Assembly (NCBI RefSeq): GCF_040954645.1
Contig: NC_092807.1
Location: forward strand, 78,329,021-78,393,020
Direction of reading: 5' to 3'
DNA length: 64,000 bases
Origin: Diabrotica undecimpunctata
Taxonomy: Eukaryota > Arthropoda > Insecta > Coleoptera > Chrysomelidae
Made by a program: the position numbers and the translations under genes. Position 1 is the stretch's first letter. Every line of letters starts with the position of its first letter. This document shows, in pieces, positions 1 to 64,000 of the stretch. The notes beneath the pieces are model-generated. The model was not told the DNA's origin and did no database searches. It was given only the letters and a program-made list of their open reading frames with translations.

Positions 1-723
1 AATTTTCTTGAATCTTCTAAAATTCTGCTAGATGGCACCCCAGATGTTAACTTCTCTACAATCATTTTTTCTTCTACTTTTGACAGATGCATGGTTCTTA
101 ATTCCTCTTTATGTCCAGCATGTGTTTTCCAATAACTGACTGAAACTTGTCCTTGATCTCTCAGTTTGCAAATCAGCCTGGAGGGACACATTCCTTTAAT
201 TTTAATTGATCCACCAGATTTCTCTGTCCTAATTTTATAGTTGGGCTTATATCCTAAATATAGATTAGTATAAGTTTTAATTACTTGAAGTAACAAAGTA
301 CTGGACCTACCATTCAAGTTACTTCTATTACAATCATAGTATAATATACTCCTTTTTGTGAACTGCTGTTTGTTTAACATAACTTGTCTCAAATTTCTGC
401 ATGTCTTTCCATGTCTCATATTCTTGTAAACTAGAAAATTCAAATGTTATTAATTCAATACTCACCTGGTGGTTTTCCTTTAGATGTTTTCGTAAGTTCT
501 CATGGCTTTTTAAATTAGTTTCTTGTTCACATAAGGGACAAATAATGTGATTTATTTTCTTATTCGACACATCTATTTTATGTATTCTTTTGATATGACC
601 ATTTCGTAATTCCACATTTTTAAATATTTTGCTGCAAAGATGACAGGCTCCTGAGTTAATTTCATAGTTTGTTGAAGTAGATGGAATAGGACTTGTTGAA
701 GTAGATGGATAGACAGAATCCAT
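1..723 (-). pseudogene. C2H2 zinc-finger protein fragment, transposon-associated type, frameshifted
   Basis: Read on the minus strand from the ATG at 721-723. Two C2H2-like fingers are visible (CHLC...HIKRIH and CPLC...HLKENH), then a segment with spaced F, W and Y residues (EFSSLQEYETW). The frame stops at 334. One frame over, near 350, coding resumes with YYDCNRS and continues to the window edge through segments such as GSIKIKGMCPSRL and YWKTHAGH. The order of fingers, F/W segment and a Cys/Asn/Arg-Ser motif is seen in insect proteins linked to MULE-type or FLYWCH/FAR1-like transposons; that assignment is from memory of the family. The frameshift shows it is broken. It runs off the left edge, so the full length is unknown. 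Confidence 0.55.
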
Positions 724-1000
724 AATTGCTTCCTAAAACAAAGTCTTAGGTAATTAAATATGGTGTTCTAACGAACAGATTATAAAAATTATAAAAATAA
801 ATAAGAAAAATTTCAATTAAAATTTTTTGTGTGCTTGCTTATTGGCAAATTGGTATAAAACCGCCTAATCATAGATGTTTAAGCGCCAAACCACAACGTC
901 AAACAGAGAGATACATAACCTGCGACAAACAGTTGTCATTTTAATAAACATGAAACCCGCCAATTTTTAAATTGGGACCCACCCACCAACCAATCACGCC
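724..1000. other. AT-rich spacer upstream of the zinc-finger fragment
   Basis: No reading frame or RNA gene recognised. It separates the start of the zinc-finger pseudogene from the truncated 3' end of the minus-strand LINE and could hold the promoter of the former. No TATA box or initiator is convincing. Confidence 0.4.
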
Positions 1001-1895
1001 AAACCTAGGTTGTGTATAATGTAGTCTGTAGGTATATGCTTCACGGAGAGTGTTGCTTGACAATTACACATATTGGCGACACAGTTCGCGTAAAGAGGTG
1101 TTTATGTGTAAAGTTACTGTGTCCTAGTCGCAAACATGGTATTCTCACTTGGTCGTGTCTATTCGCTGTGGGTTGGAGCCACGGTTTCACTAATTGTTTG
1201 ATTTCCTTCAGTTTATTTTGTGATGCACTCCACTTATTTTGCCACGCACTTAAAACTTTATATTTTATTTCTGACTTGAAATCATCTGAAGAAACCTCAT
1301 TAATAAGAATGGAGTCCTAGCTGAAGGATGCTAAGCGGGCTAGTTCATCTGCTTCTTCATTTCCTTGTATACCTGAATGTGATGGAACAAACATGAAGTC
1401 AACAGTGATCTTATTATTATTTAGAATCTCTATTTCTGATTTGATATGTGAGGCAATTGGATTATTGGTATATAAACGTTTGATAGTGTGAAGTAAGCTT
1501 AGTGAATCGGTTATTATGAGAGACGGGGACTGTTTCGACTCTTTTATGTGAATAAGTGCTTGTAATATTGCAAATAACTCCGCAGTGTATGACGAAGTAA
1601 TGGGATTGAATTTAAATTTTAAGGATGTATTGGGTATGAGAATGGATGCACCAACACCCTCTGAAGATTTGTATGCGTCAGTATATATCTAATAGTGATT
1701 TTTATAAGTTTCCATTTCTGTTAAGAATGATTGTTTGATCAAGTCTGTTATAGTCTCACGTTTTTTATATATGTATACTAAGGTAATTGGTATTAACCAA
1801 GGTGGTGAAGTTAGGAAATTTATTTGGGAGAATTTCAGGAAATTCAAGATGTAGGTCATGAAGATTTCTTCTAACCCTTTCGTAAAATGGTGGAT
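1001..1895 (-). pseudogene. LINE A ORF2, RNase H and C-terminal Zn-knuckle region
   Basis: On the minus strand the RNase H reads IYTDAYKSSEGVGAS, TAELFAILQAL, IITDSLSLLHT and PSHSGIQGNEEADELAR: all four acidic catalytic positions (D, E, D, D) are present. Stops interrupt the linker before it and one TAG follows ARLASFS at about 1320. Beyond that the C-terminal domain can be followed (RIPCLRLGHSNFTHKHL, then PIC and, after a frameshift, NCQATLSVKHI). This matches the region that normally ends in a CCHC-like knuckle. Similarity stops near 1000, short of the usual C-terminus, so the 3' end is missing. Confidence 0.75.
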
Positions 1896-2788
1896 CTAGT
1901 CTTGTTGTGTGAAAGTGTCTTGAAATCGATCTGTGAACGTATTGGTATAAGTAGGGTGTTCTTTATTACTAGCTATTTTAGAAGCATATGAGAGAGAAAG
2001 GTATTTGCATCGTAAACTTAGGGGTGGTTCTCCTGTTAAGCATTGTAAACTTTCAACTGGTGTCGTTCGAATCGCACCTGTAGCTATTCCTAGAGCTGTG
2101 TTTTGAACAGGTTCTAATGTTTTCAATACTGATACTTTGCTTGATGAATAAACTATCGCACCATAGTCGAGTTTGGATCTAACTAAAGATTTATATATAT
2201 GTAATAGTGTATTTTGATCTGCTCCCCAGTTTTTGCTGGAAATAGTTTTCATAAAATTTAGTCCTACTTGGCATGATTTTTTAAGTTCTTCTGTATGTTT
2301 TCTCCAGGAGAGCTTTTGGTCGAAAACCATACCTAAAAATCTGATATTATTTGTGAAACTGAGGGTTTGATTATATAGCTTCAGATGTGGAGTTAGAGTG
2401 TTATGTTTTCGTGTGAATAAAATACATTTAGTTTTTGTCGGTGAAAATTGTAATCCGTTAGGCCTAGACCATGATTCTAACTGATTGATTGTTTGTTGTA
2501 AATATTTTTGAATATATGTAGAGTTTTTTCCTTTGGTAAATAAAACTAAATCATCAGCGTATAATCTTCCTTTAACAATCGGTGAGCATTGTTGAAGTAT
2601 GTCGTTTATGGATATTAGAAAAAGGGTTGAGCTTATAACTGATCCTTGTGGTACTCCGTTCTCTTGAATTTTTTTATCTGAGTTAACGTTGTCTGATCGA
2701 ATTATGAAGCTGCGAGATTGAAGAAAATTGGAAATAAATTTTAATATATTGCCTCTGATATTCCAATAATGCAATTTTGATATGATAT
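1896..2788 (-). pseudogene. LINE A ORF2, C-terminal half of RT with YADD box
   Basis: This frame continues the RT interrupted at 9207. It opens at LHYWNIRGNILKFISNFL, holds GVPQGSVISSTLFLI (RT motif 4) and LYADDLVLF, the intact polymerase active-site box, followed by the thumb region (FLGMVFDQKLSWRKH, YKSLVRSKLDYGAIVY). It ends at a stop at 1896. The next residues (DPPFYERVRRNLHDL) continue in the same element before RNase H. Confidence 0.9.
2785..2788. repeat. Left target-site duplication (ATAT) of the Ty3/gypsy insertion
   Basis: ATAT directly precedes the 5' LTR (TGTTACGATAAATTC...) and the same four bases at 9207-9210 follow the 3' LTR. A 4-bp duplication fits a Ty3/gypsy integrase. The short AT sequence alone is weak; the restored LINE frame is the stronger support. 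Confidence 0.75.
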
Positions 2789-3223
2789 TGTTACGATAAA
2801 TTCTGACCCAAAACCGTAAACATATTTATTACTAATATTCTCATTCATTTACGTATTTTCTAGGTAATACCTACCTGACACACGATGGGTCCCCTCCGCT
2901 ATAAAAACAACAATCGAACTTTCTGGAGACGAGCCGATGTAAAAATACCAGTTTTGAGACCATTCGCCGCTCTGTCTAGTCGAGAAGGCCATCGACTTTT
3001 CTAGTCTAACGGTATTGGGTATATAACAGGACTTTTTTGGAGGAAACGGCAGTCAAAAAAGAAGCTCGCGACGCGTTTCAAATGTAACGTCCGTATAGAT
3101 AAATTATGTTGTAATTATTAGTCAAACAAATTGTTGTACAGTGGTTTAATAAATTGATATAAATTATCGTGTTTTAGTAAATTAAAATAAGAACAATAAA
3201 TTAGAATTAATAAAAACGTAACA
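2789..3223 (+). repeat. 5' LTR of the Ty3/gypsy element (435 bp)
   Basis: It starts TGTTACG and ends CGTAACA. It contains a TATA-like TATATAA at about 3020-3026 and AATAAA-type polyadenylation signals near its 3' end. It has a stretch of about 54 bp after GTAACGTCCGT that is absent from the 3' LTR, plus scattered substitutions, so the pair has diverged since insertion. Confidence 0.9.
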
Positions 3224-3224
3224 G

Positions 3225-3242
3225 TGGTGTCAGAAGTAAAAT
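3225..3242 (+). promoter_or_regulatory. Primer binding site, probably tRNA-Leu
   Basis: TGGTGTCAGAAGTAAAAT starts one base after the LTR end. TGG pairs with the universal tRNA CCA end, and TGGTGTCAGAAGT is complementary to the 3' part of eukaryotic tRNA-Leu (…ACTTCTGACACCA). The last bases differ from the usual GGGA. Confidence 0.65.
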
Positions 3243-3249
3243 TGTGAAA

Positions 3250-4690
3250 ATGACGACGATTTATGAGCTCACAGTGACGAATTTAAGAAGACATCTCGAG
3301 GACATAGAATTAGCTTCTACCGGAAAAAAGGCTGAGTTGTCCAACGACTAAAGAACGCTTTGGAGGAAGATGGGTTTAATCCAGAAACGTATATATTTAA
3401 AGATAAACATGATGCTGTCATCTCGTCGATTTCGAAATTAGAGAACAAAGTTTCTGACGATATTTGAAAGTTTCTTCTGATGTAGCCAAAGTTTCTGGTG
3501 ACATAGCATCATTAGAGAACAAAGTTTCTGGCGATATTTCGAAAGTTTCTTCTGATGTGGCCAAAGTTTCTGGTGACATCGCATCATTAGAGAAGAAAGT
3601 CTCCGGCGATATCGCTTCTTTAGAAGACAAAGTTTCTAACGAGATTTCTTCTCTAGAAAGCAAAGTTTCTGCTAACATCTCTTCGGAAATCTCTTAAGTC
3701 ACTTCTGAGATGTCTGCCCTCGACGATAGAATATCTTCGTTAAAAGACCAAGTTGCTGCCGATATGTTGGCCTTCGAAGAAAAGATATGGAAATAGATGG
3801 AAAGGAAGATGGAGAAAACAGGGACAGCAGAGAGAGGAAACAATCCGATTACAGTAGAGACAAAAGAAGACGAGACGAAATGTAAGTTGGAAATACGGCC
3901 GAAATTTGAAGGAAGTGGAGGTTCTGTTCATGTTAAAGTCCCAACTTTCGACGGAAAATCATCATGGAACAACTAAATGAAATAGTTCGAATCAGCTGCA
4001 AGAGCGAATGGATGGTCTGAAAAAGACAAGGCTGTAAACCTGACTATTGCTCTTCGAGGAGATGCCTTAGATGTGCTTCAGACTATAGCCGTAGAGGAGA
4101 CGGATGATTTCGAACAACTTAAGAAGAGGTTAAATATGCGATATGGCCACGAACACTTGGAGCATGTATATCAGTCACAGCTTAAAAATCGAAGACAAAA
4201 GAAAGATGAGGCTCTTCAAGAATATGAGGTAGATATTGCCAGATTAGTACGATATGCTTATCCAACAGCTCCCGAAGACATGATGGAAAAGTTGGCCGTT
4301 CAAACGTTTATTGATGGTCTTCGTGATCATGAAATGCAGAGAACACTACGATTAGCTCGTCACAAGACGCTGGTTGATGTCTTATTCGCCGTCCTCGAAT
4401 ACGAGTCAGCTACGCAGGCCTCTGGCGGGTACAGTAAAGTTAGGAGTGTAAAAGAGGAAGGAGATGAAGATAAACTTGACTAGCTCGTTAATATGATGAA
4501 AAGTATGACATACAAGAAAACGAAGACCATAAGATGCTGGAACTGTGGCGAAATAGGACACGTACGAAGTTCATATAAGCACCCTAGGTACGACGCAAAT
4601 CAAGAAACTCACCATCAGGAAAACCAGAACAGGTCGGCGTTAGGGGGGCAGCTTCGACCCGGAACTTTTCCAAAGACCCTCTCATACTAA
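3250..4690 (+). pseudogene. Ty3/gypsy gag with SAP-like N-terminus, heptad repeats, capsid and damaged zinc knuckle
   Basis: From the ATG at 3250 it begins MTTIYELTVTNLRRHLEDIE, resembling a SAP DNA-binding motif. A run of repeats (KVSGDIASLE-type units, about 3420-3700) predicts a long coiled coil. The capsid region follows (about 3940-4440: FESAARANGWSEKDKA, LTIALRGDALDVL, QTFIDGLRDHEMQRTL). The zinc knuckle at about 4533-4577 reads CWNCGEIGHVRSSY: the last Cys of CX2CX4HX4C is Tyr. There is a frameshift near 3345, another near 3467, and several stops (about 3695, 3795, 3975 and a TAG at 4481-4483). The protein would form the virus-like particle and bind the element RNA. Confidence 0.85.
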
Positions 4691-4698
4691 TAGCTTCT

Positions 4699-5229
4699 TT
4701 GAAATGTCGTGAAGATAGTGTACATGTAGATGGAGAAATAAATGGTAAAAAGCATACGTTATTGGTGGATACCGGAGCGACCAGAACCATTATACGCCCG
4801 ACAGTTATAAACAGCCGTAAGAAACTGTTACCAACGAGGTTGCGACTTCGGACCGCTACAGGTGAAAATACCAACATTCATGGAGAAATCCAGATACAAT
4901 TAGGAATTGGAGCAGAAAAGTTCGTCCATACTGTTATAGTTGCTGACATCGAAGAGGATGTTATATTAGGAATGGACGTAATGAATCCGCATGGATTCCA
5001 ATTGGATTTTAAGAATAAGGTAATCAAAGTTGGTAACGGGGAGGTATTACTTCATCCACATGATGACAACACTATGCAAGCAGCCATTAAAGAAGATACA
5101 GTCGTGCCTGCGACAAGTAAAACAATCATAGTAGCGCGGATACAGGGAATTGTGGACGAAGGGATACCCGTTATGATGGAGACTTGGCCGAGGAATCATA
5201 ATTGGAAAGGAATTGGTGACTGCGGCTAA
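4699..5229 (+). pseudogene. Ty3/gypsy aspartic protease
   Basis: A retropepsin-like domain with the active-site triplet in LLVDTGATRTIIRP, followed by LRTATGENTNIHGE and ILGMDVMNPHGF, the flap and C-terminal ILG motif of LTR-element proteases. It would mature the Gag and Pol polyproteins. The frame breaks near 5210 (WPRNHNWKGIGDCG then stop); the RT frame starts in another phase at 5213, overlapping it, so one small indel separates the two. Confidence 0.85.
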
Positions 5230-6982
5230 AGAAATTCCTGTGAGACTTATCAATGTTAATGACTACCCAGTAACCATCAAGAAAGAGACAAAAGTAGGAA
5301 CTTGTGTATCTGTGACATCCATAATCCGTCAGACGACAAAATCTGATAATTTCAACGACAAATTCGACCAAATGGTTGCAGTTGCTGGACAGTCTCTGAA
5401 TCAGATTGAGAAAAGGAAATTAAGGGAATTTCTTCGGCAGTATCGTGATATTTTTGTACCGAAAGGAGGAAAGACGGGAAGAACTAACATTGTTAAGCAT
5501 AAAATTGATACTGGTAATGCTAAGCCAATTCGTCAAACAGCTCGACGATTATCACAGGCGAAAAGAGAGGAAGCTGAAACGATTGTTCAGGAAATGAAGA
5601 AAGACGGGGTGATAGAACCTTCTACGAGCCCATGGGTTTCTCCGGTGGTTCTGGTTAAGAAGAAAGATGGAACGACGAGGTTCTGTGTGGATTACCGTTT
5701 GCTGAACAACGTTACCAAGAAAGATAGTTATCCTTTGCCTCGGATCGATGACACATTGGACACATTGGCTGGAAGTAAATTGTTTTCTACTTTGGATTTG
5801 AAGTCTGGATACTGGCAGGTAGAAATGGATCCAGTAGATAAAGAAAAGACAGCCTTCACCACAGGATCTGGATTCTGGAAATTCAACGTTATGCCATTTG
5901 GACTCTGTAATGCTCCTGCGACATTTGAGAGGCTTATGGAAAATGTGTTGAGAGGGTTATCTTGGAAAACATGCCTGGTTTATTTAGATGACATAATCGT
6001 CTTGGGGGAGACATTTGAAGACCATCTGAAGAATTTAGAAAACGTTTTTATTCGACTTAAAGCTGCCCAATTGATGTTAAACCCCAAGAAGTGCCAGCTA
6101 TTTCAAGGTAATCTCAATTATCTGGGTCATATAGTCAATAAAGAAGGAGTGGCCGTGGATAAGGGAAAAATCGATTCCATTAAGGAATGGCCAGAACCAA
6201 CTGACAAACATCAAGTGAGAAGTTTTCTTGGACTATGTACTTATTACCGGACGTTTATTAAGAAGTTTGCAGATATCGCTAAACCATTAACGCGACTTAA
6301 AGAGGAAGCAAGGGAATACCGCTGGGATACAGACTGCCAAAATGCCTTTTAGACCTTAAACAAGAATTTAATAACAGCACCAATTTTAGGGTATTCACTG
6401 CCAGAAGGAGAGTTCATGTTAAATACAGATGCAAGTAATGTGGGAATTGGAGGAATGCTGTCTCAGATTCAAGGAGAACAGGAACGAGTTCTTGGATATT
6501 TTAGTAAAGTTCTTTAGAAACCTAAGCCGAACTATTGCGTCACGAGAAGAGAACTTCTAGCAGTAGTGAAATCAGTAGAGCACTTCTACCAATACCTCTA
6601 TGGAAGAAAGTTTTTAATCCGAACCGACCATGCTGCCCTTAAGTGGTTGATGCAGTTTAACAATCCAGAGGGTCAGATAGCCAGGTGGATCGAACGACTC
6701 CAAGAATACGATTTCAAGTTTGAGCACCGGGTCGGAGTTAGTCACAGAAACGCTGATTCTCTTTCCACGAGGCCATGCCCAGCAGAGTGTTCCCACTGCA
6801 ACAAAACGGAAGCCAAGGAAGCAGCAGTGCTAAGAATGACGATGGTCAACGACGACTGGACGCCTACTAAGATAAGGGAAGAACAAGAGAGAGATCAGAG
6901 TTATACAGAAAATCCGAAAATGGAAAGAGGAAAACCGTCGACCACCTTGGCAAGAAATATCGAACCTATGTTCAGTAGTTAA
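5213..6982 (+). pseudogene. Ty3/gypsy reverse transcriptase and RNase H
   Basis: The RT motifs come in order: RFCVDYRLLNNVTKKDSYPL, LFSTLDLKSGYWQVEM, FNVMPFGLCNAPATFERLM and the active site LVYLDDIIVLG (intact YLDD), then the thumb with LGHIVNKEGV and VRSFLGLCTYYRTFI. A TAG at 6350-6352 and another at about 6517 break the frame. RNase H follows in the same phase, with NTDASNVGIGG, RRELLAVV, IRTDHAALKWL and HRNADSLSTRPC giving the four acidic residues. The frame ends at a TAA at 6980-6982 before the integrase. Polymerase chemistry residues look intact; the stops are what inactivate it. Confidence 0.9.
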
Positions 6983-8200
6983 GACGTATTGGGCCCAGTG
7001 GGACTAATTTATCATCGAAGATGGCTTGCTCAAACGAGTCCTGGAAAATGATGACGGTTCAGAGAAGAGAAAACAGTTGGTGATCCCAAAGAGCAGAATA
7101 GCCGAAGTGCTTCGTCAGTTACACGACAGTCCATCAGGAGGGCATTTTGGTGTAAAGAAGACCCTTCAGCGAATTCGGGAACGGTTTTATTGGATGAAAA
7201 GTTCCGACGATGTAAAAGACTGTCGTAAGAAATGTACTATTTGTTCTACGAGTAACGGGCCTTATAGAAAAATGAGAGCCCCTATGAGACAATATAATGT
7301 TGGAAGCCCGTTTGAAAGAATAGCTTTAGACATTGCTGGGCCATTTCCAGAAAGTGAAAATGGAGGCAAGTACATGTTGGTAGTAATGGATTACTTTACT
7401 AAGTGGGTCGAGATTTACGCACTTCCAGACCAGAAGGCCGCCACCGTTGCAGATAAGTTGATCCAAGAATATATCAGCCGATTTGGAGTGCCTTTGAAAA
7501 TCCATAGTGACCAAGGCAGGAACTTCAAAAGCGATCTATTCCAAGGAATATGTGATAGACTAGGCATGAAGAAAACAAGAACTACCGCGTATCATCCGCA
7601 ATTGGATGGTATGGTAACACGAATGAATAGGACAGTAGGCAAGTATTTGACAAAGATGGTATCCGATCATCAGCGAGACTGGGACCAATATCTTCCGTTC
7701 TTCACAATAGCCTACAGATCTCTGTTAACGAATCAACAGGCCAGACACCAGCCAAAGTTCTATTCGGACGCGAAATGCGACTACCTTGTGATCTAGAGTT
7801 TGGGTGTCGACCTGGAGAAGATGTAGCAGGTGAAGATTATGTGATCGAATTACGAAGAAGAATGGACGATGTACATGAGTTGGTCCGTTCCCACCTTCAG
7901 ATCGCTAGCGACCGAATGAAGAATCGCTACGATACACAAGCCGAAAAGGGTTGCTTTAAGAAGAACGACAAGGCCTGGCTCTATAATTCCAAGAAGCGAA
8001 AAGGTTATTCTCCCAAATTGCAGCAGTTTTGGGAAGGTCCATACCTCATTATGGAGAAGATCAACGATGTCATCTACCGAATAAGTAAGATTCCGAGGGG
8101 AAAGCCGATGATAGTACACCATAACCGGCTGGCGTCTTTCGAAGGTGACCACGACGTAGATGAAGAAGTGGAAGTAAACCAAGTCCAAGATGTGTCCGAT
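6983..8200 (+). pseudogene. Ty3/gypsy integrase, catalytic Glu replaced by Thr
   Basis: The N-terminal zinc domain is visible as HDSPSGGHFGVKKT...CRKKCTIC (HHCC). The core has DIAGPFPESENGG (first Asp) and KIHSDQGRNFKSDLF (second Asp). At the third position, where the family has a Glu in the HPQ-DG--E-N motif, this copy reads HPQLDGMVTRMNRT: Thr. A frameshift near 7785 moves to the frame that opens at 7775. The C-terminal domain (WLYNSKKRKGYSPKLQQFW, GPYLIMEKINDVIY, VHHNRLASF) follows. Without the Glu, strand transfer is not expected. Confidence 0.9.
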
Positions 8201-8836
8201 CTCACGTTTGAGGAATTCATGGGTGCCTATGGAGGTACCGGTAAAGCAAGATATGGTGTTACCACTGAAGAAAAGCAAGATCTACTCGCGCTTCCCGATG
8301 ATTACTCGCTGGCCCTTACTATCCCGGCCAGTATCAAAGACGCACCAGGGTTGGCATCCGTATTTCGAAGGAAGTTCGGTCGAGTTGCAGAACTTTAATG
8401 CCAAGTGCCAGCTCCTGGGAAAGCCTTGAAAATCCAAGAAGCATCACGTTACCTTTTCTACCTGGTAACAAAAGACACTGCCCGTGACCAACCTACGTAC
8501 CGAGATGTATGGGGAGCCTTACTGCAATTGAGAGAGCACGTACTAGAGTCCGACGTGCAAAAGTTAGCTATGCCAAAGTTGGAGTGCCGCCAATTAGATT
8601 GGAGGGTTATCCAAAATATGGTGGAGGAAATCTTTAAAGACACCGAAGTCCAGGTGTTAGTCTGTTGCAATCCGCATAGTTACTGGTGCGGAGAGAAAAC
8701 CGTCCTTTGTCAGTTTTATACAACTGGAAGTTGTAAAAGAGGGTCCAGTTGCCGATACCAGCATACCGTTCCAGTTCCAGTCCCGAAAATGTTCCAGGAG
8801 GAACCATCTTTTAAGAGGGGGGCAATGTTACGATAA
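8201..8836 (+). pseudogene. Macrodomain-like domain (TARG1/ALC1 type) plus CCCH zinc finger fused behind the integrase
   Basis: The frame from 7775 continues without a phase change to 8836, broken by one TAA at 8396-8398. After an acidic linker, segments line up in order with the TARG1 (OARD1)/ALC1 macrodomain: EKQDLLALPDDYSLAL (first strand with the adenine-contact Asp), KDAPGLASVFRRKFGRV (glycine loop and helix), RYLFYLVTK (strand ending in the position of catalytic Lys84), QPTYRDV, LAMPKLEC and VQVLVCC. The loop that should carry the catalytic Asp125 (GCGLD) reads LECRQLDW, so it is damaged here. About 30 residues later comes CQFYTTGSCKRGSSCRYQH, a CX7CX5CX3H finger of the RNA-binding CCCH class. 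The frame stops inside the 3' LTR. The assignment is an alignment by eye; the enzyme role is inferred. Confidence 0.75.
8810..8825 (+). promoter_or_regulatory. Polypurine tract
   Basis: The purine run TTTAAGAGGGGGGCAA lies directly before the 3' LTR start (TGTTACG). In LTR elements this tract primes plus-strand DNA synthesis. Here it also encodes the last residues of the pol frame. Confidence 0.7.
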
Positions 8837-9206
8837 ATTCTGACCCAAAACCTTAAACATATTTATGACTAATATTCTCATTCATTCACGTATTTTCTAG
8901 GTATTACCTACCTGACACACGATGGGTCCCCCTCCGCTATAAAAATAACAATCGAACTCACTGGAGACAAGCCGATGTAAAAATACCAGTTTTGAGACCA
9001 TTCGCCGCTCTGTCTAGTCGAGAAGGCCATCGACTTTTCTAGTCTAACGGTATTGGGTATATAACAGGACCTTTTTGGAGGAAACGGGCAGTCAAAAAAG
9101 AAGCTCGCGACGCGTTTCAAATGTAACGTCCGTAAATTGATATAAATTATCGTGTTTTAGTAAATTAAAATAAGAACAATAAATTAGAATTAATAAAAAC
9201 ATAACA
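8826..9206 (+). repeat. 3' LTR of the Ty3/gypsy element (381 bp)
   Basis: Same ends as the 5' LTR (TGTTACG...ATAACA). It lacks about 54 bp present in the 5' copy between GTAACGTCCGT and AAATTGATATAAATT and differs by scattered substitutions. It is followed by ATAT, the target duplication. Confidence 0.9.
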
Positions 9207-10143
9207 ATATTTTATCGCCAGACAGTATCATAAGCTTTATTAATATCAAAAACAACTGCGATACAATCTTGCTTATTTGCAAATGCTTCATGTATTCCTG
9301 ACTCTAAGTTTATTAGGTTATCTATAGTGGATCTATTTTGCCTAAATCCGCTTTGTTGTGAAATAAGGAGTTTTTGTTGTTCTAAATACCATATCAGCCT
9401 TTTATTTACCATTTTCTCTAACACTTTACATATAATATTGGTTAAAGATATTGGTCGATATGACTCAGGTGATGTCCGGGATTTCTCAGGTTTAAGAAGT
9501 GGTAGTATTATTGCTTCGGACCAAGTTGATGGGAAAACCTGGTTACTCCAGATAAAATTATAAAGGTCTAGTAATAAATTTTTCTCATTGTCTGGTAGAT
9601 GTAGTAGAAATGCTAAGGGGATACCGTATGGTCCTGGGCTTGAATCTTTGAAAGAGTTTAAGGCTTCAGCAAGTTCTATGAAGGAAAAAGGAACGTTAAG
9701 GTTGTGAATCTCATGTCCGTCGAATTCCAAAATGTTTTTTTCTACGTTGTTTTTATGTATTTTAAAATTATCAGTGTAATTTTCATCACTGGAATTTAAT
9801 TCGTATTGGTCTGCTAACATATCTACGATTTCTTTTCTATCACTAATTATTTTGATATGTTTTGCTAGAAAAGGAATCTTATATGGTTGGCTTTTTCCAG
9901 AGATTTTCCTTAAGTTTCTCCAAACTGTACTTATGCTTGAAGAGGTATTTAGAGATGAGATGAGTTTCCTCCAGGATTCTATTCTATTCTTTTTTAGAAT
10001 GTATCTTACCTCAGTTTTTATTTTTTTGTAGACCGTTATATTTTCGTCCGTTTTATGATGTTTTATTCTATTGAAAGCTTTCTTATACGCTCTTGTAGCT
10101 TGCCTGCATTCAGGTGTCCACCACGGAAGAGGTTTATGTTTCT
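9207..10143 (-). pseudogene. LINE A ORF2, linker and N-terminal half of RT
   Basis: After a frameshift the linker reads PWWTPEC...AYKKAFNRI and then, at 9820-9212, an RT N-terminal half: SSPGPYGIPLAFL, PLLKPEKSRTSPESYRPISL, QQSGFRQNRSTIDNL and VVFDINKAYDTVWR, the last holding the first catalytic Asp of the polymerase (FDINKA). The frame reaches a TAA at 9212-9214, a few bases before the LTR insertion, where related elements continue. The second half of the RT resumes at 2788 on the far side of the LTR element. Confidence 0.85.
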
Positions 10144-11006
10144 TTAAAATTTTGTTTTTCTTACATACGTCTCTGCGGCTGCTGTGATGGTTTGTAAAAA
10201 TGTACTTAAAAACTTGTCAATGTCGTTTGATGATGTAAAGTTGGTTTGGTTAATATCCTGTTCGATCTGTTTGGTAAAATTAGTCCAATCAGCATTTTTA
10301 ATATTGCACTTTGAGATAGGCGATTCGATATTTGTGATTTTCTGATGCGTTAAAGAAATAATAATGGGGTAGTGGTCACTACCATATAAGTAGGGTAGAA
10401 CGTGCCATGTTAACGTAGTGGACAGAACTGGGTCACACAGAGAAATATCAATTGCCAATGATGTGCCATTATGTATGTTGAATCTGGTTGGTCTTCCGTC
10501 GTTAACTAGATTCAGATTTTGGAATGTTATAATATCTTCTATAATTCGCCATTTCGGGTAGAGTTTTATGGAACCCCACATCGGATTGTGGCAGTTAAGA
10601 TCTCCAACGATAATTCTAGGTGAAGGAATTTGTTCCAAAATAGCTGTTAAATCTTCTTGGGATGTAGTTTGATTTGGTGGGATATACATATTACATATAT
10701 AAATCTTTTGAGGTATATTTATTGCAATAGTTATTAATTCAATATTATTTGAAGTCACTGGTAACTGTGTGCTCATGAATTTTTCATCCACGTAAATTGC
10801 TACTCCTCCACTGGCAATGTTTTGGTTTAATCTGTTATTATAAAAACATGAATAATTACGAAAGTTATATACATGGTTTGAATTTTTAAAATTTGTTGCC
10901 TGTAGACAGATAATAGATGGGTGTGTTTCAGAGATAATATGTATTAATTTTTCAAAATGGGTGTAAAATCCATTTAAGTTCCATTGAAGCAGAGAAGTGA
11001 ATGTAA
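10144..11006 (-). pseudogene. LINE A ORF2, endonuclease domain (APE-like), catalytic Glu lost
   Basis: The frame opens directly after the ORF1 stop without an obvious ATG and reads through LLQWNLNGFYTHFEKL, GGVAIYV, GDLNCHNPMWGS and GSDHYPIIISL, the hallmarks of an apurinic-type endonuclease that nicks target DNA. The motif that is normally LQE-T-N reads LQATNF here: GCA in place of the expected GAA, so the metal-binding glutamate is gone. The frame ends at 10144; the downstream part (HKPLPWWTPEC) is in another phase, so there is a frameshift just before it. This copy cannot nick DNA itself. Confidence 0.8.
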
Positions 11007-12485
11007 TTATTCTTTAGAGGAATTATTTACCGATGAGTCGGAATCTTCTTCCGACAATGAAGTTTTCACTGCAGGGAGAAAACCTATGTGTTTGCCAAGT
11101 TTTTGTATTAATTTGGTGCTTTTGGTTTTCATTCTTTTGTCGATGTAGTATGGATGTAATTCCGATAGAAACTTTATAAGTGTATGAGAGTATGAGAGTT
11201 CTGAGTACAATTTTGTTACGCTGATTATGTCTTTTGATCCTTGTATATTTTCGAATAGATCCACTACTTGATCGAAGTTTAACAATTGCTTTTCCCTTTC
11301 TACATATTCTCTAACTGGTTCTAGTAATGTTTGGAGATTTGGTATCTCATCTCTTAAGTTTTTGTCATCAGTTTTGGTTTTTTTCTTTAATTGAAGCTTT
11401 GGTTTTTTAAAGTGTTCTTCGGCGGGTGGCGTGATTGCATCTTCTAAGGTTCTTTTTCCGCTTGCTTTGTTCGAAGTTATCTGGGGTTCGTGAGAATTCA
11501 TATGTGTATTTTTATTTGAAGGTAAGTGTTGACTTGTTTCGGGTAAGGTTGATTTATGTTTTTGGGTATTAGAGGATGACTCAGACGATGTAGGTGTTCC
11601 GATTTTAGTGTTAACTGAAGAAGTGGTCAAATGTATAGATGTATTTTGTAGTGAGCACTGTTCAGTTTGGTTTATTGATAAATTTGGGATTGCTACTGTT
11701 TGTAATGTGGTTTGAGAAGACGTAGTAAGTGTGGAGGAAGTGGTATTTGAGATTGTGGGAGTGTTTTGTAGATTATCTTGTTGAGTATGATTTATTGATG
11801 AATTTTGTCTCATTTCTGTTTGCATTGCACTATCATTGTGAGGATGGTTAGAAGGTGAAATATTTGGACAATTAGCTTCCTGGTGTACAGTTAATTTGCA
11901 TTTGAAACATGTTTCGTTTTGGGCTATAAATATGCGGTATGATGTTTGTTTCAACTCGATAATAAAAGATTCAGGTAGTACAAAGTTGTCTGGAAAAGGT
12001 GAAACGAAATTTGTCTTCAGAAGCTTAGAATATGACTAAAGGCAGGATTGGTTGCTCCTATCCGTAGGGTATGATATGTCTGAGAGATGATTTAAACCTA
12101 GTTTTATTAATTCTTCCATTATTAAGTTAGAAGGTATGCTTGGACATGCATTGAACAGGATTAAGCGGACTGATGGAGTTATTAATCTTCTCGCTTCTAG
12201 TATATTTCCATTTACTATTATCTTCTTTGTTTCTGCTATGAATTTATCTACTAGGTTTTTAGATGATAGATATATGCATATTCTACCGTTTGATATACGG
12301 GATGCGAAAATAATATTTTTTGGTTCTATATGCTGACTCAATCCTTCAAGATAGTCATTAATTGTACAATTCTCTAGAGTGTTAAATATAATAGCTTGAT
12401 CTCTGTTTGGGATTATTATACTACGTGGTTGACTACCTGCTTTTGAGTATGATGCATTTTGTGGTAGCTGACTGGAAGATGACAT
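11007..12485 (-). pseudogene. LINE A ORF1 (Gag-like nucleic-acid binding protein), one in-frame stop
   Basis: The start is the ATG at 12483-12485 (MSSSSQLPQ). The frame is 493 codons long with a single TAG at 12036-12038; both halves are in the same phase, so one substitution explains the break. The N-terminal half resembles the RNA-binding fold of insect LINE ORF1 proteins. Right after the stop lies a CX2CX4HX4C zinc knuckle (CFKCKLTVHQEANC), followed by a Ser/Thr/Asn/Gln-rich region and a basic stretch (KKPKLQLKKKTK). Such proteins package the LINE RNA. The TAA at 11007-11009 directly abuts the start of the endonuclease frame, as is usual for two-ORF LINEs. Confidence 0.8.
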
Positions 12486-12500
12486 CTTTTAAATGGATTT

Positions 12501-12926
12501 AAAATCCGACTAAAACCGATGCTGTTTTACAGCTTTCGTTGTGATACCAGTTCATGGAAATTGGATAATACTTATAACTAATTGCAGTGATTTCAGTATA
12601 CAAATCATTTTCACTTTTATACTTAGTTACTTTTAAATTTACTTCAATAATTACTATTTAACGAGCACGATAAATTAGTGCCTAAAACATGTCTTTCTCG
12701 CTTGCTGGTCAAACATAGAATCTATGGGGACTTTAAAAGATAGTGCAAGAGGTTATGAGTAATTGTTTGAAAATAATCCTGTTTTCAGTGTTGTCCATTG
12801 GATCCTAATATATAATGTCTTTAAAAAATCTTATACTCGAGTATAACTTAGTTGTAGTTGCTAAAATCCTAACTATTAATAATTCACATCTTAGATAGTA
12901 TAGTAAGGATGTAATCACTTACTTAA
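12501..12926. other. Non-coding stretch: presumed LINE A 5' UTR and spacer
   Basis: No reading frame recognised. The part next to 12500 is probably the LINE A 5' UTR; its start could not be fixed because no target duplication was found. The rest is AT-rich. Confidence 0.35.
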
Positions 12927-13351
12927 CCCTTAACTTCGCAACGTAGGTTATAATATAGTACATAATATTAAAAATTTTTATTTTACAATCAATAGGTACC
13001 TAGTATTTGAAACCCAGAATTTTCAAAAGACACAAATGATGTTGAAAAAAATATAACTTCTGAAGAAGATATAGAAGAAGCTGTAGAAATATTACATGTT
13101 TCAGTCAGTAAATGAAGACTAGCAGCAGCTAGTCCCCTAGTAGTGCAAACATTTTCTCCAGTAGTCCAAAAACAAGCAAGTTCTTCAAGAAAACGGAAGG
13201 GGAAAAAAGATGAACCTTCATTCAACTGGACGACTTATGATTTTGAATATGAGGTATAAACAGAACAAAGTAATGATTTTACAAAACCCCAAAATATAAT
13301 ACACCTTTGTAATATTTTAAAACCTTGTTTCATCCAGATTGTTGTTGAATT
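12927..13351 (+). pseudogene. piggyBac-like transposase, N-terminal part (interrupted)
   Basis: TTAA at 12923-12926 followed by CCCTTAACTTCGC fits a piggyBac end. From about 13010 one frame reads NPEFSKDTNDVEKNIT...KRKGKKDEPSFNW and IIHLCNILKPCFIQIVVE up to 13350, with TGA and TAA stops inside. It ends at GTTGTTGAATT, where an RTE-like LINE is inserted. Exactly the next codons of a piggyBac domain (LIVEQTNLYS) resume at 19001 in phase. The N-terminal piece alone would be hard to assign; the continuation makes it clear. Confidence 0.65.
13341..13351. repeat. Left 11-bp target-site duplication (GTTGTTGAATT)
   Basis: The identical 11-mer occurs at 19001-19011. The two copies flank the RTE-like insertion, and joining across one copy keeps the piggyBac frame. 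Confidence 0.85.
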
Positions 13352-13907
13352 TGATAGAAAACACTGATTTTCACTGATAGAAAAATGCACCGAGTATAAT
13401 GTTCCAATTCATATGGCGTTCGTCGATTTCCATAAAGCATTCGATTCCATCGAATTATGGGCAGTGCTTGAATCTCTAGAAAATGCACGTATGGATTCAA
13501 GATACACTAACATAATTAAAAACATATATGAAAATGCCACCATGCAGATAAAGCTGGACGAAAGCACAAAAACTAATCCCATAAGACTACAACGGGGAGT
13601 AAGACAAGGAGACACCATCTCTCCCAAACTATTTACCCTTGCTCTAGAAGACATTTTTAAGAAACTAGAATGAAACAATAAGGGTATCAACGTCGACGGA
13701 TCATACTTAAACCACTTGCGATTCGCAGATGACATAGTTTTAATAGCCGATAATATCCAAGAACTAAATGATATGTTGCAACGATTAAATGCAGTTTCAG
13801 GAGCGGTAGGCTTAAAATGAACTACAGCAAAACAAAAATACTGAGCCGAGACCAGACAAATATAACAATACAAAATCATACCATAGAAAATTTTGAACAT
13901 TATGTAA
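13352..13907 (+). pseudogene. RTE-like LINE RT fragment, first part (5'-truncated)
   Basis: The insertion begins inside the RT: EKCTEYNVPIHMAFVDFHK, AFDSIELWAVLESLE, RLQRGVRQGDTISPKLFTL and LRFADDIVLIADN (active-site FADD), then LNAVSGAVGLK before the pogo-like insertion at 13908. There are stops after KKLEW and after GLK. The sequence matches the RTE element at 39.2-42.6 kb in the same motifs (GVCQGDTISPKLFT, LRFADDIVLIAD), so both belong to one clade. A start within RT is typical of 5' truncation during target-primed reverse transcription. Confidence 0.85.
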
Positions 13908-14632
13908 GGTAAATGTACGTAATATCGACAGTGTCCTGAATATCGACAGTTTCGTAGCTGCGATTTGATAAATTTAATAAAGTAAGACTTGTATATATGA
14001 CAGCAAACTGATTTAAATTTTGACTAAAACTGTATATTTCAGTGGTCTATTTTAATATTTTTATTTGCTGTGGTGGTTAAACTGGCATTTCCGGTGTCTT
14101 GTCAAAGTCCCATCATTTCAAGTTCAACCGTCGCGTCGTGGATGTCAGTTACTGTTGTGATCGCTTAGAATACAGGTAAAGTATAACTACTTATATTCAG
14201 AGAATTAAAAAAAAACATATGTTATACTTGTTTATTTATGTTTGTACATGTTTATATTTTAATCTTTATAATTGAAAATTGTCTTTAGTAATGTATTTAT
14301 TGCCAAAAATGTTATTTTTTGTAGTGTCGGTATTAGGTACATCCATTTTTTACGTTGTACCGAGAATCGACATTACTGTCGGTATAGGGGACAAACATTA
14401 AAATTATTCACCTTTCCCTCACATTAATATTAATGACATAAGACTATCCTTTTTTATATACGATATTAGAGAATTGATTAAATATCACTGTGAGATTGTA
14501 TCGACACAAACTTTTAATGAGTCCTGACAACCTTTTAAAACTGGTGTCGGTCCTATGTTCAGAATAGTGTCGATAATAGGTACAATGATTTTTCTTCTTT
14601 TCAGATTAGAATTAAAGGCAACGATTATCAAA
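13908..14632 (+). repeat. Left subterminal region of the pogo-like transposon with repeated GTCGATA motifs
   Basis: Motifs of the form TGTCGATA-TAGG-ACA occur repeatedly and in both orientations: AATATCGACAGTGTCC and AATATCGACAGTTTCG near the end, then GTGTCGGTATTAGGTACA, CTGTCGGTATAGGGGACA and GTGTCGATAATAGGTACA further in. Such arrays are probably transposase binding sites. No coding sequence is seen before the ATG at 14633; TTTTCTTCTTTTCAG just upstream could be a splice acceptor. Confidence 0.65.
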
Positions 14633-15715
14633 ATGAATAAAAAAAGCAAGCTTCTTTATTCAGAAGAGGTAATGGATAATGCTATACAAGCCGTAAGAAA
14701 CGGAATGTCGCCGTTTAAAGCACATAAAATTTAATGTTCCACGAACAACATTATTGGACAAGTTACATGGTAGATCACCTCAAGGAAGAAAAATTGGAGC
14801 TGAAACTATTTTAACAGGCGAAGAAGAAAATATATTAGTGAAATGGATGATGACCATAGCCGAACAAGGGTTTCCCGCAACCAAACTCCAGTTGATTGAT
14901 AGCGTACAAATTTTAATCAAAAACCTGAAAAGAGAAAATCCTTTCAAAGATGGAAGACCAGGAAGACATTGGTTTGAGGGTTTTATGAGACGCCATCCTG
15001 AATTAACCAGAAGGATTTCTCAAAAATTAACAAATGCTCGTGCTAACGTCACAGAAGAAAAAATAAGAAAATGGTTTATGGGGATCAACAGCTACCTTTT
15101 GAAAAATAATTTCTTACATGTCACGAATGGACCACAACGGGTCTTTAATTGCGATGAATCAGCATTCTTCCTTAGCCCTAAAAACGACAAAGTTTTGATA
15201 AAAAAGGGTGAAAGAACCGTATATTCATTTATCAATAATGATGAGAAAGAATGCTTAACGACACTTCTCACCTGTAATGCAGCAGGCCAATTCGCCCCTC
15301 CAATGATTGTTTACAGTTATCAAAGAGTGCCAAGAAACATAGTTGAAAAAGTTCCTGCAGGTTGGGGTATAGGAAGATCTGACAATGGTTGGATGACAGG
15401 GGAAACATTTTTTGAGTACATAGCAAATGTTTTTCACCCCTGGCTTATGCAAGAAGAAGTGCCATTACCAGTTATTTTATTTTTTGACGGCCATTCTTCA
15501 CATCTCACATTAGCTGTACGTGAATTCGCTTCCAAGAATGGAATCATTTTAATTTGCCTTTTAGCAAATTCGACGCATATCTTACAGCCTTTAGATGTTT
15601 CTGTATTTCGCCCCATGAAAGCTGAATGGAAAAAAGTAATTTATCAGTGGCTGATAGAACATCAGGGAGACAGATCAAGCCGAGAACATTTTGCTTCTTT
15701 GTTGGAAATAAAAAA
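14633..15715 (+). pseudogene. pogo-like transposase, N-terminal HTH and DDE/D core (interrupted)
   Basis: From the ATG at 14633 (MNKKSKLLYSEEVMDNAI) a pipsqueak-like HTH begins; a frameshift near 14730 leads to NVPRTTLLDKLHGRSP. A CENP-B-type HTH follows (GRPGRHWFEGFMRRHPEL). The catalytic core shows FNCDESAFFLS (first D), ILFFDGHSSHLTL (second D) and STHILQPLDVSVF (third D), with 35 residues between the last two: a DD35D core as in pogo/Tigger/Jerky proteins. The frame stops being transposase after FASLLEIK at 15715, where the nested TIR element begins. It would cut and paste the element at TA sites. Confidence 0.88.
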
Positions 15716-16170
15716 CGGGTGTGGCAGTCCGGTGGGACTGCCGGTAAAAGTTACACTTCTATACACGCATTCGCCGTTACAAATTTATTTGGGAGTCAAT
15801 CTGCACAATCATTACATATGTAATGCTATAGGTAAGACATAGCAGAAAGAGAAATATAATTAATAACAACTTACAAAAATTAATAAACAACATTTGACCT
15901 CTAATAGGAGTATAGTAAATGAAGGATTGAATCAATATTTTGATGAAAATGTATATTTTTATTTTTATATATGTATGAAAGGACTTGAATGCAAAAATTC
16001 TTTTACACATACTCTCCAGTAAAATTCATTGTTTATTTTGTTATTAATATAAAAATATAATACAATACACTGCAATATTTATAAGTATTTAAAAATGACA
16101 ATAATATACATAACTTTTCTATTTACGCATGTGTTTAATTTACCATGTAATAATATTAATAAAAAAGTCC

Positions 16171-16241
16171 TCCCCGACTGGGAATCGAACCCCGGTCTCC
16201 CGCGTGACAGACTGGGATACTGACAACTATACTACCGAGGA
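16171..16241 (-). tRNA. tRNA-Asp(GTC)-like sequence inside the TIR element, probably a pseudogene
   Basis: On the minus strand the sequence starts TCCTCGGTAGTATAGTTG and ends TCGGGGA, which pairs with the start as an acceptor stem (one G-U). The anticodon loop CTGTCAC gives GTC, and the T arm has GGTTCGATTCC. One mismatch in the anticodon stem and one in the T stem suggest a decayed copy. A and B box-like sequences are present. Confidence 0.75.
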
Positions 16242-16427
16242 CATGACACAAACGTATTTCAAAATTGACAGTTCTGGGTCATACAGTGATTTATTGAGAT
16301 TATTATTTTGAAATACAAAAGACTAATATAATTATGAACATTTAATTAATAATACAAAACATATCACATAAATAATATTAATAAATATTTTATTATATAT
16401 ATAATATTATATGTATATATATAATAT

Positions 16428-16430
<3 letters not shown>

Positions 16431-16490
<60 letters not shown>
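16431..16490. repeat. (TA)n microsatellite inside the TIR element
   Basis: An uninterrupted run of about 30 AT dinucleotides. The second copy of the element has shorter broken TA runs in the matching place. Confidence 0.95.
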
Positions 16491-16494
<4 letters not shown>

Positions 16495-16636
16495 GAACAT
16501 TTTTATATTCGAGAGAGGAAGAGAGAGAAAATATATCTTCTGTCTCTCTCTTACTCATTATCTTACATATGTAATGATTTCACAGATTCACTCCCATACA
16601 AATTTCCAACGTGGAGCGCGCGTATAGAAGTATAAC

Positions 16637-18089
16637 AAAAACGATATCTCGAATGACAGATATTCCATATACAATAAAAAGTGGCTTTAGAACTTGTGAA
16701 TTGGTTCCATTCAATCCAAATAATATTAATTATGCCAAATATTTCAAAACTGTCCAAACACCCGCAAAACATCAATCATCAGGCGATGAAAAAACCAAAG
16801 GATTTTTAAGATTTTTGGAACGTGAAATTGATAACAAATTGAACACATTCATGTTATCTGGAGAAACCTGGAGTGGTCTTAAAGAAGATATCAGCCTTTT
16901 TAACCTGTGGAAAACTTTGAAACAGCGCTGTAGTGATCCTGAAACGAACCATTTAATTCAAGTTGTTGCGGCTAATAATCAAAGCGAGATTGACATAACT
17001 GGATTAATTGATATGTTGACTCTTCATACAGATGGAGTAACTGAAGTGGGTGTTGTTCCTGAAAATTCTATTTTAGACAGTAGTAATGATTATCCCTCTG
17101 TGATAGTCGTTGCTAATCATGAAGCAATTCCTGACCTAGGTATTACAGAAACAACGACTAAAATCGATAACTATCAAATGTCGACTCTTAATACAGATGG
17201 AGTAACTGAAGTGGATGTTGTTTCTGAAAATTCTATTTTAGACAGTAATGATAATCCTTCTGTGATAGTCGTTGCTAATCATGAATCAATTCCTGACAGC
17301 ACAGTAGTTGAAGCAATCATCCATAGAGATGAAAGTTTAACCACTTCTGAGAGCGAAAAAAACAATGATGAACCTACAAGTCCATCCCCAGCAAACGTAA
17401 TTATAGAAAATTCAGATCAAAATGCACCGATTTGGAAATCAAAAGAAATCCAAGAATCTACATCACCAATGAAGGAAAACAAGTCAATGTCGGACCCAAC
17501 AATACCTTCTCCTTTCAAGAACTCTACATTTTGGGCAGAAACTACAAAGAAACCGATTGTTGGAAGATTTCGAGAGAAAGTGCCGTCTGTTGCATCATCA
17601 ATCGAATGTCAGGAATATTACAAACGCAAAGAAGAAAAGAAAAATATGGAGATACTTCGAAAAGAGCAATTAAAAACAGAACATAAACGTAAACAACTAG
17701 AAAAAGAACAAGCAATTGCACAAAAGAGAAAGAAACATTGTAAAAAGCCAGTAGATGAAAAGAAGGACAATTCAGACAATGATCGAGATACTTTGCAGGC
17801 AACCGAACAGGGTTCTTCACAAGAAGAACAGTATATTATTGACGATTACGTTATTGTCAATTACAATGACCAACTTTTACCTGGTAAGGTAATAGGTAAG
17901 GAAACCGAAGAAGGTGTAAAATATGAGGTTAATCATATGGAAAGGAGAGGAATAAATTGGATCTGGCCCGAAAGAAAAGATATCTTATGGTATGAACAAT
18001 CGGAAGTCGTAAAAAGAATTCAGGCACCTGAAACAAAAAACAAAAGGGGATTATATTCTATCAAGGATTTATCTGAATTTTTAAATTAA
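16637..18089 (+). pseudogene. pogo-like transposase, C-terminal part
   Basis: It resumes in phase at 16637 (TISRMTDIPYTIKSGFRTCE, LVPFNPNNINYAKYF, the segment that follows the core in pogo-like proteins). A long tail follows. It holds two tandem copies of a roughly 36-residue unit (TDGVTEVGVVPENSILDS and TDGVTEVDVVSENSILDS, each continuing to VIVVANHE), a basic coiled coil (about 17590-17760) and a C-terminal domain, EEQYIIDDYVIVNYNDQLLP to WYEQSEVVKRIQ, of the kind often found at the end of insect pogo-like transposases. No stop occurs in the 484 codons after the insertion. Confidence 0.85.
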
Positions 18090-18471
18090 TACTTTTAGGT
18101 ATCTCATAAGTACTATTAGAATGTTTGTTTAGTTATATGTACACTTATTCAATATATTTTTACTTACTTAAGTACTTAGCTGTTTTATTATTGCTTACCT
18201 ACCTGTCGACAATAGGGTCATATTTATGTCGATAATACGGACAGATGATTTTAAAAACTGTCGATATAAGGGACAGTCGGGGTTTTCTCAATAAAAATAT
18301 TTTAATAAAATAAATGGTTGTTTATAATAAAAAATTGTATATCTACTAAATTTAAAAAACTTAAATAGACCCATTACCACTCGAATAATTGCTTTTCTGT
18401 TAAAATTGTAATATTGGTGAGCGATGACAGATAGAAAATTTCTTAAGGTGTCGATATAAGGTACATTTACC
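18090..18471 (+). repeat. Right subterminal region of the pogo-like transposon
   Basis: Non-coding. It carries CTGTCGACAATAGGGTCA, ATGTCGATAATACGGACA, CTGTCGATATAAGGGACA and, at the very end, GTGTCGATATAAGGTACA, the same motif family as the left end. Confidence 0.65.
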
Positions 18472-19000
18472 TAATATCTAGGTCATGTTATCAAACTAGG
18501 AAAACCAAATCAAGATGCTGAAATTAAAAGAAGAACACAACTGGCATGGGGAGCTTTCGTCAAATTAGCATATATCTTGAAAAACACCTCCATTCCTGTA
18601 TACTTAAAGAAAAAGGTGTATAACTCATGCATACTACCAGTTTGTACTTATGGCTTGGAGACAGTAGCCCTTACCAAAAAATCTGCTAAAAAATTAGAAA
18701 CAACGCAAAGAGCAATGGAACAAATCATGCTTGGAATATCACTAAGAGACAAGATTAGAAACACCGAGATAAGACGTAGAACGAAGATTAGGGATATTGT
18801 GGAAGAAATTGCAAAAATGAAATGGCGCTGGGCAGGTCACGTAGCCCGATATAATGACAACAGGTGGACATGGAGAATTCTAGAATGGAGACTAAGGACG
18901 ACAACAAGAAGCATGGGAAGACCTCAAAAAAGATGGGTAGATGACATAAGAACAGTGGTACATTCAGGAGTGGATGGAAAATGGTTGACAAAGAAGAAGA
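18472..19000 (+). pseudogene. RTE-like LINE RT fragment, C-terminal part
   Basis: It continues the RT interrupted at 13907: YLGHVIKLGKPNQDAEI, LPVCTYGLETVALTKK, QIMLGISLRDKIRN, MKWRWAGHVARYNDNRW and GRPQKRWVDDI, the C-terminal signature of RTE-clade ORF2. It ends in an AAG-rich tail (GACAAAGAAGAAGA) directly before the right GTTGTTGAATT, as expected for an RTE 3' end made of short repeats rather than poly(A). Confidence 0.85.
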
Positions 19001-19390
19001 GTTGTTGAATTAATCGTAGAACAAACTAACCTGTATTCGACACAAACATTTCACAAATCTGTAGACACAAGTATAGATGAGATCCACGATTTCTTAGCTA
19101 TCGAAATTTTAATGGGGATTGTTGACATGCCGGCGTACACGGACTATTGGTCTCAAGAGACGCGATATGAACTTATTGCAAATGTAACGTCACTAAAGAG
19201 GTATCAAATAATACGACTCAGCCTATAATTTGTCAACAATGAGGAGTTGAATAATGACAGTTATTTCAAAATAAGGCCTATTTTAGATCGTGTACGAAGA
19301 AACTGTCTCACAATTGAATCAGAGTCTAGATGTTTATATGGCGAACCGATCCCATCTATTTCACCGTATGTCATATTCCCTCTCTTACAT
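19001..19390 (+). pseudogene. piggyBac-like transposase, middle part
   Basis: From the right copy of the 11-bp duplication the piggyBac frame resumes: VVELIVEQTNLYSTQTF, EIHDFLAIEILMGIVDMPAY, TDYWSQETRYELIANV and FVNNEELNNDSYFKIRPILD, matching the region just before the catalytic domain of piggyBac-type proteins. One TAA interrupts it. Similarity fades after ESRCLYGEPIPSISP near 19370. No catalytic domain and no right terminal repeat were found. Confidence 0.85.
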
Positions 19391-20155
19391 ATCTCTGGTA
19401 TTTAGGTTCCAATAAACGATTATAAAGCTTATCCAATTATTAAAATATCCTAATATATGTGGATACATTAATTTTAAACAGTTGTTATGGTTGTAACTGT
19501 GCATATTATTATAGTTTGAGAACTCGGGAATAATGTAAATGATGATATTTAGAATGCGGTTAATAATGGTATAGTTAAGGGAGAAGGCATAGTCGTGGAT
19601 TATAACGAAGAGGAATTCGCTGAAGATGCTGGTATGATCGGAACGTCATGTGGAAGAGTATTAACTACTGTATTTATAGTTGTAGTTGGCACTGTTGTTA
19701 AATTTTGATTTGGTTTTAAATTCAGACAAATTTGAGAAAAATTTACGACAATCTTTTATGTTGTTATAATCGTTTTCATCGTTCTTGGCGTGTGCGTGTA
19801 AAAACACTTGCAATAAGTTGTTTCATCTGTCTTTCCTTGTCTAAGCTCGATTCGTTTACCTCCTCCAGTGGCGGAGCAAAATGTAGCATGTCAAACGAAA
19901 TAATAGTTATAAAAGAAAATTATAAATTATTTTTCATTAAATTTCTAATAACGGAATATACGTATAAATTGCGAAGAAGTATTATACTAGCTTGCATACA
20001 ATAGGACAGGATATAACGAAAAGTACATTTTAAAAGGATTTTGAAATATACCCAAAAAAGTGTTAATTATTTGACCCACTTTAATTAAAAAATGATACAG
20101 ATTTTTTAAGTTTTAAGCACTGTAGCGAATTCTGAACTGTTACAACGTACTGACC
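19391..20155. other. Unassigned AT-rich stretch
   Basis: Nothing recognised. Short open frames exist (for example around 19560-19700) but have no family signature. It lies between the piggyBac remnant and the DD80E transposase and may include the left end of the latter; no convincing terminal repeat was found. Confidence 0.3.
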
Positions 20156-20171
20156 TTGATTAATTAGCTAA

Positions 20172-21491
20172 TCAGTCAGCGTCTTCACTGGAACTGTCTT
20201 CATCATTGGAATCTTCCGCCAAATCGATGATAATCCTACTTTCATTTTCATCATATGTGACAATTTTTGCCCAGTCGTCCTGAATTAATGTTTCAAGTAT
20301 GGTTAACACAACTCGGCCACACTGCAGGTGTTGCCTCAGCAAATGCATCGCCCCAAACTTTTTTCACTGTTTCATCTCCACGTCCATGTTCTCCAATATG
20401 ACGATCATAGTATTGTTTAGAAATGCCCCAGACCAACTCAATCGGATTATATTGACAGTGATATGGAGGCAATCTCAAAACCTGGTGCCTATGTTCTTGG
20501 AGTAGCTCGTCTATAACGTACCTGGTATTTTGTGGTTTATTCTGGCGACAAAGACTCAATAGCTCTATCTTGCCCGAATCGTCGTCAAAAATTATTTTTT
20601 TCGCTCGTAACCATTCTTGTAAGTCCGATTTTTTGGCATTCGGTACCTTTTCTATTAAAGAGTTATGGTATGAGGCATTATCCATAATAATTAGAGATGG
20701 TTCCTCCAACATTGGTATCAGCTTTTCGGAGACCCACTTTTTAAAAGACTCTTTATCCATAGAATCATGATAGTCTGCACTCTTCGATTTCGTAGAAAAC
20801 AGTAATCCAGCATCTTTAACAAATCCTTGCTTACTTCCGGCATGTAAAACAACAAAGCGTTTACCTGTATTTTCGTTTCCTTTTCTGATTCTTTTCACAC
20901 AGTCATCTTACCAAGTACGTTTATATGCCCCTTTTAGGAATATCCATGTTTCATCTAAAAAAAAAACGAACTGAAGTGGGCTTGGACTTAAAAAATTTCT
21001 CATATAATGCCTCAAAAAATACAGTCGTTTAGAGACAATACATGGTTTCTCACATAGCACTCATCTACTATTTTCTAGTTTGTATGAAAACCCACAATTT
21101 TTCATAAGACGCGACAAACTTGTATCAGAACCGTCATAGAGATGCTTGTTTCCTTATTGTGTATTTAGAACTTTAATTGTAACGTACTCTCCTTTTGCTT
21201 TCATGCCATACAGTACATTTCTAATCTCTCCTTTTATAGTATCGCTGACATCATTAGTCTTTTTTTTTGTACATTACGTGACTCTCCTGGTGTAGTAAGA
21301 GCTGCCCCTGTCTTGTATTCACTCTTTATTCTTGTCACTGTGCGAAGACTGATTTTCAAAGCGTCCGCTACTCGTTCATGTACCGATGATAACGAGAGCA
21401 AAGGTCCTTTGTTTTCTTTTTCTTTTTTAAAATACTCCAATAAATGAACTACACATTGTCGGATTTCTCCTGTTATCGTTTTTCCCGGCAT
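20172..21491 (-). pseudogene. IS630-Tc1-mariner transposase, DD80E type, decayed
   Basis: Minus strand from the ATG at 21489-21491 (MPGKTITGEIRQCVVHLLEY), an N-terminal HTH with ADALKISLRTVTRIK. The core follows in broken frames: FLDETWIFLKGAYKRTW (first D, near 20950), SLIIMDNASYHNSLIEK (second D) and LPPYHCQYNPIELVWG (E), with 80 residues between the last two. A frameshift after WPSCVNHT near 20305 leads to the acidic tail TLIQDDWAKIVTYDE...DSSSEDAD. The spacing and PPYHC-NPIE motif link it to the elements at 29-32 kb and 42.8-44.5 kb. Terminal repeats were not located. Confidence 0.8.
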
Positions 21492-22059
21492 TTTTTTTAT
21501 TAAATAGAATAATTAGTTATTCACAACTAAAAATAATAAGTAAAACTGTTCGGAACAAATTCCAACAATGACTGACTAAAATCGACTAAAACAACATAAA
21601 ATATCAATAGTAATTGCTACAATTATAAACCTATTAGCCAGCTCATTCAAGAACAATGCCACAAGTCATTATTGCAATGGGTATCGGAAGAGAGAGAGTT
21701 AATTTATAATAAACTGGAATTTTTAAGGTGTCGAGAGTATTATTTTATGTAATGGAATTTCACACAGTAAGAGCTCAAACTAATAATTAATTAAAAACTG
21801 TTTACTTATAATAAAAACTATTTCATCAGCTACTTCAAACCTGCACAGATCAGGGTAACATGTTAAAAAAAAAACACGTCACTGCCAGCTATCTGTATTC
21901 GTAAAGAGGCCGAACTTATCACCGACACCGTATCGGCCAAACGCATCGGTGTTATTGCTACAATACTGGGAGACGTGAGTGGTCTCTTCATTCCCTTCTC
22001 ATCGCACTTTACCATGACGAACGTGACTCGCACAATTGAATTACGCATCTGTGTATCAG
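21492..22059. other. Unassigned stretch
   Basis: Nothing recognised apart from A/T runs. It probably includes the 5' end of the DD80E element and the decayed end of the hAT fragment. Confidence 0.3.
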
Positions 22060-22445
22060 AGAGAGACGAATATTAAAAATTCCGTAGTAGCTTATTTCAG
22101 GCACATATACGCTTTACTTAGTACTAAATTTAATGCATGGGCATGGCAATGTGTAAATAGTGCATGAGGTGCTATGGATTTTATTTTAGTTTGTAAACCA
22201 TTAAAATGACCAGCCATGATGGCAGCGCCATTATAGGTTTGTGCAATTAGCTCTTGCCTAAAATTATATTTGTGGCACTTATTGATTAAAAAATTAAATA
22301 AATCGTCTGTAGTTCGCCCAAATTAAACATTATAAAACCCATAAATAGCTCTACCACTCTAATACTCTACCATCTTTAAAATATCTGAAAACGATTGAAA
22401 GTTGGGAATTACAAGAAATTTCTGTCGTGTCATGAATTTCCTATG
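22060..22445 (-). pseudogene. hAT-like transposase fragment (DUF4371 / zinc-finger MYM type)
   Basis: On the minus strand pieces in shifting frames read ISCNSQLSIVFRYFKDG, RTTDDLFNFLINKCHKYNF, AQTYNGAAIMAGHFNGLQ and FTHCHAHALNLVLSKAY. These match in order the core of hAT-derived proteins with a DUF4371 domain: the QLSIVLRY strand, the YDGA-NM-G motif with a catalytic Asp (here Asn) and the HC-AH-LNLVL motif. The YDGA Asp is replaced and several frame breaks occur, so it is a dead fragment. Confidence 0.75.
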
Positions 22446-22472
22446 CAAAAAAGAAACTTTTTAAGTCTTATT

Positions 22473-22483
22473 ATGTATGCTAT
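22473..22483. repeat. Left 11-bp target-site duplication (ATGTATGCTAT)
   Basis: The same 11 bases occur at 23801-23811, bracketing the 5'-truncated LINE. Confidence 0.85.
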
Positions 22484-23781
22484 CTAATTGCTATGCTAAT
22501 AATTGTGAAAATTACCGAGGAATAGCTGTAACCGGATCTATGAGTCGAATATATGGAAAGGTGTTAAAGAACCGAATCGAGAGAGAATACTTAGATTATG
22601 AAGCAGAAGAACAAGCTGGATTTCGTACGGGTCGATCCACTATTGACCACATTTTCTCCTTAACCCAGATAATAGAAAAAAAGATGGCAAGGAATCAAGA
22701 GATTCATATGTTGTTCGTCGACCTACGGAAAGCCTACGACAGCGTTCCACTGAAGAAGCTGTGGCAATCAATGGAAAGTACGAATATTAATATAGAATTA
22801 ATAAAAGCCATCAAAGTGCTATACAACCAACCAATAACCAAGATAAAAGCAGGGACACAAATAACAACAGGATTTATAACATCAAAAGGATTAAAGCAAG
22901 GATGTTGCTTGTCTCCCACTTTATTCAAAATATACCTCGAAAGTGCTTTAAAAAGATGGAAACAAAAATGCAGGACAATGGGGATACCGCTCATCAATAC
23001 TATGGTATATACGCTTAACTTTGCAGACGATCAAGTAATAATGGCTCAAGATTATGACGATTTAAACTATATGGCACGAAAATTAATTGAAGAGTATGAT
23101 ATATGGGGTCTAGAAGTAAATAAAAAGAAAACCGAATACCTGTGCATTGGAGCAGAACAAAAAGATCTCATATTAGACGATAACACTACGATAAAGCACT
23201 GCTGTGACTACAAATACCTAGGTATCACTATTTCACAAGATGGAACATTAGACAAAGCCATAAGAGAGAGAAATACGTCAGGGAGAAAAGCCATCACAAT
23301 GTTAAACACCATTTTATGGGACCAATCCATCAGCAAAGAAAATAAAAAAAGGATATATGAGACTATAGTAAAAAGTATCACTTTATACAGCTGTGAGGTA
23401 TGGCCACTGAAAGAAAGAACACTGTCAACGCTGAAAGCGACGGAAATAGATTTTTGGAGAAGAGCCGCAGGAAGATCTAGAAGAGAAAGGATTACCAACG
23501 AACGCATTAGAGAAATAATGGAAATCAAACGAACAATCACAGATGACCTAACAACAAAACAACTTATCTGATTCGGACACATACAAAGAATGGACGAACA
23601 ACGAATTCCAAAAGAAATACTAAAGTGGCAACCAGAAGGAAAGAGAAAACGAGGTAGACCGAGAAAAAGTTGGAGCGAAGTAATAAATAAAGAACTGAGA
23701 GAGAGGGCCATAGAAGAAGATCTATGGAACAACCGGTCTAAGTGGCGATTGGAAGTCGGAAAACGGCGGAGAACGTTCTAA
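22484..23781 (+). pseudogene. LINE E RT (C-terminal two thirds of ORF2)
   Basis: RT motifs: NYRGIAVTGSMSRIYGKVL, EEQAGFRTGRSTIDHIFSL, LFVDLRKAYDSVPLKKLW, SKGLKQGCCLSPTLFKIYL and LNFADDQVIMAQD (active site FADD), then YLGITISQDG. The tail reads ITNERIREIMEI, a TGA at 23570-23572, then FGHIQRMDEQRIPKEIL and GKRKRGRPRKSW before the final stop at 23781. The reading frame stays open for 364 codons and has only this one internal stop, so the insertion looks relatively recent. The clade differs from the RTE elements in this window in its C-terminal motif. Confidence 0.88.
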
Positions 23782-23800
23782 ACCGACAAGTAGTAATAGT
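22484..23800 (+). mobile_element. LINE E: 5'-truncated non-LTR retrotransposon with complete duplication
   Basis: It begins within RT and ends after the ORF2 stop with a short TAG/TAA-type tail (TAGTAATAGT) before the duplication. The 1317-bp length and loss of everything 5' of the RT palm is typical of aborted target-primed reverse transcription. It is inserted next to the hAT fragment. Confidence 0.85.
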
Positions 23801-23811
23801 ATGTATGCTAT

Positions 23812-24570
23812 ATTAGGTTATGTTTGATATAACTAGACTTTCTATAAGCTTCTTTTGGATTGTTTTTGTCATATCAGTAGGTTATGATTACAGTCACGGA
23901 GCTCTAGGCACAATGGATGGGGACTCGGTGTCAGTTGTCACTACTTGCGAGAGCCATCATTGTTAGAATAGGAATTTTGATATACTCCATTCGCTTAGCT
24001 CGGGCAAATTTTGACAGACTCATTGTCGGAAACCTACAACACAACAATTCCTACTTCTCAGTATTAATAGTTCAAGTATACTACTATTGCAGACTTCTTT
24101 CTTTAAAAAAAGAAGAATTATTCTAAATAGTGGAAGTGTATACTAAACCCATCAAATTTTGGGTAGTATATATTTAAAAAATATATTTTAGTTGTTATAA
24201 TTTAACATAACTATTTATTATATGGTGCAGATAAATAAATATTGATTGTCGGTAATTCGCAAAGTTCTATTTTATTTACTGCTTAGTTTGTTTACTATTA
24301 ATATTGGCTATGAGTACGTGTGCTTGGTTGTATAGTAATTTCCAGCCACTTTTAGTCTGTCAAAAAGTAACTAACTTCGCAAAAAAATAATTACTAAATT
24401 CACTAGACAGTTCGGACTGGGAATAGCGAACCGAGTATATTGTTGATTCTTGCAGACATTTTTGTTAAAAAGTATGTTTAAATAAGTGTATTGAACACAA
24501 TGAAATATTATTACTTAACGCAGTCTAGTGGAAATTAAACGAAAATCATGAAGCAAGGATTTTAAGGGAA
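23812..24570. other. Unassigned stretch with a possible LTR remnant
   Basis: No coding sequence recognised. The segment 24299-24332 (AATATTGGCTATGAG followed by TACGTGTGCTTGGTTGTA) recurs with few changes at 28144-28177. Since the two bracket the second gypsy element they may be what is left of its LTRs, but similarity around them is patchy. Confidence 0.35.
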
Positions 24571-25300
24571 TATGGCCAAAAATTTTAAACGATTTAAGCA
24601 AAGTTTTGAAATATACCTGATGGCATCAGGAAAAAGTAGTAAAAGTGATGAAGTTTAGGTAGCAATTTTACTCAATTTAATTGGAGAAGAAGGCATTGAG
24701 ATTTATAACAGTTTGGAATTAATAGAGGTCCAACAAGGAAAGCTAGCAGATATATTAGAAGCACTTGAGTCTTATGTCACCCCTAGAAAAAACGTGGTTT
24801 ATGAAAATTTTTAACAGATTTTAAAAATAAAGTAAGAAATTGTGAGTTTTGAGTTGAAGCATTTTCAATGGTAAGAGATAGAATAGTATTAGGCACCAAC
24901 AGTAAGGATGCACAATAAAGCATGTTAAAAACAATTAATTTAGATCTGACTAAAGCTATTGAAATATGTAAAATGCATGAAGTATTTCAAGCACAAATAA
25001 AAGAAGTTCAGAACAGCTTAGAGAAGGTGAAAATTAAATCAATTGGAAGAAAAGTCAAGCAGGGCATAATTCAGTCCAAACAGCCAGGGGTGCAAGTTAT
25101 TCTAGAGGTGAATTTAACTGCAGAAACTGTGGGAGTCTCCATGGACCAAGGAGGTGTCCAGCATATGGAAAAAAGTGTAGGAAGTAATGTGTTATCATGG
25201 TATGTTAGTAAGAGAGGTACAAGTGGAAGAAAGTGAAAATAATGAAGTAGACGATTTTATGATTTCATCAATTACTGTTAATGAAATTAAGAATAAAAAT
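24571..25300 (+). pseudogene. Second gypsy element, gag remnant
   Basis: Frame pieces read AKNFKRFKQSFEIYLMASGK, VAILLNLIGEEGIEIYNSL and ILEALESYVTPRKNVVYE, the capsid start of Ty3/gypsy Gag. Further on, LKTINLDLTKAIEICKMHE and, in another frame, a zinc knuckle CRNCGSLHGPRRCPAYGKKC. Several stops and frameshifts. Confidence 0.75.
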
Positions 25301-26790
25301 AATAAAGACTGGATGGAAAATTTAAAAATTAATAACGTTGATATGCCTTTTAAAATAGATACTTTGGGTATAATGTCTGTAAATATAAAACTATTGATCA
25401 TTTATTAGATTTTGTTGTTGTAAAGGAAAGATCAACACCTATCTTGGGTTTATGTTCTACCATTTAATTAATAAAATTGATAACATAACACTGCATTCTA
25501 AAGAAAAATTTGTAGAAAGAAAGTGCAGTGCCAGTGGCTAGGCCACCTCGTAGAGTCCCACTTACGATCAAGCCCAAACTTAATAATCAACTAAGTGATC
25601 TTGAAAACCGAGGAATCATAGCAAAGGTTGATGGTCCTACGCAGTGGCTTGGTAACCTGGTAATTGTTGAGAAAACTGATAAATGATTACGTATCTGCCT
25701 AGATCCTCGTGACCTGAACGGAGTACCTGGGGACCTAATCCCATCAACAGTAGGTATTATACAATTATAATACAATTTTGTATTATAGCTTCTATTGATG
25801 AGATTCGTTCAATGTTACAGAGTAAGTAATTTTTTACAGTTCTAGATTTTAAGGAGGGTTTTTACCAAGTAGAACTGGATGAGAAATCCAGTAATTTATG
25901 TAATTTTGGCACTATATTTGGCACATATAAATTTTGCCGCCTGCCATTTGGCCTTAACATAGCACCTGAATACTTCCAGAAATTAAATTCTGAAAATTTT
26001 TCAGATATTCCAGGTTGTATAGTCTACTTCGATAATCTATCAATTTGTGGTGAGTCAATAGAAGAGCATAAAAATACACTAAATAAGGTGTTAGATAGAG
26101 CTAGAGAACTAAATGTGAAATTTAACCCAAACAAAATACAATATTGCGTTGAAAGTGTTAGATACTTGGGTCATATCTTTGATAAAGATGGGATGAGAGC
26201 TGACAACAAAAAAGTAGAAGCTGTAAGAAGATTGAAGGATCCGGAAAATAAAAAGGAATTACAACAAATTTTGAGAATGGTAAATTATTTAAGAGCATTC
26301 ATTCCAAACTTGTCAGAGATTTCCTCGCCATTAAGAGAACTCTTAAAAAAAGGAATGCATGGGTATGGACATATAGACATTCTGATGCACTAAATAAAAT
26401 AAAAGAAGTAATTATGTGGAGTAGTGTGCTTGCCAATTTCAATGAGAAGTTACCAACCGCGATACAGACTGACAGCAGTAGTAATGGCTTGGGGTGCTGT
26501 CTCTTACAGAATAACTGACCGGTCGCATTTGGATCTAGGGCGCTAACGACAGCAGAGTCAAATATGAGTCAAATTGAAAAGGAGTTCTTGGTAATCCTAT
26601 ATGCATGCAAGAAATTTTACAATTTTATCTACGGAAGAAAAGTGCAAATTGATTCTGACCATAAGCCTTTGGAGGTATTAATGTGTAAAGGACATAATGT
26701 CGCCGAGATTACAAAGGATTAGGGTAAGATTATCTAAATATGACATAGAAGCTCATGCATGTGGCAGATTTATTATCGAGGAATTTTATC
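25301..26790 (+). pseudogene. Second gypsy element, protease remnant, RT (YFDN) and RNase H
   Basis: A protease remnant is seen as MPFKIDTLGIMSVNI (normally DTG). RT follows: RPPRRVPLTIKPKLNNQL, LRICLDPRDLNG, FTVLDFKEGFYQVELDEKSS, FCRLPFGLNIAPEYFQKL, VRYLGHIFDKDGMRADNKKV. The active site reads IVYFDNLSI: the second Asp of the YxDD box is Asn (AAT). RNase H remnants (about 26440-26700) include QTDSSSNGLG-like and FIYGRKVQIDSDHKPLEV. Stops throughout. Confidence 0.8.
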
Positions 26791-27675
26791 AAAGATGAAG
26801 TGGATGATGATAAATTTATTACAGAAACAGTTTACATTATTGACATGACTGATGAGAAGAGAGAGCAATTTAGGACTAAAGTGGATGCTAATGAGGATCC
26901 GAAACTAGTAAAGAAATATTGTATACAAGGGGGGCCCAAAACTTTCTCAAGAGTGGGTGATTGAATTAGGTGTTATTATTATATAAGAAATGAACTATAT
27001 TTACTTGACTGACTAATATTTTACAAAGACAGGGTTATAGTCCCAAAAATATTAAGAGAGCATGCTAAGATTATTGCATTCGAGTCATTTTGGCATTCAG
27101 AAAACCCAACAGAGAGCAAGACAGATATTACATTGGCCACAAATGAACAAAAGTATAGAAGACTGGGTAAGAAATTGTAGCAAGTGTGAGATATTTAAAA
27201 TTCACAATGCTAAACAACCACTATTACTTAGAGAGTTGCCTCAAGCACCCTTTGAAAACGTAGCAAGTGATATATTAGATTATGGTGGACAGTGATATCT
27301 AGTTCTGATCGATTATTTTTCTAAATGGCTCGATATAGTGAAAATTAATTCAAAAACTTCTCAGGTGGTCATCAAGGAGTTAAAGAAAATTTTTTCAACA
27401 CACGGCATACCCTACGAAGTCATATCAGATAACATGCCTTATAATTCGTGCCATTGTCAGCAATTTGTAACGTCCAGCCCCCACTACGAGACAGAACGAG
27501 CCGTTCAAATTGCAAAAAACATGCTTAGAAAGTATGGCGACTTAGATATGTCGCTCCTGGAGTATCGAAATACTCCAATAAATGGAACAGATAAAACACC
27601 GGTCCAATTAGTGACTAACAGGGTTCTCAGATCGAAGCTACCATCAAATAAAAAGCACAAAGACATAAATCTAAA
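26791..27675 (+). pseudogene. Second gypsy element, integrase remnant
   Basis: Zinc domain: LRLLHSSHFGIQKTQQRARQ with NCSKCEIF. Core: FENVASDILDYGGQ (first Asp, then a TGA), YLVLIDYFSKWLDIVKI, IPYEVISDNMPYNS (second Asp) and SPHYETERAVQIAKNML (Glu region; the usual motif before it is shortened). Coding similarity ends near 27660. Confidence 0.8.
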
Positions 27676-28030
27676 CATCTGGACAAATTTGACGATTTTT
27701 GTTAATGCTTCCTGTACTTTCCAAGTTCCAATGTTCATAGTCTTTTTTTGTAGCCTTTAAGGTTTTTGGCATTTTATTTTTTTTTAGCTGCTAGAAAACC
27801 GACCGCTGTTTTAAACTCCAATTTGAAGAACAGACTAAATCATTTTTTAAGGGTTTCCCCCATTAGATTTGCAGTCTGTCTGGATTTTGAGAGCCAGTTT
27901 CCAGTGACTATCTACATCTCTCCCCAGAAAAAGTGCTGCCACTTCTGATCAATTCTTCCTCATCGTCGTATAGTCTTCGTACGTATGCCTAGACAACTGG
28001 CCCCTCTCAAATGCTAGCTTTCATGCCACA
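27650..28030 (-). pseudogene. Possible 5' fragment of a LINE (start of endonuclease)
   Basis: On the minus strand MNIGTWKVQEALTKIVKFVQ (from 27738) resembles the NIGTWNV opening of LINE endonucleases, and upstream pieces such as RQTANLMGETLKK look like the 5' leader of such elements. Short and frame-shifted; weak evidence. Confidence 0.35.
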
Positions 28031-28811
28031 AAGCTTGTAAAATCTTATTCCCTTCATTAAATATGACTGTTTTCTAAAAAATACTCGGAAGTCTCAAAGA
28101 ACTTCCTAACTCCGTCCATAATTTTTTACTTTAAAGTTAAAATCAATATTGACTATGAGAACTTGTGCTTGGTTGTAGCCTTCGCCCTATGTCAAAATTG
28201 GACCAACGTATTGTAACGTAATGTTCATTATTTTATTATTATGTATAATACTTTACAGTTTATTATTGAATTAAATTTATTACTGTTTTAAGTTCGGACA
28301 TAATAAAGTGTTATATAAATTTTGATAAATTTTTATCGTTTATAAATATAAAGGCACATCGCATGTTCGTCCAGTTAAAAATACATATTGCCTCCCTAGA
28401 AACACAAATATATCTCATACACCTTTTTGTTATTTATAACACTTTACAGATTATTATTAAATTTCTACCAACTGTAATAATTTACACTTACATATTACAA
28501 ACACTAAATATTTCATACTTCATATTTTATTTGTTTTCCCACGAAATCCTCATGTAATCATATTTTTATCAATAGTTACATTTATCAAATCCATGTTTGC
28601 ATTCATGAAAGGTATACAAAACGCCCTCACTTTAACTCTGTCGACAATATTTGGTTTAACATTTTATTTTTTATCTATATTTTAGATTAATGTACGAGAT
28701 TTGCAAATGGTTTTGATATCGTGGGAAGATTTTGAAGTTTACAATACACTAATGTTTGTTTTGGAAGGAAGAATAAATTCAAATACGCAATAAATTTATT
28801 CAATAAATCAA
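28031..28811. other. AT-rich spacer
   Basis: No coding sequence, RNA gene or clear repeat recognised except the 34-base segment at 28144-28177 shared with 24299-24332. Confidence 0.35.
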
Positions 28812-29053
28812 AAAATTGTCCATAATAATCAATAATAAAGTAATAAAATGTAAAGTAGAAAACAGCTTTAGGTCAATATTAAATAACACTATAAAATTGG
28901 TTTTCAAAACTTCCGCCTTATAACCAAGTTTGTCCACTCTCTCACCTATAAATTTTGATCAAACAAGTATTCTTACTTTAATTTTGTTCAAAAAAAGTCA
29001 CCTAATCCGAAAACGAGCTACAGAACAAAAGGATAGGTAAACATAAATGGCTA
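28812..29053 (+). repeat. Tandem repeat monomer A, first part
   Basis: This segment matches 32288-32518 (shared AACACTATAAAAT, AAGTTTGTCCA, CTCTCACCTATAAATTT and GATAGGTAAACATAAATG). Monomer A is interrupted at 29053 by the DD81E transposon and continues at 32125. With the transposon and one TA removed the two monomers lie head to tail with a period of about 405 bp. No coding. Confidence 0.75.
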
Positions 29054-29299
29054 TAGAAAATGTCACACCGAGAGTGCAGTATGGCTAATATAGGAATGCA
29101 CAATTGCCGGATTTCACGCCTTGTGCTTGGCGATACAAACAGGTCCAAGTGGTAGTCACAGAACCGTACCCAGATCTCTACGCCGGGCTCTGTTATTTAT
29201 TATAAAATAATATATTGATAAAATAATTGCCTTCAAGTAGCCAAATAAGAGGCATGCATTTGAATAAAAAGACCTTAAGTTTTTAGCGAGAATTTTATT

Positions 29300-29900
29300 A
29301 TAAAACTGTATACTTTATTAAACTAACAAATGTATTTTAAATTACATTTCTTGATAGCTATAAATATACCGGGTGGAACCTCCGGTAACTCGATTTCCGT
29401 ACACCCAGCCCAATATCCAAGAAAAACTTTTTCTTTTGTAAATATGTGAAAAATTATCAGGAACGGGAATATCGAAAATGCTTTGCACATTTTTTAATCC
29501 CGGCGATGTTATTAAAAAAACAAGTCGCGCACTTGAATCACTGCGAAATTTTAACACCTACTATGAAATTTTTTTTTGTGGAAATCTGAAGTGCAGTTTT
29601 TGTCCTTGTTAAAACATAATGCAGTCTCGCATTTTTTACACACAACATAAGTTTACCTAGTTCCTTGGCATAGCAACCTGGTAGTTTTCAGCGAAACCTT
29701 GTGTTATTCCATATGGGATAATGGTTTTCCTTGCCCACACTTGACCAGATGAGCAGGTATAAGGTTTATAGTGTAAGTTATTTAACATTATATTATATTT
29801 ATACTTTATTAAACTAACAAATATATTTTAAATTACATTTCTTGATAGCTATAAATATACAGGGTGGAACCTCCGGGAATTTGATTTCCGTGCACCCAGC
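29300..29900. repeat. Direct duplication inside the DD81E element (copies near 29305-29412 and 29790-29897)
   Basis: The two copies share ACTTTATTAAACTAACAAAT, TTACATTTCTTGATAGCTAT, GGGTGGAACCTCCGG and TTTCCGT-CACCCAGCCCAATATCC, offset by about 485 bp. The sequence between copies has no coding. It may be a partial tandem duplication of the transposon's 3' end or two insertions of a short element. Confidence 0.75.
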
Positions 29901-29991
29901 CCAATATCCGAAAAGCCCATACTCTGATTGGACTGGTAAATGCATTTTATTGGTTATACAGTGTAAAATAATCGAGGTTACTCACAAATAT

Positions 29992-31439
29992 TCAAATAAT
30001 TATACTAAAGTCGTCCTCTACATCCGAGATGTCGGATTCGCTTTCGCTACTCTCCCCTGTATTCGCGTGTATTATCAATTGGTCTACTTGCAGGTTGTCC
30101 GCAGTCCAGATCTCAGTTTCCGTTTTCTCAACAACATGAGTGACATAATTGCGCCAATTTTGCTCTGTGACGCGTGCGAAACCGTCGTCGATCAACTGGC
30201 GTACCTCGTCGTTTTTAAAAGTGGTATTATGGGTACCTACATATCACTTAACTTGGTTCCACACCATTTCTATAGGATTCAATTCGCAGTGATATGGAGG
30301 AAGCCTTAAAATATAAACATTATGTTGTGAAGCATACTCATCAAGATGATACTTATCGTATTGATCTTTAAAAGCACGCGCTGCTTCTAATAGCTCGAAT
30401 TTCAAATAACACTCCTCGAAAAAAATGTCTTTTTCCACTAGCCATTCCTTGATTGCAGCTTTATTCCAGGAATTGTTAGGGAATCTCTCTTTACGAGAGT
30501 GGTACGATGCATTGTCCATTACAATGACATTCCTGCGACCATTATTTGGTAAATTGGATATTAATGTCTCCTTAAACCACGACTCAAAATATGCGGCATC
30601 CATTTCATCGTGATAGTCGCCATCATTTTTCTTTGCCAGAAAAACACGCTGTGTGCCAGGAAGGAAACCTCCTGAAAAACCTGCATGCAATAAAACATAT
30701 CGTGGACCTCGTTTAGTGGGTGCTTTAAGCCAGTACTTAAACCTTTGAGAAAAGCATCACGACTGTTTTGTATCGTAGTATCGCACCATTCGTAATTTAT
30801 AGATTGGCCAACATTAACCCACGATTCGTCCAAATATATGATATTGCAATGGTCTTTTCGCAAACGTCGTATAGTTCTCAAATAATTATGGCGCCAATGA
30901 ATAATATCCTCTCGCTCCACCATGATGCTTCTTCGGCCACGTTTCTTATAAACAAATCCAATATCTTTCAGAAGTCTGTATAAAGTAGAAAGAGACAACG
31001 GCTGTATATTCTCATTACCTTGGATGAAGTTATGTATATGCTTTAAGAATGGCGGCAAATTTTTCATGAAAAATTCACAATGAACAATTCTCCGTAGAAT
31101 ACTTCTTACACCCTCGTCATATGTGAATATTCTAGAATTTAATTGACACACTCGTTTTTTACGTTTTTTTGGCAATTTCAACATTCCATTTTGTTCTTTT
31201 TCTTTTTTGAAATTGTAAATGCTTCTTTCACTAACACCAGTCATCAACGAAGTACGTCTTACAGCAGCACTTACATTAAGTTGTTCCGTATTTTGTAAAA
31301 AACACAACACATTTAACACTACGAGTTTAGTGCAACCGTTAAATAATTCACCGGATTTAAACTTATGGGACTCCATGCTCTCTGTTGTGACTCGGACTAA
31401 ATTTTGAAGTGTAGTTTCGTTTTTTAAAAACACTTTCAC
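29992..31439 (-). pseudogene. DD81E transposase, one frameshift and one stop
   Basis: From the ATG at 31437-31439 (MKVFLKNETTLQNLVRV) the N-terminal HTH includes VSERSIYNFKKEKEQNG. A second helix-turn-helix region follows (LSTLYRLLKDIGFVYKKRG). The core has IIYLDESWVNVGQ (first D), VIVMDNASYHSRKERF (second D) and LPPYHCELNPIEMVW (E) with 81 residues between the last two. A one-base deletion near 30735 shifts frame before LLHAGFSGGFLPG, and a TGA follows WNQVK at 30244. The C-terminus (QLIDDGFARVTEQNWRNYV, acidic tail to SIII) ends at 29992. Confidence 0.88.
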
Positions 31440-31459
31440 CCAAAGGAAGTCCTATTTTC

Positions 31460-31497
31460 CTTTCCCTATTTCACCCTAGGGGGTGAAATAGGGAAAG
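31460..31497. repeat. Perfect 17-bp inverted repeat (hairpin) upstream of the transposase
   Basis: CTTTCCCTATTTCACCC at 31460-31476 is the exact reverse complement of 31481-31497, with a TAGG loop. It lies about 20 bp upstream of the transposase start. It could be a transposase binding site or a regulatory hairpin; function unknown. Confidence 0.9.
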
Positions 31498-31595
31498 CTT
31501 GGAGTTTATCAAATACTAATTATGACAAACAAGTTTATGGCCATATTTAGGTGATTATGTTAATGATGGTAATTTGCAGCAGAAGTTTTACAAAA

Positions 31596-31825
31596 GAAAT
31601 GAAGACCTATTTATAGAAACAACATAACTGTATTTTTAATATTTTACATACAATAGAAAAAATCTAATTTCTATGAAAGAATTGGAAATTTGAATATTAT
31701 ATAATATCTATAAATAATATCATTTCCAAGTTTCCAAATTCTTTCCTAGAAATTATAGGTTTTTTCTATTTTATGTAAAACATTAAAACTACAGTTATTG
31801 TATGTTGTTCTTGTAAAGAGGTGTT
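31596..31825. repeat. Fold-back repeat, arms of about 100 bp
   Basis: The left arm (about 31596-31694) and right arm (about 31724-31825) are inverted near-copies: ACAACATAACTGTATTTTTA and AGAAAAAATCTAATTTCT pair with TAAAACTACAGTTATTGTAT and AGAAATTATAGGTTTTTTCT. An AT-rich 30-bp spacer separates them. It is a small fold-back element or MITE within the transposon. Confidence 0.8.
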
Positions 31826-32122
31826 CAGATGTTACTCTTATGAATATGATTCAACTGTATATCTCATGTTGACGTTTTATATGCAAAATTCATAGTTTTT
31901 GTTGTCAATAACTCATCAATGCCTTTTTATTCCACTGTATACGTATACATGATATAAAATATTTTACTCGTACTGCCGGCAGATGCATTTTATCCAAGCC
32001 GGTCCTGTGAGACAATGAACAATCAACAGCTGGAGAAAACCGACAACCCTGCGCGTTTATTCTCCATAAGAAAAGCATTGCCGTATCTTACCCGTACTGC
32101 ACTCTGAGTGTGACATTGTCTA

Positions 32123-32287
32123 TAGAAGAAATTACACCATGGAAACTTAAATAAGACGGATTAGCGTAAAAGTGTCGGTATCTACTGTTTGTAATGTTTC
32201 AAGAATATCGATAATCGATTGTAAAGATTATCAAAAAGTGGTAGGTACTACTAAGAAAGGAACAAAGTATATAGAAGTTTTTAATTT
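32123..32287 (+). repeat. Tandem repeat monomer A, second part
   Basis: It continues monomer A after the DD81E element and matches 32519-32661: CTTAAATAAG, GTAAAAGTGTC, ATCTACTGTTTGTAATGTTT, GATTATC and GGAACAAAGTATA are shared. Confidence 0.75.
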
Positions 32288-32661
32288 GTCCTTAATAACC
32301 AACAACAAAGTTATAAGATGTAGACTATAAAACAGCTTTACGTCAACATAACACTATAAAATCGTTTTTCAAAACTTTCGGCTTATAACGAAGTTTGTCC
32401 AGTCTCTCACCTATAAATTTGTATGAAACAAGTATTTTTACTCTAATTCTGTTCTAAAAAAGTCTCCGCTAATCCAAAGACGGGCTATAGAACAAGAGAT
32501 AGGTAAACATAAATGTCTAGAAGAAATTATACCATAAAAACTTAAATAAGAAGGGATTACCGTAAAAGTGTCAATATCTACTGTTTGTAATGTTTCAAGA
32601 TTATCGAGAATCGACTGTGAAGATTATCTAAATATAGTACTACTAAGAATGGAACAAAGTA
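32288..32661 (+). repeat. Tandem repeat monomer B
   Basis: The second head-to-tail monomer. It is undisturbed at the site where the DD81E element entered monomer A, and is itself interrupted at 32661 by the MITE. After the MITE it continues briefly from 33328 (AAATTTTTAATTC, versus AGAAGTTTTTAATTTG in monomer A). Confidence 0.75.
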
Positions 32662-33325
32662 TACAAGGATGAGTGCCTTAAGAACCGGCAAAATAACGCA
32701 AAAGATAGAAAACATAATACGTTGTGAAATAAAAAGAGATGCAAGTAGTAGAGGTGAGAAATTATCGATATAAACCTATAATTTACTTTACATTACATTA
32801 GATCTATCGAAAGTTTACCACCTTTAGACGTTAGCTTATGAGCTGGTTGACTTCAGTTATAGTAATACGTATCACGTAATGTGAGTATGTTTTTATTCAA
32901 AATTAAAGTATTGATCAATAATAAACTGTGATTTGAGACGTCGCATACACTCTTCTCAATACAGAATTATCATAGCTTGTTATTCTGTATTCGTCAATAC
33001 AGAATTAATTATCAAATTACTACTAACTAAACTGTTTACTTAAGATTTGCTTTATTGCCTTCAATCAGTTTTTACTTTATGCGAAATTTAAAAAATGTTA
33101 ATGTTCGACGTCATACTTGTAATATTATGACTGAAGTCAACTAGCTCATAAGCTAACGTCTAAAGGTGGGAAACTATCGATAGTCCTAATGTAATGTAAT
33201 GTAAATTAGAGGTTTCTATCGATAATTTCCCACCTCTACTACTTTCATCTCTTTTTATTTCACAACGTATTATGTTTTCTATCTTTTGCGTTATTTTGTC
33301 GGTTCTTAATGCACTCATCACTGTA
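32662..33325. mobile_element. MITE with very long terminal inverted repeats (664 bp)
   Basis: The ends are TACAAGGATGAGTGCCTTAA and, inverted, TACAGTGATGAGTGCATTAA. The arms stay almost identical for over 100 bp (AATAACGCAAAAGATAGAAA, CATAATACGTTGTGAAATAA) and remain similar to about 200 bp (GACGTTAGCTTATGAGCT). TA flanks both ends. The matching site in tandem monomer A (GGAACAAAGTATATAG) is uninterrupted. There is no coding sequence in the centre. TA targets and TACAGT ends suggest mobilisation by a Tc1/mariner-type transposase. Confidence 0.88.
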
Positions 33326-33553
33326 TAAAATTTTTAATTCTAATAATAGAATGTCCATTTTTTCAGCTATCACCTTTTTTCAAACATGTACATGTACTTT
33401 TAAAGACGAATTATATGCTATGATTTTTTCTGACAGATATTCTTAAGTTAAATTTGATTTCCTGTAATCGAATGAACTATCTTACAAAAAAATCTTTAGC
33501 AATATTGGCAATATCATTTTAAAGTCGTCTACTTTAAAATGTGTAATATATGT

Positions 33554-33589
<36 letters not shown>
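33326..33589. other. Spacer with a (TA)n run at 33555-33588
   Basis: Non-coding. It begins with the last trace of tandem monomer B and ends with the TA array into which the poly(A) end of LINE B abuts. Confidence 0.5.
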
Positions 33590-33592
<3 letters not shown>

Positions 33593-33825
33593 TTTTTTTT
33601 ATTTTTTTTTTATTGGCTTTGGCTTGAAACCTTTAGCCACTTAATTACATATAAATATTAGTATTCATTCATACAGGATTGTACAAGGAGGACACTTTTC
33701 ACGCTCAGGGATTCATCAGAGCGGTTTAATTGTAACAAACAAGACATAAACCACGGTTAGGTAGGTGGGCAACATATATGGTAAACATACAAAGAAAATG
33801 TTCACGCATACGATGAATTTTACAC
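33590..33825 (-). other. LINE B 3' UTR and poly(A)
   Basis: Non-coding 3' tail with AATAAA-like signals and A runs (T runs on the plus strand at 33591-33612). Confidence 0.7.
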
Positions 33826-34769
33826 TCATACCTTTAATTTAATTGTTACAAGAAATATCATAATTATTTTAAATATTTTTATATTGTCTTCACTTAATAG
33901 AAGATTTACGTTTAATGGTGTACTTAAACCCTCTTTTATCAATTCTTTTAGCAGCCACGTGCTTGTATTACGATGTAGTGGGTAGTTGAAGAATATGTGA
34001 TTTAAATCAGCTATACTAGTTTCACACTCACATTGGTCTGTTGGGAGAACTCCTATTTTGTGTAGATGTTTCGGAAAACATCCATGATCTACTTTTAATC
34101 TTAAGACAGTTGACACTGTGTTTCTGCTTAGTGTGACATCTTTGTAAAATTGTTTTACATCTACTGTTGGTTGTAATTTGTAAAAATTAGTGCCCCTGCT
34201 TTCACCAAACTGAATCCATTGTCTGTCCCATTTAAGTATATGTCCCATAGGCAAGTAGGTCACATGTGTTAAATTATTCTATCACCATATGTGGGTGCTG
34301 TAATGGATTTTTAGCTATAGAATCAGCAATAGTATTGCCAACAATATCTGAGTGTCCCTTAAACCATAGAAATTTAGTACCATATGGATCTGATAGTTTT
34401 AGTAACTGTTCAAAAATTTCTAATATGAATATATTGCTATTTATTGTGAATTTAAAGTTTTGCAAGGAGTGTAATACTGACAGTGAATCACTGCATATGA
34501 CAATTTTGTTCCACCGGTTTTCACAGCACAATTCAAGGGCTTTGTATATAGCACATGCTTCAGCAGAAAAAAATGCTGGATTGATTATTTAAAATAAATG
34601 ATTTTTTAATCTTCATTTTTGGTACAAAGTAAGCACTGGTTGTACATGTTGGTGATTTTGACCCGTCTGTATAGATCACAATATGATCTGAATAGCCACT
34701 TTTTAGATTTCTTTAAGAGTAGTGTAGCAAAGTTCGTTTTAGTATTTAGGGATAATAATATTTTTAGCT
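33826..34769 (-). pseudogene. LINE B RNase H and C-terminal domain
   Basis: RNase H motifs: PAFFSAEACAIYKALEL (Glu), IVICSDSLSVLHSL (Asp) and FKGHSDIVGNTIADSIAK (Asp); the first Asp region (normally YTDGS) is broken by stops near 34680. The C-terminal part follows in a new frame from 34263: LRLKVDHGCFPKHLHKIGVL and CECETSIADLNHIFFNYP, where the knuckle's last Cys is Tyr. It ends at 33826. Confidence 0.8.
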
Positions 34770-36210
34770 AGAACACACAGTTTGTTGCAAGTTATAATTG
34801 CTCTTGCAAGTGGTGGAGAGTTTTTTTAATGAAGTATGTAGATGTTAAATCAGCTGTATTTAATTCATTAATTATTTTTGCATTATAAGTGCCACGATAA
34901 TGTTGGTTTAGGAAATATTTGCTTGTCAGATATTCTCTGCGCAATGAGAGTGGGTTTTCAGATGCTAGTGCTAGGGTGGCTTCATTTGGAGTGCTTTTCA
35001 TCAATCCTAACACAATCATTAGAGCTTTAAATTGGATTCTATCAAGTTTACGTAAATTGGTTATGCTAGCTGACCCATATACCACACAACAGTAATCCAT
35101 TACAGATCTTATATAGGCTCGATAAAAATTCAATGCAATGTTTTAATCTGCACCCCATGATCTCTTACACACCATTTTAAGAAAGTTAATACCTTTTTCG
35201 CAGCGACCAATTGTATAATTAATATATTGCGTCCAAAGTAAGTACGTCAAGTACGACTCCAAGATATCTAAATTCCGAAACAATTGGAATATCATTGCCA
35301 TGTAAGGTTACAGCGTGATGTTTAATAGGGTGTTTTCTTGAAAAAAATACTACGGCACATTTTTGGTACGAAATATTGAATCCATTTAACCAAGTCCAAT
35401 TATCCAAGTTGTACATAATATGTTTGAGTTCAGTAGTGCTTTCACTGTACGTTTTCTTATGTAAGTAGATGATAATATCATCAGCATATTGTAAGCAAAC
35501 AATATTGGGAGACCATAAATTGTGCAAATCGTATGTGTACAAATTTAAAAGAAGTGGACTTAAAACAGCTCCCTGTGGAATACCTTTTGATGTGATCTTG
35601 GGTCCAATAATATTGTGACCTATTCTTATCGATACACTTCTGTCTTTGTATAGATTTGATATCGATTTTGGAATGCCAAGAAACACAAGTTTATCACAGA
35701 GTATATTTAAATCAATATTGTCATATGCACTTTTTATGTCAATAAACAATGCACCTGTTGTCATGGAATTAGAAAAACCAATTTGTACATCTGTAGTCAG
35801 ACGAACTACTGCATCCGTGCTTCCATAGCCTTGTTTATATCCATATTGTGTTGCTGGTAGAATATTATGCCGCCTTAACCAAATTTCTATTTTCAATATT
35901 AGAATTCTTTCAAATGTTTTAAAAATACATGACAATAATGTTATTGGTCTATATGATTCCAGATTATCTTTGTCTTTTCCCGGTTTTAGAATTAATATAA
36001 CAAAGCAATCATTAAATTTGTAAGGGGATATTCCAGTTTGCAAAATACAGTTATAAATATGTAGTAGTAGTCTTTTAGCCAGTACACCCATTTTTTGTAA
36101 CATAATGTAAGAAATCTGATCTGGACCTGGAGCTGTGTTTTTGGATATCTTGATAGCATATTCCAGTTCAGATGATGTTATTTCTTTTAATAAATAATGT
36201 TCTTCGACCG
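34770..36210 (-). pseudogene. LINE B RT with intact YADD box
   Basis: Motifs in order: TAPGPDQISYIML, LILKPGKDKDNLESYRPITL, ATQYGYKQGYGSTDAVVRL, LFIDIKSAYDNIDLNIL, SKGIPQGAVLSPLLLNLYTY, CLQYADDIIIYLHK and EFRYLGVVLD. The frame breaks near 35225 (frameshift) and at a stop near 35145, then runs on through NFYRAYIRSVMDYCCVVYGS and NPLSLRREYLTSKYFLNQ. About 290 codons of the polymerase core are open. Confidence 0.88.
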
Positions 36211-36239
36211 TGATAATCCCGAAAATTCGAGAGTTACAA

Positions 36240-36935
36240 CGAAAAATAATTTAGTGCAATAAGCCGATGTGTATAATTAAAATAATACGTTAATGACAGT
36301 GATAAGGATTGGCTGTAAAACATTAAAAAATATTTGAGTGAATTAAAAACAAATAAACAAGGTTAACTCATAATTAGTCAAGTATAAACAATTCAACCGG
36401 TAATTACATCTAATTCTTGTCAGATTTTAAAGCGACGTTGCCAAACTGACAAGAATTTATAAGTACAGAATAAAATCAATAACATTATCACAGGGAATCG
36501 GTAGGCATCGTTTTCTCTGAAGCGTTGAGGTGGAAAACAGTGCTTGGCGCCGAAAATGGACAGATACCTGGAAAATAAAGCATGTCTGGACAGCGATGGA
36601 ACAACGAATGATGGCACAAAAAGGAGGTCAAGAGATGAGGGTTCAGATAACGAAGAAGAAAGTTCAACGAAGAGTCGAAAACTCTTCAAGACTCCACCCA
36701 AAATAACAGAAAACCATGATGAGACAAAACTGGATAAATTATTAGACATAATAAACAATCTGGCAAGTGACATTAAAGAAATAAAGAGAACCCAAAATAG
36801 AAGTAATGAAGCAATAGAAAGACTTATTGCTGATAACCAGACTTTAAGAGAAGAAAATAAAGACCTGAAGAAAGAAAATATGGAAATTAAAAAAGAGTTA
36901 AATGAAGTCAAGGAAACTATTGAATTAATAATTAA
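36240..36935 (+). pseudogene. LINE C: 5' UTR and ORF1 fragment with coiled coil, cut by a Penelope-like element
   Basis: A leader of about 300 bp precedes an ATG at 36556 (MDRYLENKACLDSDG). The protein is hydrophilic (KRRSRDEGSDNEEES) and then forms a heptad-rich coiled coil (LLDIINNLASDIKEIKRTQN, NQTLREENKDLKKENMEIKK), typical of the ORF1 of some insect LINEs. LINE identity ends near 36935 (ETIELIINL), where Penelope-type sequence begins. No endonuclease or RT of this LINE follows, so only its 5' end is here. Confidence 0.6.
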
Positions 36936-36939
36936 TCTG

Positions 36940-39031
36940 CTAATAATATTCTCACCAACTTTTCACATAAACCTCCTTATGCCAGCTCGGATATACATGA
37001 TGTCTATAAGAAAACGTACACATTTATTAAAGAACACCCTGACCTGATGGTATTAACCAGCGACAAAGGCAATACAACAGTACTGATGATGAGAGAGCAG
37101 TACTTAAACCTAAGCCAAAAACTTCTAGATGATAATAAATATTATCAGCCACGTCTTCACAATCCCACCTCAATTTACACAAATAAAATAAATAAATGCA
37201 TCACTGAACTAAAAAATAAAAAAATCATCGATGATAAACTAGCCAAATCTCTCCATAACTATAATGGCAATGCCCCCAGGTTCTATTGTCTTTCTAAAAT
37301 CCATAAGCCCCAACTGAGTATGCGTCCTATATTATCGTCAATAAACGCTCCTAACACTAATTTAGCCCAATTCTTAACGGACATTCTTTCACAAACATAC
37401 AATTATAAGAACGATTTCAACATAGTAGACTCTTTCCAGTTCAGGGAATTTATCAATAATTATCAGTTACCAAGAGAATATGTCTTAGTAAGTAAAAAAT
37501 CATCGATGATAAACTAGCCTAATCTCTCCATAACTATAATGGCAATGCCCCCAGGTTCTATTGTCTTTCTAAAATCCATAAGCCCCAACTGAGTATGCGT
37601 CCTATATTATCGTCAATAAACGCTCCTAACACTAATTTAGCCCAATTCTTAACGGACATTCTTTCACAAACATACAATTATAAGAACGATTTCAACATAG
37701 TAGACTCTTTCCAGTTCAGGGAATTTATCAATAATTATCAGTTACCAAGAGAATATGTCTTAGTAAGCTTCGACGTAGTATCCCTGTTTTCTAATCTCGC
37801 ACTCTCTAGCGTCGTTACGTCACTCTGGAACCATTGGAATGAAATCCAACCACACAGTCCAGTATCGTGGCAAACATTCTCTAAATTAATAAAACTGACG
37901 TTTGACACCAATTATCTAATATTTAATGACAAATACTATCGTCAAATTTTTGGAACTCCCATGGGATCGTCTATGTCCCCCATTCTAGTTAATTTCGTAC
38001 TCGACGACCTTATTAATTAGAGTATCAGTAAGTTAGATTTCTAGGTTCCCTTTGTAAAGCGTTATGTTGACGACTTGATCCTAGCAACACCTCCTGATAA
38101 GATTTTAAGTACCTTATCAGTCTGCAATAGCGTTGATCCTCACCTTCAATTTACATGTGAATTCGAGGTTGATAACAGCATACCGTTTTTGGATATGCGA
38201 ATCATACGCACACATAGTAACACATTGGGCACTACGTGGTACAAGAAAGAAATGGCGAGCAACCGGTTCTTAAATTACCACTCTACACACCCAATGAGAT
38301 ACAAACATAATCTTGTACAAGCTCTTAGCTTTAGAGTACACACGTTGACCCATACGCGGTACAAGAGGGAATCTTTGGATTTACTCAAATCCATTCTCAC
38401 TGATAACTCTTACCTCATATCCATCATTAACAGATATCTTTCCTCTAAAAGCTATCGTCATTCTATTTCGGAAGCACCTAACGGTGCAATACTAGCCTTC
38501 ATATCCAATAGCATACAGATGAACAATTCCCCGTTAATCTCAAAACCAGCCACAAAATATGCTTCTCTTCCCTATTTCTCACAAATTACTAACAAGCTCA
38601 CTAAACTAATCAAAAACTTACCCGTCAAAATATCCCTAAAAAATACTAAAACCATTGGAAAGTTATTCTCCAAGTCTAAAACTCCACTAAGCTCGTTAGA
38701 GCACACTAATGTTGTCTATCAGATACCCTGTTCAGAATGCAACTCCTGCTACATTGGCCAGACCAGTCGGTCGTTTCTAGGGCGTATAACTTCACACAAA
38801 AGCGACAATAGATTTTCCAAACCCTCTTGTGCCCTTGCACAACACGCCATTTCCACCAAACATCACATTGACTTCACAAATACCAAAATACTAGCGAAAC
38901 AAAATAATCATCAGAAACGCTCCTTTATTGAAATGTGTGAGATCCTCAAGAACCCATCTGCAATAAACAAAAGAACCCACATCGACAATTTGAGCCAGGT
39001 TTACCACTCTCTCATCTTTCGAAATAAATAA
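36940..39031 (+). pseudogene. Penelope-like element 1 RT and GIY-YIG endonuclease
   Basis: RT pieces: FIKEHPDLMVLTSDKGNTTV, APRFYCLSKIHKPQLSMRPI, YVLVSFDVVSLFSNLALSSV, FGTPMGSSMSPILVNFVLDD and VKRYVDDLILATPP (active-site YVDD), then FLDMRIIRTHSNTLGTTWY. The endonuclease reads NVVYQIPCSECNSCYIGQTS, LGRITSHKSD and CALAQHAISTKHHIDF, a GIY-YIG domain with the Cys/His insert of Penelope. Two stops occur near 38019 and 38040, and the internal duplication shifts frame. The last ORF, 38075-39031, is open. Confidence 0.9.
37218..37767 (+). repeat. 275-bp tandem duplication inside the Penelope RT
   Basis: Unit 1 (about 37218-37492) and unit 2 (37493-37767) are almost identical; I see one substitution (AGCCAAATCT versus AGCCTAATCT) and a one-base difference in the A run. 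The offset is 275 bp, not a multiple of three, so it breaks the reading frame. Confidence 0.95.
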
Positions 39032-39121
39032 TATCAATTATTCTTCAGTTAAAATGTGGCTTATTTCCCATTCAAAATAATAACACAATCATCCCATATT
39101 TCCAAGTTTCATTAAAATATA

Positions 39122-39125
<4 letters not shown>

Positions 39126-39185
<60 letters not shown>
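39126..39185. repeat. (TA)n microsatellite, left of the RTE element
   Basis: About 30 TA units directly before the RTE element leader. A second array lies directly after its 3' end. Confidence 0.95.
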
Positions 39186-39189
<4 letters not shown>

Positions 39190-39579
39190 TATGGGTCAGG
39201 CCATGGAGTGGGGTGTCAACTTTGGAAAAATGGTTTGCACCCTATTCTTCATGCTATGGCATGCTGGACAAGCCATACAGTCTGTAGTCAACACCCCGAG
39301 GTATGAGCGGGAACACAAAGTGAATAAATACTCATACGCTTATGAAACGCACCTGGCGGATCATAAGGGCCTTCACATTTTACTCTTTTTCAACTTGTCT
39401 TGAGTGAAATGTCTTTAATCTTTCCTATCAGCCTCTCTTGGCTAACTCTTGTTTCTTCCGACCCCGAATGGCGATTAGGTTTCCGAAGGCAGACGGGTCA
39501 CTATATTTCCTTCTAATACAACTCTAAAACTCGCCAACACGCTTGGCCAGCGCGGCGTTTCAAGGCCAAATTTCCCCTC
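39186..39579 (+). other. RTE element 5' leader
   Basis: GC-richer than its surroundings. An open frame from 39191 (MGQAMEWGVNFGKMVC to FNLS at 39403) may be a small ORF1 or chance; no domain recognised. Confidence 0.45.
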
Positions 39580-42111
39580 ATGATGGATACATCAAGTGTA
39601 CGGCCCTCAATCCCCGGCGGTTCCAATTTCCCTGACCAAGGTGGCGGTCAGAATAGTGTTGGAGCAGAGGGTGCTAAGAATCACCGGAAGAGATCAGGCC
39701 ACCAAAACAAACGACAAATGCATATATGTGCCTACAATGTACAAACTTTATCAACAGAAGCATCAATGATAGAACTGGAGAATGAACTACAACACATAAA
39801 ATGGGATATAATCGGTATAAGTGAAGTTAGGCATCGAAAAGAAGATCAAATAATACTTAAGTCTGGAAATATGTTCCATTTCAGAGGAAACGAAGATTCA
39901 TCTGTTGGAGGAATGGGTTTTTTAATCCATAAAAAATGGGTACCAAACATAATCACAATAAAAAGTATATGTACCAGAGTCATTTATCTTATTTTTAAAT
40001 TAAACCCAAGATACAAACTTAAAATTATACAGGCTTACGCACCAACTACGAGTCACCCGGATGAGGAAGTTGATCAATTTTATGAAGATATCAGAGCAGC
40101 TATACAAACTTCAAAAACACATTACACATTGATAATTGGAGATTTTAACGCCAAATTGGGATTCAAACAAGATGATGCAGAATCTGCCATGGAAAACTTT
40201 GGATTTGGTGAGAGAAATGAGAGAGGTAACAGGCTTCTTGACTTCTTACATCAGGAAAATCTCTTTGTGATGAACTCATTCTTCGGAAAGAAACCCCAAC
40301 GTAAGTGGACATGGAAGAGTCCGAACCAAAGAACAAAAAATGAGATTGATTTCATAATATCAAATCGGAAAGATATTGTTCAGGATGTAACAGTATTGAA
40401 TAAATTTTCAACAGGGAGCGACCATAGACTAGTTAGAGCAAAAACCACTTGTAACACGGAAGTTGAAAGAACAAAAATGATCCTCAAAAAGAAAAGTGGA
40501 AGGTGGCTGTTCCCAGAAGATATAACACTTTACGAAGAAAATATTAAGACTAGTTTGGATACACACAACTTAGAGAATATCAGCATCAATGAAATGAACA
40601 ATAATATTACCCAAATATTGAAAGAAGCTGAAAAGAAATACTGTCCTCGTCCTGAAAATAATAACAAAAAATTAAGCCACAACACGAAACATCTTCTAGA
40701 GGAAAGAAGAAAACTTAGGGAAAATCAGGATCATAACCAAAATGAACTAAGAATTTTGAATAAGAAAATTAAAAAGAAAGTTAGAAAAGATCTGAGACGA
40801 TACAATACGATGAAAATAACTAGAGTAATAGAAGAAAACAAAAGCTTGAAAGTACTCAGACAGAGCATGTCCATTGGAAGAAAAAACGTCCACAAATTAA
40901 GAAATGAACAGGGGCAAATCATTGAGGATAGAATTCAAATTATGAATACGATAGAGAGTTTTTATAGACAACTATACAAAGAACAGCAATGTAACCGGAG
41001 TGGATCATTACCAAAGATATTCAATCAGGGATCTGAAATTTTACCGGACGTAACACCCAATGAAGTTCGAAGGTCAGTGCAAGAAATGAAAAACAATAAG
41101 TCCCCCGGAGGCGATGAAATAGTGGCAGATGCCTTGAAGGTGGCTGGAAAAAGATTATGGCAGGTCTTTGCCAAACTATTCACTAGATGTTTGCAGGAAG
41201 CAATAACACCAACCCAGTGGTATAACGCAGAAATTATCATACTTCATAAAAAAGGGGATGCTACCGACTTCAGGAATTACAGGCCCATAAGTCTACTTTC
41301 ACATATTTATAAACTATTTACAAAAATAATTACGAAACGACTAGAAAATAAATTGAAATTTTATCAGCCCATAGAACAGGCGGGTTTTAGAAAAGGCTAT
41401 GGAACAAACGATCACCTACTGGTAATAAAAAATCTTATAGAAAAATGCACTGAATATAATAAACCACTAGCTTTAATATTTGTCGACTATGAAAAGACAT
41501 TCGACACCGTAAATCAACAAAAAATGTTGGAAGCCTTGACAGAATGCCGAATTGACTATCGGTATATAAATATAATTAAACATATATACCAAAACGCAAC
41601 AGCCAGTGTTAGAGTGGGTGATCGTCAAACCCAGAAATTCCCGATACAACGTGGAGTATGCCAGGGGGACACCATATCGCCGAAACTGTTCACTACGCTT
41701 TTGGAATATATATGTAAAAGGGCAAAACTGACCGACAAGGGCATAAACATAAACGGAGAAAGGCTTAGCCATCTAAGGTTTGCAGATGATATTGTACTAA
41801 TAGCTGATAGGATAGATGAGGCCAAAGAACTTTTAAATCAGCTCTACCTTTCCTCGCTAGGAGGGGGATTGAAAATAAATATATCTAAAACCCAGATGAT
41901 GACAAATCTTGTAGTCAGCGAAGATATATGCGTAGGAACAAGATCCATAGACCAGGTAATGGCCTATAAATACCTAGGTCATGAGATTCGCATAGGAAAA
42001 GATAACCAAACCGTTGAGCTTCTTTGTCGTATAAGACTGACTTGGGCAGCCTTCGGCAAGCTGAACCATATTTTCAAATCGTCTGATATACCAATAACCA
42101 ATATGCCTTAA
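39580..42111 (+). CDS. RTE-clade ORF2: endonuclease and reverse transcriptase
   Basis: The start is the ATG at 39580 or 39583 (MMDTSSVRPSIPGGSNF). The endonuclease has HICAYNVQTL, DIIGISEVRH (Glu), LIIGDFNAKLG, NEIDFIISN and GSDHRLVRA: all catalytic positions intact. After a basic coiled linker (about residues 330-460) the RT shows NNKSPGGDEIVADAL, ILHKKGDATDFRNYRPISL, EQAGFRKGYGTNDHLL, LIFVDYEKTFDTVNQ (usual KAFD is KTFD), GVCQGDTISPKLFT and LRFADDIVLIAD. The 843-codon frame has no stop until ITNMP. It would nick the target and copy the RNA in place. The product lacks its C-terminus because of a frameshift near 42105. Confidence 0.92.
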   Translation: MMDTSSVRPSIPGGSNFPDQGGGQNSVGAEGAKNHRKRSGHQNKRQMHICAYNVQTLSTEASMIELENELQHIKWDIIGISEVRHRKEDQIILKSGNMFHFRGNEDSSVGGMGFLIHKKWVPNIITIKSICTRVIYLIFKLNPRYKLKIIQAYAPTTSHPDEEVDQFYEDIRAAIQTSKTHYTLIIGDFNAKLGFKQDDAESAMENFGFGERNERGNRLLDFLHQENLFVMNSFFGKKPQRKWTWKSPNQRTKNEIDFIISNRKDIVQDVTVLNKFSTGSDHRLVRAKTTCNTEVERTKMILKKKSGRWLFPEDITLYEENIKTSLDTHNLENISINEMNNNITQILKEAEKKYCPRPENNNKKLSHNTKHLLEERRKLRENQDHNQNELRILNKKIKKKVRKDLRRYNTMKITRVIEENKSLKVLRQSMSIGRKNVHKLRNEQGQIIEDRIQIMNTIESFYRQLYKEQQCNRSGSLPKIFNQGSEILPDVTPNEVRRSVQEMKNNKSPGGDEIVADALKVAGKRLWQVFAKLFTRCLQEAITPTQWYNAEIIILHKKGDATDFRNYRPISLLSHIYKLFTKIITKRLENKLKFYQPIEQAGFRKGYGTNDHLLVIKNLIEKCTEYNKPLALIFVDYEKTFDTVNQQKMLEALTECRIDYRYINIIKHIYQNATASVRVGDRQTQKFPIQRGVCQGDTISPKLFTTLLEYICKRAKLTDKGININGERLSHLRFADDIVLIADRIDEAKELLNQLYLSSLGGGLKINISKTQMMTNLVVSEDICVGTRSIDQVMAYKYLGHEIRIGKDNQTVELLCRIRLTWAAFGKLNHIFKSSDIPITNMP

Positions 42112-42553
42112 AAGAAAAACGTTTAATCAGTGTGTTTTGCCAGTGTTAACTTACGGTGCCGAAACATTGACCATGAAAAGGAGAACAGTTCAAAAGATCC
42201 GTGTGTGTCAAAGGGCGATGGAGCGTGCTATGTTGGGCGTTTCACTACGAGACAAGATCCCAAATCGCCAGCTACGACAAAGAACAGGAGTGGCTGATGC
42301 AGTAGAGAGAGTAGCAACACTAAAATGGAACTGGGCAGGTCACGTGGCTCGAATGACAGACAATAGATGGACAAAGCGGATACTGGAATGGAGACCAAGA
42401 GATGATGCCTACCGAAGTAGAGGTCGTCCACCAACACGTTGGACTGACGATCTAAAACGTTGTCATAGGAATTGGATGCAAGAGGCACAAGATCGAAATA
42501 GATGGAAATTTATGAGGGAGATCTATGTCCAGCAGTGGATAAGCGAAGATTGA
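42104..42553 (+). pseudogene. RTE-clade ORF2 C-terminus, out of frame
   Basis: It continues ORF2 after a small indel: FNQCVLPVLTYGAETLTMKR, MLGVSLRDKIPNRQLRQ, LKWNWAGHVARMTDNRW, RGRPPTRWTDDLKR and the end QWISED. The same C-terminal signature is in the fragment at 18472-19000. There is no ATG at its start; it is not a separate gene. Confidence 0.9.
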
Positions 42554-42557
42554 ATGA

Positions 42558-42559
<2 letters not shown>

Positions 42560-42620
<61 letters not shown>
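42560..42620. repeat. (TA)n microsatellite, right of the RTE element
   Basis: About 30 TA units directly after the GATGATGA tail. Confidence 0.95.
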
Positions 42621-42621
<1 letters not shown>

Positions 42622-42796
42622 AATATTTCCACCATACACATCCACCCGTCCAACTAATCATTCAATGACCCCCGTAGAAGTTCATAATTGTCTCAAACTT
42701 TGGAATTTGGTGACATATGGCCCTTAAAAAATTTTCGGTCTCGTGTCACGTCGTTTGCATAGATTGCAATGTAGTACATATATAAGAACATCTTTA
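42621..42796. other. Short spacer before the DD82E transposon
   Basis: Nothing recognised; it ends with the TA target of the next element at 42795-42796. Confidence 0.4.
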
Positions 42797-42923
42797 TAGT
42801 CCTTTTCCATCATATTGAACATTATGTATGCAAATCCTCAACAGGTCAAAAAACCATAGGCGTCACCATATACTTGTTTTGAAATAAATAACGATGCACT
42901 TGTACATCAACGCCCTTTAAGTA

Positions 42924-44236
42924 ATGTTCGTGAAATCGTTTAACATGTGTTCAAATATGACAGGGGTTGGAGAAGCAACAATTTATAGATTCCTAAAAGA
43001 AAGAAAAGGAGGAACTGTTTCATCTCCCAAGGAGAGTGGAGGGAGTAAACCCTTGGAAATTGAAGAAATACATAAAAACATGATAAGACGCAGCATCCAC
43101 TCATTTTTTTTTTAACAAAGAATTTTCAACATTGGACGAAATCCAAACATTAATTAGAGAAAACGAAGAGTTACCAATCATAAGCAACAAGAAATTATGG
43201 GGACTATTGAGAGAGATGGGATTTCGTTGGCAAAAGAATAGAAGAAAATCCGTTTTAATTGAAAAAGATTACATTGTATGTTGGAGACGAGATTATCTAA
43301 GAACTATTAAAAAGTACCGAGAAGAAGGGAAAACAATTTTTTATTTGGACGAGACTTGGCTAAATGAAGGTCATACTGTACCATATCTATGGGTTGATAC
43401 AAATGTGAAAAGTTCCCGTCAGGCATTCATCGAAGGTGTATCTACTGGAATAAACAATATTCCCGTTTGAAAAAGGACGCAGACTCATAATAACCCATAG
43501 TGGAAACGAATACGGTTTTGTCAATGGTGGAATATTAAGTTTTGCCTCAAAATCAACCAAAGATTACCACGAGGAAATAACTGCTGACGTTTTTGAAGAA
43601 TATTTTGAGCAAATGTTGGATTTAATTCCAAAATATTCTGTCATAGTCATGGATAATGCTAGTTACCATTCAAGACTAGCAGAAAAATTGCCAACAACGG
43701 CATGGAAAAAAGGAGAGATAATCGAATGGTTGGATAAACACGCAATTGAGTACAAGGAGAATTCGACTAAAAAGGAATTATTACCTATTGTAAGGCAACA
43801 TAAAGCAGCTTATAAAAAATTTATAATTGATGAAATGGCATTAAACCGTGATGTAATTATTTTACGTTTACCCCCATACCACTGTGATCTGAATCCGATA
43901 GAAAATATATGGTCTCAAGTAAAGGGTGAAGTCGGACGCAACAACAAAACTTTTAAATTAGAAGACTTACAACAATTATTAGAACATTCCTTATCAAAAG
44001 TAACTCCAGAAAATTGGAAAAATGCTGTTAGTCATGCTCACAAGGAAGAAAATAAAATGTGGAATTTGGATAATATGACTGATGCAATGCTGGAACCGGT
44101 AATAATTAACATTGGAGTTGAAGATTCCTTAGATTCTGAAGAAAGCAGTGAATCTGAAAAATGGAATTTGATTAAAATAATATTTATTTTTTTACAAATC
44201 GGCCCCTGTTACGGCCACCAATTATTTTATATATAA
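42924..44236 (+). pseudogene. DD82E transposase, two frameshifts
   Basis: The N-terminus has a helix-turn-helix (MTGVGEATIYRFLKERKG). A T-run indel near 43110 breaks the frame (SIHSFFF, then KEFSTLDEIQTLI), and a second indel near 43467 separates STGINNIP from GRRLIITHSGNEYGFVNGG. The core has IFYLDETWLNEGH (first D), VIVMDNASYHSRLAE (second D) and LPPYHCDLNPIENIW (E), with 82 residues between the last two. The tail is acidic (SLDSEESSESEKW). The copy-specific end QIGPCYGHQLFYI may be read-through into the 3' UTR. Confidence 0.88.
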
Positions 44237-44518
44237 CCAATAAAATAAACATCTTACATTTCTTGCAAATTCATTAGTACCTGTTAATCTCCATCACTCC
44301 GACACTGGCAACTTTATTTAGGGATTAGTAACCCTCAAAACTATTGTATTCTATTTTGCTTCAACCTTTATACTTGGTGGTCATACTCAATTTAAAATTG
44401 TTTTCCTATATACTTCTGTAAACTTGTTGACAAATATCTATTTTTCATTGAGTCAACTGTATCAACAGTTTAGGGATTTGCATACATAATGTGCTATCAA
44501 TATAATGGAAATGGACTA
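44237..44518 (+). other. 3' non-coding part of the DD82E transposon
   Basis: AT-rich; its last 50 bp form the right terminal inverted repeat. Confidence 0.6.
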
Positions 44519-44606
44519 TAGTATACTACATATTGAGTTGTAAGTTATAAACTTTTAACATCTGTATTTCTTATAAACTTTATGTCATCTATTGTATTTT
44601 AAAGAA

Positions 44607-44640
44607 CTGATAAAGCTTTAGAAATATAAAGCGAAACGTC
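44607..44640 (+). ncRNA. Hammerhead-like motif, degenerate
   Basis: CTGATAA is followed by a 6-bp stem (GCTTTA, loop GAAATA, TAAAGC) and then GAAACGTC. This is the order of a hammerhead core (CUGAUGA, stem II, GAAA, cleavage-site GUC). The G of CUGAUGA is A here, which should impair cleavage. Penelope-like elements are known to carry hammerhead motifs, so it may be what remains of such an element's end. Confidence 0.4.
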
Positions 44641-44732
44641 TTCGATAAACTTATGAAGTAGTTGACTTCTTTTTTTATTTGCCAACTTGAATGACCGATT
44701 ACACCTCTAAATTAACTAGTTGAATACTTTAG

Positions 44733-44806
<74 letters not shown>
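44733..44806. repeat. (TA)n microsatellite, left of Penelope-like element 2
   Basis: About 35 TA units just before the left pseudo-LTR. Confidence 0.95.
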
Positions 44807-44809
<3 letters not shown>

Positions 44810-44828
44810 CATTGTGTGTGTTTTCTAG

Positions 44829-45143
44829 TGTTTTTTAACTTTTTAACATATGTATTAATTTTCAAAGTGTCTTTTTAAACAGTAACATTTTTAAGGTTAG
44901 CTGCAATTTCAGTACATATCATGTTATTTAACGTTGTTATTTATGCCACGAATCTTACATTCGGGTTATAACTTTTTTATTGCATCATTCAAATTGTTAC
45001 AACATAGTAATATTCTTTGTAGACCTTGATAAAGGTGGCAAAAAACCACCGAAAGCTTGGATTCAGAATAAATAGTACGCCTTAGCAAAGCTCTATTTTT
45101 TATTGACTACCACAACCAAAAAGAAAAAAGTATTTACATATTA
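44829..45143 (+). repeat. Left pseudo-LTR of Penelope-like element 2
   Basis: It begins TGTTTTTTAACTTTTTAAC and ends GTATTTACATA. At 45024-45060 it holds CCTTGATAAA-GGTGG-CAAAAAA-CCACC-GAAAGCTTGG, a 5-bp stem followed by GAAA, resembling a degenerate hammerhead layout. Confidence 0.85.
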
Positions 45144-45191
45144 TTTCCAAACTAGTCAAAAAATTTTGGACTACTTTTTCTTACTTTTGGT

Positions 45192-46795
45192 ATGGGTTTT
45201 TATGATGACATCAGACTCCATTACGGACCATTACTTGTGTCGTATCTAAAGGAATGGGCTAATGTGAACACCAAACTGGCAGCGTTAAGGAACAGAACGA
45301 CTTTTTTAATTAAGTGTCGAAATGCAAACTGTTTTCCGAACCATATCACACACTTAGAATTTTCTGTAGAAGTTAAAAAGTTGTTGGCTTTAGGCCCTAA
45401 ATTCGCTTTGCTTCCTAACAAAAAAGATTTTAAAGTTTCCTCTTTGTTGGCAGACATCGAAAACATTTTAAGACCAATTGAGAATGTCGATAAGGACATT
45501 CTAAGGTCCAAATGCACTAATATAATAACTAACTTCCTCAACAAAGATGAAAAAGACCATTTCTTAAATAAATATTATATCAAATGCAAAACTTTTTTGA
45601 AACATCACCCTGAGATTAAGATTGTCCAGAGTGACAAAGGCAATGTCACTGTAGCAATGTACACTAGGGACTATATACAAAAATGTGAAGACTTACTCAC
45701 TGACACTAAATATTATAAAAAGTTAAACAACAATCCCGTGTGTACTTTGCAACAAAAGGCTAATAAACTAGTTTCTGATTTAGTAAAGGAGAATCAAATA
45801 GATCAATCAGTTGGTAAAACTTTGAAAATTTACAATGCAATTGCTCCTAGATTTTATGCTTTCCCAAAAATTCATAAACCTACTCTGTCCATGAGACCAA
45901 TAGTGTCCTCAATAGGTACACCTAATGGCCCCATAGCAAGTTTTTTAACTAATATTCTCACAGAAACGTACAGTAATAACAATGAGTTTTACATTCAGGA
46001 TTCTTTCAGTTTCAGTTCTTATATTAATAACTTAAAATTACCTATCGACTAGCTCGTTAGTTTTGATGTAGTGTCTTTGTTCACTAACTTACCATTACAC
46101 ATAATCTTGGTTAGTGTTGAGAAACACTGGGATGACATATGAATGCACACAACCCTTAACTTAGCTAATATCAAAAAACTCATTTCTTTTGTTTTTGACT
46201 CTAATGTTTTTATTTTTAATGATTGTTACTACAAACAAGTCTTTGATATCCCAATGGGTTCCACTATTTCACCAATACTGTGCAATTATCTCTTGGACGA
46301 CTTGATTAAAGACTGTTTGCAACAAATTAATTTTGAAATACCGTTCACAAAGAGATACGTAGATGACTTAATCTTGGTAGTACCTGCAGACTCTATACAA
46401 TCTACGTTAATGTTTTCAACCAAACGAAACCCACACTTGCAATTCACGTGCGAGGAGGAGCAGGAGGGATCTTTGCCTTTCCTTGACATGAGATTGCATA
46501 GATGTGAGAATAATGTTGTGAAAACACAATGGTATAGAAAACCCATATGTAGCAATAGATTCATAAGCTACCATTCTTGCCATCCTCCTAGGATGAAAAC
46601 TAATTTAGTCCTAGCGATGAAAGAACGTGTCAAAAGGTTATCACATCCGGATTATCTCCAACATGATCTCAACCTCTTACGTAATATTTTTGTTGAAAAT
46701 TCATATCCTCTAAGACTAATTAATAAATTAATTTTTAATGTTCCTTTTGTTAATAGAAATAACATTTTTACTATGTCATAATCAGTGCCCTCAGC
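45192..46795 (+). pseudogene. Penelope-like element 2 reverse transcriptase
   Basis: It opens near 45192 (MGFYDDIRLHYGPLLVSYL) and runs through KIVQSDKGNVTVAMYTRDY, APRFYAFPKIHKPTLSMRPI and SSYINNLKLPID to a TAG at 46050. It resumes at once with LVSFDVVSLFTNLPLHII, then FDIPMGSTISPILCNYLLDD, FTKRYVDDLILVVPAD (active-site YVDD intact) and LPFLDMRLHRCENNV. A further stop lies near 46140. It ends at 46781 in this frame and the endonuclease follows in another. Confidence 0.9.
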
Positions 46796-46824
46796 ACAAA
46801 ATAATTCTGCTCCAACAAGTGTGT

Positions 46825-47182
46825 TTTTTATGCCCTTCCATATATTCCGAAACCAACCGTTGAACTCACTAAGATTTTCAAAGAATTAAGGAATATCAAA
46901 ATAGCTAACAAGAACATCAAAACCATACATCAGCTGTATAGGAAAATAAAACAACCCCTAACTACTTTAGAGACTAGAGATGTTGTTTATTGCATTCAAT
47001 GTACTGAATGTCCATCCACGCACATTGGTGAAACTGGAAGGAATCTGTCTAGTCGTATCATTTCTCATAAGAGTGACTGTAGATTAAACAAACCTACTTG
47101 TGCTTTGGCAGAGCATACTATCGATCTAGACCATAATATAGATTTCAACAATATAAAAATATTAGCCAGAGAGAAAAATTAA
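46825..47182 (+). pseudogene. Penelope-like element 2 GIY-YIG endonuclease
   Basis: In a different frame from the RT: KIFKELRNIKIANKNIKTI, RDVVYCIQCTECPSTHIGET, LSSRIISHKSDCR and CALAEHTIDLDHNIDF. The VYC-...-THIGET pair corresponds to the GIY-YIG strands and the Cys/His residues to the Penelope-specific zinc site. A TAA follows REKN near 47180; a short decayed tail follows. Confidence 0.85.
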
Positions 47183-47692
47183 ATTTAAGAGAACTTTCTT
47201 AGAGATGGTACATATCAGCAAGAGTGATAATAACAATCTGAATAAAAGATCTGAGATCCAGAATCTTAGCAAAATTTACAATTTTATATTGACTTGTGAC
47301 TGGGCTTTTTTGCATCTCAGAGTTTTCTTTTCTCTTTTTTTTTTTAATTTCTTTATTAATTGAAATTTTTTTGATCAAACTTTTATTAATTCAGTTTTGT
47401 TTTGTTTGATTGTGTTTTTTTCTAAACCTATTTACTAAATACTATTTTCTTTTTATTGTTTATGTTATAAATAATATTTGTAATTTCCCGCTCAATTTCA
47501 AGTTGGTAATACAGTTGGTAGTACTCAAAATTCATAAACAGTATTTTGTTAGACATTAGTTTGAAAGTTGTTTTTTGTATTTTCTTCAAATTATTAAACA
47601 ATAATTGTTCTCCCACTTTATCTTTCTGCTCGTGAAATGTGACTGAAATCAAGTTTGCAACGACGACTGTTTTAACATGTCGTCTTTCATTA
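47183..47692 (+). other. 3' non-coding region of Penelope-like element 2
   Basis: T-rich on the plus strand; a short decayed endonuclease tail (about 47185-47260) precedes it. No other feature recognised. Confidence 0.5.
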
Positions 47693-49550
<1,858 letters not shown>

Positions 49551-49567
49551 TCCCCGCCTTGTTTGAG
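49551..49567 (-). promoter_or_regulatory. Polypurine tract of LTR element D
   Basis: On the minus strand CTCAAACAAGGCGGGGA precedes TGTTGTT, the classic purine-tract/LTR junction. Confidence 0.6.
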
Positions 49568-49652
49568 ATACAATTTTTTTTTAAGAAAAAAAAAAAATAT
49601 TTTCTCTCAAACAAAAAAAAATTTCTCTTGTTATCATTTTATCCTAACCAAC
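49568..49652 (-). pseudogene. LTR element D, end of coding region and 3' UTR
   Basis: On the minus strand the frame IESLRKIKE from 55.3 kb continues after the LINE D insertion as VG and then stops; A-rich 3' UTR follows. It is separated from the rest of the gene by LINE D. Confidence 0.45.
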
Positions 49653-49661
49653 TTCTTTTAT
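49653..49661. repeat. Left 9-bp target-site duplication of LINE D (TTCTTTTAT)
   Basis: The same 9 bases follow the poly(A) at 55308-55316. Confidence 0.85.
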
Positions 49662-49818
49662 CACAGTATCGATCGTTCCTTTGACCGAGTCAGTCGTTAA
49701 TTTCGTTAAAGGCCGAGCCGGTTCCTAATTACTTGGTGTTTGGATTTAACTTTTTACATATAAGTCAATAATTAAAAAGTGTAAACTGATAATTAATACG
49801 AAATAATATCGGTCCCCG

Positions 49819-51216
49819 ATGGGGGACAAAAATAAACAAGGGACGTCTTTTATGACGACAGATACTGACATGAATAACAGTGATTTAAGTGTTAATAATA
49901 TTAATAATAAATCTAGTGAAGATAGTGATGTCCAGAAAACAGCGAAGCAGTTGGAACCGAAAACATTCAATCTCCTCTCAGATAAGTACAACGTGCAAAA
50001 TATTTGGGTATATATAGAAAGTACTGACAATAACAATTTAGGTAGATTGCATCCAATGACTGTTGGTCATATTCTTTTTAAAAAATTTAATCTTAAAAGC
50101 ATTCTTGAAATTAAAAGTATAGGCCGAAACCGGATTAAAGTGTTATTAAAATCACTTCTAGAGGCAAATAATTTAATAAAACATTCACTACTGAAATCAG
50201 AAAATTTAAGAGCATTTATACCGAACCATTTACTAGAAATTAAAGGGTTAATAAGAGACGTGGATACTCGTTATGATATCAACTATCTCATGGAAAATAT
50301 CGAATCAGACTCACGCGTTACTAACATATATAGGTTAAATAGAAAAGTCCAAAAAGAAGACAAAACAGTCGAATTTGTACCTAAAAAATCTATTGTCGTT
50401 ACTTTTGAGGGGAATATTTTACCAAATCGCGTAGCTTTTAATCGAGTTTTTTTTTCGGTTGAACAATTTGTAGGTAGAATAACCCAGTGTTACAAATGTT
50501 TGAGATATGGGCATGTATCTAAACAATGTAACAGTACTCAGGAAAGGTGTATAAATTGCGGTGAGATTAAAGATGATAAACACAATTGTGATAAAAATTT
50601 GATTTTTTGTATACATTGTAAAAGCAGAGATCACGTATCTATCTCAAAAAAGTGTCCCTCTTATGACAATAAAAAAAAAATTAAAAATATAATGATAGAG
50701 CAAAAAACCTCATTTAAGGAAGCCAAAGAAATATCTGAGAATTCCTTATCCAGTTTAGTAAGTCACAATTCCTTTTCACCGCTAACAAATTATGACAAAC
50801 ATTTTCCAGAACTTCCTAACAACGATCGTATATCGTTATCTCATCCAAATCGTAATCAAATCTCTACAAATTTCAATGGCAATCAAAATAATTCCTTTTC
50901 CCAACAAACTCATGCGAGGGATAGACCTCCAACCAAAAAAAAGTGAAAATCAAACTCTCCCACTATCCAATCACCTGTTCAAAAACCATTATTTCCATTC
51001 ACCTTTGGACCTTCACAACCTTTGACAATAAATTCAAATAAACCAAACTACTCTAGTTTGGAAATCAAAAAAAGCAGTATAGCTAGCAATTTATCAATTT
51101 TTATCATGGACTTTATTAATAAAATAATTTCAAGTAACAACAGACAACCTGTTGATATTAACGTAATTACAAGTAGTATAGAACAAGTATTGGAGGATAC
51201 TTTGAAAAACCAATAA
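49819..51216 (+). pseudogene. LINE D ORF1 with three zinc knuckles, one in-frame stop
   Basis: From the ATG at 49819 (MGDKNKQGTSFMTTDTD) the frame runs 466 codons to TAA 51214-51216, with one TGA at 50944-50946; both parts are in phase. The centre has an RNA-binding fold (NIWVYIESTDNN, SIGRNRIKVLLKSLLEANNL) and three knuckles: CYKCLRYGHVSKQC, CINCGEIKDDKHNC and CIHCKSRDHVSISKKC. The C-terminal part is Ser/Asn-rich. It would coat LINE RNA as the Gag-like partner of ORF2, which starts 32 bp downstream. Confidence 0.88.
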
Positions 51217-51248
51217 AATTTAATCCTAAAACACGCAATTTAAATATA

Positions 51249-52506
51249 ATGCAATGGAATGCACGTTCTGCTATAGCTAACAAAAATAGTCTGGTACAAT
51301 TTCTTTTTGATAAAAATATCGACATTGCGCTTATAAGCGAAACTTGGTTTAAAAAAAATCAACAATATAGTTTTAGTGGTTACAATATAATACGCAATGA
51401 CAGAAACGATGGCTATGCTGGTGTGGCAATTTTAGTACATAAATCTCTTCATTTTGTGGAACATAAGATCAATATAAATTACAATGAAAATATTTTAGTG
51501 TGTGCTGTACAAGTTAAATATGGAACTTTATCTTTAAATTTTGTATCTATTTATAAACCTCCAAAAATACAAACAATAGGTATATGAAGATTGGGTAAAA
51601 ATTTTTGAACAGTTTGATGGGCCTTTAATTATAGGTGGTGATTTTAATGCACACCACTCTACATGGGGCTGTCATAATAATGATACCACAGGATCACAAC
51701 TAATAAATGTCGCAGATGATTTAAATTTAACTGTTTTAAACAATGGAGAACCTACGATTTTAAGACGTCCTGATCAACGGGATTCAGCTATTGATGTAAC
51801 CTTTTGTTCACCTGAACTAGTTAACAAAACATCTTGGAATGTCATCTCTGATACCCTAGGATCAAATCACTATGTCATTTCTATAGAATTAATTTTTGCA
51901 ATTAATGAAAATGAAATATCTCCTAAAAATAAATGGAATATTAAAAAAGCCAATTGGGCGTTATATACCTCGACGATTCAGATTTTGCACGATACGAACA
52001 ACAGTCACTCGGATAATCTAACTGAACAGTACTCCTCCTTCATTAATAATATAAATACGGCCGCAGAAGCAGCTATACCCCAATATAAACCTTATAAATG
52101 TAAACGGCACCCACCCCCTTGGTGGAATATTGATTGTGACAATATTATCAAACAACGAAAATTGGCTTTAATAAATTACAAAAAAAACACTAATTTTGAA
52201 AATTACCTTCAATACCAGGAGATCTCGGCTAGAACCAAAAAAACATTAAAAAATATAGCAAAGAAACATTGGATTGAATGGGTCTCTTCCCTAAATAAAA
52301 ATACACCAGCTTCAACTCTTTGGAATCAAGCTAGAAAAATTTACAGAAAACCAATATCAAAAATAAAATCTTTCGATCAAAAATGGATGGATGACTTTCT
52401 TATTAAAGTTGCACCACCAACTGCGAACCCTCAAAAATTCAGCTACATAGATTCAACTCCATCTGAAAAAAAATCATTTTCTACTAAAACCTTTCACTTA
52501 CAATGA
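51249..52506 (+). pseudogene. LINE D ORF2, endonuclease and linker
   Basis: The start is the ATG at 51249 (MQWNARSAIANKNSLVQFL). The endonuclease shows IALISETWF (Glu), GYAGVAILVHKS, LIIGGDFNAHHSTWG and AIDVTFCSPEL. The SDH motif near the end reads LGSNHYVIS: the catalytic Asp is Asn (AAT). A frameshift lies near 51585, after FVSIYKPPKIQ. The linker reads PPPWWNIDCDNIIKQRK and KHWIEWVSSLNKNTPASTLW. A second frameshift near 52495 leads into the RT. Confidence 0.85.
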
Positions 52507-53656
52507 ACTAATTTTCGCTATAAATGATCGTAAAGATAATTGTCCAGGATACGATCATATCAAATACTCCATGCTTATTAACCTCCCAGAAGTAGCAAAA
52601 CATTTTCTATTAGACTTTTGAAATCGAATCATTCAAGACAATTCTGAGGTAGATTTTTTTAAAGACATCATTGTTATTCCGATTCTAAAGCCTGCAAAAG
52701 ATCCAAATTCAGCAGAATCTTATCGACCCATTTCTCTCTTTTCTTGTGTATTTAAAACTTTGGAACGAATGTTAAAACATAGACTAGAATGGTGGGTCCA
52801 TACCAAAAAATTACTACCAAATAATCAGTTTGGATACAAACGAGGATGTGGAACTTTAGATGCACTAGCTACACTTGTAACGGACATACAGAGTAACTTT
52901 TCTAGAAATAACTATTTGCCTACTTTATCTCTAGATATAGAAGGTGCTTATGACAGTGTGTGTTTACCTCGATTAAAAGACAAAATGATCAATCAATTTC
53001 AAATACCCACAAATCTGGCACAAACCATAATTAATTTCTACACTAATAGACGCTTATACGTTAGAAACTATAAAAATGAATTTCTTGGACCACGTTATAA
53101 TAGTTGGGGATTACCTCAGGGATCAGTCTTAAGCCCTTTTCTTTTTAATCTGTATACTGCCGATTTTCATAGTCTTAATATACCAAGTATCACTTACAAA
53201 ACAATCCAATATGCTGATGACTTCCTAGTCTATACAGAAAGGAGTAAATATGAACCTTCCCTTACAATTTTAAGAAAATTACATGAACATTTCTCAAACT
53301 GGTTTTGTAAAAATGGTTTTAATTTGTCCACTAATAAATCAAATGTGTGCATTTTTTCACGACATAATATTCCAAACATAAATACTATTTTATTAAATGG
53401 CCAAAGTTTAAACGTCTGTAAGTCAATAAAATATCTAGGTATGTTTCTAGATCAAAAGTTAACATGGAAAGTACACATCGAGTATATGCTTGACAAAAGT
53501 AATAAAGGTCTCAATTTTTTAAAATCAATTTCTAAAACTTGGTGGGGTGCTGACGTAGAAACAGCTTTGCTTTTTTACAAATCTTATATCAGATCCATTC
53601 TGGACTATGGATGTATACTTTATGGATCAGCAAGTAAACAAATTTTGAAGCTTTAG
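52507..53656 (+). pseudogene. LINE D ORF2, reverse transcriptase
   Basis: ELIFAINDRKDNCPGYDHIK, a TGA near 52618-52620, IPILKPAKDPNSAESYRPIS, NNQFGYKRGCGTLDALATL, LSLDIEGAYDSVCLPRL, SWGLPQGSVLSPFLFNLYT and TIQYADDFLVYTE (active-site YADD intact), then IKYLGMFLDQKLTWKVH and YKSYIRSILDYGCILYGSAS. The frame ends at 53656. About 30-40 residues that normally follow are missing before EPPLNFRRDYLSEKF. Confidence 0.9.
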
Positions 53657-54861
53657 AACCTCCTTTAAATTTTAGACGGGATTATCTAAGTGAAAAATTT
53701 GTAGTGAAAATTTCATATATCAACAATTCTTTATATTCTGGCATAAGCGCGCTAAATACCGAGGATCTAACAAACAGTTACTGGATTCATAAAAATTCAC
53801 CAACCCTTTGCACGGCCTTTAGAGCCATGTGTAACAATAAGTATACCAACAGTATTAGCAACCTTGAGATTAACGACTATTTCGCATTTTTTAATGAAGC
53901 TGATATACACATACCAACATATTATAGTATTCCATCATTAGATTCATGCATCTTAAATTCTTACATAAAAAAATGGCCCATGGCAACTGTAATCTATACA
54001 GATGCATCCAAAACATCGGAAGGGACCGGATGTGCTTTCTACATTCCATCCAAGTCAATAGAAAAAATGTTCAAACTACCTCTCAATTGCTCAATTTTTA
54101 GTGCTGAAGCTCTTGCAATTCTTGAAGCCTTGAAATATTTCGACAGTTTAAACAATAATGCAGTTTTAATAATATCCGATTCATTATCAGTCTTATTATC
54201 TCTCAAAAATACAAAGTTACCCAATTATAATTCTAATCCTTTTATTTACCAAATTAAGAACATACTTGTTAACCTTAAAAATAAAAATAAAACTACGAAT
54301 TTTATTTGGGTAAAGGCTCATGTTGGTATAAAACATAATGAGCATGTTGATTACATTGCAAAAGCTGCAATAACCTCGGCAGCTGAAATTTTACCAGATG
54401 AGAGAATTTGTGTTCCTGATGCTTTTCTCATCTCTAAAAGAAATCAAACAGATCGTTGGAATACCGCCTGGCAAACTTTTTGCGACCACTCAACAACACA
54501 ATACGTGCATATACAACCACACATCCCCAATTCCAGATGGTTTAAGAATTTCAATACCGCTCGTAAATATACAACAACTTTAATAAGATTGAGATTTGGC
54601 CACGCTTGTTATCCTGTTCATCTTGCTCAAATCAAAATATATAATTCAGACTTATGCGAAACTTGTCAAGAACAAGGAGATCTTAACCACATCTTTTTTA
54701 AGTGTTCCAAATATCTTCAGCATTCAGGAACTCTTTTAAACAACTTGCAAACTCTGAAAATATTTCCTCCATATCAAATAAATAACCTGTTGGCTACTAA
54801 TAATAAAAAAGTTTATGATTGTTTGATTAAATTTATACATAGTGCAAATGTGTGTCTGTAG
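53657..54861 (+). pseudogene. LINE D ORF2, RNase H and C-terminal zinc knuckle
   Basis: The frame open from 53704 holds VIYTDASKTSEGTGCAFYIP (Asp), SIFSAEALAILEALKYF (Glu), VLIISDSLSVLLSL (Asp) and WVKAHVGIKHNEHVDYIAKA (Asp), a complete RNase H set. The C-terminus reads LIRLRFGHACYPVHLAQI and LCETCQEQGDLNHIFFKC, the final knuckle, and ends ...SANVCL at 54861. RNase H removes the RNA strand after copying. This last 385-codon frame has no stop. Confidence 0.9.
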
Positions 54862-55307
54862 TCAATCTCAGCTAAGCTCGTTAACCTTTGTTCTAACCCA
54901 ATTGTTTATTTACCTTTCTTTCCGTGACCTATTGCTAGTAATGTCTTAAACAAATGTCCTGATGGGTCCCTGGACGAGAAGTGAGTATCCCTGTTTTTCC
55001 TTATATTTGTTTTGTCTTGATATAATTTTCTCTTTTTGTTTGATTAGTTATAGGGATTTTATAAGGTTTTTTGACTCGAATAGATACACTTTTTGCACTA
55101 GCAATTAATAGTATAGATTATACACTTATGTATGTATACACTGTATAATGTACACTTATGTATGCACTTATGTGTATATGCATACACTTTTTTTTTCTTT
55201 AGTATTAATTATATCAGAATATTGATATTAGTAATTTTTCTTTTATTATATCTCAATATGTAATTGGCTAAATAGCTAAGTGCTAAAGCCACAAAAAAAA
55301 AAAAAAA
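54862..55307 (+). other. LINE D 3' UTR and poly(A)
   Basis: Non-coding. It includes a short run of TGTATG/CACTTATG repeats near 55125-55190 and ends with GCTAAAGCCAC and 15 A. Confidence 0.8.
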
Positions 55308-55542
55308 TTCTTTTATTTTTCGTAAAGATTCGATTTTCTGGGAAGCCTGTTCTTGTCTTAACGCCATATCTTTCTCGAGCAGCTTCCTCACCCATTTAAT
55401 ACTACTGCCAAATTCGCAACAACACTTTGATCCCATTTTAGGATCGTACTGAAAACTGATCTGATTTAAGTTCTGTTTAGTTTCAGTCGCTATCGAATCC
55501 AGTTTAGCTGATCCTGAAAAAGCTTTCCTGTATGTTTTTGAA
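55308..55542 (-). pseudogene. LTR element D, C-terminal part of the coiled-coil ORF
   Basis: On the minus strand TYRKAFSGSAKLDSIATETK to RQEQASQKIESLRKIKE, with GSKCCCEFGSSIKWVRKLL in the middle. No known domain recognised. It is cut from its upstream part by the tRNA-bearing element (55543-56570) and from its end by LINE D. Confidence 0.5.
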
Positions 55543-56570
55543 GTTATACTTCTATACGCACGGTCGGCGTTGGAAATTTGCATGAGAGTGAATCTGTGAA
55601 ACCATTACATATGTAAGATAATGAGTAAGAGAGAGACAGAAGATATATTTTCTCTCTCTTCCTCTCTCGAGAATAAAAATGTTCCTTTTGTATATATATT
55701 TAATATATTATATATATAATATTGTATATATATATATAATATTATATATAATATAATATGTATTAATATTATTATTTATGTGATATGTTTTGTATTATTT
55801 AAAATTAAACGTTTATAATTATTTTAGGCTTTTGTATTTCAAAATAATCACTGTTTTGCCGAGAACTGTCAATTTTTGAAATCCGTTAGTGTCATGTCTA
55901 ATTGGCAAATCCTTTACGTGTTTGGTTCATACGCTAGTGGTTGTGAGTTCGAATCCCAATTATGAATTTTCTTTTTTATTTTGGAAATATTTAAAAACCT
56001 CACGTTAATCTTATTAAATATATGTAATATACGCAAAAAACATAAATTTTAAAATAAAATGAAAATTTACAACATAATCCGAGTTGTTGGTTTTTTATTT
56101 TTATCTTCGTAAAGTAAGTTATGTATATTGGCAGTTTTAAATACTTATGAATATTACATTTTAATTTATATTGTATTATTATATTGAATTATGTTGCAGT
56201 GTATTTATTGTATTGTAATTTTTATATTAATAACAAAATAAACAATGAATTTTACTGCAGAGTATGCGTAAATTTTTTTTTGCATTCAACTCCTCTTATA
56301 CATATATAAAAATAAAAATATATATTTTCAAAAAAATATTGATACAGTCCTTCATTTACTATACTCCTATTACAGGTCAAATGTTTATATACAGCAAACG
56401 ATGCACCATATACCTATATAACTAATTCTTTTTCTCTTTCTGCTCTCTCTTACCTGTAGCATTACATATGTAATGATTGTGCAGATTGACTCCTATATAA
56501 ATTTTTAACGGCGAAAGCGTGTATAGAAGTATAACTTCTACCGACAGTCCTACTGGACTGCCACACCCGT
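55543..56570 (-). mobile_element. tRNA-bearing TIR element, copy 2 (reverse orientation)
   Basis: The left end (GTTATACTTCTATACGCACG) and the right end (complement of GTTATACTTCTATACACGC) are inverted. The right side carries the outer hairpin, here GGCAGTCC-AGTA-GGACTGTC. The interior holds the CT-rich block, broken TA runs, a B-box-like GAGTTCGAATCCC and the same GTGTCATGTC bordering segment as copy 1. It splits the coiled-coil ORF of LTR element D between SQK and TYRK. Confidence 0.75.
55897..55965 (+). tRNA. tRNA-like remnant in TIR element copy 2
   Basis: It sits at the same place and orientation (relative to the element) as the tRNA-Asp-like sequence of copy 1. GAGTTCGAATCCC looks like a T arm/B box and TTGGTTCATACGCTAG a possible anticodon arm, but a full cloverleaf cannot be drawn. 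Confidence 0.3.
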
Positions 56571-57586
56571 TTATTTTTGTGAGTTTTTGTAACCGATATT
56601 TTTTTTGATATGCGCAGATGAATCAGGTATTTGAGATCCTTGTTTCTGCAAGTTTTCTACATCAAAGCTTGATCTTAAATTCGAAAAAACAAATTTACTG
56701 GCTGTAACATAAGATTCTAATTCCACAATTTTTCGTTTTTGTTCTCCTAAAAGTCTTAACAATCTGTCAATTTTCATGTTTAAACTTTCTTCTATAAATG
56801 TAAATTTATTTAGGCGATCCATAAGTCTTTTTGTGTCATCAGTTTTCATTTCCAGCAACATCTGCAAATTTTTCTTTTCAAATTTTACAGCTTCCAATGC
56901 GGACTTAATTCCGTTTTCTCCATCTCGCATACTTCTTCTTTAAACACTCCTGTTTCAATTATATCTTTTCCCTTTTCTTTTATCAAACCTGATTTTTCTT
57001 TTTCTTCTTCGGCTGAGCTCATCTCTTCTTTTTCGGAATTCCCTATCCCTTTTTTTAATTTTGTTTTCTGCTTTTTCTTCTTTCTCTGTCCTTGCTTCGT
57101 TGTCAAATTCATTTCCACCGTTTGTTCTTTGTTTAAATCATCATTTTTCCGATTCTCATGTTTCTTGTCCTTTTCCGTGTTTTCTCTTTTATTTTTTTTT
57201 TCATCCTCATTTTGTTTACGTGTGTTCACTGTCCATAATATTTCTTCACAAAATTCTGGATTCTCGACCATAATTGTCATTTCTTCTCTGTCCTCATTCT
57301 TTATTTCGTCTTCTGGTTTTTCTCTATCGTTAATTTCCATTTGGCATTCCAAGCACCACGTTTCTACTCCTTTCGTTTCTCTTATGATCACTTCCTTTTC
57401 TTCCTGCTTCCTTTCTGTTTTATCGTCGGTTGTCAACAATTCTTCTGTACCTTCTATTTCCTGTTTTTCTCTTGTCTCCACCTTGTTTTCCTGCTTTCTT
57501 TTTGAACTTTTGTTCTTTTTCTGCCTTCTCTTTTTCTCTTCCGATTGATTTTTTTCTTGTCCTTTCGGTTTATCCTCTACAGTCAT
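56571..57586 (-). pseudogene. LTR element D, Lys/Glu-rich coiled-coil ORF
   Basis: From the ATG at 57584-57586 (MTVEDKPKGQEKNQSEEKKR) the protein is extremely rich in Lys and Glu. A Cys pair (TWCLECQM) is the only landmark. At about 56930 it moves to another frame (NGIKSALEAVKFEKKNLQML, IDRLLRLLGEQKRKIVELES), a clear coiled coil, and continues to YKNSQK where the TIR element is inserted. The ATG overlaps the stop of the upstream protease frame as ATGA. It stands where RT and integrase would be in a normal gypsy element. Function unknown. Confidence 0.55.
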
Positions 57587-58467
57587 ATTGATTTCTTTAT
57601 GTTTTCCTGTTCATTTATTCTTTCAAAAATTTTTGTCCTATCTGTTCCCTTTTCTTCTTCTGTGTTGTCTGGTTCTGCTCTGATTTCCAGTTTATTTTCC
57701 GAAAAATTAATGGTGATATATTTTTCACTCAATTCATCAATTTCCGCTATCATATCATGATTTAAATCTTCGATCACCACACATTGCATAATATGGAATT
57801 GGTCTCCCACTCTAATCCGTACTCCCAAACCTTCGTTTACTGTCGTCAATTTTTTATTGTTTGCACCCACTAAAGCAAACCTAGGAATCTTATACACAAA
57901 TATCTCCAAATTTAATTCTTTTACTAGTTTTTTATTGATTAACGATATCTCGGATCCAGAATCAATCAAAATTTTAATCGCTTTATGTTTTATAAATGCA
58001 TCTAAAAATATTAGATTGGAATTATAATTTTGTCTTGCGTTTCCCGCCAACTGTATAAACTCTCTCGAGTGACAAAATATACCGAAGAGTTTTTTACTTT
58101 TGTTTAGTGGATCCTGTCTGGATTCATTGCAAACATCTTCTTCCTCGTTTTCTATTGCTACATGATTCATCTCCCTTCTATTTTGTCGTTGGAAGTTCTG
58201 AATATTTCTACCGTCCCTTTGTTCGTTCGTATTCCTATTCGGAGGATTTTGTGCAGCTCTGTTCCTGTTGTGATTTTCATATGTTCTATTTTGTGTGTCA
58301 TTCCTATTATTATAATTTTGTTGTCTAGTGTAATTGTGATATTCTCTTGGCCTATATTCATTTGTTGATCGGGGATGTCGGTTTCTCTGGTCATAATTTG
58401 ATTGATACCTTTGAGCGAAGATGTAGGTGTTTGTCCTTACACCTTTGTCCTGATGGCTTTGTTTCAC
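57583..58467 (-). pseudogene. LTR element D, Gag C-terminus and aspartic protease
   Basis: On the minus strand the frame begins near MKQSHQDKGVRTNTYIF, with an Asn/Arg-rich stretch (NYTRQQNYNNRNDTQNRTYE) that looks like a nucleic-acid-binding Gag tail. Then IKILIDSGSEISLINKKLV gives the DSG active site of a retropepsin, followed by RFALVGANNKKLTTVNEGLG and VVIEDLNHDMIAEIDELSEK. The protease would process Gag. The frame stops at TGA 57583-57585. Upstream Gag is lost at the (TA)n array near 58538. Confidence 0.8.
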
Positions 58468-58533
58468 GCACCAGTAATAGGTCGCTGGTTTTTTCCCTTG
58501 GGAAACAAGGTTTTTCCTTAGGGAAATAGGTTC

Positions 58534-58537
<4 letters not shown>

Positions 58538-58630
<93 letters not shown>
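58538..58630. repeat. (TA)n microsatellite at the junction of LTR element D and the BEL/Pao element
   Basis: About 46 TA units. Both neighbouring elements end at it. Confidence 0.95.
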
Positions 58631-58632
<2 letters not shown>

Positions 58633-59266
58633 CTTTGAAGGACCACCCAGAAAACTGGGAAAAATGAAGATTCGAAAAGAACGTTTGAACAAATATATTT
58701 AAACAAATACAATGTATTTTAAACGCCGATAACTTGCATATGATACACACTTGTCGGTGATACAATATTGACACGAACTTATTAATATACCGACTGGTTT
58801 AAAACACTAATATGCCGCTGGGGCGAGTAGAGCCTGACGCTCCTTCAGTGCTGGAATTTGAACTGATACTGATGTCCACTCTCTCCCCTCAATCACAAAC
58901 ATTCCGAAATCTCCCCCCTGACCCCTCGACGTATTAAAAGATATGTTTATTTTTCAAATACCTTTAACTTTCAAATCATTGATAAAAACTACCTGATAAG
59001 GGTATTTGTCTCAACTTGCGGAATTTTGGAATGCGTCAGAGGGTAATTTGGAAAATACTAATCCTTTCATTGTTACGATTCTATGAAGGTTTTAGAAACT
59101 TGTGTAGTGTTGTTATTTAAATGCAAGATAAAGGCGCTTTACAGATTATTAGTTAGTACAAAGAAATTATATATATCTAAACTAATATACAGTATGATAC
59201 AAAAATAAACTAAATAATATGATACAAAAATAGACTAAAAATATTAAGTATTGTTGTTACGCAACA
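58631..59266 (-). repeat. 3' LTR region of the BEL/Pao element
   Basis: On the minus strand the LTR starts TGTTGCGTAACAACAATAC right after the G-rich tract AACGGGGGGACTA. Its far end is not defined; the (TA)n array at 58630 is the outer limit. No coding sequence. Confidence 0.55.
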
Positions 59267-59269
59267 TAG

Positions 59270-61703
59270 TCCCCCCGTTGATGTGACCTACATCTAAATG
59301 AGTATGGGGTAAAGGACATACTTTAACAAACGATCTTATAAATGTTCCGTCTTTGGTTCTTAGTTTTACAGTTCTAACCCTGCCGTCTTTACCTGGCAGT
59401 GTTTCGATTACTCTTGCCAGTGGCCATTTTAGAGGAGGAGCGTTATCATCGATTAGGAGTACAAGATCATCGACTTTATTGTTTTCTTGGGGCAGAAACC
59501 ATTTGGGCTTATTTTGGAGGCGATTTAAATAATCCCTAGACCAACATTTCTAGAAATGCTGCTGAATTTTGCTGCATTTCTGCCACAGTGATAAACTATT
59601 TTCGGATTTTGTCGATTTTTTCGGATAGGAAGTCATGCTGCTTCCAATGAGAAAATGAGCGGGGGTTAGAAAAGAAAAATCATTTGGACTGTCTGACAAT
59701 GGACAGAGGGGTCGTGAATTTAAAACAGCTTCTATTTGAGCCAAAATAGCGGTTAATTCCTCAAATGTAAAAATATTATTGCCCATCATCCTTACTAAAT
59801 GATACTTGCAGCTCTTTATAGCTGCTTCCCAAATTCCACCCTGATGTGGAGATCGAGGTGCAATGAACTTCCACTCAATTAATGTTGAGGCTGCGAATTC
59901 TTTTATGGTAGGTAGAACATCCGTTCCCATAAAAAAGTCATAAAGCTCTTTTAACTGATTACGAGCTCCAAGAAAGTTGGACGCATTGTCCGAATAAATG
60001 GTTTTAGGAATACCTCTGCGTGAAATGAATCTTTTTAACGTTAGTAGAAATGCTTCGGTGCTAAGACTGGACACTAGCTCTATATGGACTGCCTCAGTGA
60101 CGAGGCATACGAATACTGCTATATAAGCCTTACAAATAGGAGCACGTCGCAGTTTTGAAGATTTTATTTGAAATGGGCCCCCGTAGTCGATGCCGACATT
60201 TGTGAATGGTCGAGAGACCTGAAACCGTTCTTTGGGTAGATCGGCCATTATTTGATGAGCTGGTCTTGCGTTAAATCTGTAACAGTTCTTACATTTGTAG
60301 ATGATACTCTTGATTTCTCTCAGTCCATCAAGAGGCCAATAAGTGAGTCTAATATTTGACAATGTATTTTGAGGGCCTGTGTGCAATAGGCGAATGTTTT
60401 CTCTTTCAAGTAACGATCTAACTACCTGGCATTTTGTAGGAAGAAGAAGTGGAAATTTTTGATTATACGAAACATTTTCATTGCGAAGTCGTCCACCAAC
60501 TCTTATTAAATCAGATGCGTCTATAAATGGATTTAATTTTAAGATAGCCTTATTTTTTATTGCTTTTTGATGCTTTAAGTCTTTAAATTCTGATTGAAAG
60601 AATGTTAGTTGAATGATTTTAACTATTCTCTGCTCGGCTTCTATTAATTTGGAAGCCGAAAGTACACCATTTCTTTTGTTTTCTTTATTTTTAAGATTGT
60701 AAATATACCTATTGCAACATGCAATTACTCTTTGTAACCGAGTGAAAGATGAGAATTTACAAAAAGTTGTATATAGAGTAGGTTTCGAATTATTTACAGC
60801 GTGTAAAGTGGCTTTTATTTCAGGGATATCTGTTATATCAATATTTGGAACAAATTCATTAAATTTAGTGGTTGCGTTCATTAGAAAATGGGGCCCATGC
60901 CACCATAATGTATTGTCTACCAGCAGGTCCGGTGTGGTACCGCGAGACAGAATATCTGCTGGGTTATCTTTAGAACTTACGTGATTACATAAATAAGTTC
61001 GCGTTAACTCCTGTATTTGAGTTATACGGTTTGCTACGAAGATTGACCAACGAGAAGGGTGAGAATTTATCCATGCAAGTACAATTTGGGAGTCTGTCCA
61101 GAGCCTAACCGAAGCTATGGAAGAAACTTTTGGTGAAATAATAAGAAAGATATTTGAAATCAGGGTAGAAAGCAAAACAGCCCCTAACAATTCAAGTCTG
61201 GGTAGGGAAATGGTTTTTAGCGGAGCTACACGACTCTTTGAAGTAATTAAGTTGCATGAAACGATTCCATTTTCATGTAAAACCCGTAAATAAATACAAG
61301 CGCCATATGCCTTGATACTTGCATCACAGAAACCATGGATTTCAATTCGAGAAATATTGAGCGGATTGAGCAGAGGTCTTGAGATTGTAAGTTTTGCGAG
61401 ATCGGGAATGTGACCTATAAAATTCAACCATTCTGATGAAATTTCTCCTGTGAGTTTGTCATCCCAATTTAAGTTACATATCCAAATTTTTTGCATTAAC
61501 AACTTGGCAGATACAGTAATCGGATTTATTAGACCAAGAGGATCAAAAATAGAAGAGATAATTGATAGAACTTCTCTTTTTGTGTATTTTGGTTCACTAG
61601 AAATGCCAGGAAGAGAGATAGAGAACATGTCAGACTGAGAATTCCAACATATTCCAAGAACTTTATTTGACGAATTGTCGGGTTTTATTACATAATTAGA
61701 TTT
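59270..61703 (-). pseudogene. BEL/Pao RNase H and integrase
   Basis: The frame from about 61700 (KSNYVIKPDNSSNKVLGICW) runs through KREVLSIISSIFDPLGLINP, the RNase H region IHGFCDASIKAYGACIYLRV, RLELLGAVLLST and VRLWTDSQIVLAWI, and the integrase: zinc part KCKNCYRFNARPAHQ, core VGIDYGGPFQIKSSKL (Asp), TIYSDNASNFLGARNQ (Asp) and HQGGIWEAAIKSCK (Glu). All three catalytic residues are present. A TAG at 59550-59552 (after KIQQHF) breaks the frame; the C-terminal domain (CWSRDYLNRLQNKPKWF, RVIETLPGKDGRVRTVKL) continues in phase to 59270. Confidence 0.92.
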
Positions 61704-62496
61704 TTAAGATTCAAAGGAAATAGAGTCGAGAAACTCGGAAGAATTAGAACTCCATTTATGGAGTGATATCCCAGCGGAATTTAGACTCGTAGAAAGTTGC
61801 TTATAAGTCTTGTACAAAGTCTCGATATCATTTGCACCATGTAAAATATCATCTACATAACAAGAATTTTCTAGAGCATCAGCAGCTAATGGGTATTTTT
61901 CTTTATTTCGAACTGCCAACTCTTTAAGACACCTAGTACTTAAAAAACTAGCTGAGTTTGTTCCGTAGGTCACGGTCTGAAGTTTTAGACATTTTTTTTT
62001 CTTCTTGCGGGGAATTGCGCCACAGAATGTTTAGTAGAAATGTCTGTTTTGGGTTAATTCTTATTTGCCTAAACATCTTTTCGATGTCGGCGATAAGAGT
62101 ATATTTGTAAAGTCTAAAGCGAATTAGAATTTCAAACAAATCAGGTTGTACAGTATAACCTTTGAGCATAATATCGTTGAGAGACACATTTGAGGTTGAT
62201 TTCATTGATCCATCAAATACAACCCTGAGTCGAGTAGTTAAGCTATCATGCTTGAAAACACAATGATGTGGGAGAAAAAACTTATGTTCGGACGATTCAT
62301 TAAGCTTAGAAAGGGGAACGTATTTACAATGCCCTAAAGAAACATATTCTGATATGAATTCTGTGTACAGATGCCGTAACTCGTCTGATTTGTTAAGCCT
62401 TTTTTCAAGATTGAAAAAACGTCTTTTTGCCAAATGAAATGATTCACCTAATTTTTGATATTCATTAGGAGTCTTCAGAGGTAGGTCTACTTGAAA
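61704..62496 (-). pseudogene. BEL/Pao reverse transcriptase
   Basis: KYVPLSKLNESSEHKFFLPH, KHDSLTTRLRVVFDGSMKST, IRFRLYKYTLIADIEKMFRQ (first catalytic Asp), then a frameshift at an A run near 61985, and SCYVDDILHGANDIETL (active-site YVDD) with LHKWSSNSSEFL. A TGA after LTILPSG (about 62497) separates it from gag-protease and a TAA near 61704 from the next part. Confidence 0.9.
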
Positions 62497-63990
62497 TCAG
62501 CCACTAGGAAGAATTGTTAGTGAAGATTTGAATATGTCCTCAGCTCGCTGTTCTGAGGGAGTTAATGTTTTTGCATGAATAGAAGTGAGTGGTTTAGTCT
62601 CTTCTATTTTCCAAAAATTCTTTAAAAGAGAATCAAGATCAGCAGTTTGTACGTGTAACGAAATATTTGAATAATGTGAGTGAGCATTGTTCTTTGAAGG
62701 AGTCGCGTTTGATCCTAACATTGTATAACGAGAGTATGGGATATTTCCACCTACAATATAACCCAAATGAGTGTTTTGACGAATAGGAAGGTCGGGGCCT
62801 AATTTTATTAAGCCGTAAGTAACTAGGTCAAAATAAATATCAGCTCCTAAAAGCATGTCTACGTCCGACGGGGTACAGAAATGTGGGTCTGCAAGTTTTA
62901 TATTTTTTGGTATTTTTAATAAATTTAAATCCAGCGCGACTTGTGGATGCTGGCACGTAATGCTTTCGAGGACAGCACAGGACAGATTAAAGTTTTTACC
63001 AGGATATGTGTTTGAATAGATTTTAAGGTCTACCATCTTGTTTGAAACAGAAGAAGTTTGAGCTATAACTGATATTTGAAGATTTCTGGTATAGGGTGAA
63101 TAACACATTCTTTTGGCTAACCTGTCTGTTATGAACGAAACTTGGCTACCGGAGTCTGTTAAACAACGAACAGAGATGGGATTGTTTTCAACATCGTAAA
63201 CAGTTACCAAAGCAGTTGCGAGTAAAATTTGCAGATTGTTCGAATATACAGAGTGGGACGAAATATTGCTCGGCCCTGGAAGATTTTGCGTATCTGGTAA
63301 ACCTTGCGGAATTACATTTGGAACAGAGTTGTTCTGCGAATTTGCATGAATATTCTCCGAAGTGAATTGAGACGAATGATGATTTGGACGTTGATGACGT
63401 GAATTCCGAACAAATTGATTTTGGGCGGGTTGACTTTCAGAATTCGATCTATACGAACTTTGCCGTGAAATATTTTTCGACGGGTGCGAAATGTGAAGCA
63501 AAGAGTGATGTCTTTTATTGCAGATTTTCCAATTCGAAGATGAGGAACAAGAATTAGACATATGACCACTAGCAAGGCAATTGAGACAAAAACCTTTGTT
63601 TTTTACTTTTTGCATACGCTCTTGAGCGGACAAATTTAAAAATTGTTGGCAAGAGTATACTTTATGTGAGTTAGAATTGCATACGAAACATTTAAAAGAT
63701 GTATCTCTATTATTTATAGAAATATGAAGAGACGGTTTTGATTTATAAACTGTTTTCTCTTCAAAGATCAAATTTTCCAATATCTTACATTTCTTTTCAA
63801 TAAAATTCAAAAACTCATCTATTGTAGGAAGTTCGTTGAAATCTCTTTCGGATTCAAAGGATCGTTTCATATTAAAATCTAATTTTTGTGTGAATATATG
63901 AATTAAAATTAAATCTGCAAGATTGTCGGAGATATTTAAATTATTTAGCGCACTTAAATTCTTTTTTATGTGAGTTAAGAATTCTCGCAA
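62497..63990 (-). pseudogene. BEL/Pao Gag C-terminus, zinc knuckles and protease
   Basis: The frame is open to the window edge. MREFLTHIKKNLSALNNLNI and FDFNELP-like segments are the end of capsid. CFVCNSNSHKVYSC and CLNCLASGHMSNSC are zinc knuckles (CX2CX4HX4-5C). A Ser/Asn/Gln-rich spacer follows, then the aspartic protease with VRCLTDSGSQVSFITDRLAK (DSG active site) and MLLGADIYFDL. It ends in ...SLTILPSG before the TGA that cuts off the RT. Confidence 0.9.
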
Positions 63991-64000
63991 GTTTTGAGCA

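What the first reader, a model, noticed from the sequence alone, without database searches (positions are those of the whole stretch)
8201..8836. A TARG1/ALC1-type macrodomain and a CCCH zinc finger encoded in frame behind a Ty3/gypsy integrase
Seen: the integrase C-terminal frame (from 7775) stays in phase to 8836 with one TAA (8396-8398). The segment EKQDLLALPDDYSLAL, GLASVFRRKFGRV, RYLFYLVTK, QPTYRDV, LAMPKLEC, VQVLVCC follows the order and spacing of the TARG1 (OARD1) macrodomain, and CQFYTTGSCKRGSSCRYQH is a CX7CX5CX3H finger. Known: macrodomains bind or remove ADP-ribose; some RNA viruses use them against host ADP-ribosylation, and CCCH fingers bind RNA. Inferred: the element captured a host deacylase/hydrolase domain that may have countered an ADP-ribosylation-based defence, or tethered Pol to ADP-ribosylated chromatin. 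I do not know of a description of this arrangement but cannot exclude one.
Basis: partly seen in the sequence, partly recalled or inferred. Interest (0 to 1): 0.88.

Follow-up and report, generated by a model that had tools for sequence, protein, structure and literature searches.

The report
Retrotransposon carrying captured ADP-ribose enzyme domain
A very abundant, recently active insect jumping gene carries, fused behind its integrase, a borrowed ADP-ribose-handling protein domain plus an RNA-binding-type zinc finger, and related jumping genes in other insects carry the same domain, some apparently with a working active site.

Summary
Window 8258-8656 encodes a TARG1 (OARD1)-type macrodomain and 8708-8764 a CX7CX5CX3H finger, in frame behind a Ty3/gypsy integrase. 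The tail of a stop-free copy matches human TARG1 at E=6.6e-22. The TAA at 8396 belongs to this decayed copy. In the same 1.74-Gb genome all 150 matches scored (of 5360 candidates) are stop-free over the piece, and 109 of 150 lie in open frames of 1400 aa or more. In 16 of 16 fetched copies, chosen for long frames, protease, RT, integrase, macrodomain and CCCH share one frame. LTR pairs, found in 13 of 16, are 99.3-100% identical.

A second family (B) has the same layout. Relatives in other insects carry the domain after integrase or between RNase H and integrase.

The domain is still under purifying selection in both.

Best reading: an ADP-ribosyl-hydrolase domain acquired by Ty3/gypsy Pol, now probably non-hydrolytic in this family. 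Function is inferred. Macro-domain ORFs are reported in fish retroviruses (PMC4977317), so: new variant of a known kind.

The parts
2789..3223 (+). 5' LTR (TGTTACG...CGTAACA) of the element that holds the finding; preceded by ATAT
   Evidence: direct repeat of 8826-9206; 10 mismatches in 379 aligned bases plus a 56-base and two 1-base gaps; ATAT on both flanks
4073..4483 (+). Gag piece
   Evidence: PF03732 Retrotrans_gag E=2e-6
4699..5229 (+). Pol: aspartic protease piece
   Evidence: PF13975 E=7.5e-13
5213..6352 (+). Pol: reverse transcriptase piece
   Evidence: PF00078 E=1.2e-37
6566..6982 (+). Pol: RNase H piece
   Evidence: PF17917 E=1.9e-12
7026..7796 (+). Pol: integrase H2C2 and core (rve) piece
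   Evidence: PF17921 E=3.7e-19; PF00665 E=7.4e-15
7775..8200 (+). Pol: integrase C-terminal part (Integrase_p58_C) and linker
   Evidence: PF22938 E=9.2e-14
8201..8257 (+). linker with an FxEFMxxY-like start; a similar stretch precedes the macrodomain in families A and B and in P0001 and P0006
8258..8656 (+). TARG1-type macrodomain, interrupted in this copy by TAA 8396-8398; K84 equivalent kept, GCGLD loop shortened with no D125 equivalent
8708..8764 (+). CCCH finger (CX7CX5CX3H)
   Evidence: PF00642 E=1.7e-7; best PDB match of this stretch is CPSF30 (6fuw, E=1.9e-9)
8813..8822 (+). polypurine tract just before the 3' LTR, inside the reading frame
   Evidence: sequence
8826..9206 (+). 3' LTR; the frame's stop (8834-8836) lies inside it; followed by ATAT

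Best explanation
Shown: this is the normal C-terminal end of the Pol protein of a young, high-copy Ty3/gypsy family (protease, RT, RNase H, integrase, TARG1 macrodomain, CCCH finger). The window holds one decayed copy. The macrodomain is a diverged TARG1-type domain. Inferred: an ancestor of this element clade acquired a TARG1-type ADP-ribosyl hydrolase, most likely from an animal. In relatives that keep K84 and D125 it probably removes ADP-ribose that host transferases place on the element's RNA, its cDNA or the integration complex; TARG1 enzymes act on uracil in RNA, thymine in DNA and acidic residues. In the window's family A, and by another change in family B, hydrolysis was probably lost while the fold stayed under selection, so there it most likely works as a non-hydrolytic binding or scaffold module at the end of integrase, next to a finger that probably binds RNA.
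For: TARG1 match E=6.6e-22 (A) and 8.2e-30 (B). The model of the Diabrotica virgifera relative P0001 (mean pLDDT 78.7) has TARG1 4j5q as best PDB match, E=7.4e-10, rmsd 1.8. 150 of 150 scored matches (of 5360 candidates) stop-free over the piece, 109 of 150 in frames of at least 1400 aa. 16 of 16 fetched copies, chosen for long frames, have the pieces in one frame. LTR pairs 99.3-100% identical in the 13 of 16 stretches where a pair was found. Purifying selection: window against L029 macrodomain 14 synonymous and 6 nonsynonymous changes, Fisher p=1.1e-5; 11 distinct A copies, normalised N/S 0.20, p=9.5e-7; 18 distinct B copies 0.41, p=3.2e-5. A against B: pN 0.37-0.38 while pS is about 0.8. 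By alignment 24 of 29 macrodomain rows keep both K84 and D125; the five that do not are the three A-type and two B rows. The published pattern TKx(30,35)Px[IL]GxGxD (passage in PMC6397177) is met by 18 of 47 proteins, none of A or B type. Human TARG1 and two Drosophila paralogues reverse uracil ADP-ribosylation (passages of PMC13036486).
Against: No expression, protein or activity data. Loci were picked by protein similarity or frame length, which biases N/S downward. In B the stretch after the macrodomain, which holds the finger, shows no purifying selection (0.86, p=0.65), and between A and B the macrodomain changes 2.5 times as fast as RT (dN 0.52 against 0.21), so constraint may be weaker or changing. 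ADP-ribose binding by the A domain is doubtful, since the loop glycines and the H32, C33 and S35 positions are changed.
Confidence: 0.6

Rival explanations
1. Tether: the A and B domain still binds ADP-ribose or ADP-ribosylated chromatin and steers the integrase to damaged or PARP-marked sites, as chromodomains do for other Ty3/gypsy integrases (chromodomain comparison recalled).
For: Fused directly behind the integrase C-terminal domain; selection on the domain without an intact catalytic pattern.
Against: Pocket positions in A are changed. The position between RNase H and integrase in other lineages does not suggest one targeting geometry. Target sites were not analysed beyond 4-bp duplications.
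Confidence: 0.2
2. Structural leftover: the macrodomain and finger are a folded spacer kept only because the fused tail must fold and end at the polypurine tract; no ADP-ribose role remains.
For: Catalytic residues changed by two routes (A: no D125; B: K84R); fast evolution against RT; stretch with the finger in B not under detectable constraint.
Against: Macrodomain N/S 0.20 and 0.41, both p below 1e-4 (copies not sampled without bias); finger spacing CX7CX5CX3H is the same in A, B, P0006 and Molorchus; the clade spans several beetle species.
Confidence: 0.15
3. Annotation artefact: a host OARD1 gene or an unrelated insertion lies behind one gypsy copy.
For: P0001 of Diabrotica virgifera is named OARD1-like in UniRef; the window copy has a stop between the halves.
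Against: 150 scored matches in one genome, 109 of them in frames of at least 1400 aa; 16 of 16 fetched with the pieces in one frame; pol-fused relatives in other insects.
Confidence: 0.01

Closest known systems
TARG1/OARD1 (C6orf130), terminal ADP-ribose glycohydrolase
   Same: Sequence (E=6.6e-22 for A, 8.2e-30 for B) and, for the A-type relative P0001, predicted fold; K84 kept in A; D125 kept in B and in other relatives
   Different: Fused to Ty3/gypsy Pol; A lacks D125 and the GxG loop; B has K84R and GxA
Macro-domain ORFs in Epsilon-like endogenous retroviruses of ray-finned fish (Basta et al. 2009, as cited in PMC4977317; one passage seen)
   Same: A retroelement that carries a macro domain protein
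   Different: There described as additional open reading frames in fish sequences; here a domain inside Pol of insect Ty3/gypsy elements, with a CCCH finger in some, in two positions. The class of the fish macrodomains was not checked
dUTPase captured in or beside retroviral pol (recalled)
   Same: A small cellular nucleotide-handling enzyme placed between RNase H and integrase or elsewhere in pol
   Different: Different enzyme and hosts; comparison is from memory
CPSF30 (CPSF4) CCCH fingers
   Same: Best PDB match of the finger (6fuw, E=1.9e-9); several database entries of Molorchus copies bear its name
   Different: One finger instead of several; resemblance of a short motif, descent not shown
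DarG macrodomain of DarTG
   Same: Next best PDB fold matches 5m3i, 5m31, 5m3e; NCBIfam DarG E=1.1e-7 but 31.5 bits against a cut-off of 250
   Different: Bacterial antitoxin; not the closest relative

Membership tests
TARG1-type macrodomain | Sequence homology to TARG1 over the whole domain | tested here: met
   2eee residues 4-146 (A copy) and 11-148 (B copy)
TARG1-type macrodomain | TARG1 fold | tested here: met
   on P0001, a relative; best match 4j5q; the window's own domain was not folded
TARG1-type macrodomain | Catalytic pattern TKx(30,35)Px[IL]GxGxD (K84, D125) | tested here: not met
   A keeps TK, lacks GxGxD; B has TR and GxAxD. Met in P0007, P0008, P0009, P0028, P0030, P0032, P0041, P0043, P0047
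TARG1-type macrodomain | Hydrolysis of ADP-ribose esters or base-linked ADP-ribose | not testable with these tools
   needs purified protein
Ty3/gypsy LTR retrotransposon | LTR pair, short target duplication, polypurine tract | tested here: met
Ty3/gypsy LTR retrotransposon | Order protease-RT-RNase H-integrase | tested here: met
   window pieces; 16 of 16 fetched copies, where RNase H was not among the pieces sought
Ty3/gypsy LTR retrotransposon | Clade within Ty3/gypsy | not tested
   no named reference RT set was used
CCCH zinc finger | C-x7/8-C-x5-C-x3-H at Pfam cut-off | tested here: met
   PF00642 31.4 bits, cut-off 20.5; A copy 29.2 bits
CCCH zinc finger | RNA binding | not testable with these tools
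   needs protein
Fish retroviral macro-domain ORFs | Macro domain in an additional open reading frame | tested here: not met
   here it is in the Pol frame, which runs into the 3' LTR; definition taken from the one passage seen

The most novel reading that the evidence does not exclude
Ty3/gypsy elements acquired an ADP-ribose eraser more than once and put it in two places of Pol because host ADP-ribosylation of nucleic acid or integration complexes restricts them. In the window's family, which keeps the nucleophilic lysine but has lost the aspartate that resolves the lysyl-ADP-ribose intermediate, the domain may have become a covalent ADP-ribose trap or tether instead of an eraser.
Probability: 0.15. 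Interest if true: 0.93.

Novelty: new variant of a known kind. Interest (0 to 1): 0.72.

Why it matters
ADP-ribosylation as a defence is established against RNA viruses and phages (recalled), and SIRT6 mono-ADP-ribosylation of KAP1 silences L1 in mammals (passages of PMC4695847). An ADP-ribose eraser inside Pol of successful insect retrotransposons, catalytically degenerate in some families while the domain is kept, would give direct, testable material for the question whether ADP-ribosylation restricts retrotransposition in animals.

Tried and rejected
Pfam and NCBIfam: the general Macro model does not call this family and NCBIfam gives only a DarG match far below its cut-off. Viral contigs: two scans, no relative. 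Single origin of all element macrodomains: neither shown nor rejected (AU p=0.074 for all 18 rows; 0.43 for 16 rows without P0041 and P0043). The two positions in Pol and the RT distances speak for two or more acquisitions, but transfer between elements is not excluded, and in the RT tree P0028 (a long branch) may be sister to the window clade. Host donor: beetle cellular TARG1 proteins are near but the joining branches are weak. Whether the internal type is present in this genome was not learned, because the genome search stayed busy. Literature: ten searches (of these 68, 69 and 80 were on TARG1 residues, nucleic-acid ADP-ribosylation and PARP) gave no description of a macrodomain in Ty3/gypsy; for only 20 of 129 papers were listed, and I saw listings except for the passages. 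The library is open-access PMC only; Repbase was not searchable. The TARG1 paper by Sharifi et al. is not held, so K84 and D125 roles are from passages in PMC6397177 and PMC9967889. The split into cellular-type and element-derived proteins is mine, from the listed domains: P0029 has none, and P0046 has no element domain but its macrodomain is letter for letter that of the RT-bearing P0047, so it may be element-derived; P0023 is counted as element-derived because its tail is the Molorchus one.

Full report
What was claimed and what is there. The sequence shows this. The piece after the TAA (8399-8836) matches human TARG1 in the PDB at E=8.8e-13 and zf-CCCH at E=1.7e-7. The integrase C-terminal model PF22938 lies in the same frame upstream. 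The general Pfam Macro model is not listed here even at E=10.

The element. LTRs lie at 2789-3223 and 8826-9206, with 10 mismatches in 379 aligned bases besides three gaps, and ATAT on both outer flanks. Gag, protease, RT, RNase H and integrase pieces lie between them in the usual order. The window copy is decayed: its coding region is split over several frames, besides the TAA in the macrodomain. The frame ends 11 bases inside the 3' LTR, so the macrodomain-CCCH tail fills the space between integrase and the polypurine tract.

The family in its genome. The window is part of a 1.743-Gb assembly. A search with the 145-residue piece scored 150 of 5360 first-look candidates; all 150 were full length and without stops, 149 besides the window itself. 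By the listed open frames, 109 of 150 are at least 1400 aa and 54 of 150 at least 1700 aa. A search with human TARG1 scored 150 of 4798 candidates: one is a probable cellular gene (L009); the other 149, similar to each other in score and identity to TARG1 (38-41%), I take for family B. I read the tails of 19 of these (L010-L028), and 19 of 19 have the B macrodomain, some with a cut or changed tail. 40 of the 149 lie in frames of at least 1400 aa. I fetched 8 copies of A and 8 of B, chosen for long frames; in 16 of 16, protease, RT, integrase H2C2, integrase core, integrase C-terminus, macrodomain and CCCH pieces lie in one open frame. A direct repeat fitting an LTR pair was found in 13 of 16 stretches, 99.3-100% identical, some cut by the end of the stretch; in 3 (L030, L035, L037) none was found. 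L032, L039 and L041 show a further, different repeat in their flanks. Four-base target duplications are plain in L029, L032 and L036. Both families are therefore young and were recently mobile; no clock was applied.

Relatives elsewhere. Protein searches found a truncated Diabrotica virgifera relative, P0001 (1 of 1 candidates), two long Pol relatives, P0006 and P0007 (2 of 672 candidates), and 41 of 215 candidates with the P0007 domain, P0007 itself among them. The latter include 19 Molorchus minor entries, 16 of which show the finger behind the domain, further Callosobruchus, Harmonia, Rhynchophorus, the sawfly Athalia, Planococcus, unnamed assemblies, one filed under the fungus Erysiphe pulchra, and insect proteins without listed element domains. 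P0007, P0008 and P0009 have no finger. Pfam coordinates show two layouts: after integrase (P0028, P0032, and the window clade) and between RNase H and integrase (P0030, P0033, P0037, P0041, P0042; P0043 follows RNase H with no integrase found). RT pieces: P0006 to P0009 and P0032 are 75-91% identical to the window RT, the internal group 43-48%, P0028 42%. The internal group is one side of a starred branch (97/96); P0028, a long branch, may be sister to the window clade. In the macrodomain tree the C-terminal type is one side of a branch (88/80; 100/97 without P0028), four internal types group (96/95), and P0041 sits with beetle cellular genes (94/97). One clade of all element domains is not rejected (AU p=0.074). 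Two or more acquisitions is the simpler reading of position plus RT lineage, but it is not proven.

The active site. Published residues for TARG1: K84 is the nucleophile, D125 resolves the lysyl intermediate, and H32, C33, S35 and T83 line the distal ribose (passages of PMC6397177 and PMC9967889). By alignment, 24 of 29 macrodomain rows keep both K84 and D125. The five others: in A (L005, P0001) and P0006, K84 is kept but the GCGLD loop is two residues shorter and has no aspartate at the D125 position; in L005 the H32, C33 and S35 positions read L, T and P. In B (two rows) D125 is kept, GxG is GxA, and K84 is R. S35 reads A in many insect rows, cellular ones too, so that change alone says little. 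The published pattern is met by 18 of 47 proteins: 9 of 9 without element domains and 9 of 38 that I count as element-derived; 18 more meet a relaxed pattern (17 Molorchus, 1 Harmonia), and 11 neither, among them three that keep K84 and D125 but change the threonine, and two cut Molorchus domains. So the ancestor was probably an active hydrolase, and the two big families in this genome lost the pattern by different routes. The shortened loop of A is shared with P0006 and P0001, so it is not recent.

Selection. Window against L029: macrodomain 14 synonymous and 6 nonsynonymous changes in 132 codons, Fisher p=1.1e-5; the ratio is in the range of RT and integrase of the same pair. Family A, 15 rows of which 11 distinct: normalised N/S 0.20 (p=9.5e-7) in the macrodomain and 0.09 (p=0.0007) behind it. 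Family B, 21 of 27 rows usable, 18 distinct: 0.41 (p=3.2e-5) and 0.86 (p=0.65). Copies were ranked by protein similarity or frame length, which favours low N/S. The A-B comparison is less exposed to this and gives pN 0.37-0.38 against saturated pS near 0.8, with the macrodomain changing about 2.5 times as fast as RT (dN 0.52 against 0.21).

Structure. P0001 with 11 other rows gave a model of mean pLDDT 78.7; its eight best PDB matches are all human TARG1 entries. The window's own domain was not modelled, since its halves are separated by the stop.

Mechanism. Shown: the fusion, its spread, its youth, the signs of selection and the state of the catalytic pattern. Inferred: the hydrolase in relatives protects the element's RNA, cDNA or integration complex from host ADP-ribosylation. 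This is chemically plausible, since human TARG1 and two Drosophila TARG1 paralogues remove ADP-ribose from uracil (passages of PMC13036486) and mammals use ADP-ribosylation to silence L1 (passages of PMC4695847). For the window's family I think a non-hydrolytic module most likely. A covalent trap is possible because the nucleophile is kept without the resolving aspartate, but the changed ribose pocket argues against it.

Known or new. Retroelements that take up cellular genes are known (recalled), and macro-domain ORFs are reported in fish Epsilon-like retroviral sequences (one passage in PMC4977317 citing Basta et al. 2009). I found no description of a TARG1 domain fused into Ty3/gypsy Pol in the searches named in Tried and rejected. 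I therefore rate it a new variant of a known kind.

Species. By E-value the cellular gene L009 is closest to Gonioctena and Phaedon proteins among the six compared, 44 and 42% over 327-329 columns, and P0001 is from Diabrotica, so the window is probably from a leaf beetle; this is inference.

Noticed in passing
P0040 (JGI metagenome protein, residues 880-1024): A DNA-ligase protein with a PARP-type zinc finger carries a TARG1 domain with the full catalytic pattern.
   Followed up: no
L009:1030-3309 (-) and P0027, P0031, P0034, P0036, P0038: Beetle cellular-type proteins (frame of 760 aa here, 806-979 aa elsewhere) with a TARG1 domain; Tribolium P0027 matches the own-genome one in two stretches; no Pfam family hits the own-genome one.
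   Followed up: partly
window 3437-3767: Repeats spaced mostly 33 and 75 bases in the gag region encode an 11-residue-like pattern (SLENKVSGDIS), coiled-coil-like by eye; one Molorchus relative (P0019) is listed with PF01442.
   Followed up: no
P0009: An integrase-TARG1 Pol is filed under the powdery mildew Erysiphe pulchra; contamination or transfer, not resolved.
   Followed up: no
P0046 and P0047 (Planococcus citri): Two database proteins share an identical TARG1 domain, one with and one without a reverse transcriptase.
   Followed up: no
window 38075-39031 and 45192-46781: ORFs that look like Penelope-type elements, the first ending in a GIY-YIG-like stretch (naming recalled).
   Followed up: no
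window 14754-15842 and 59550-63990: A pogo-like DDE transposase ORF and BEL/Pao-like pol and gag pieces (naming recalled).
   Followed up: no
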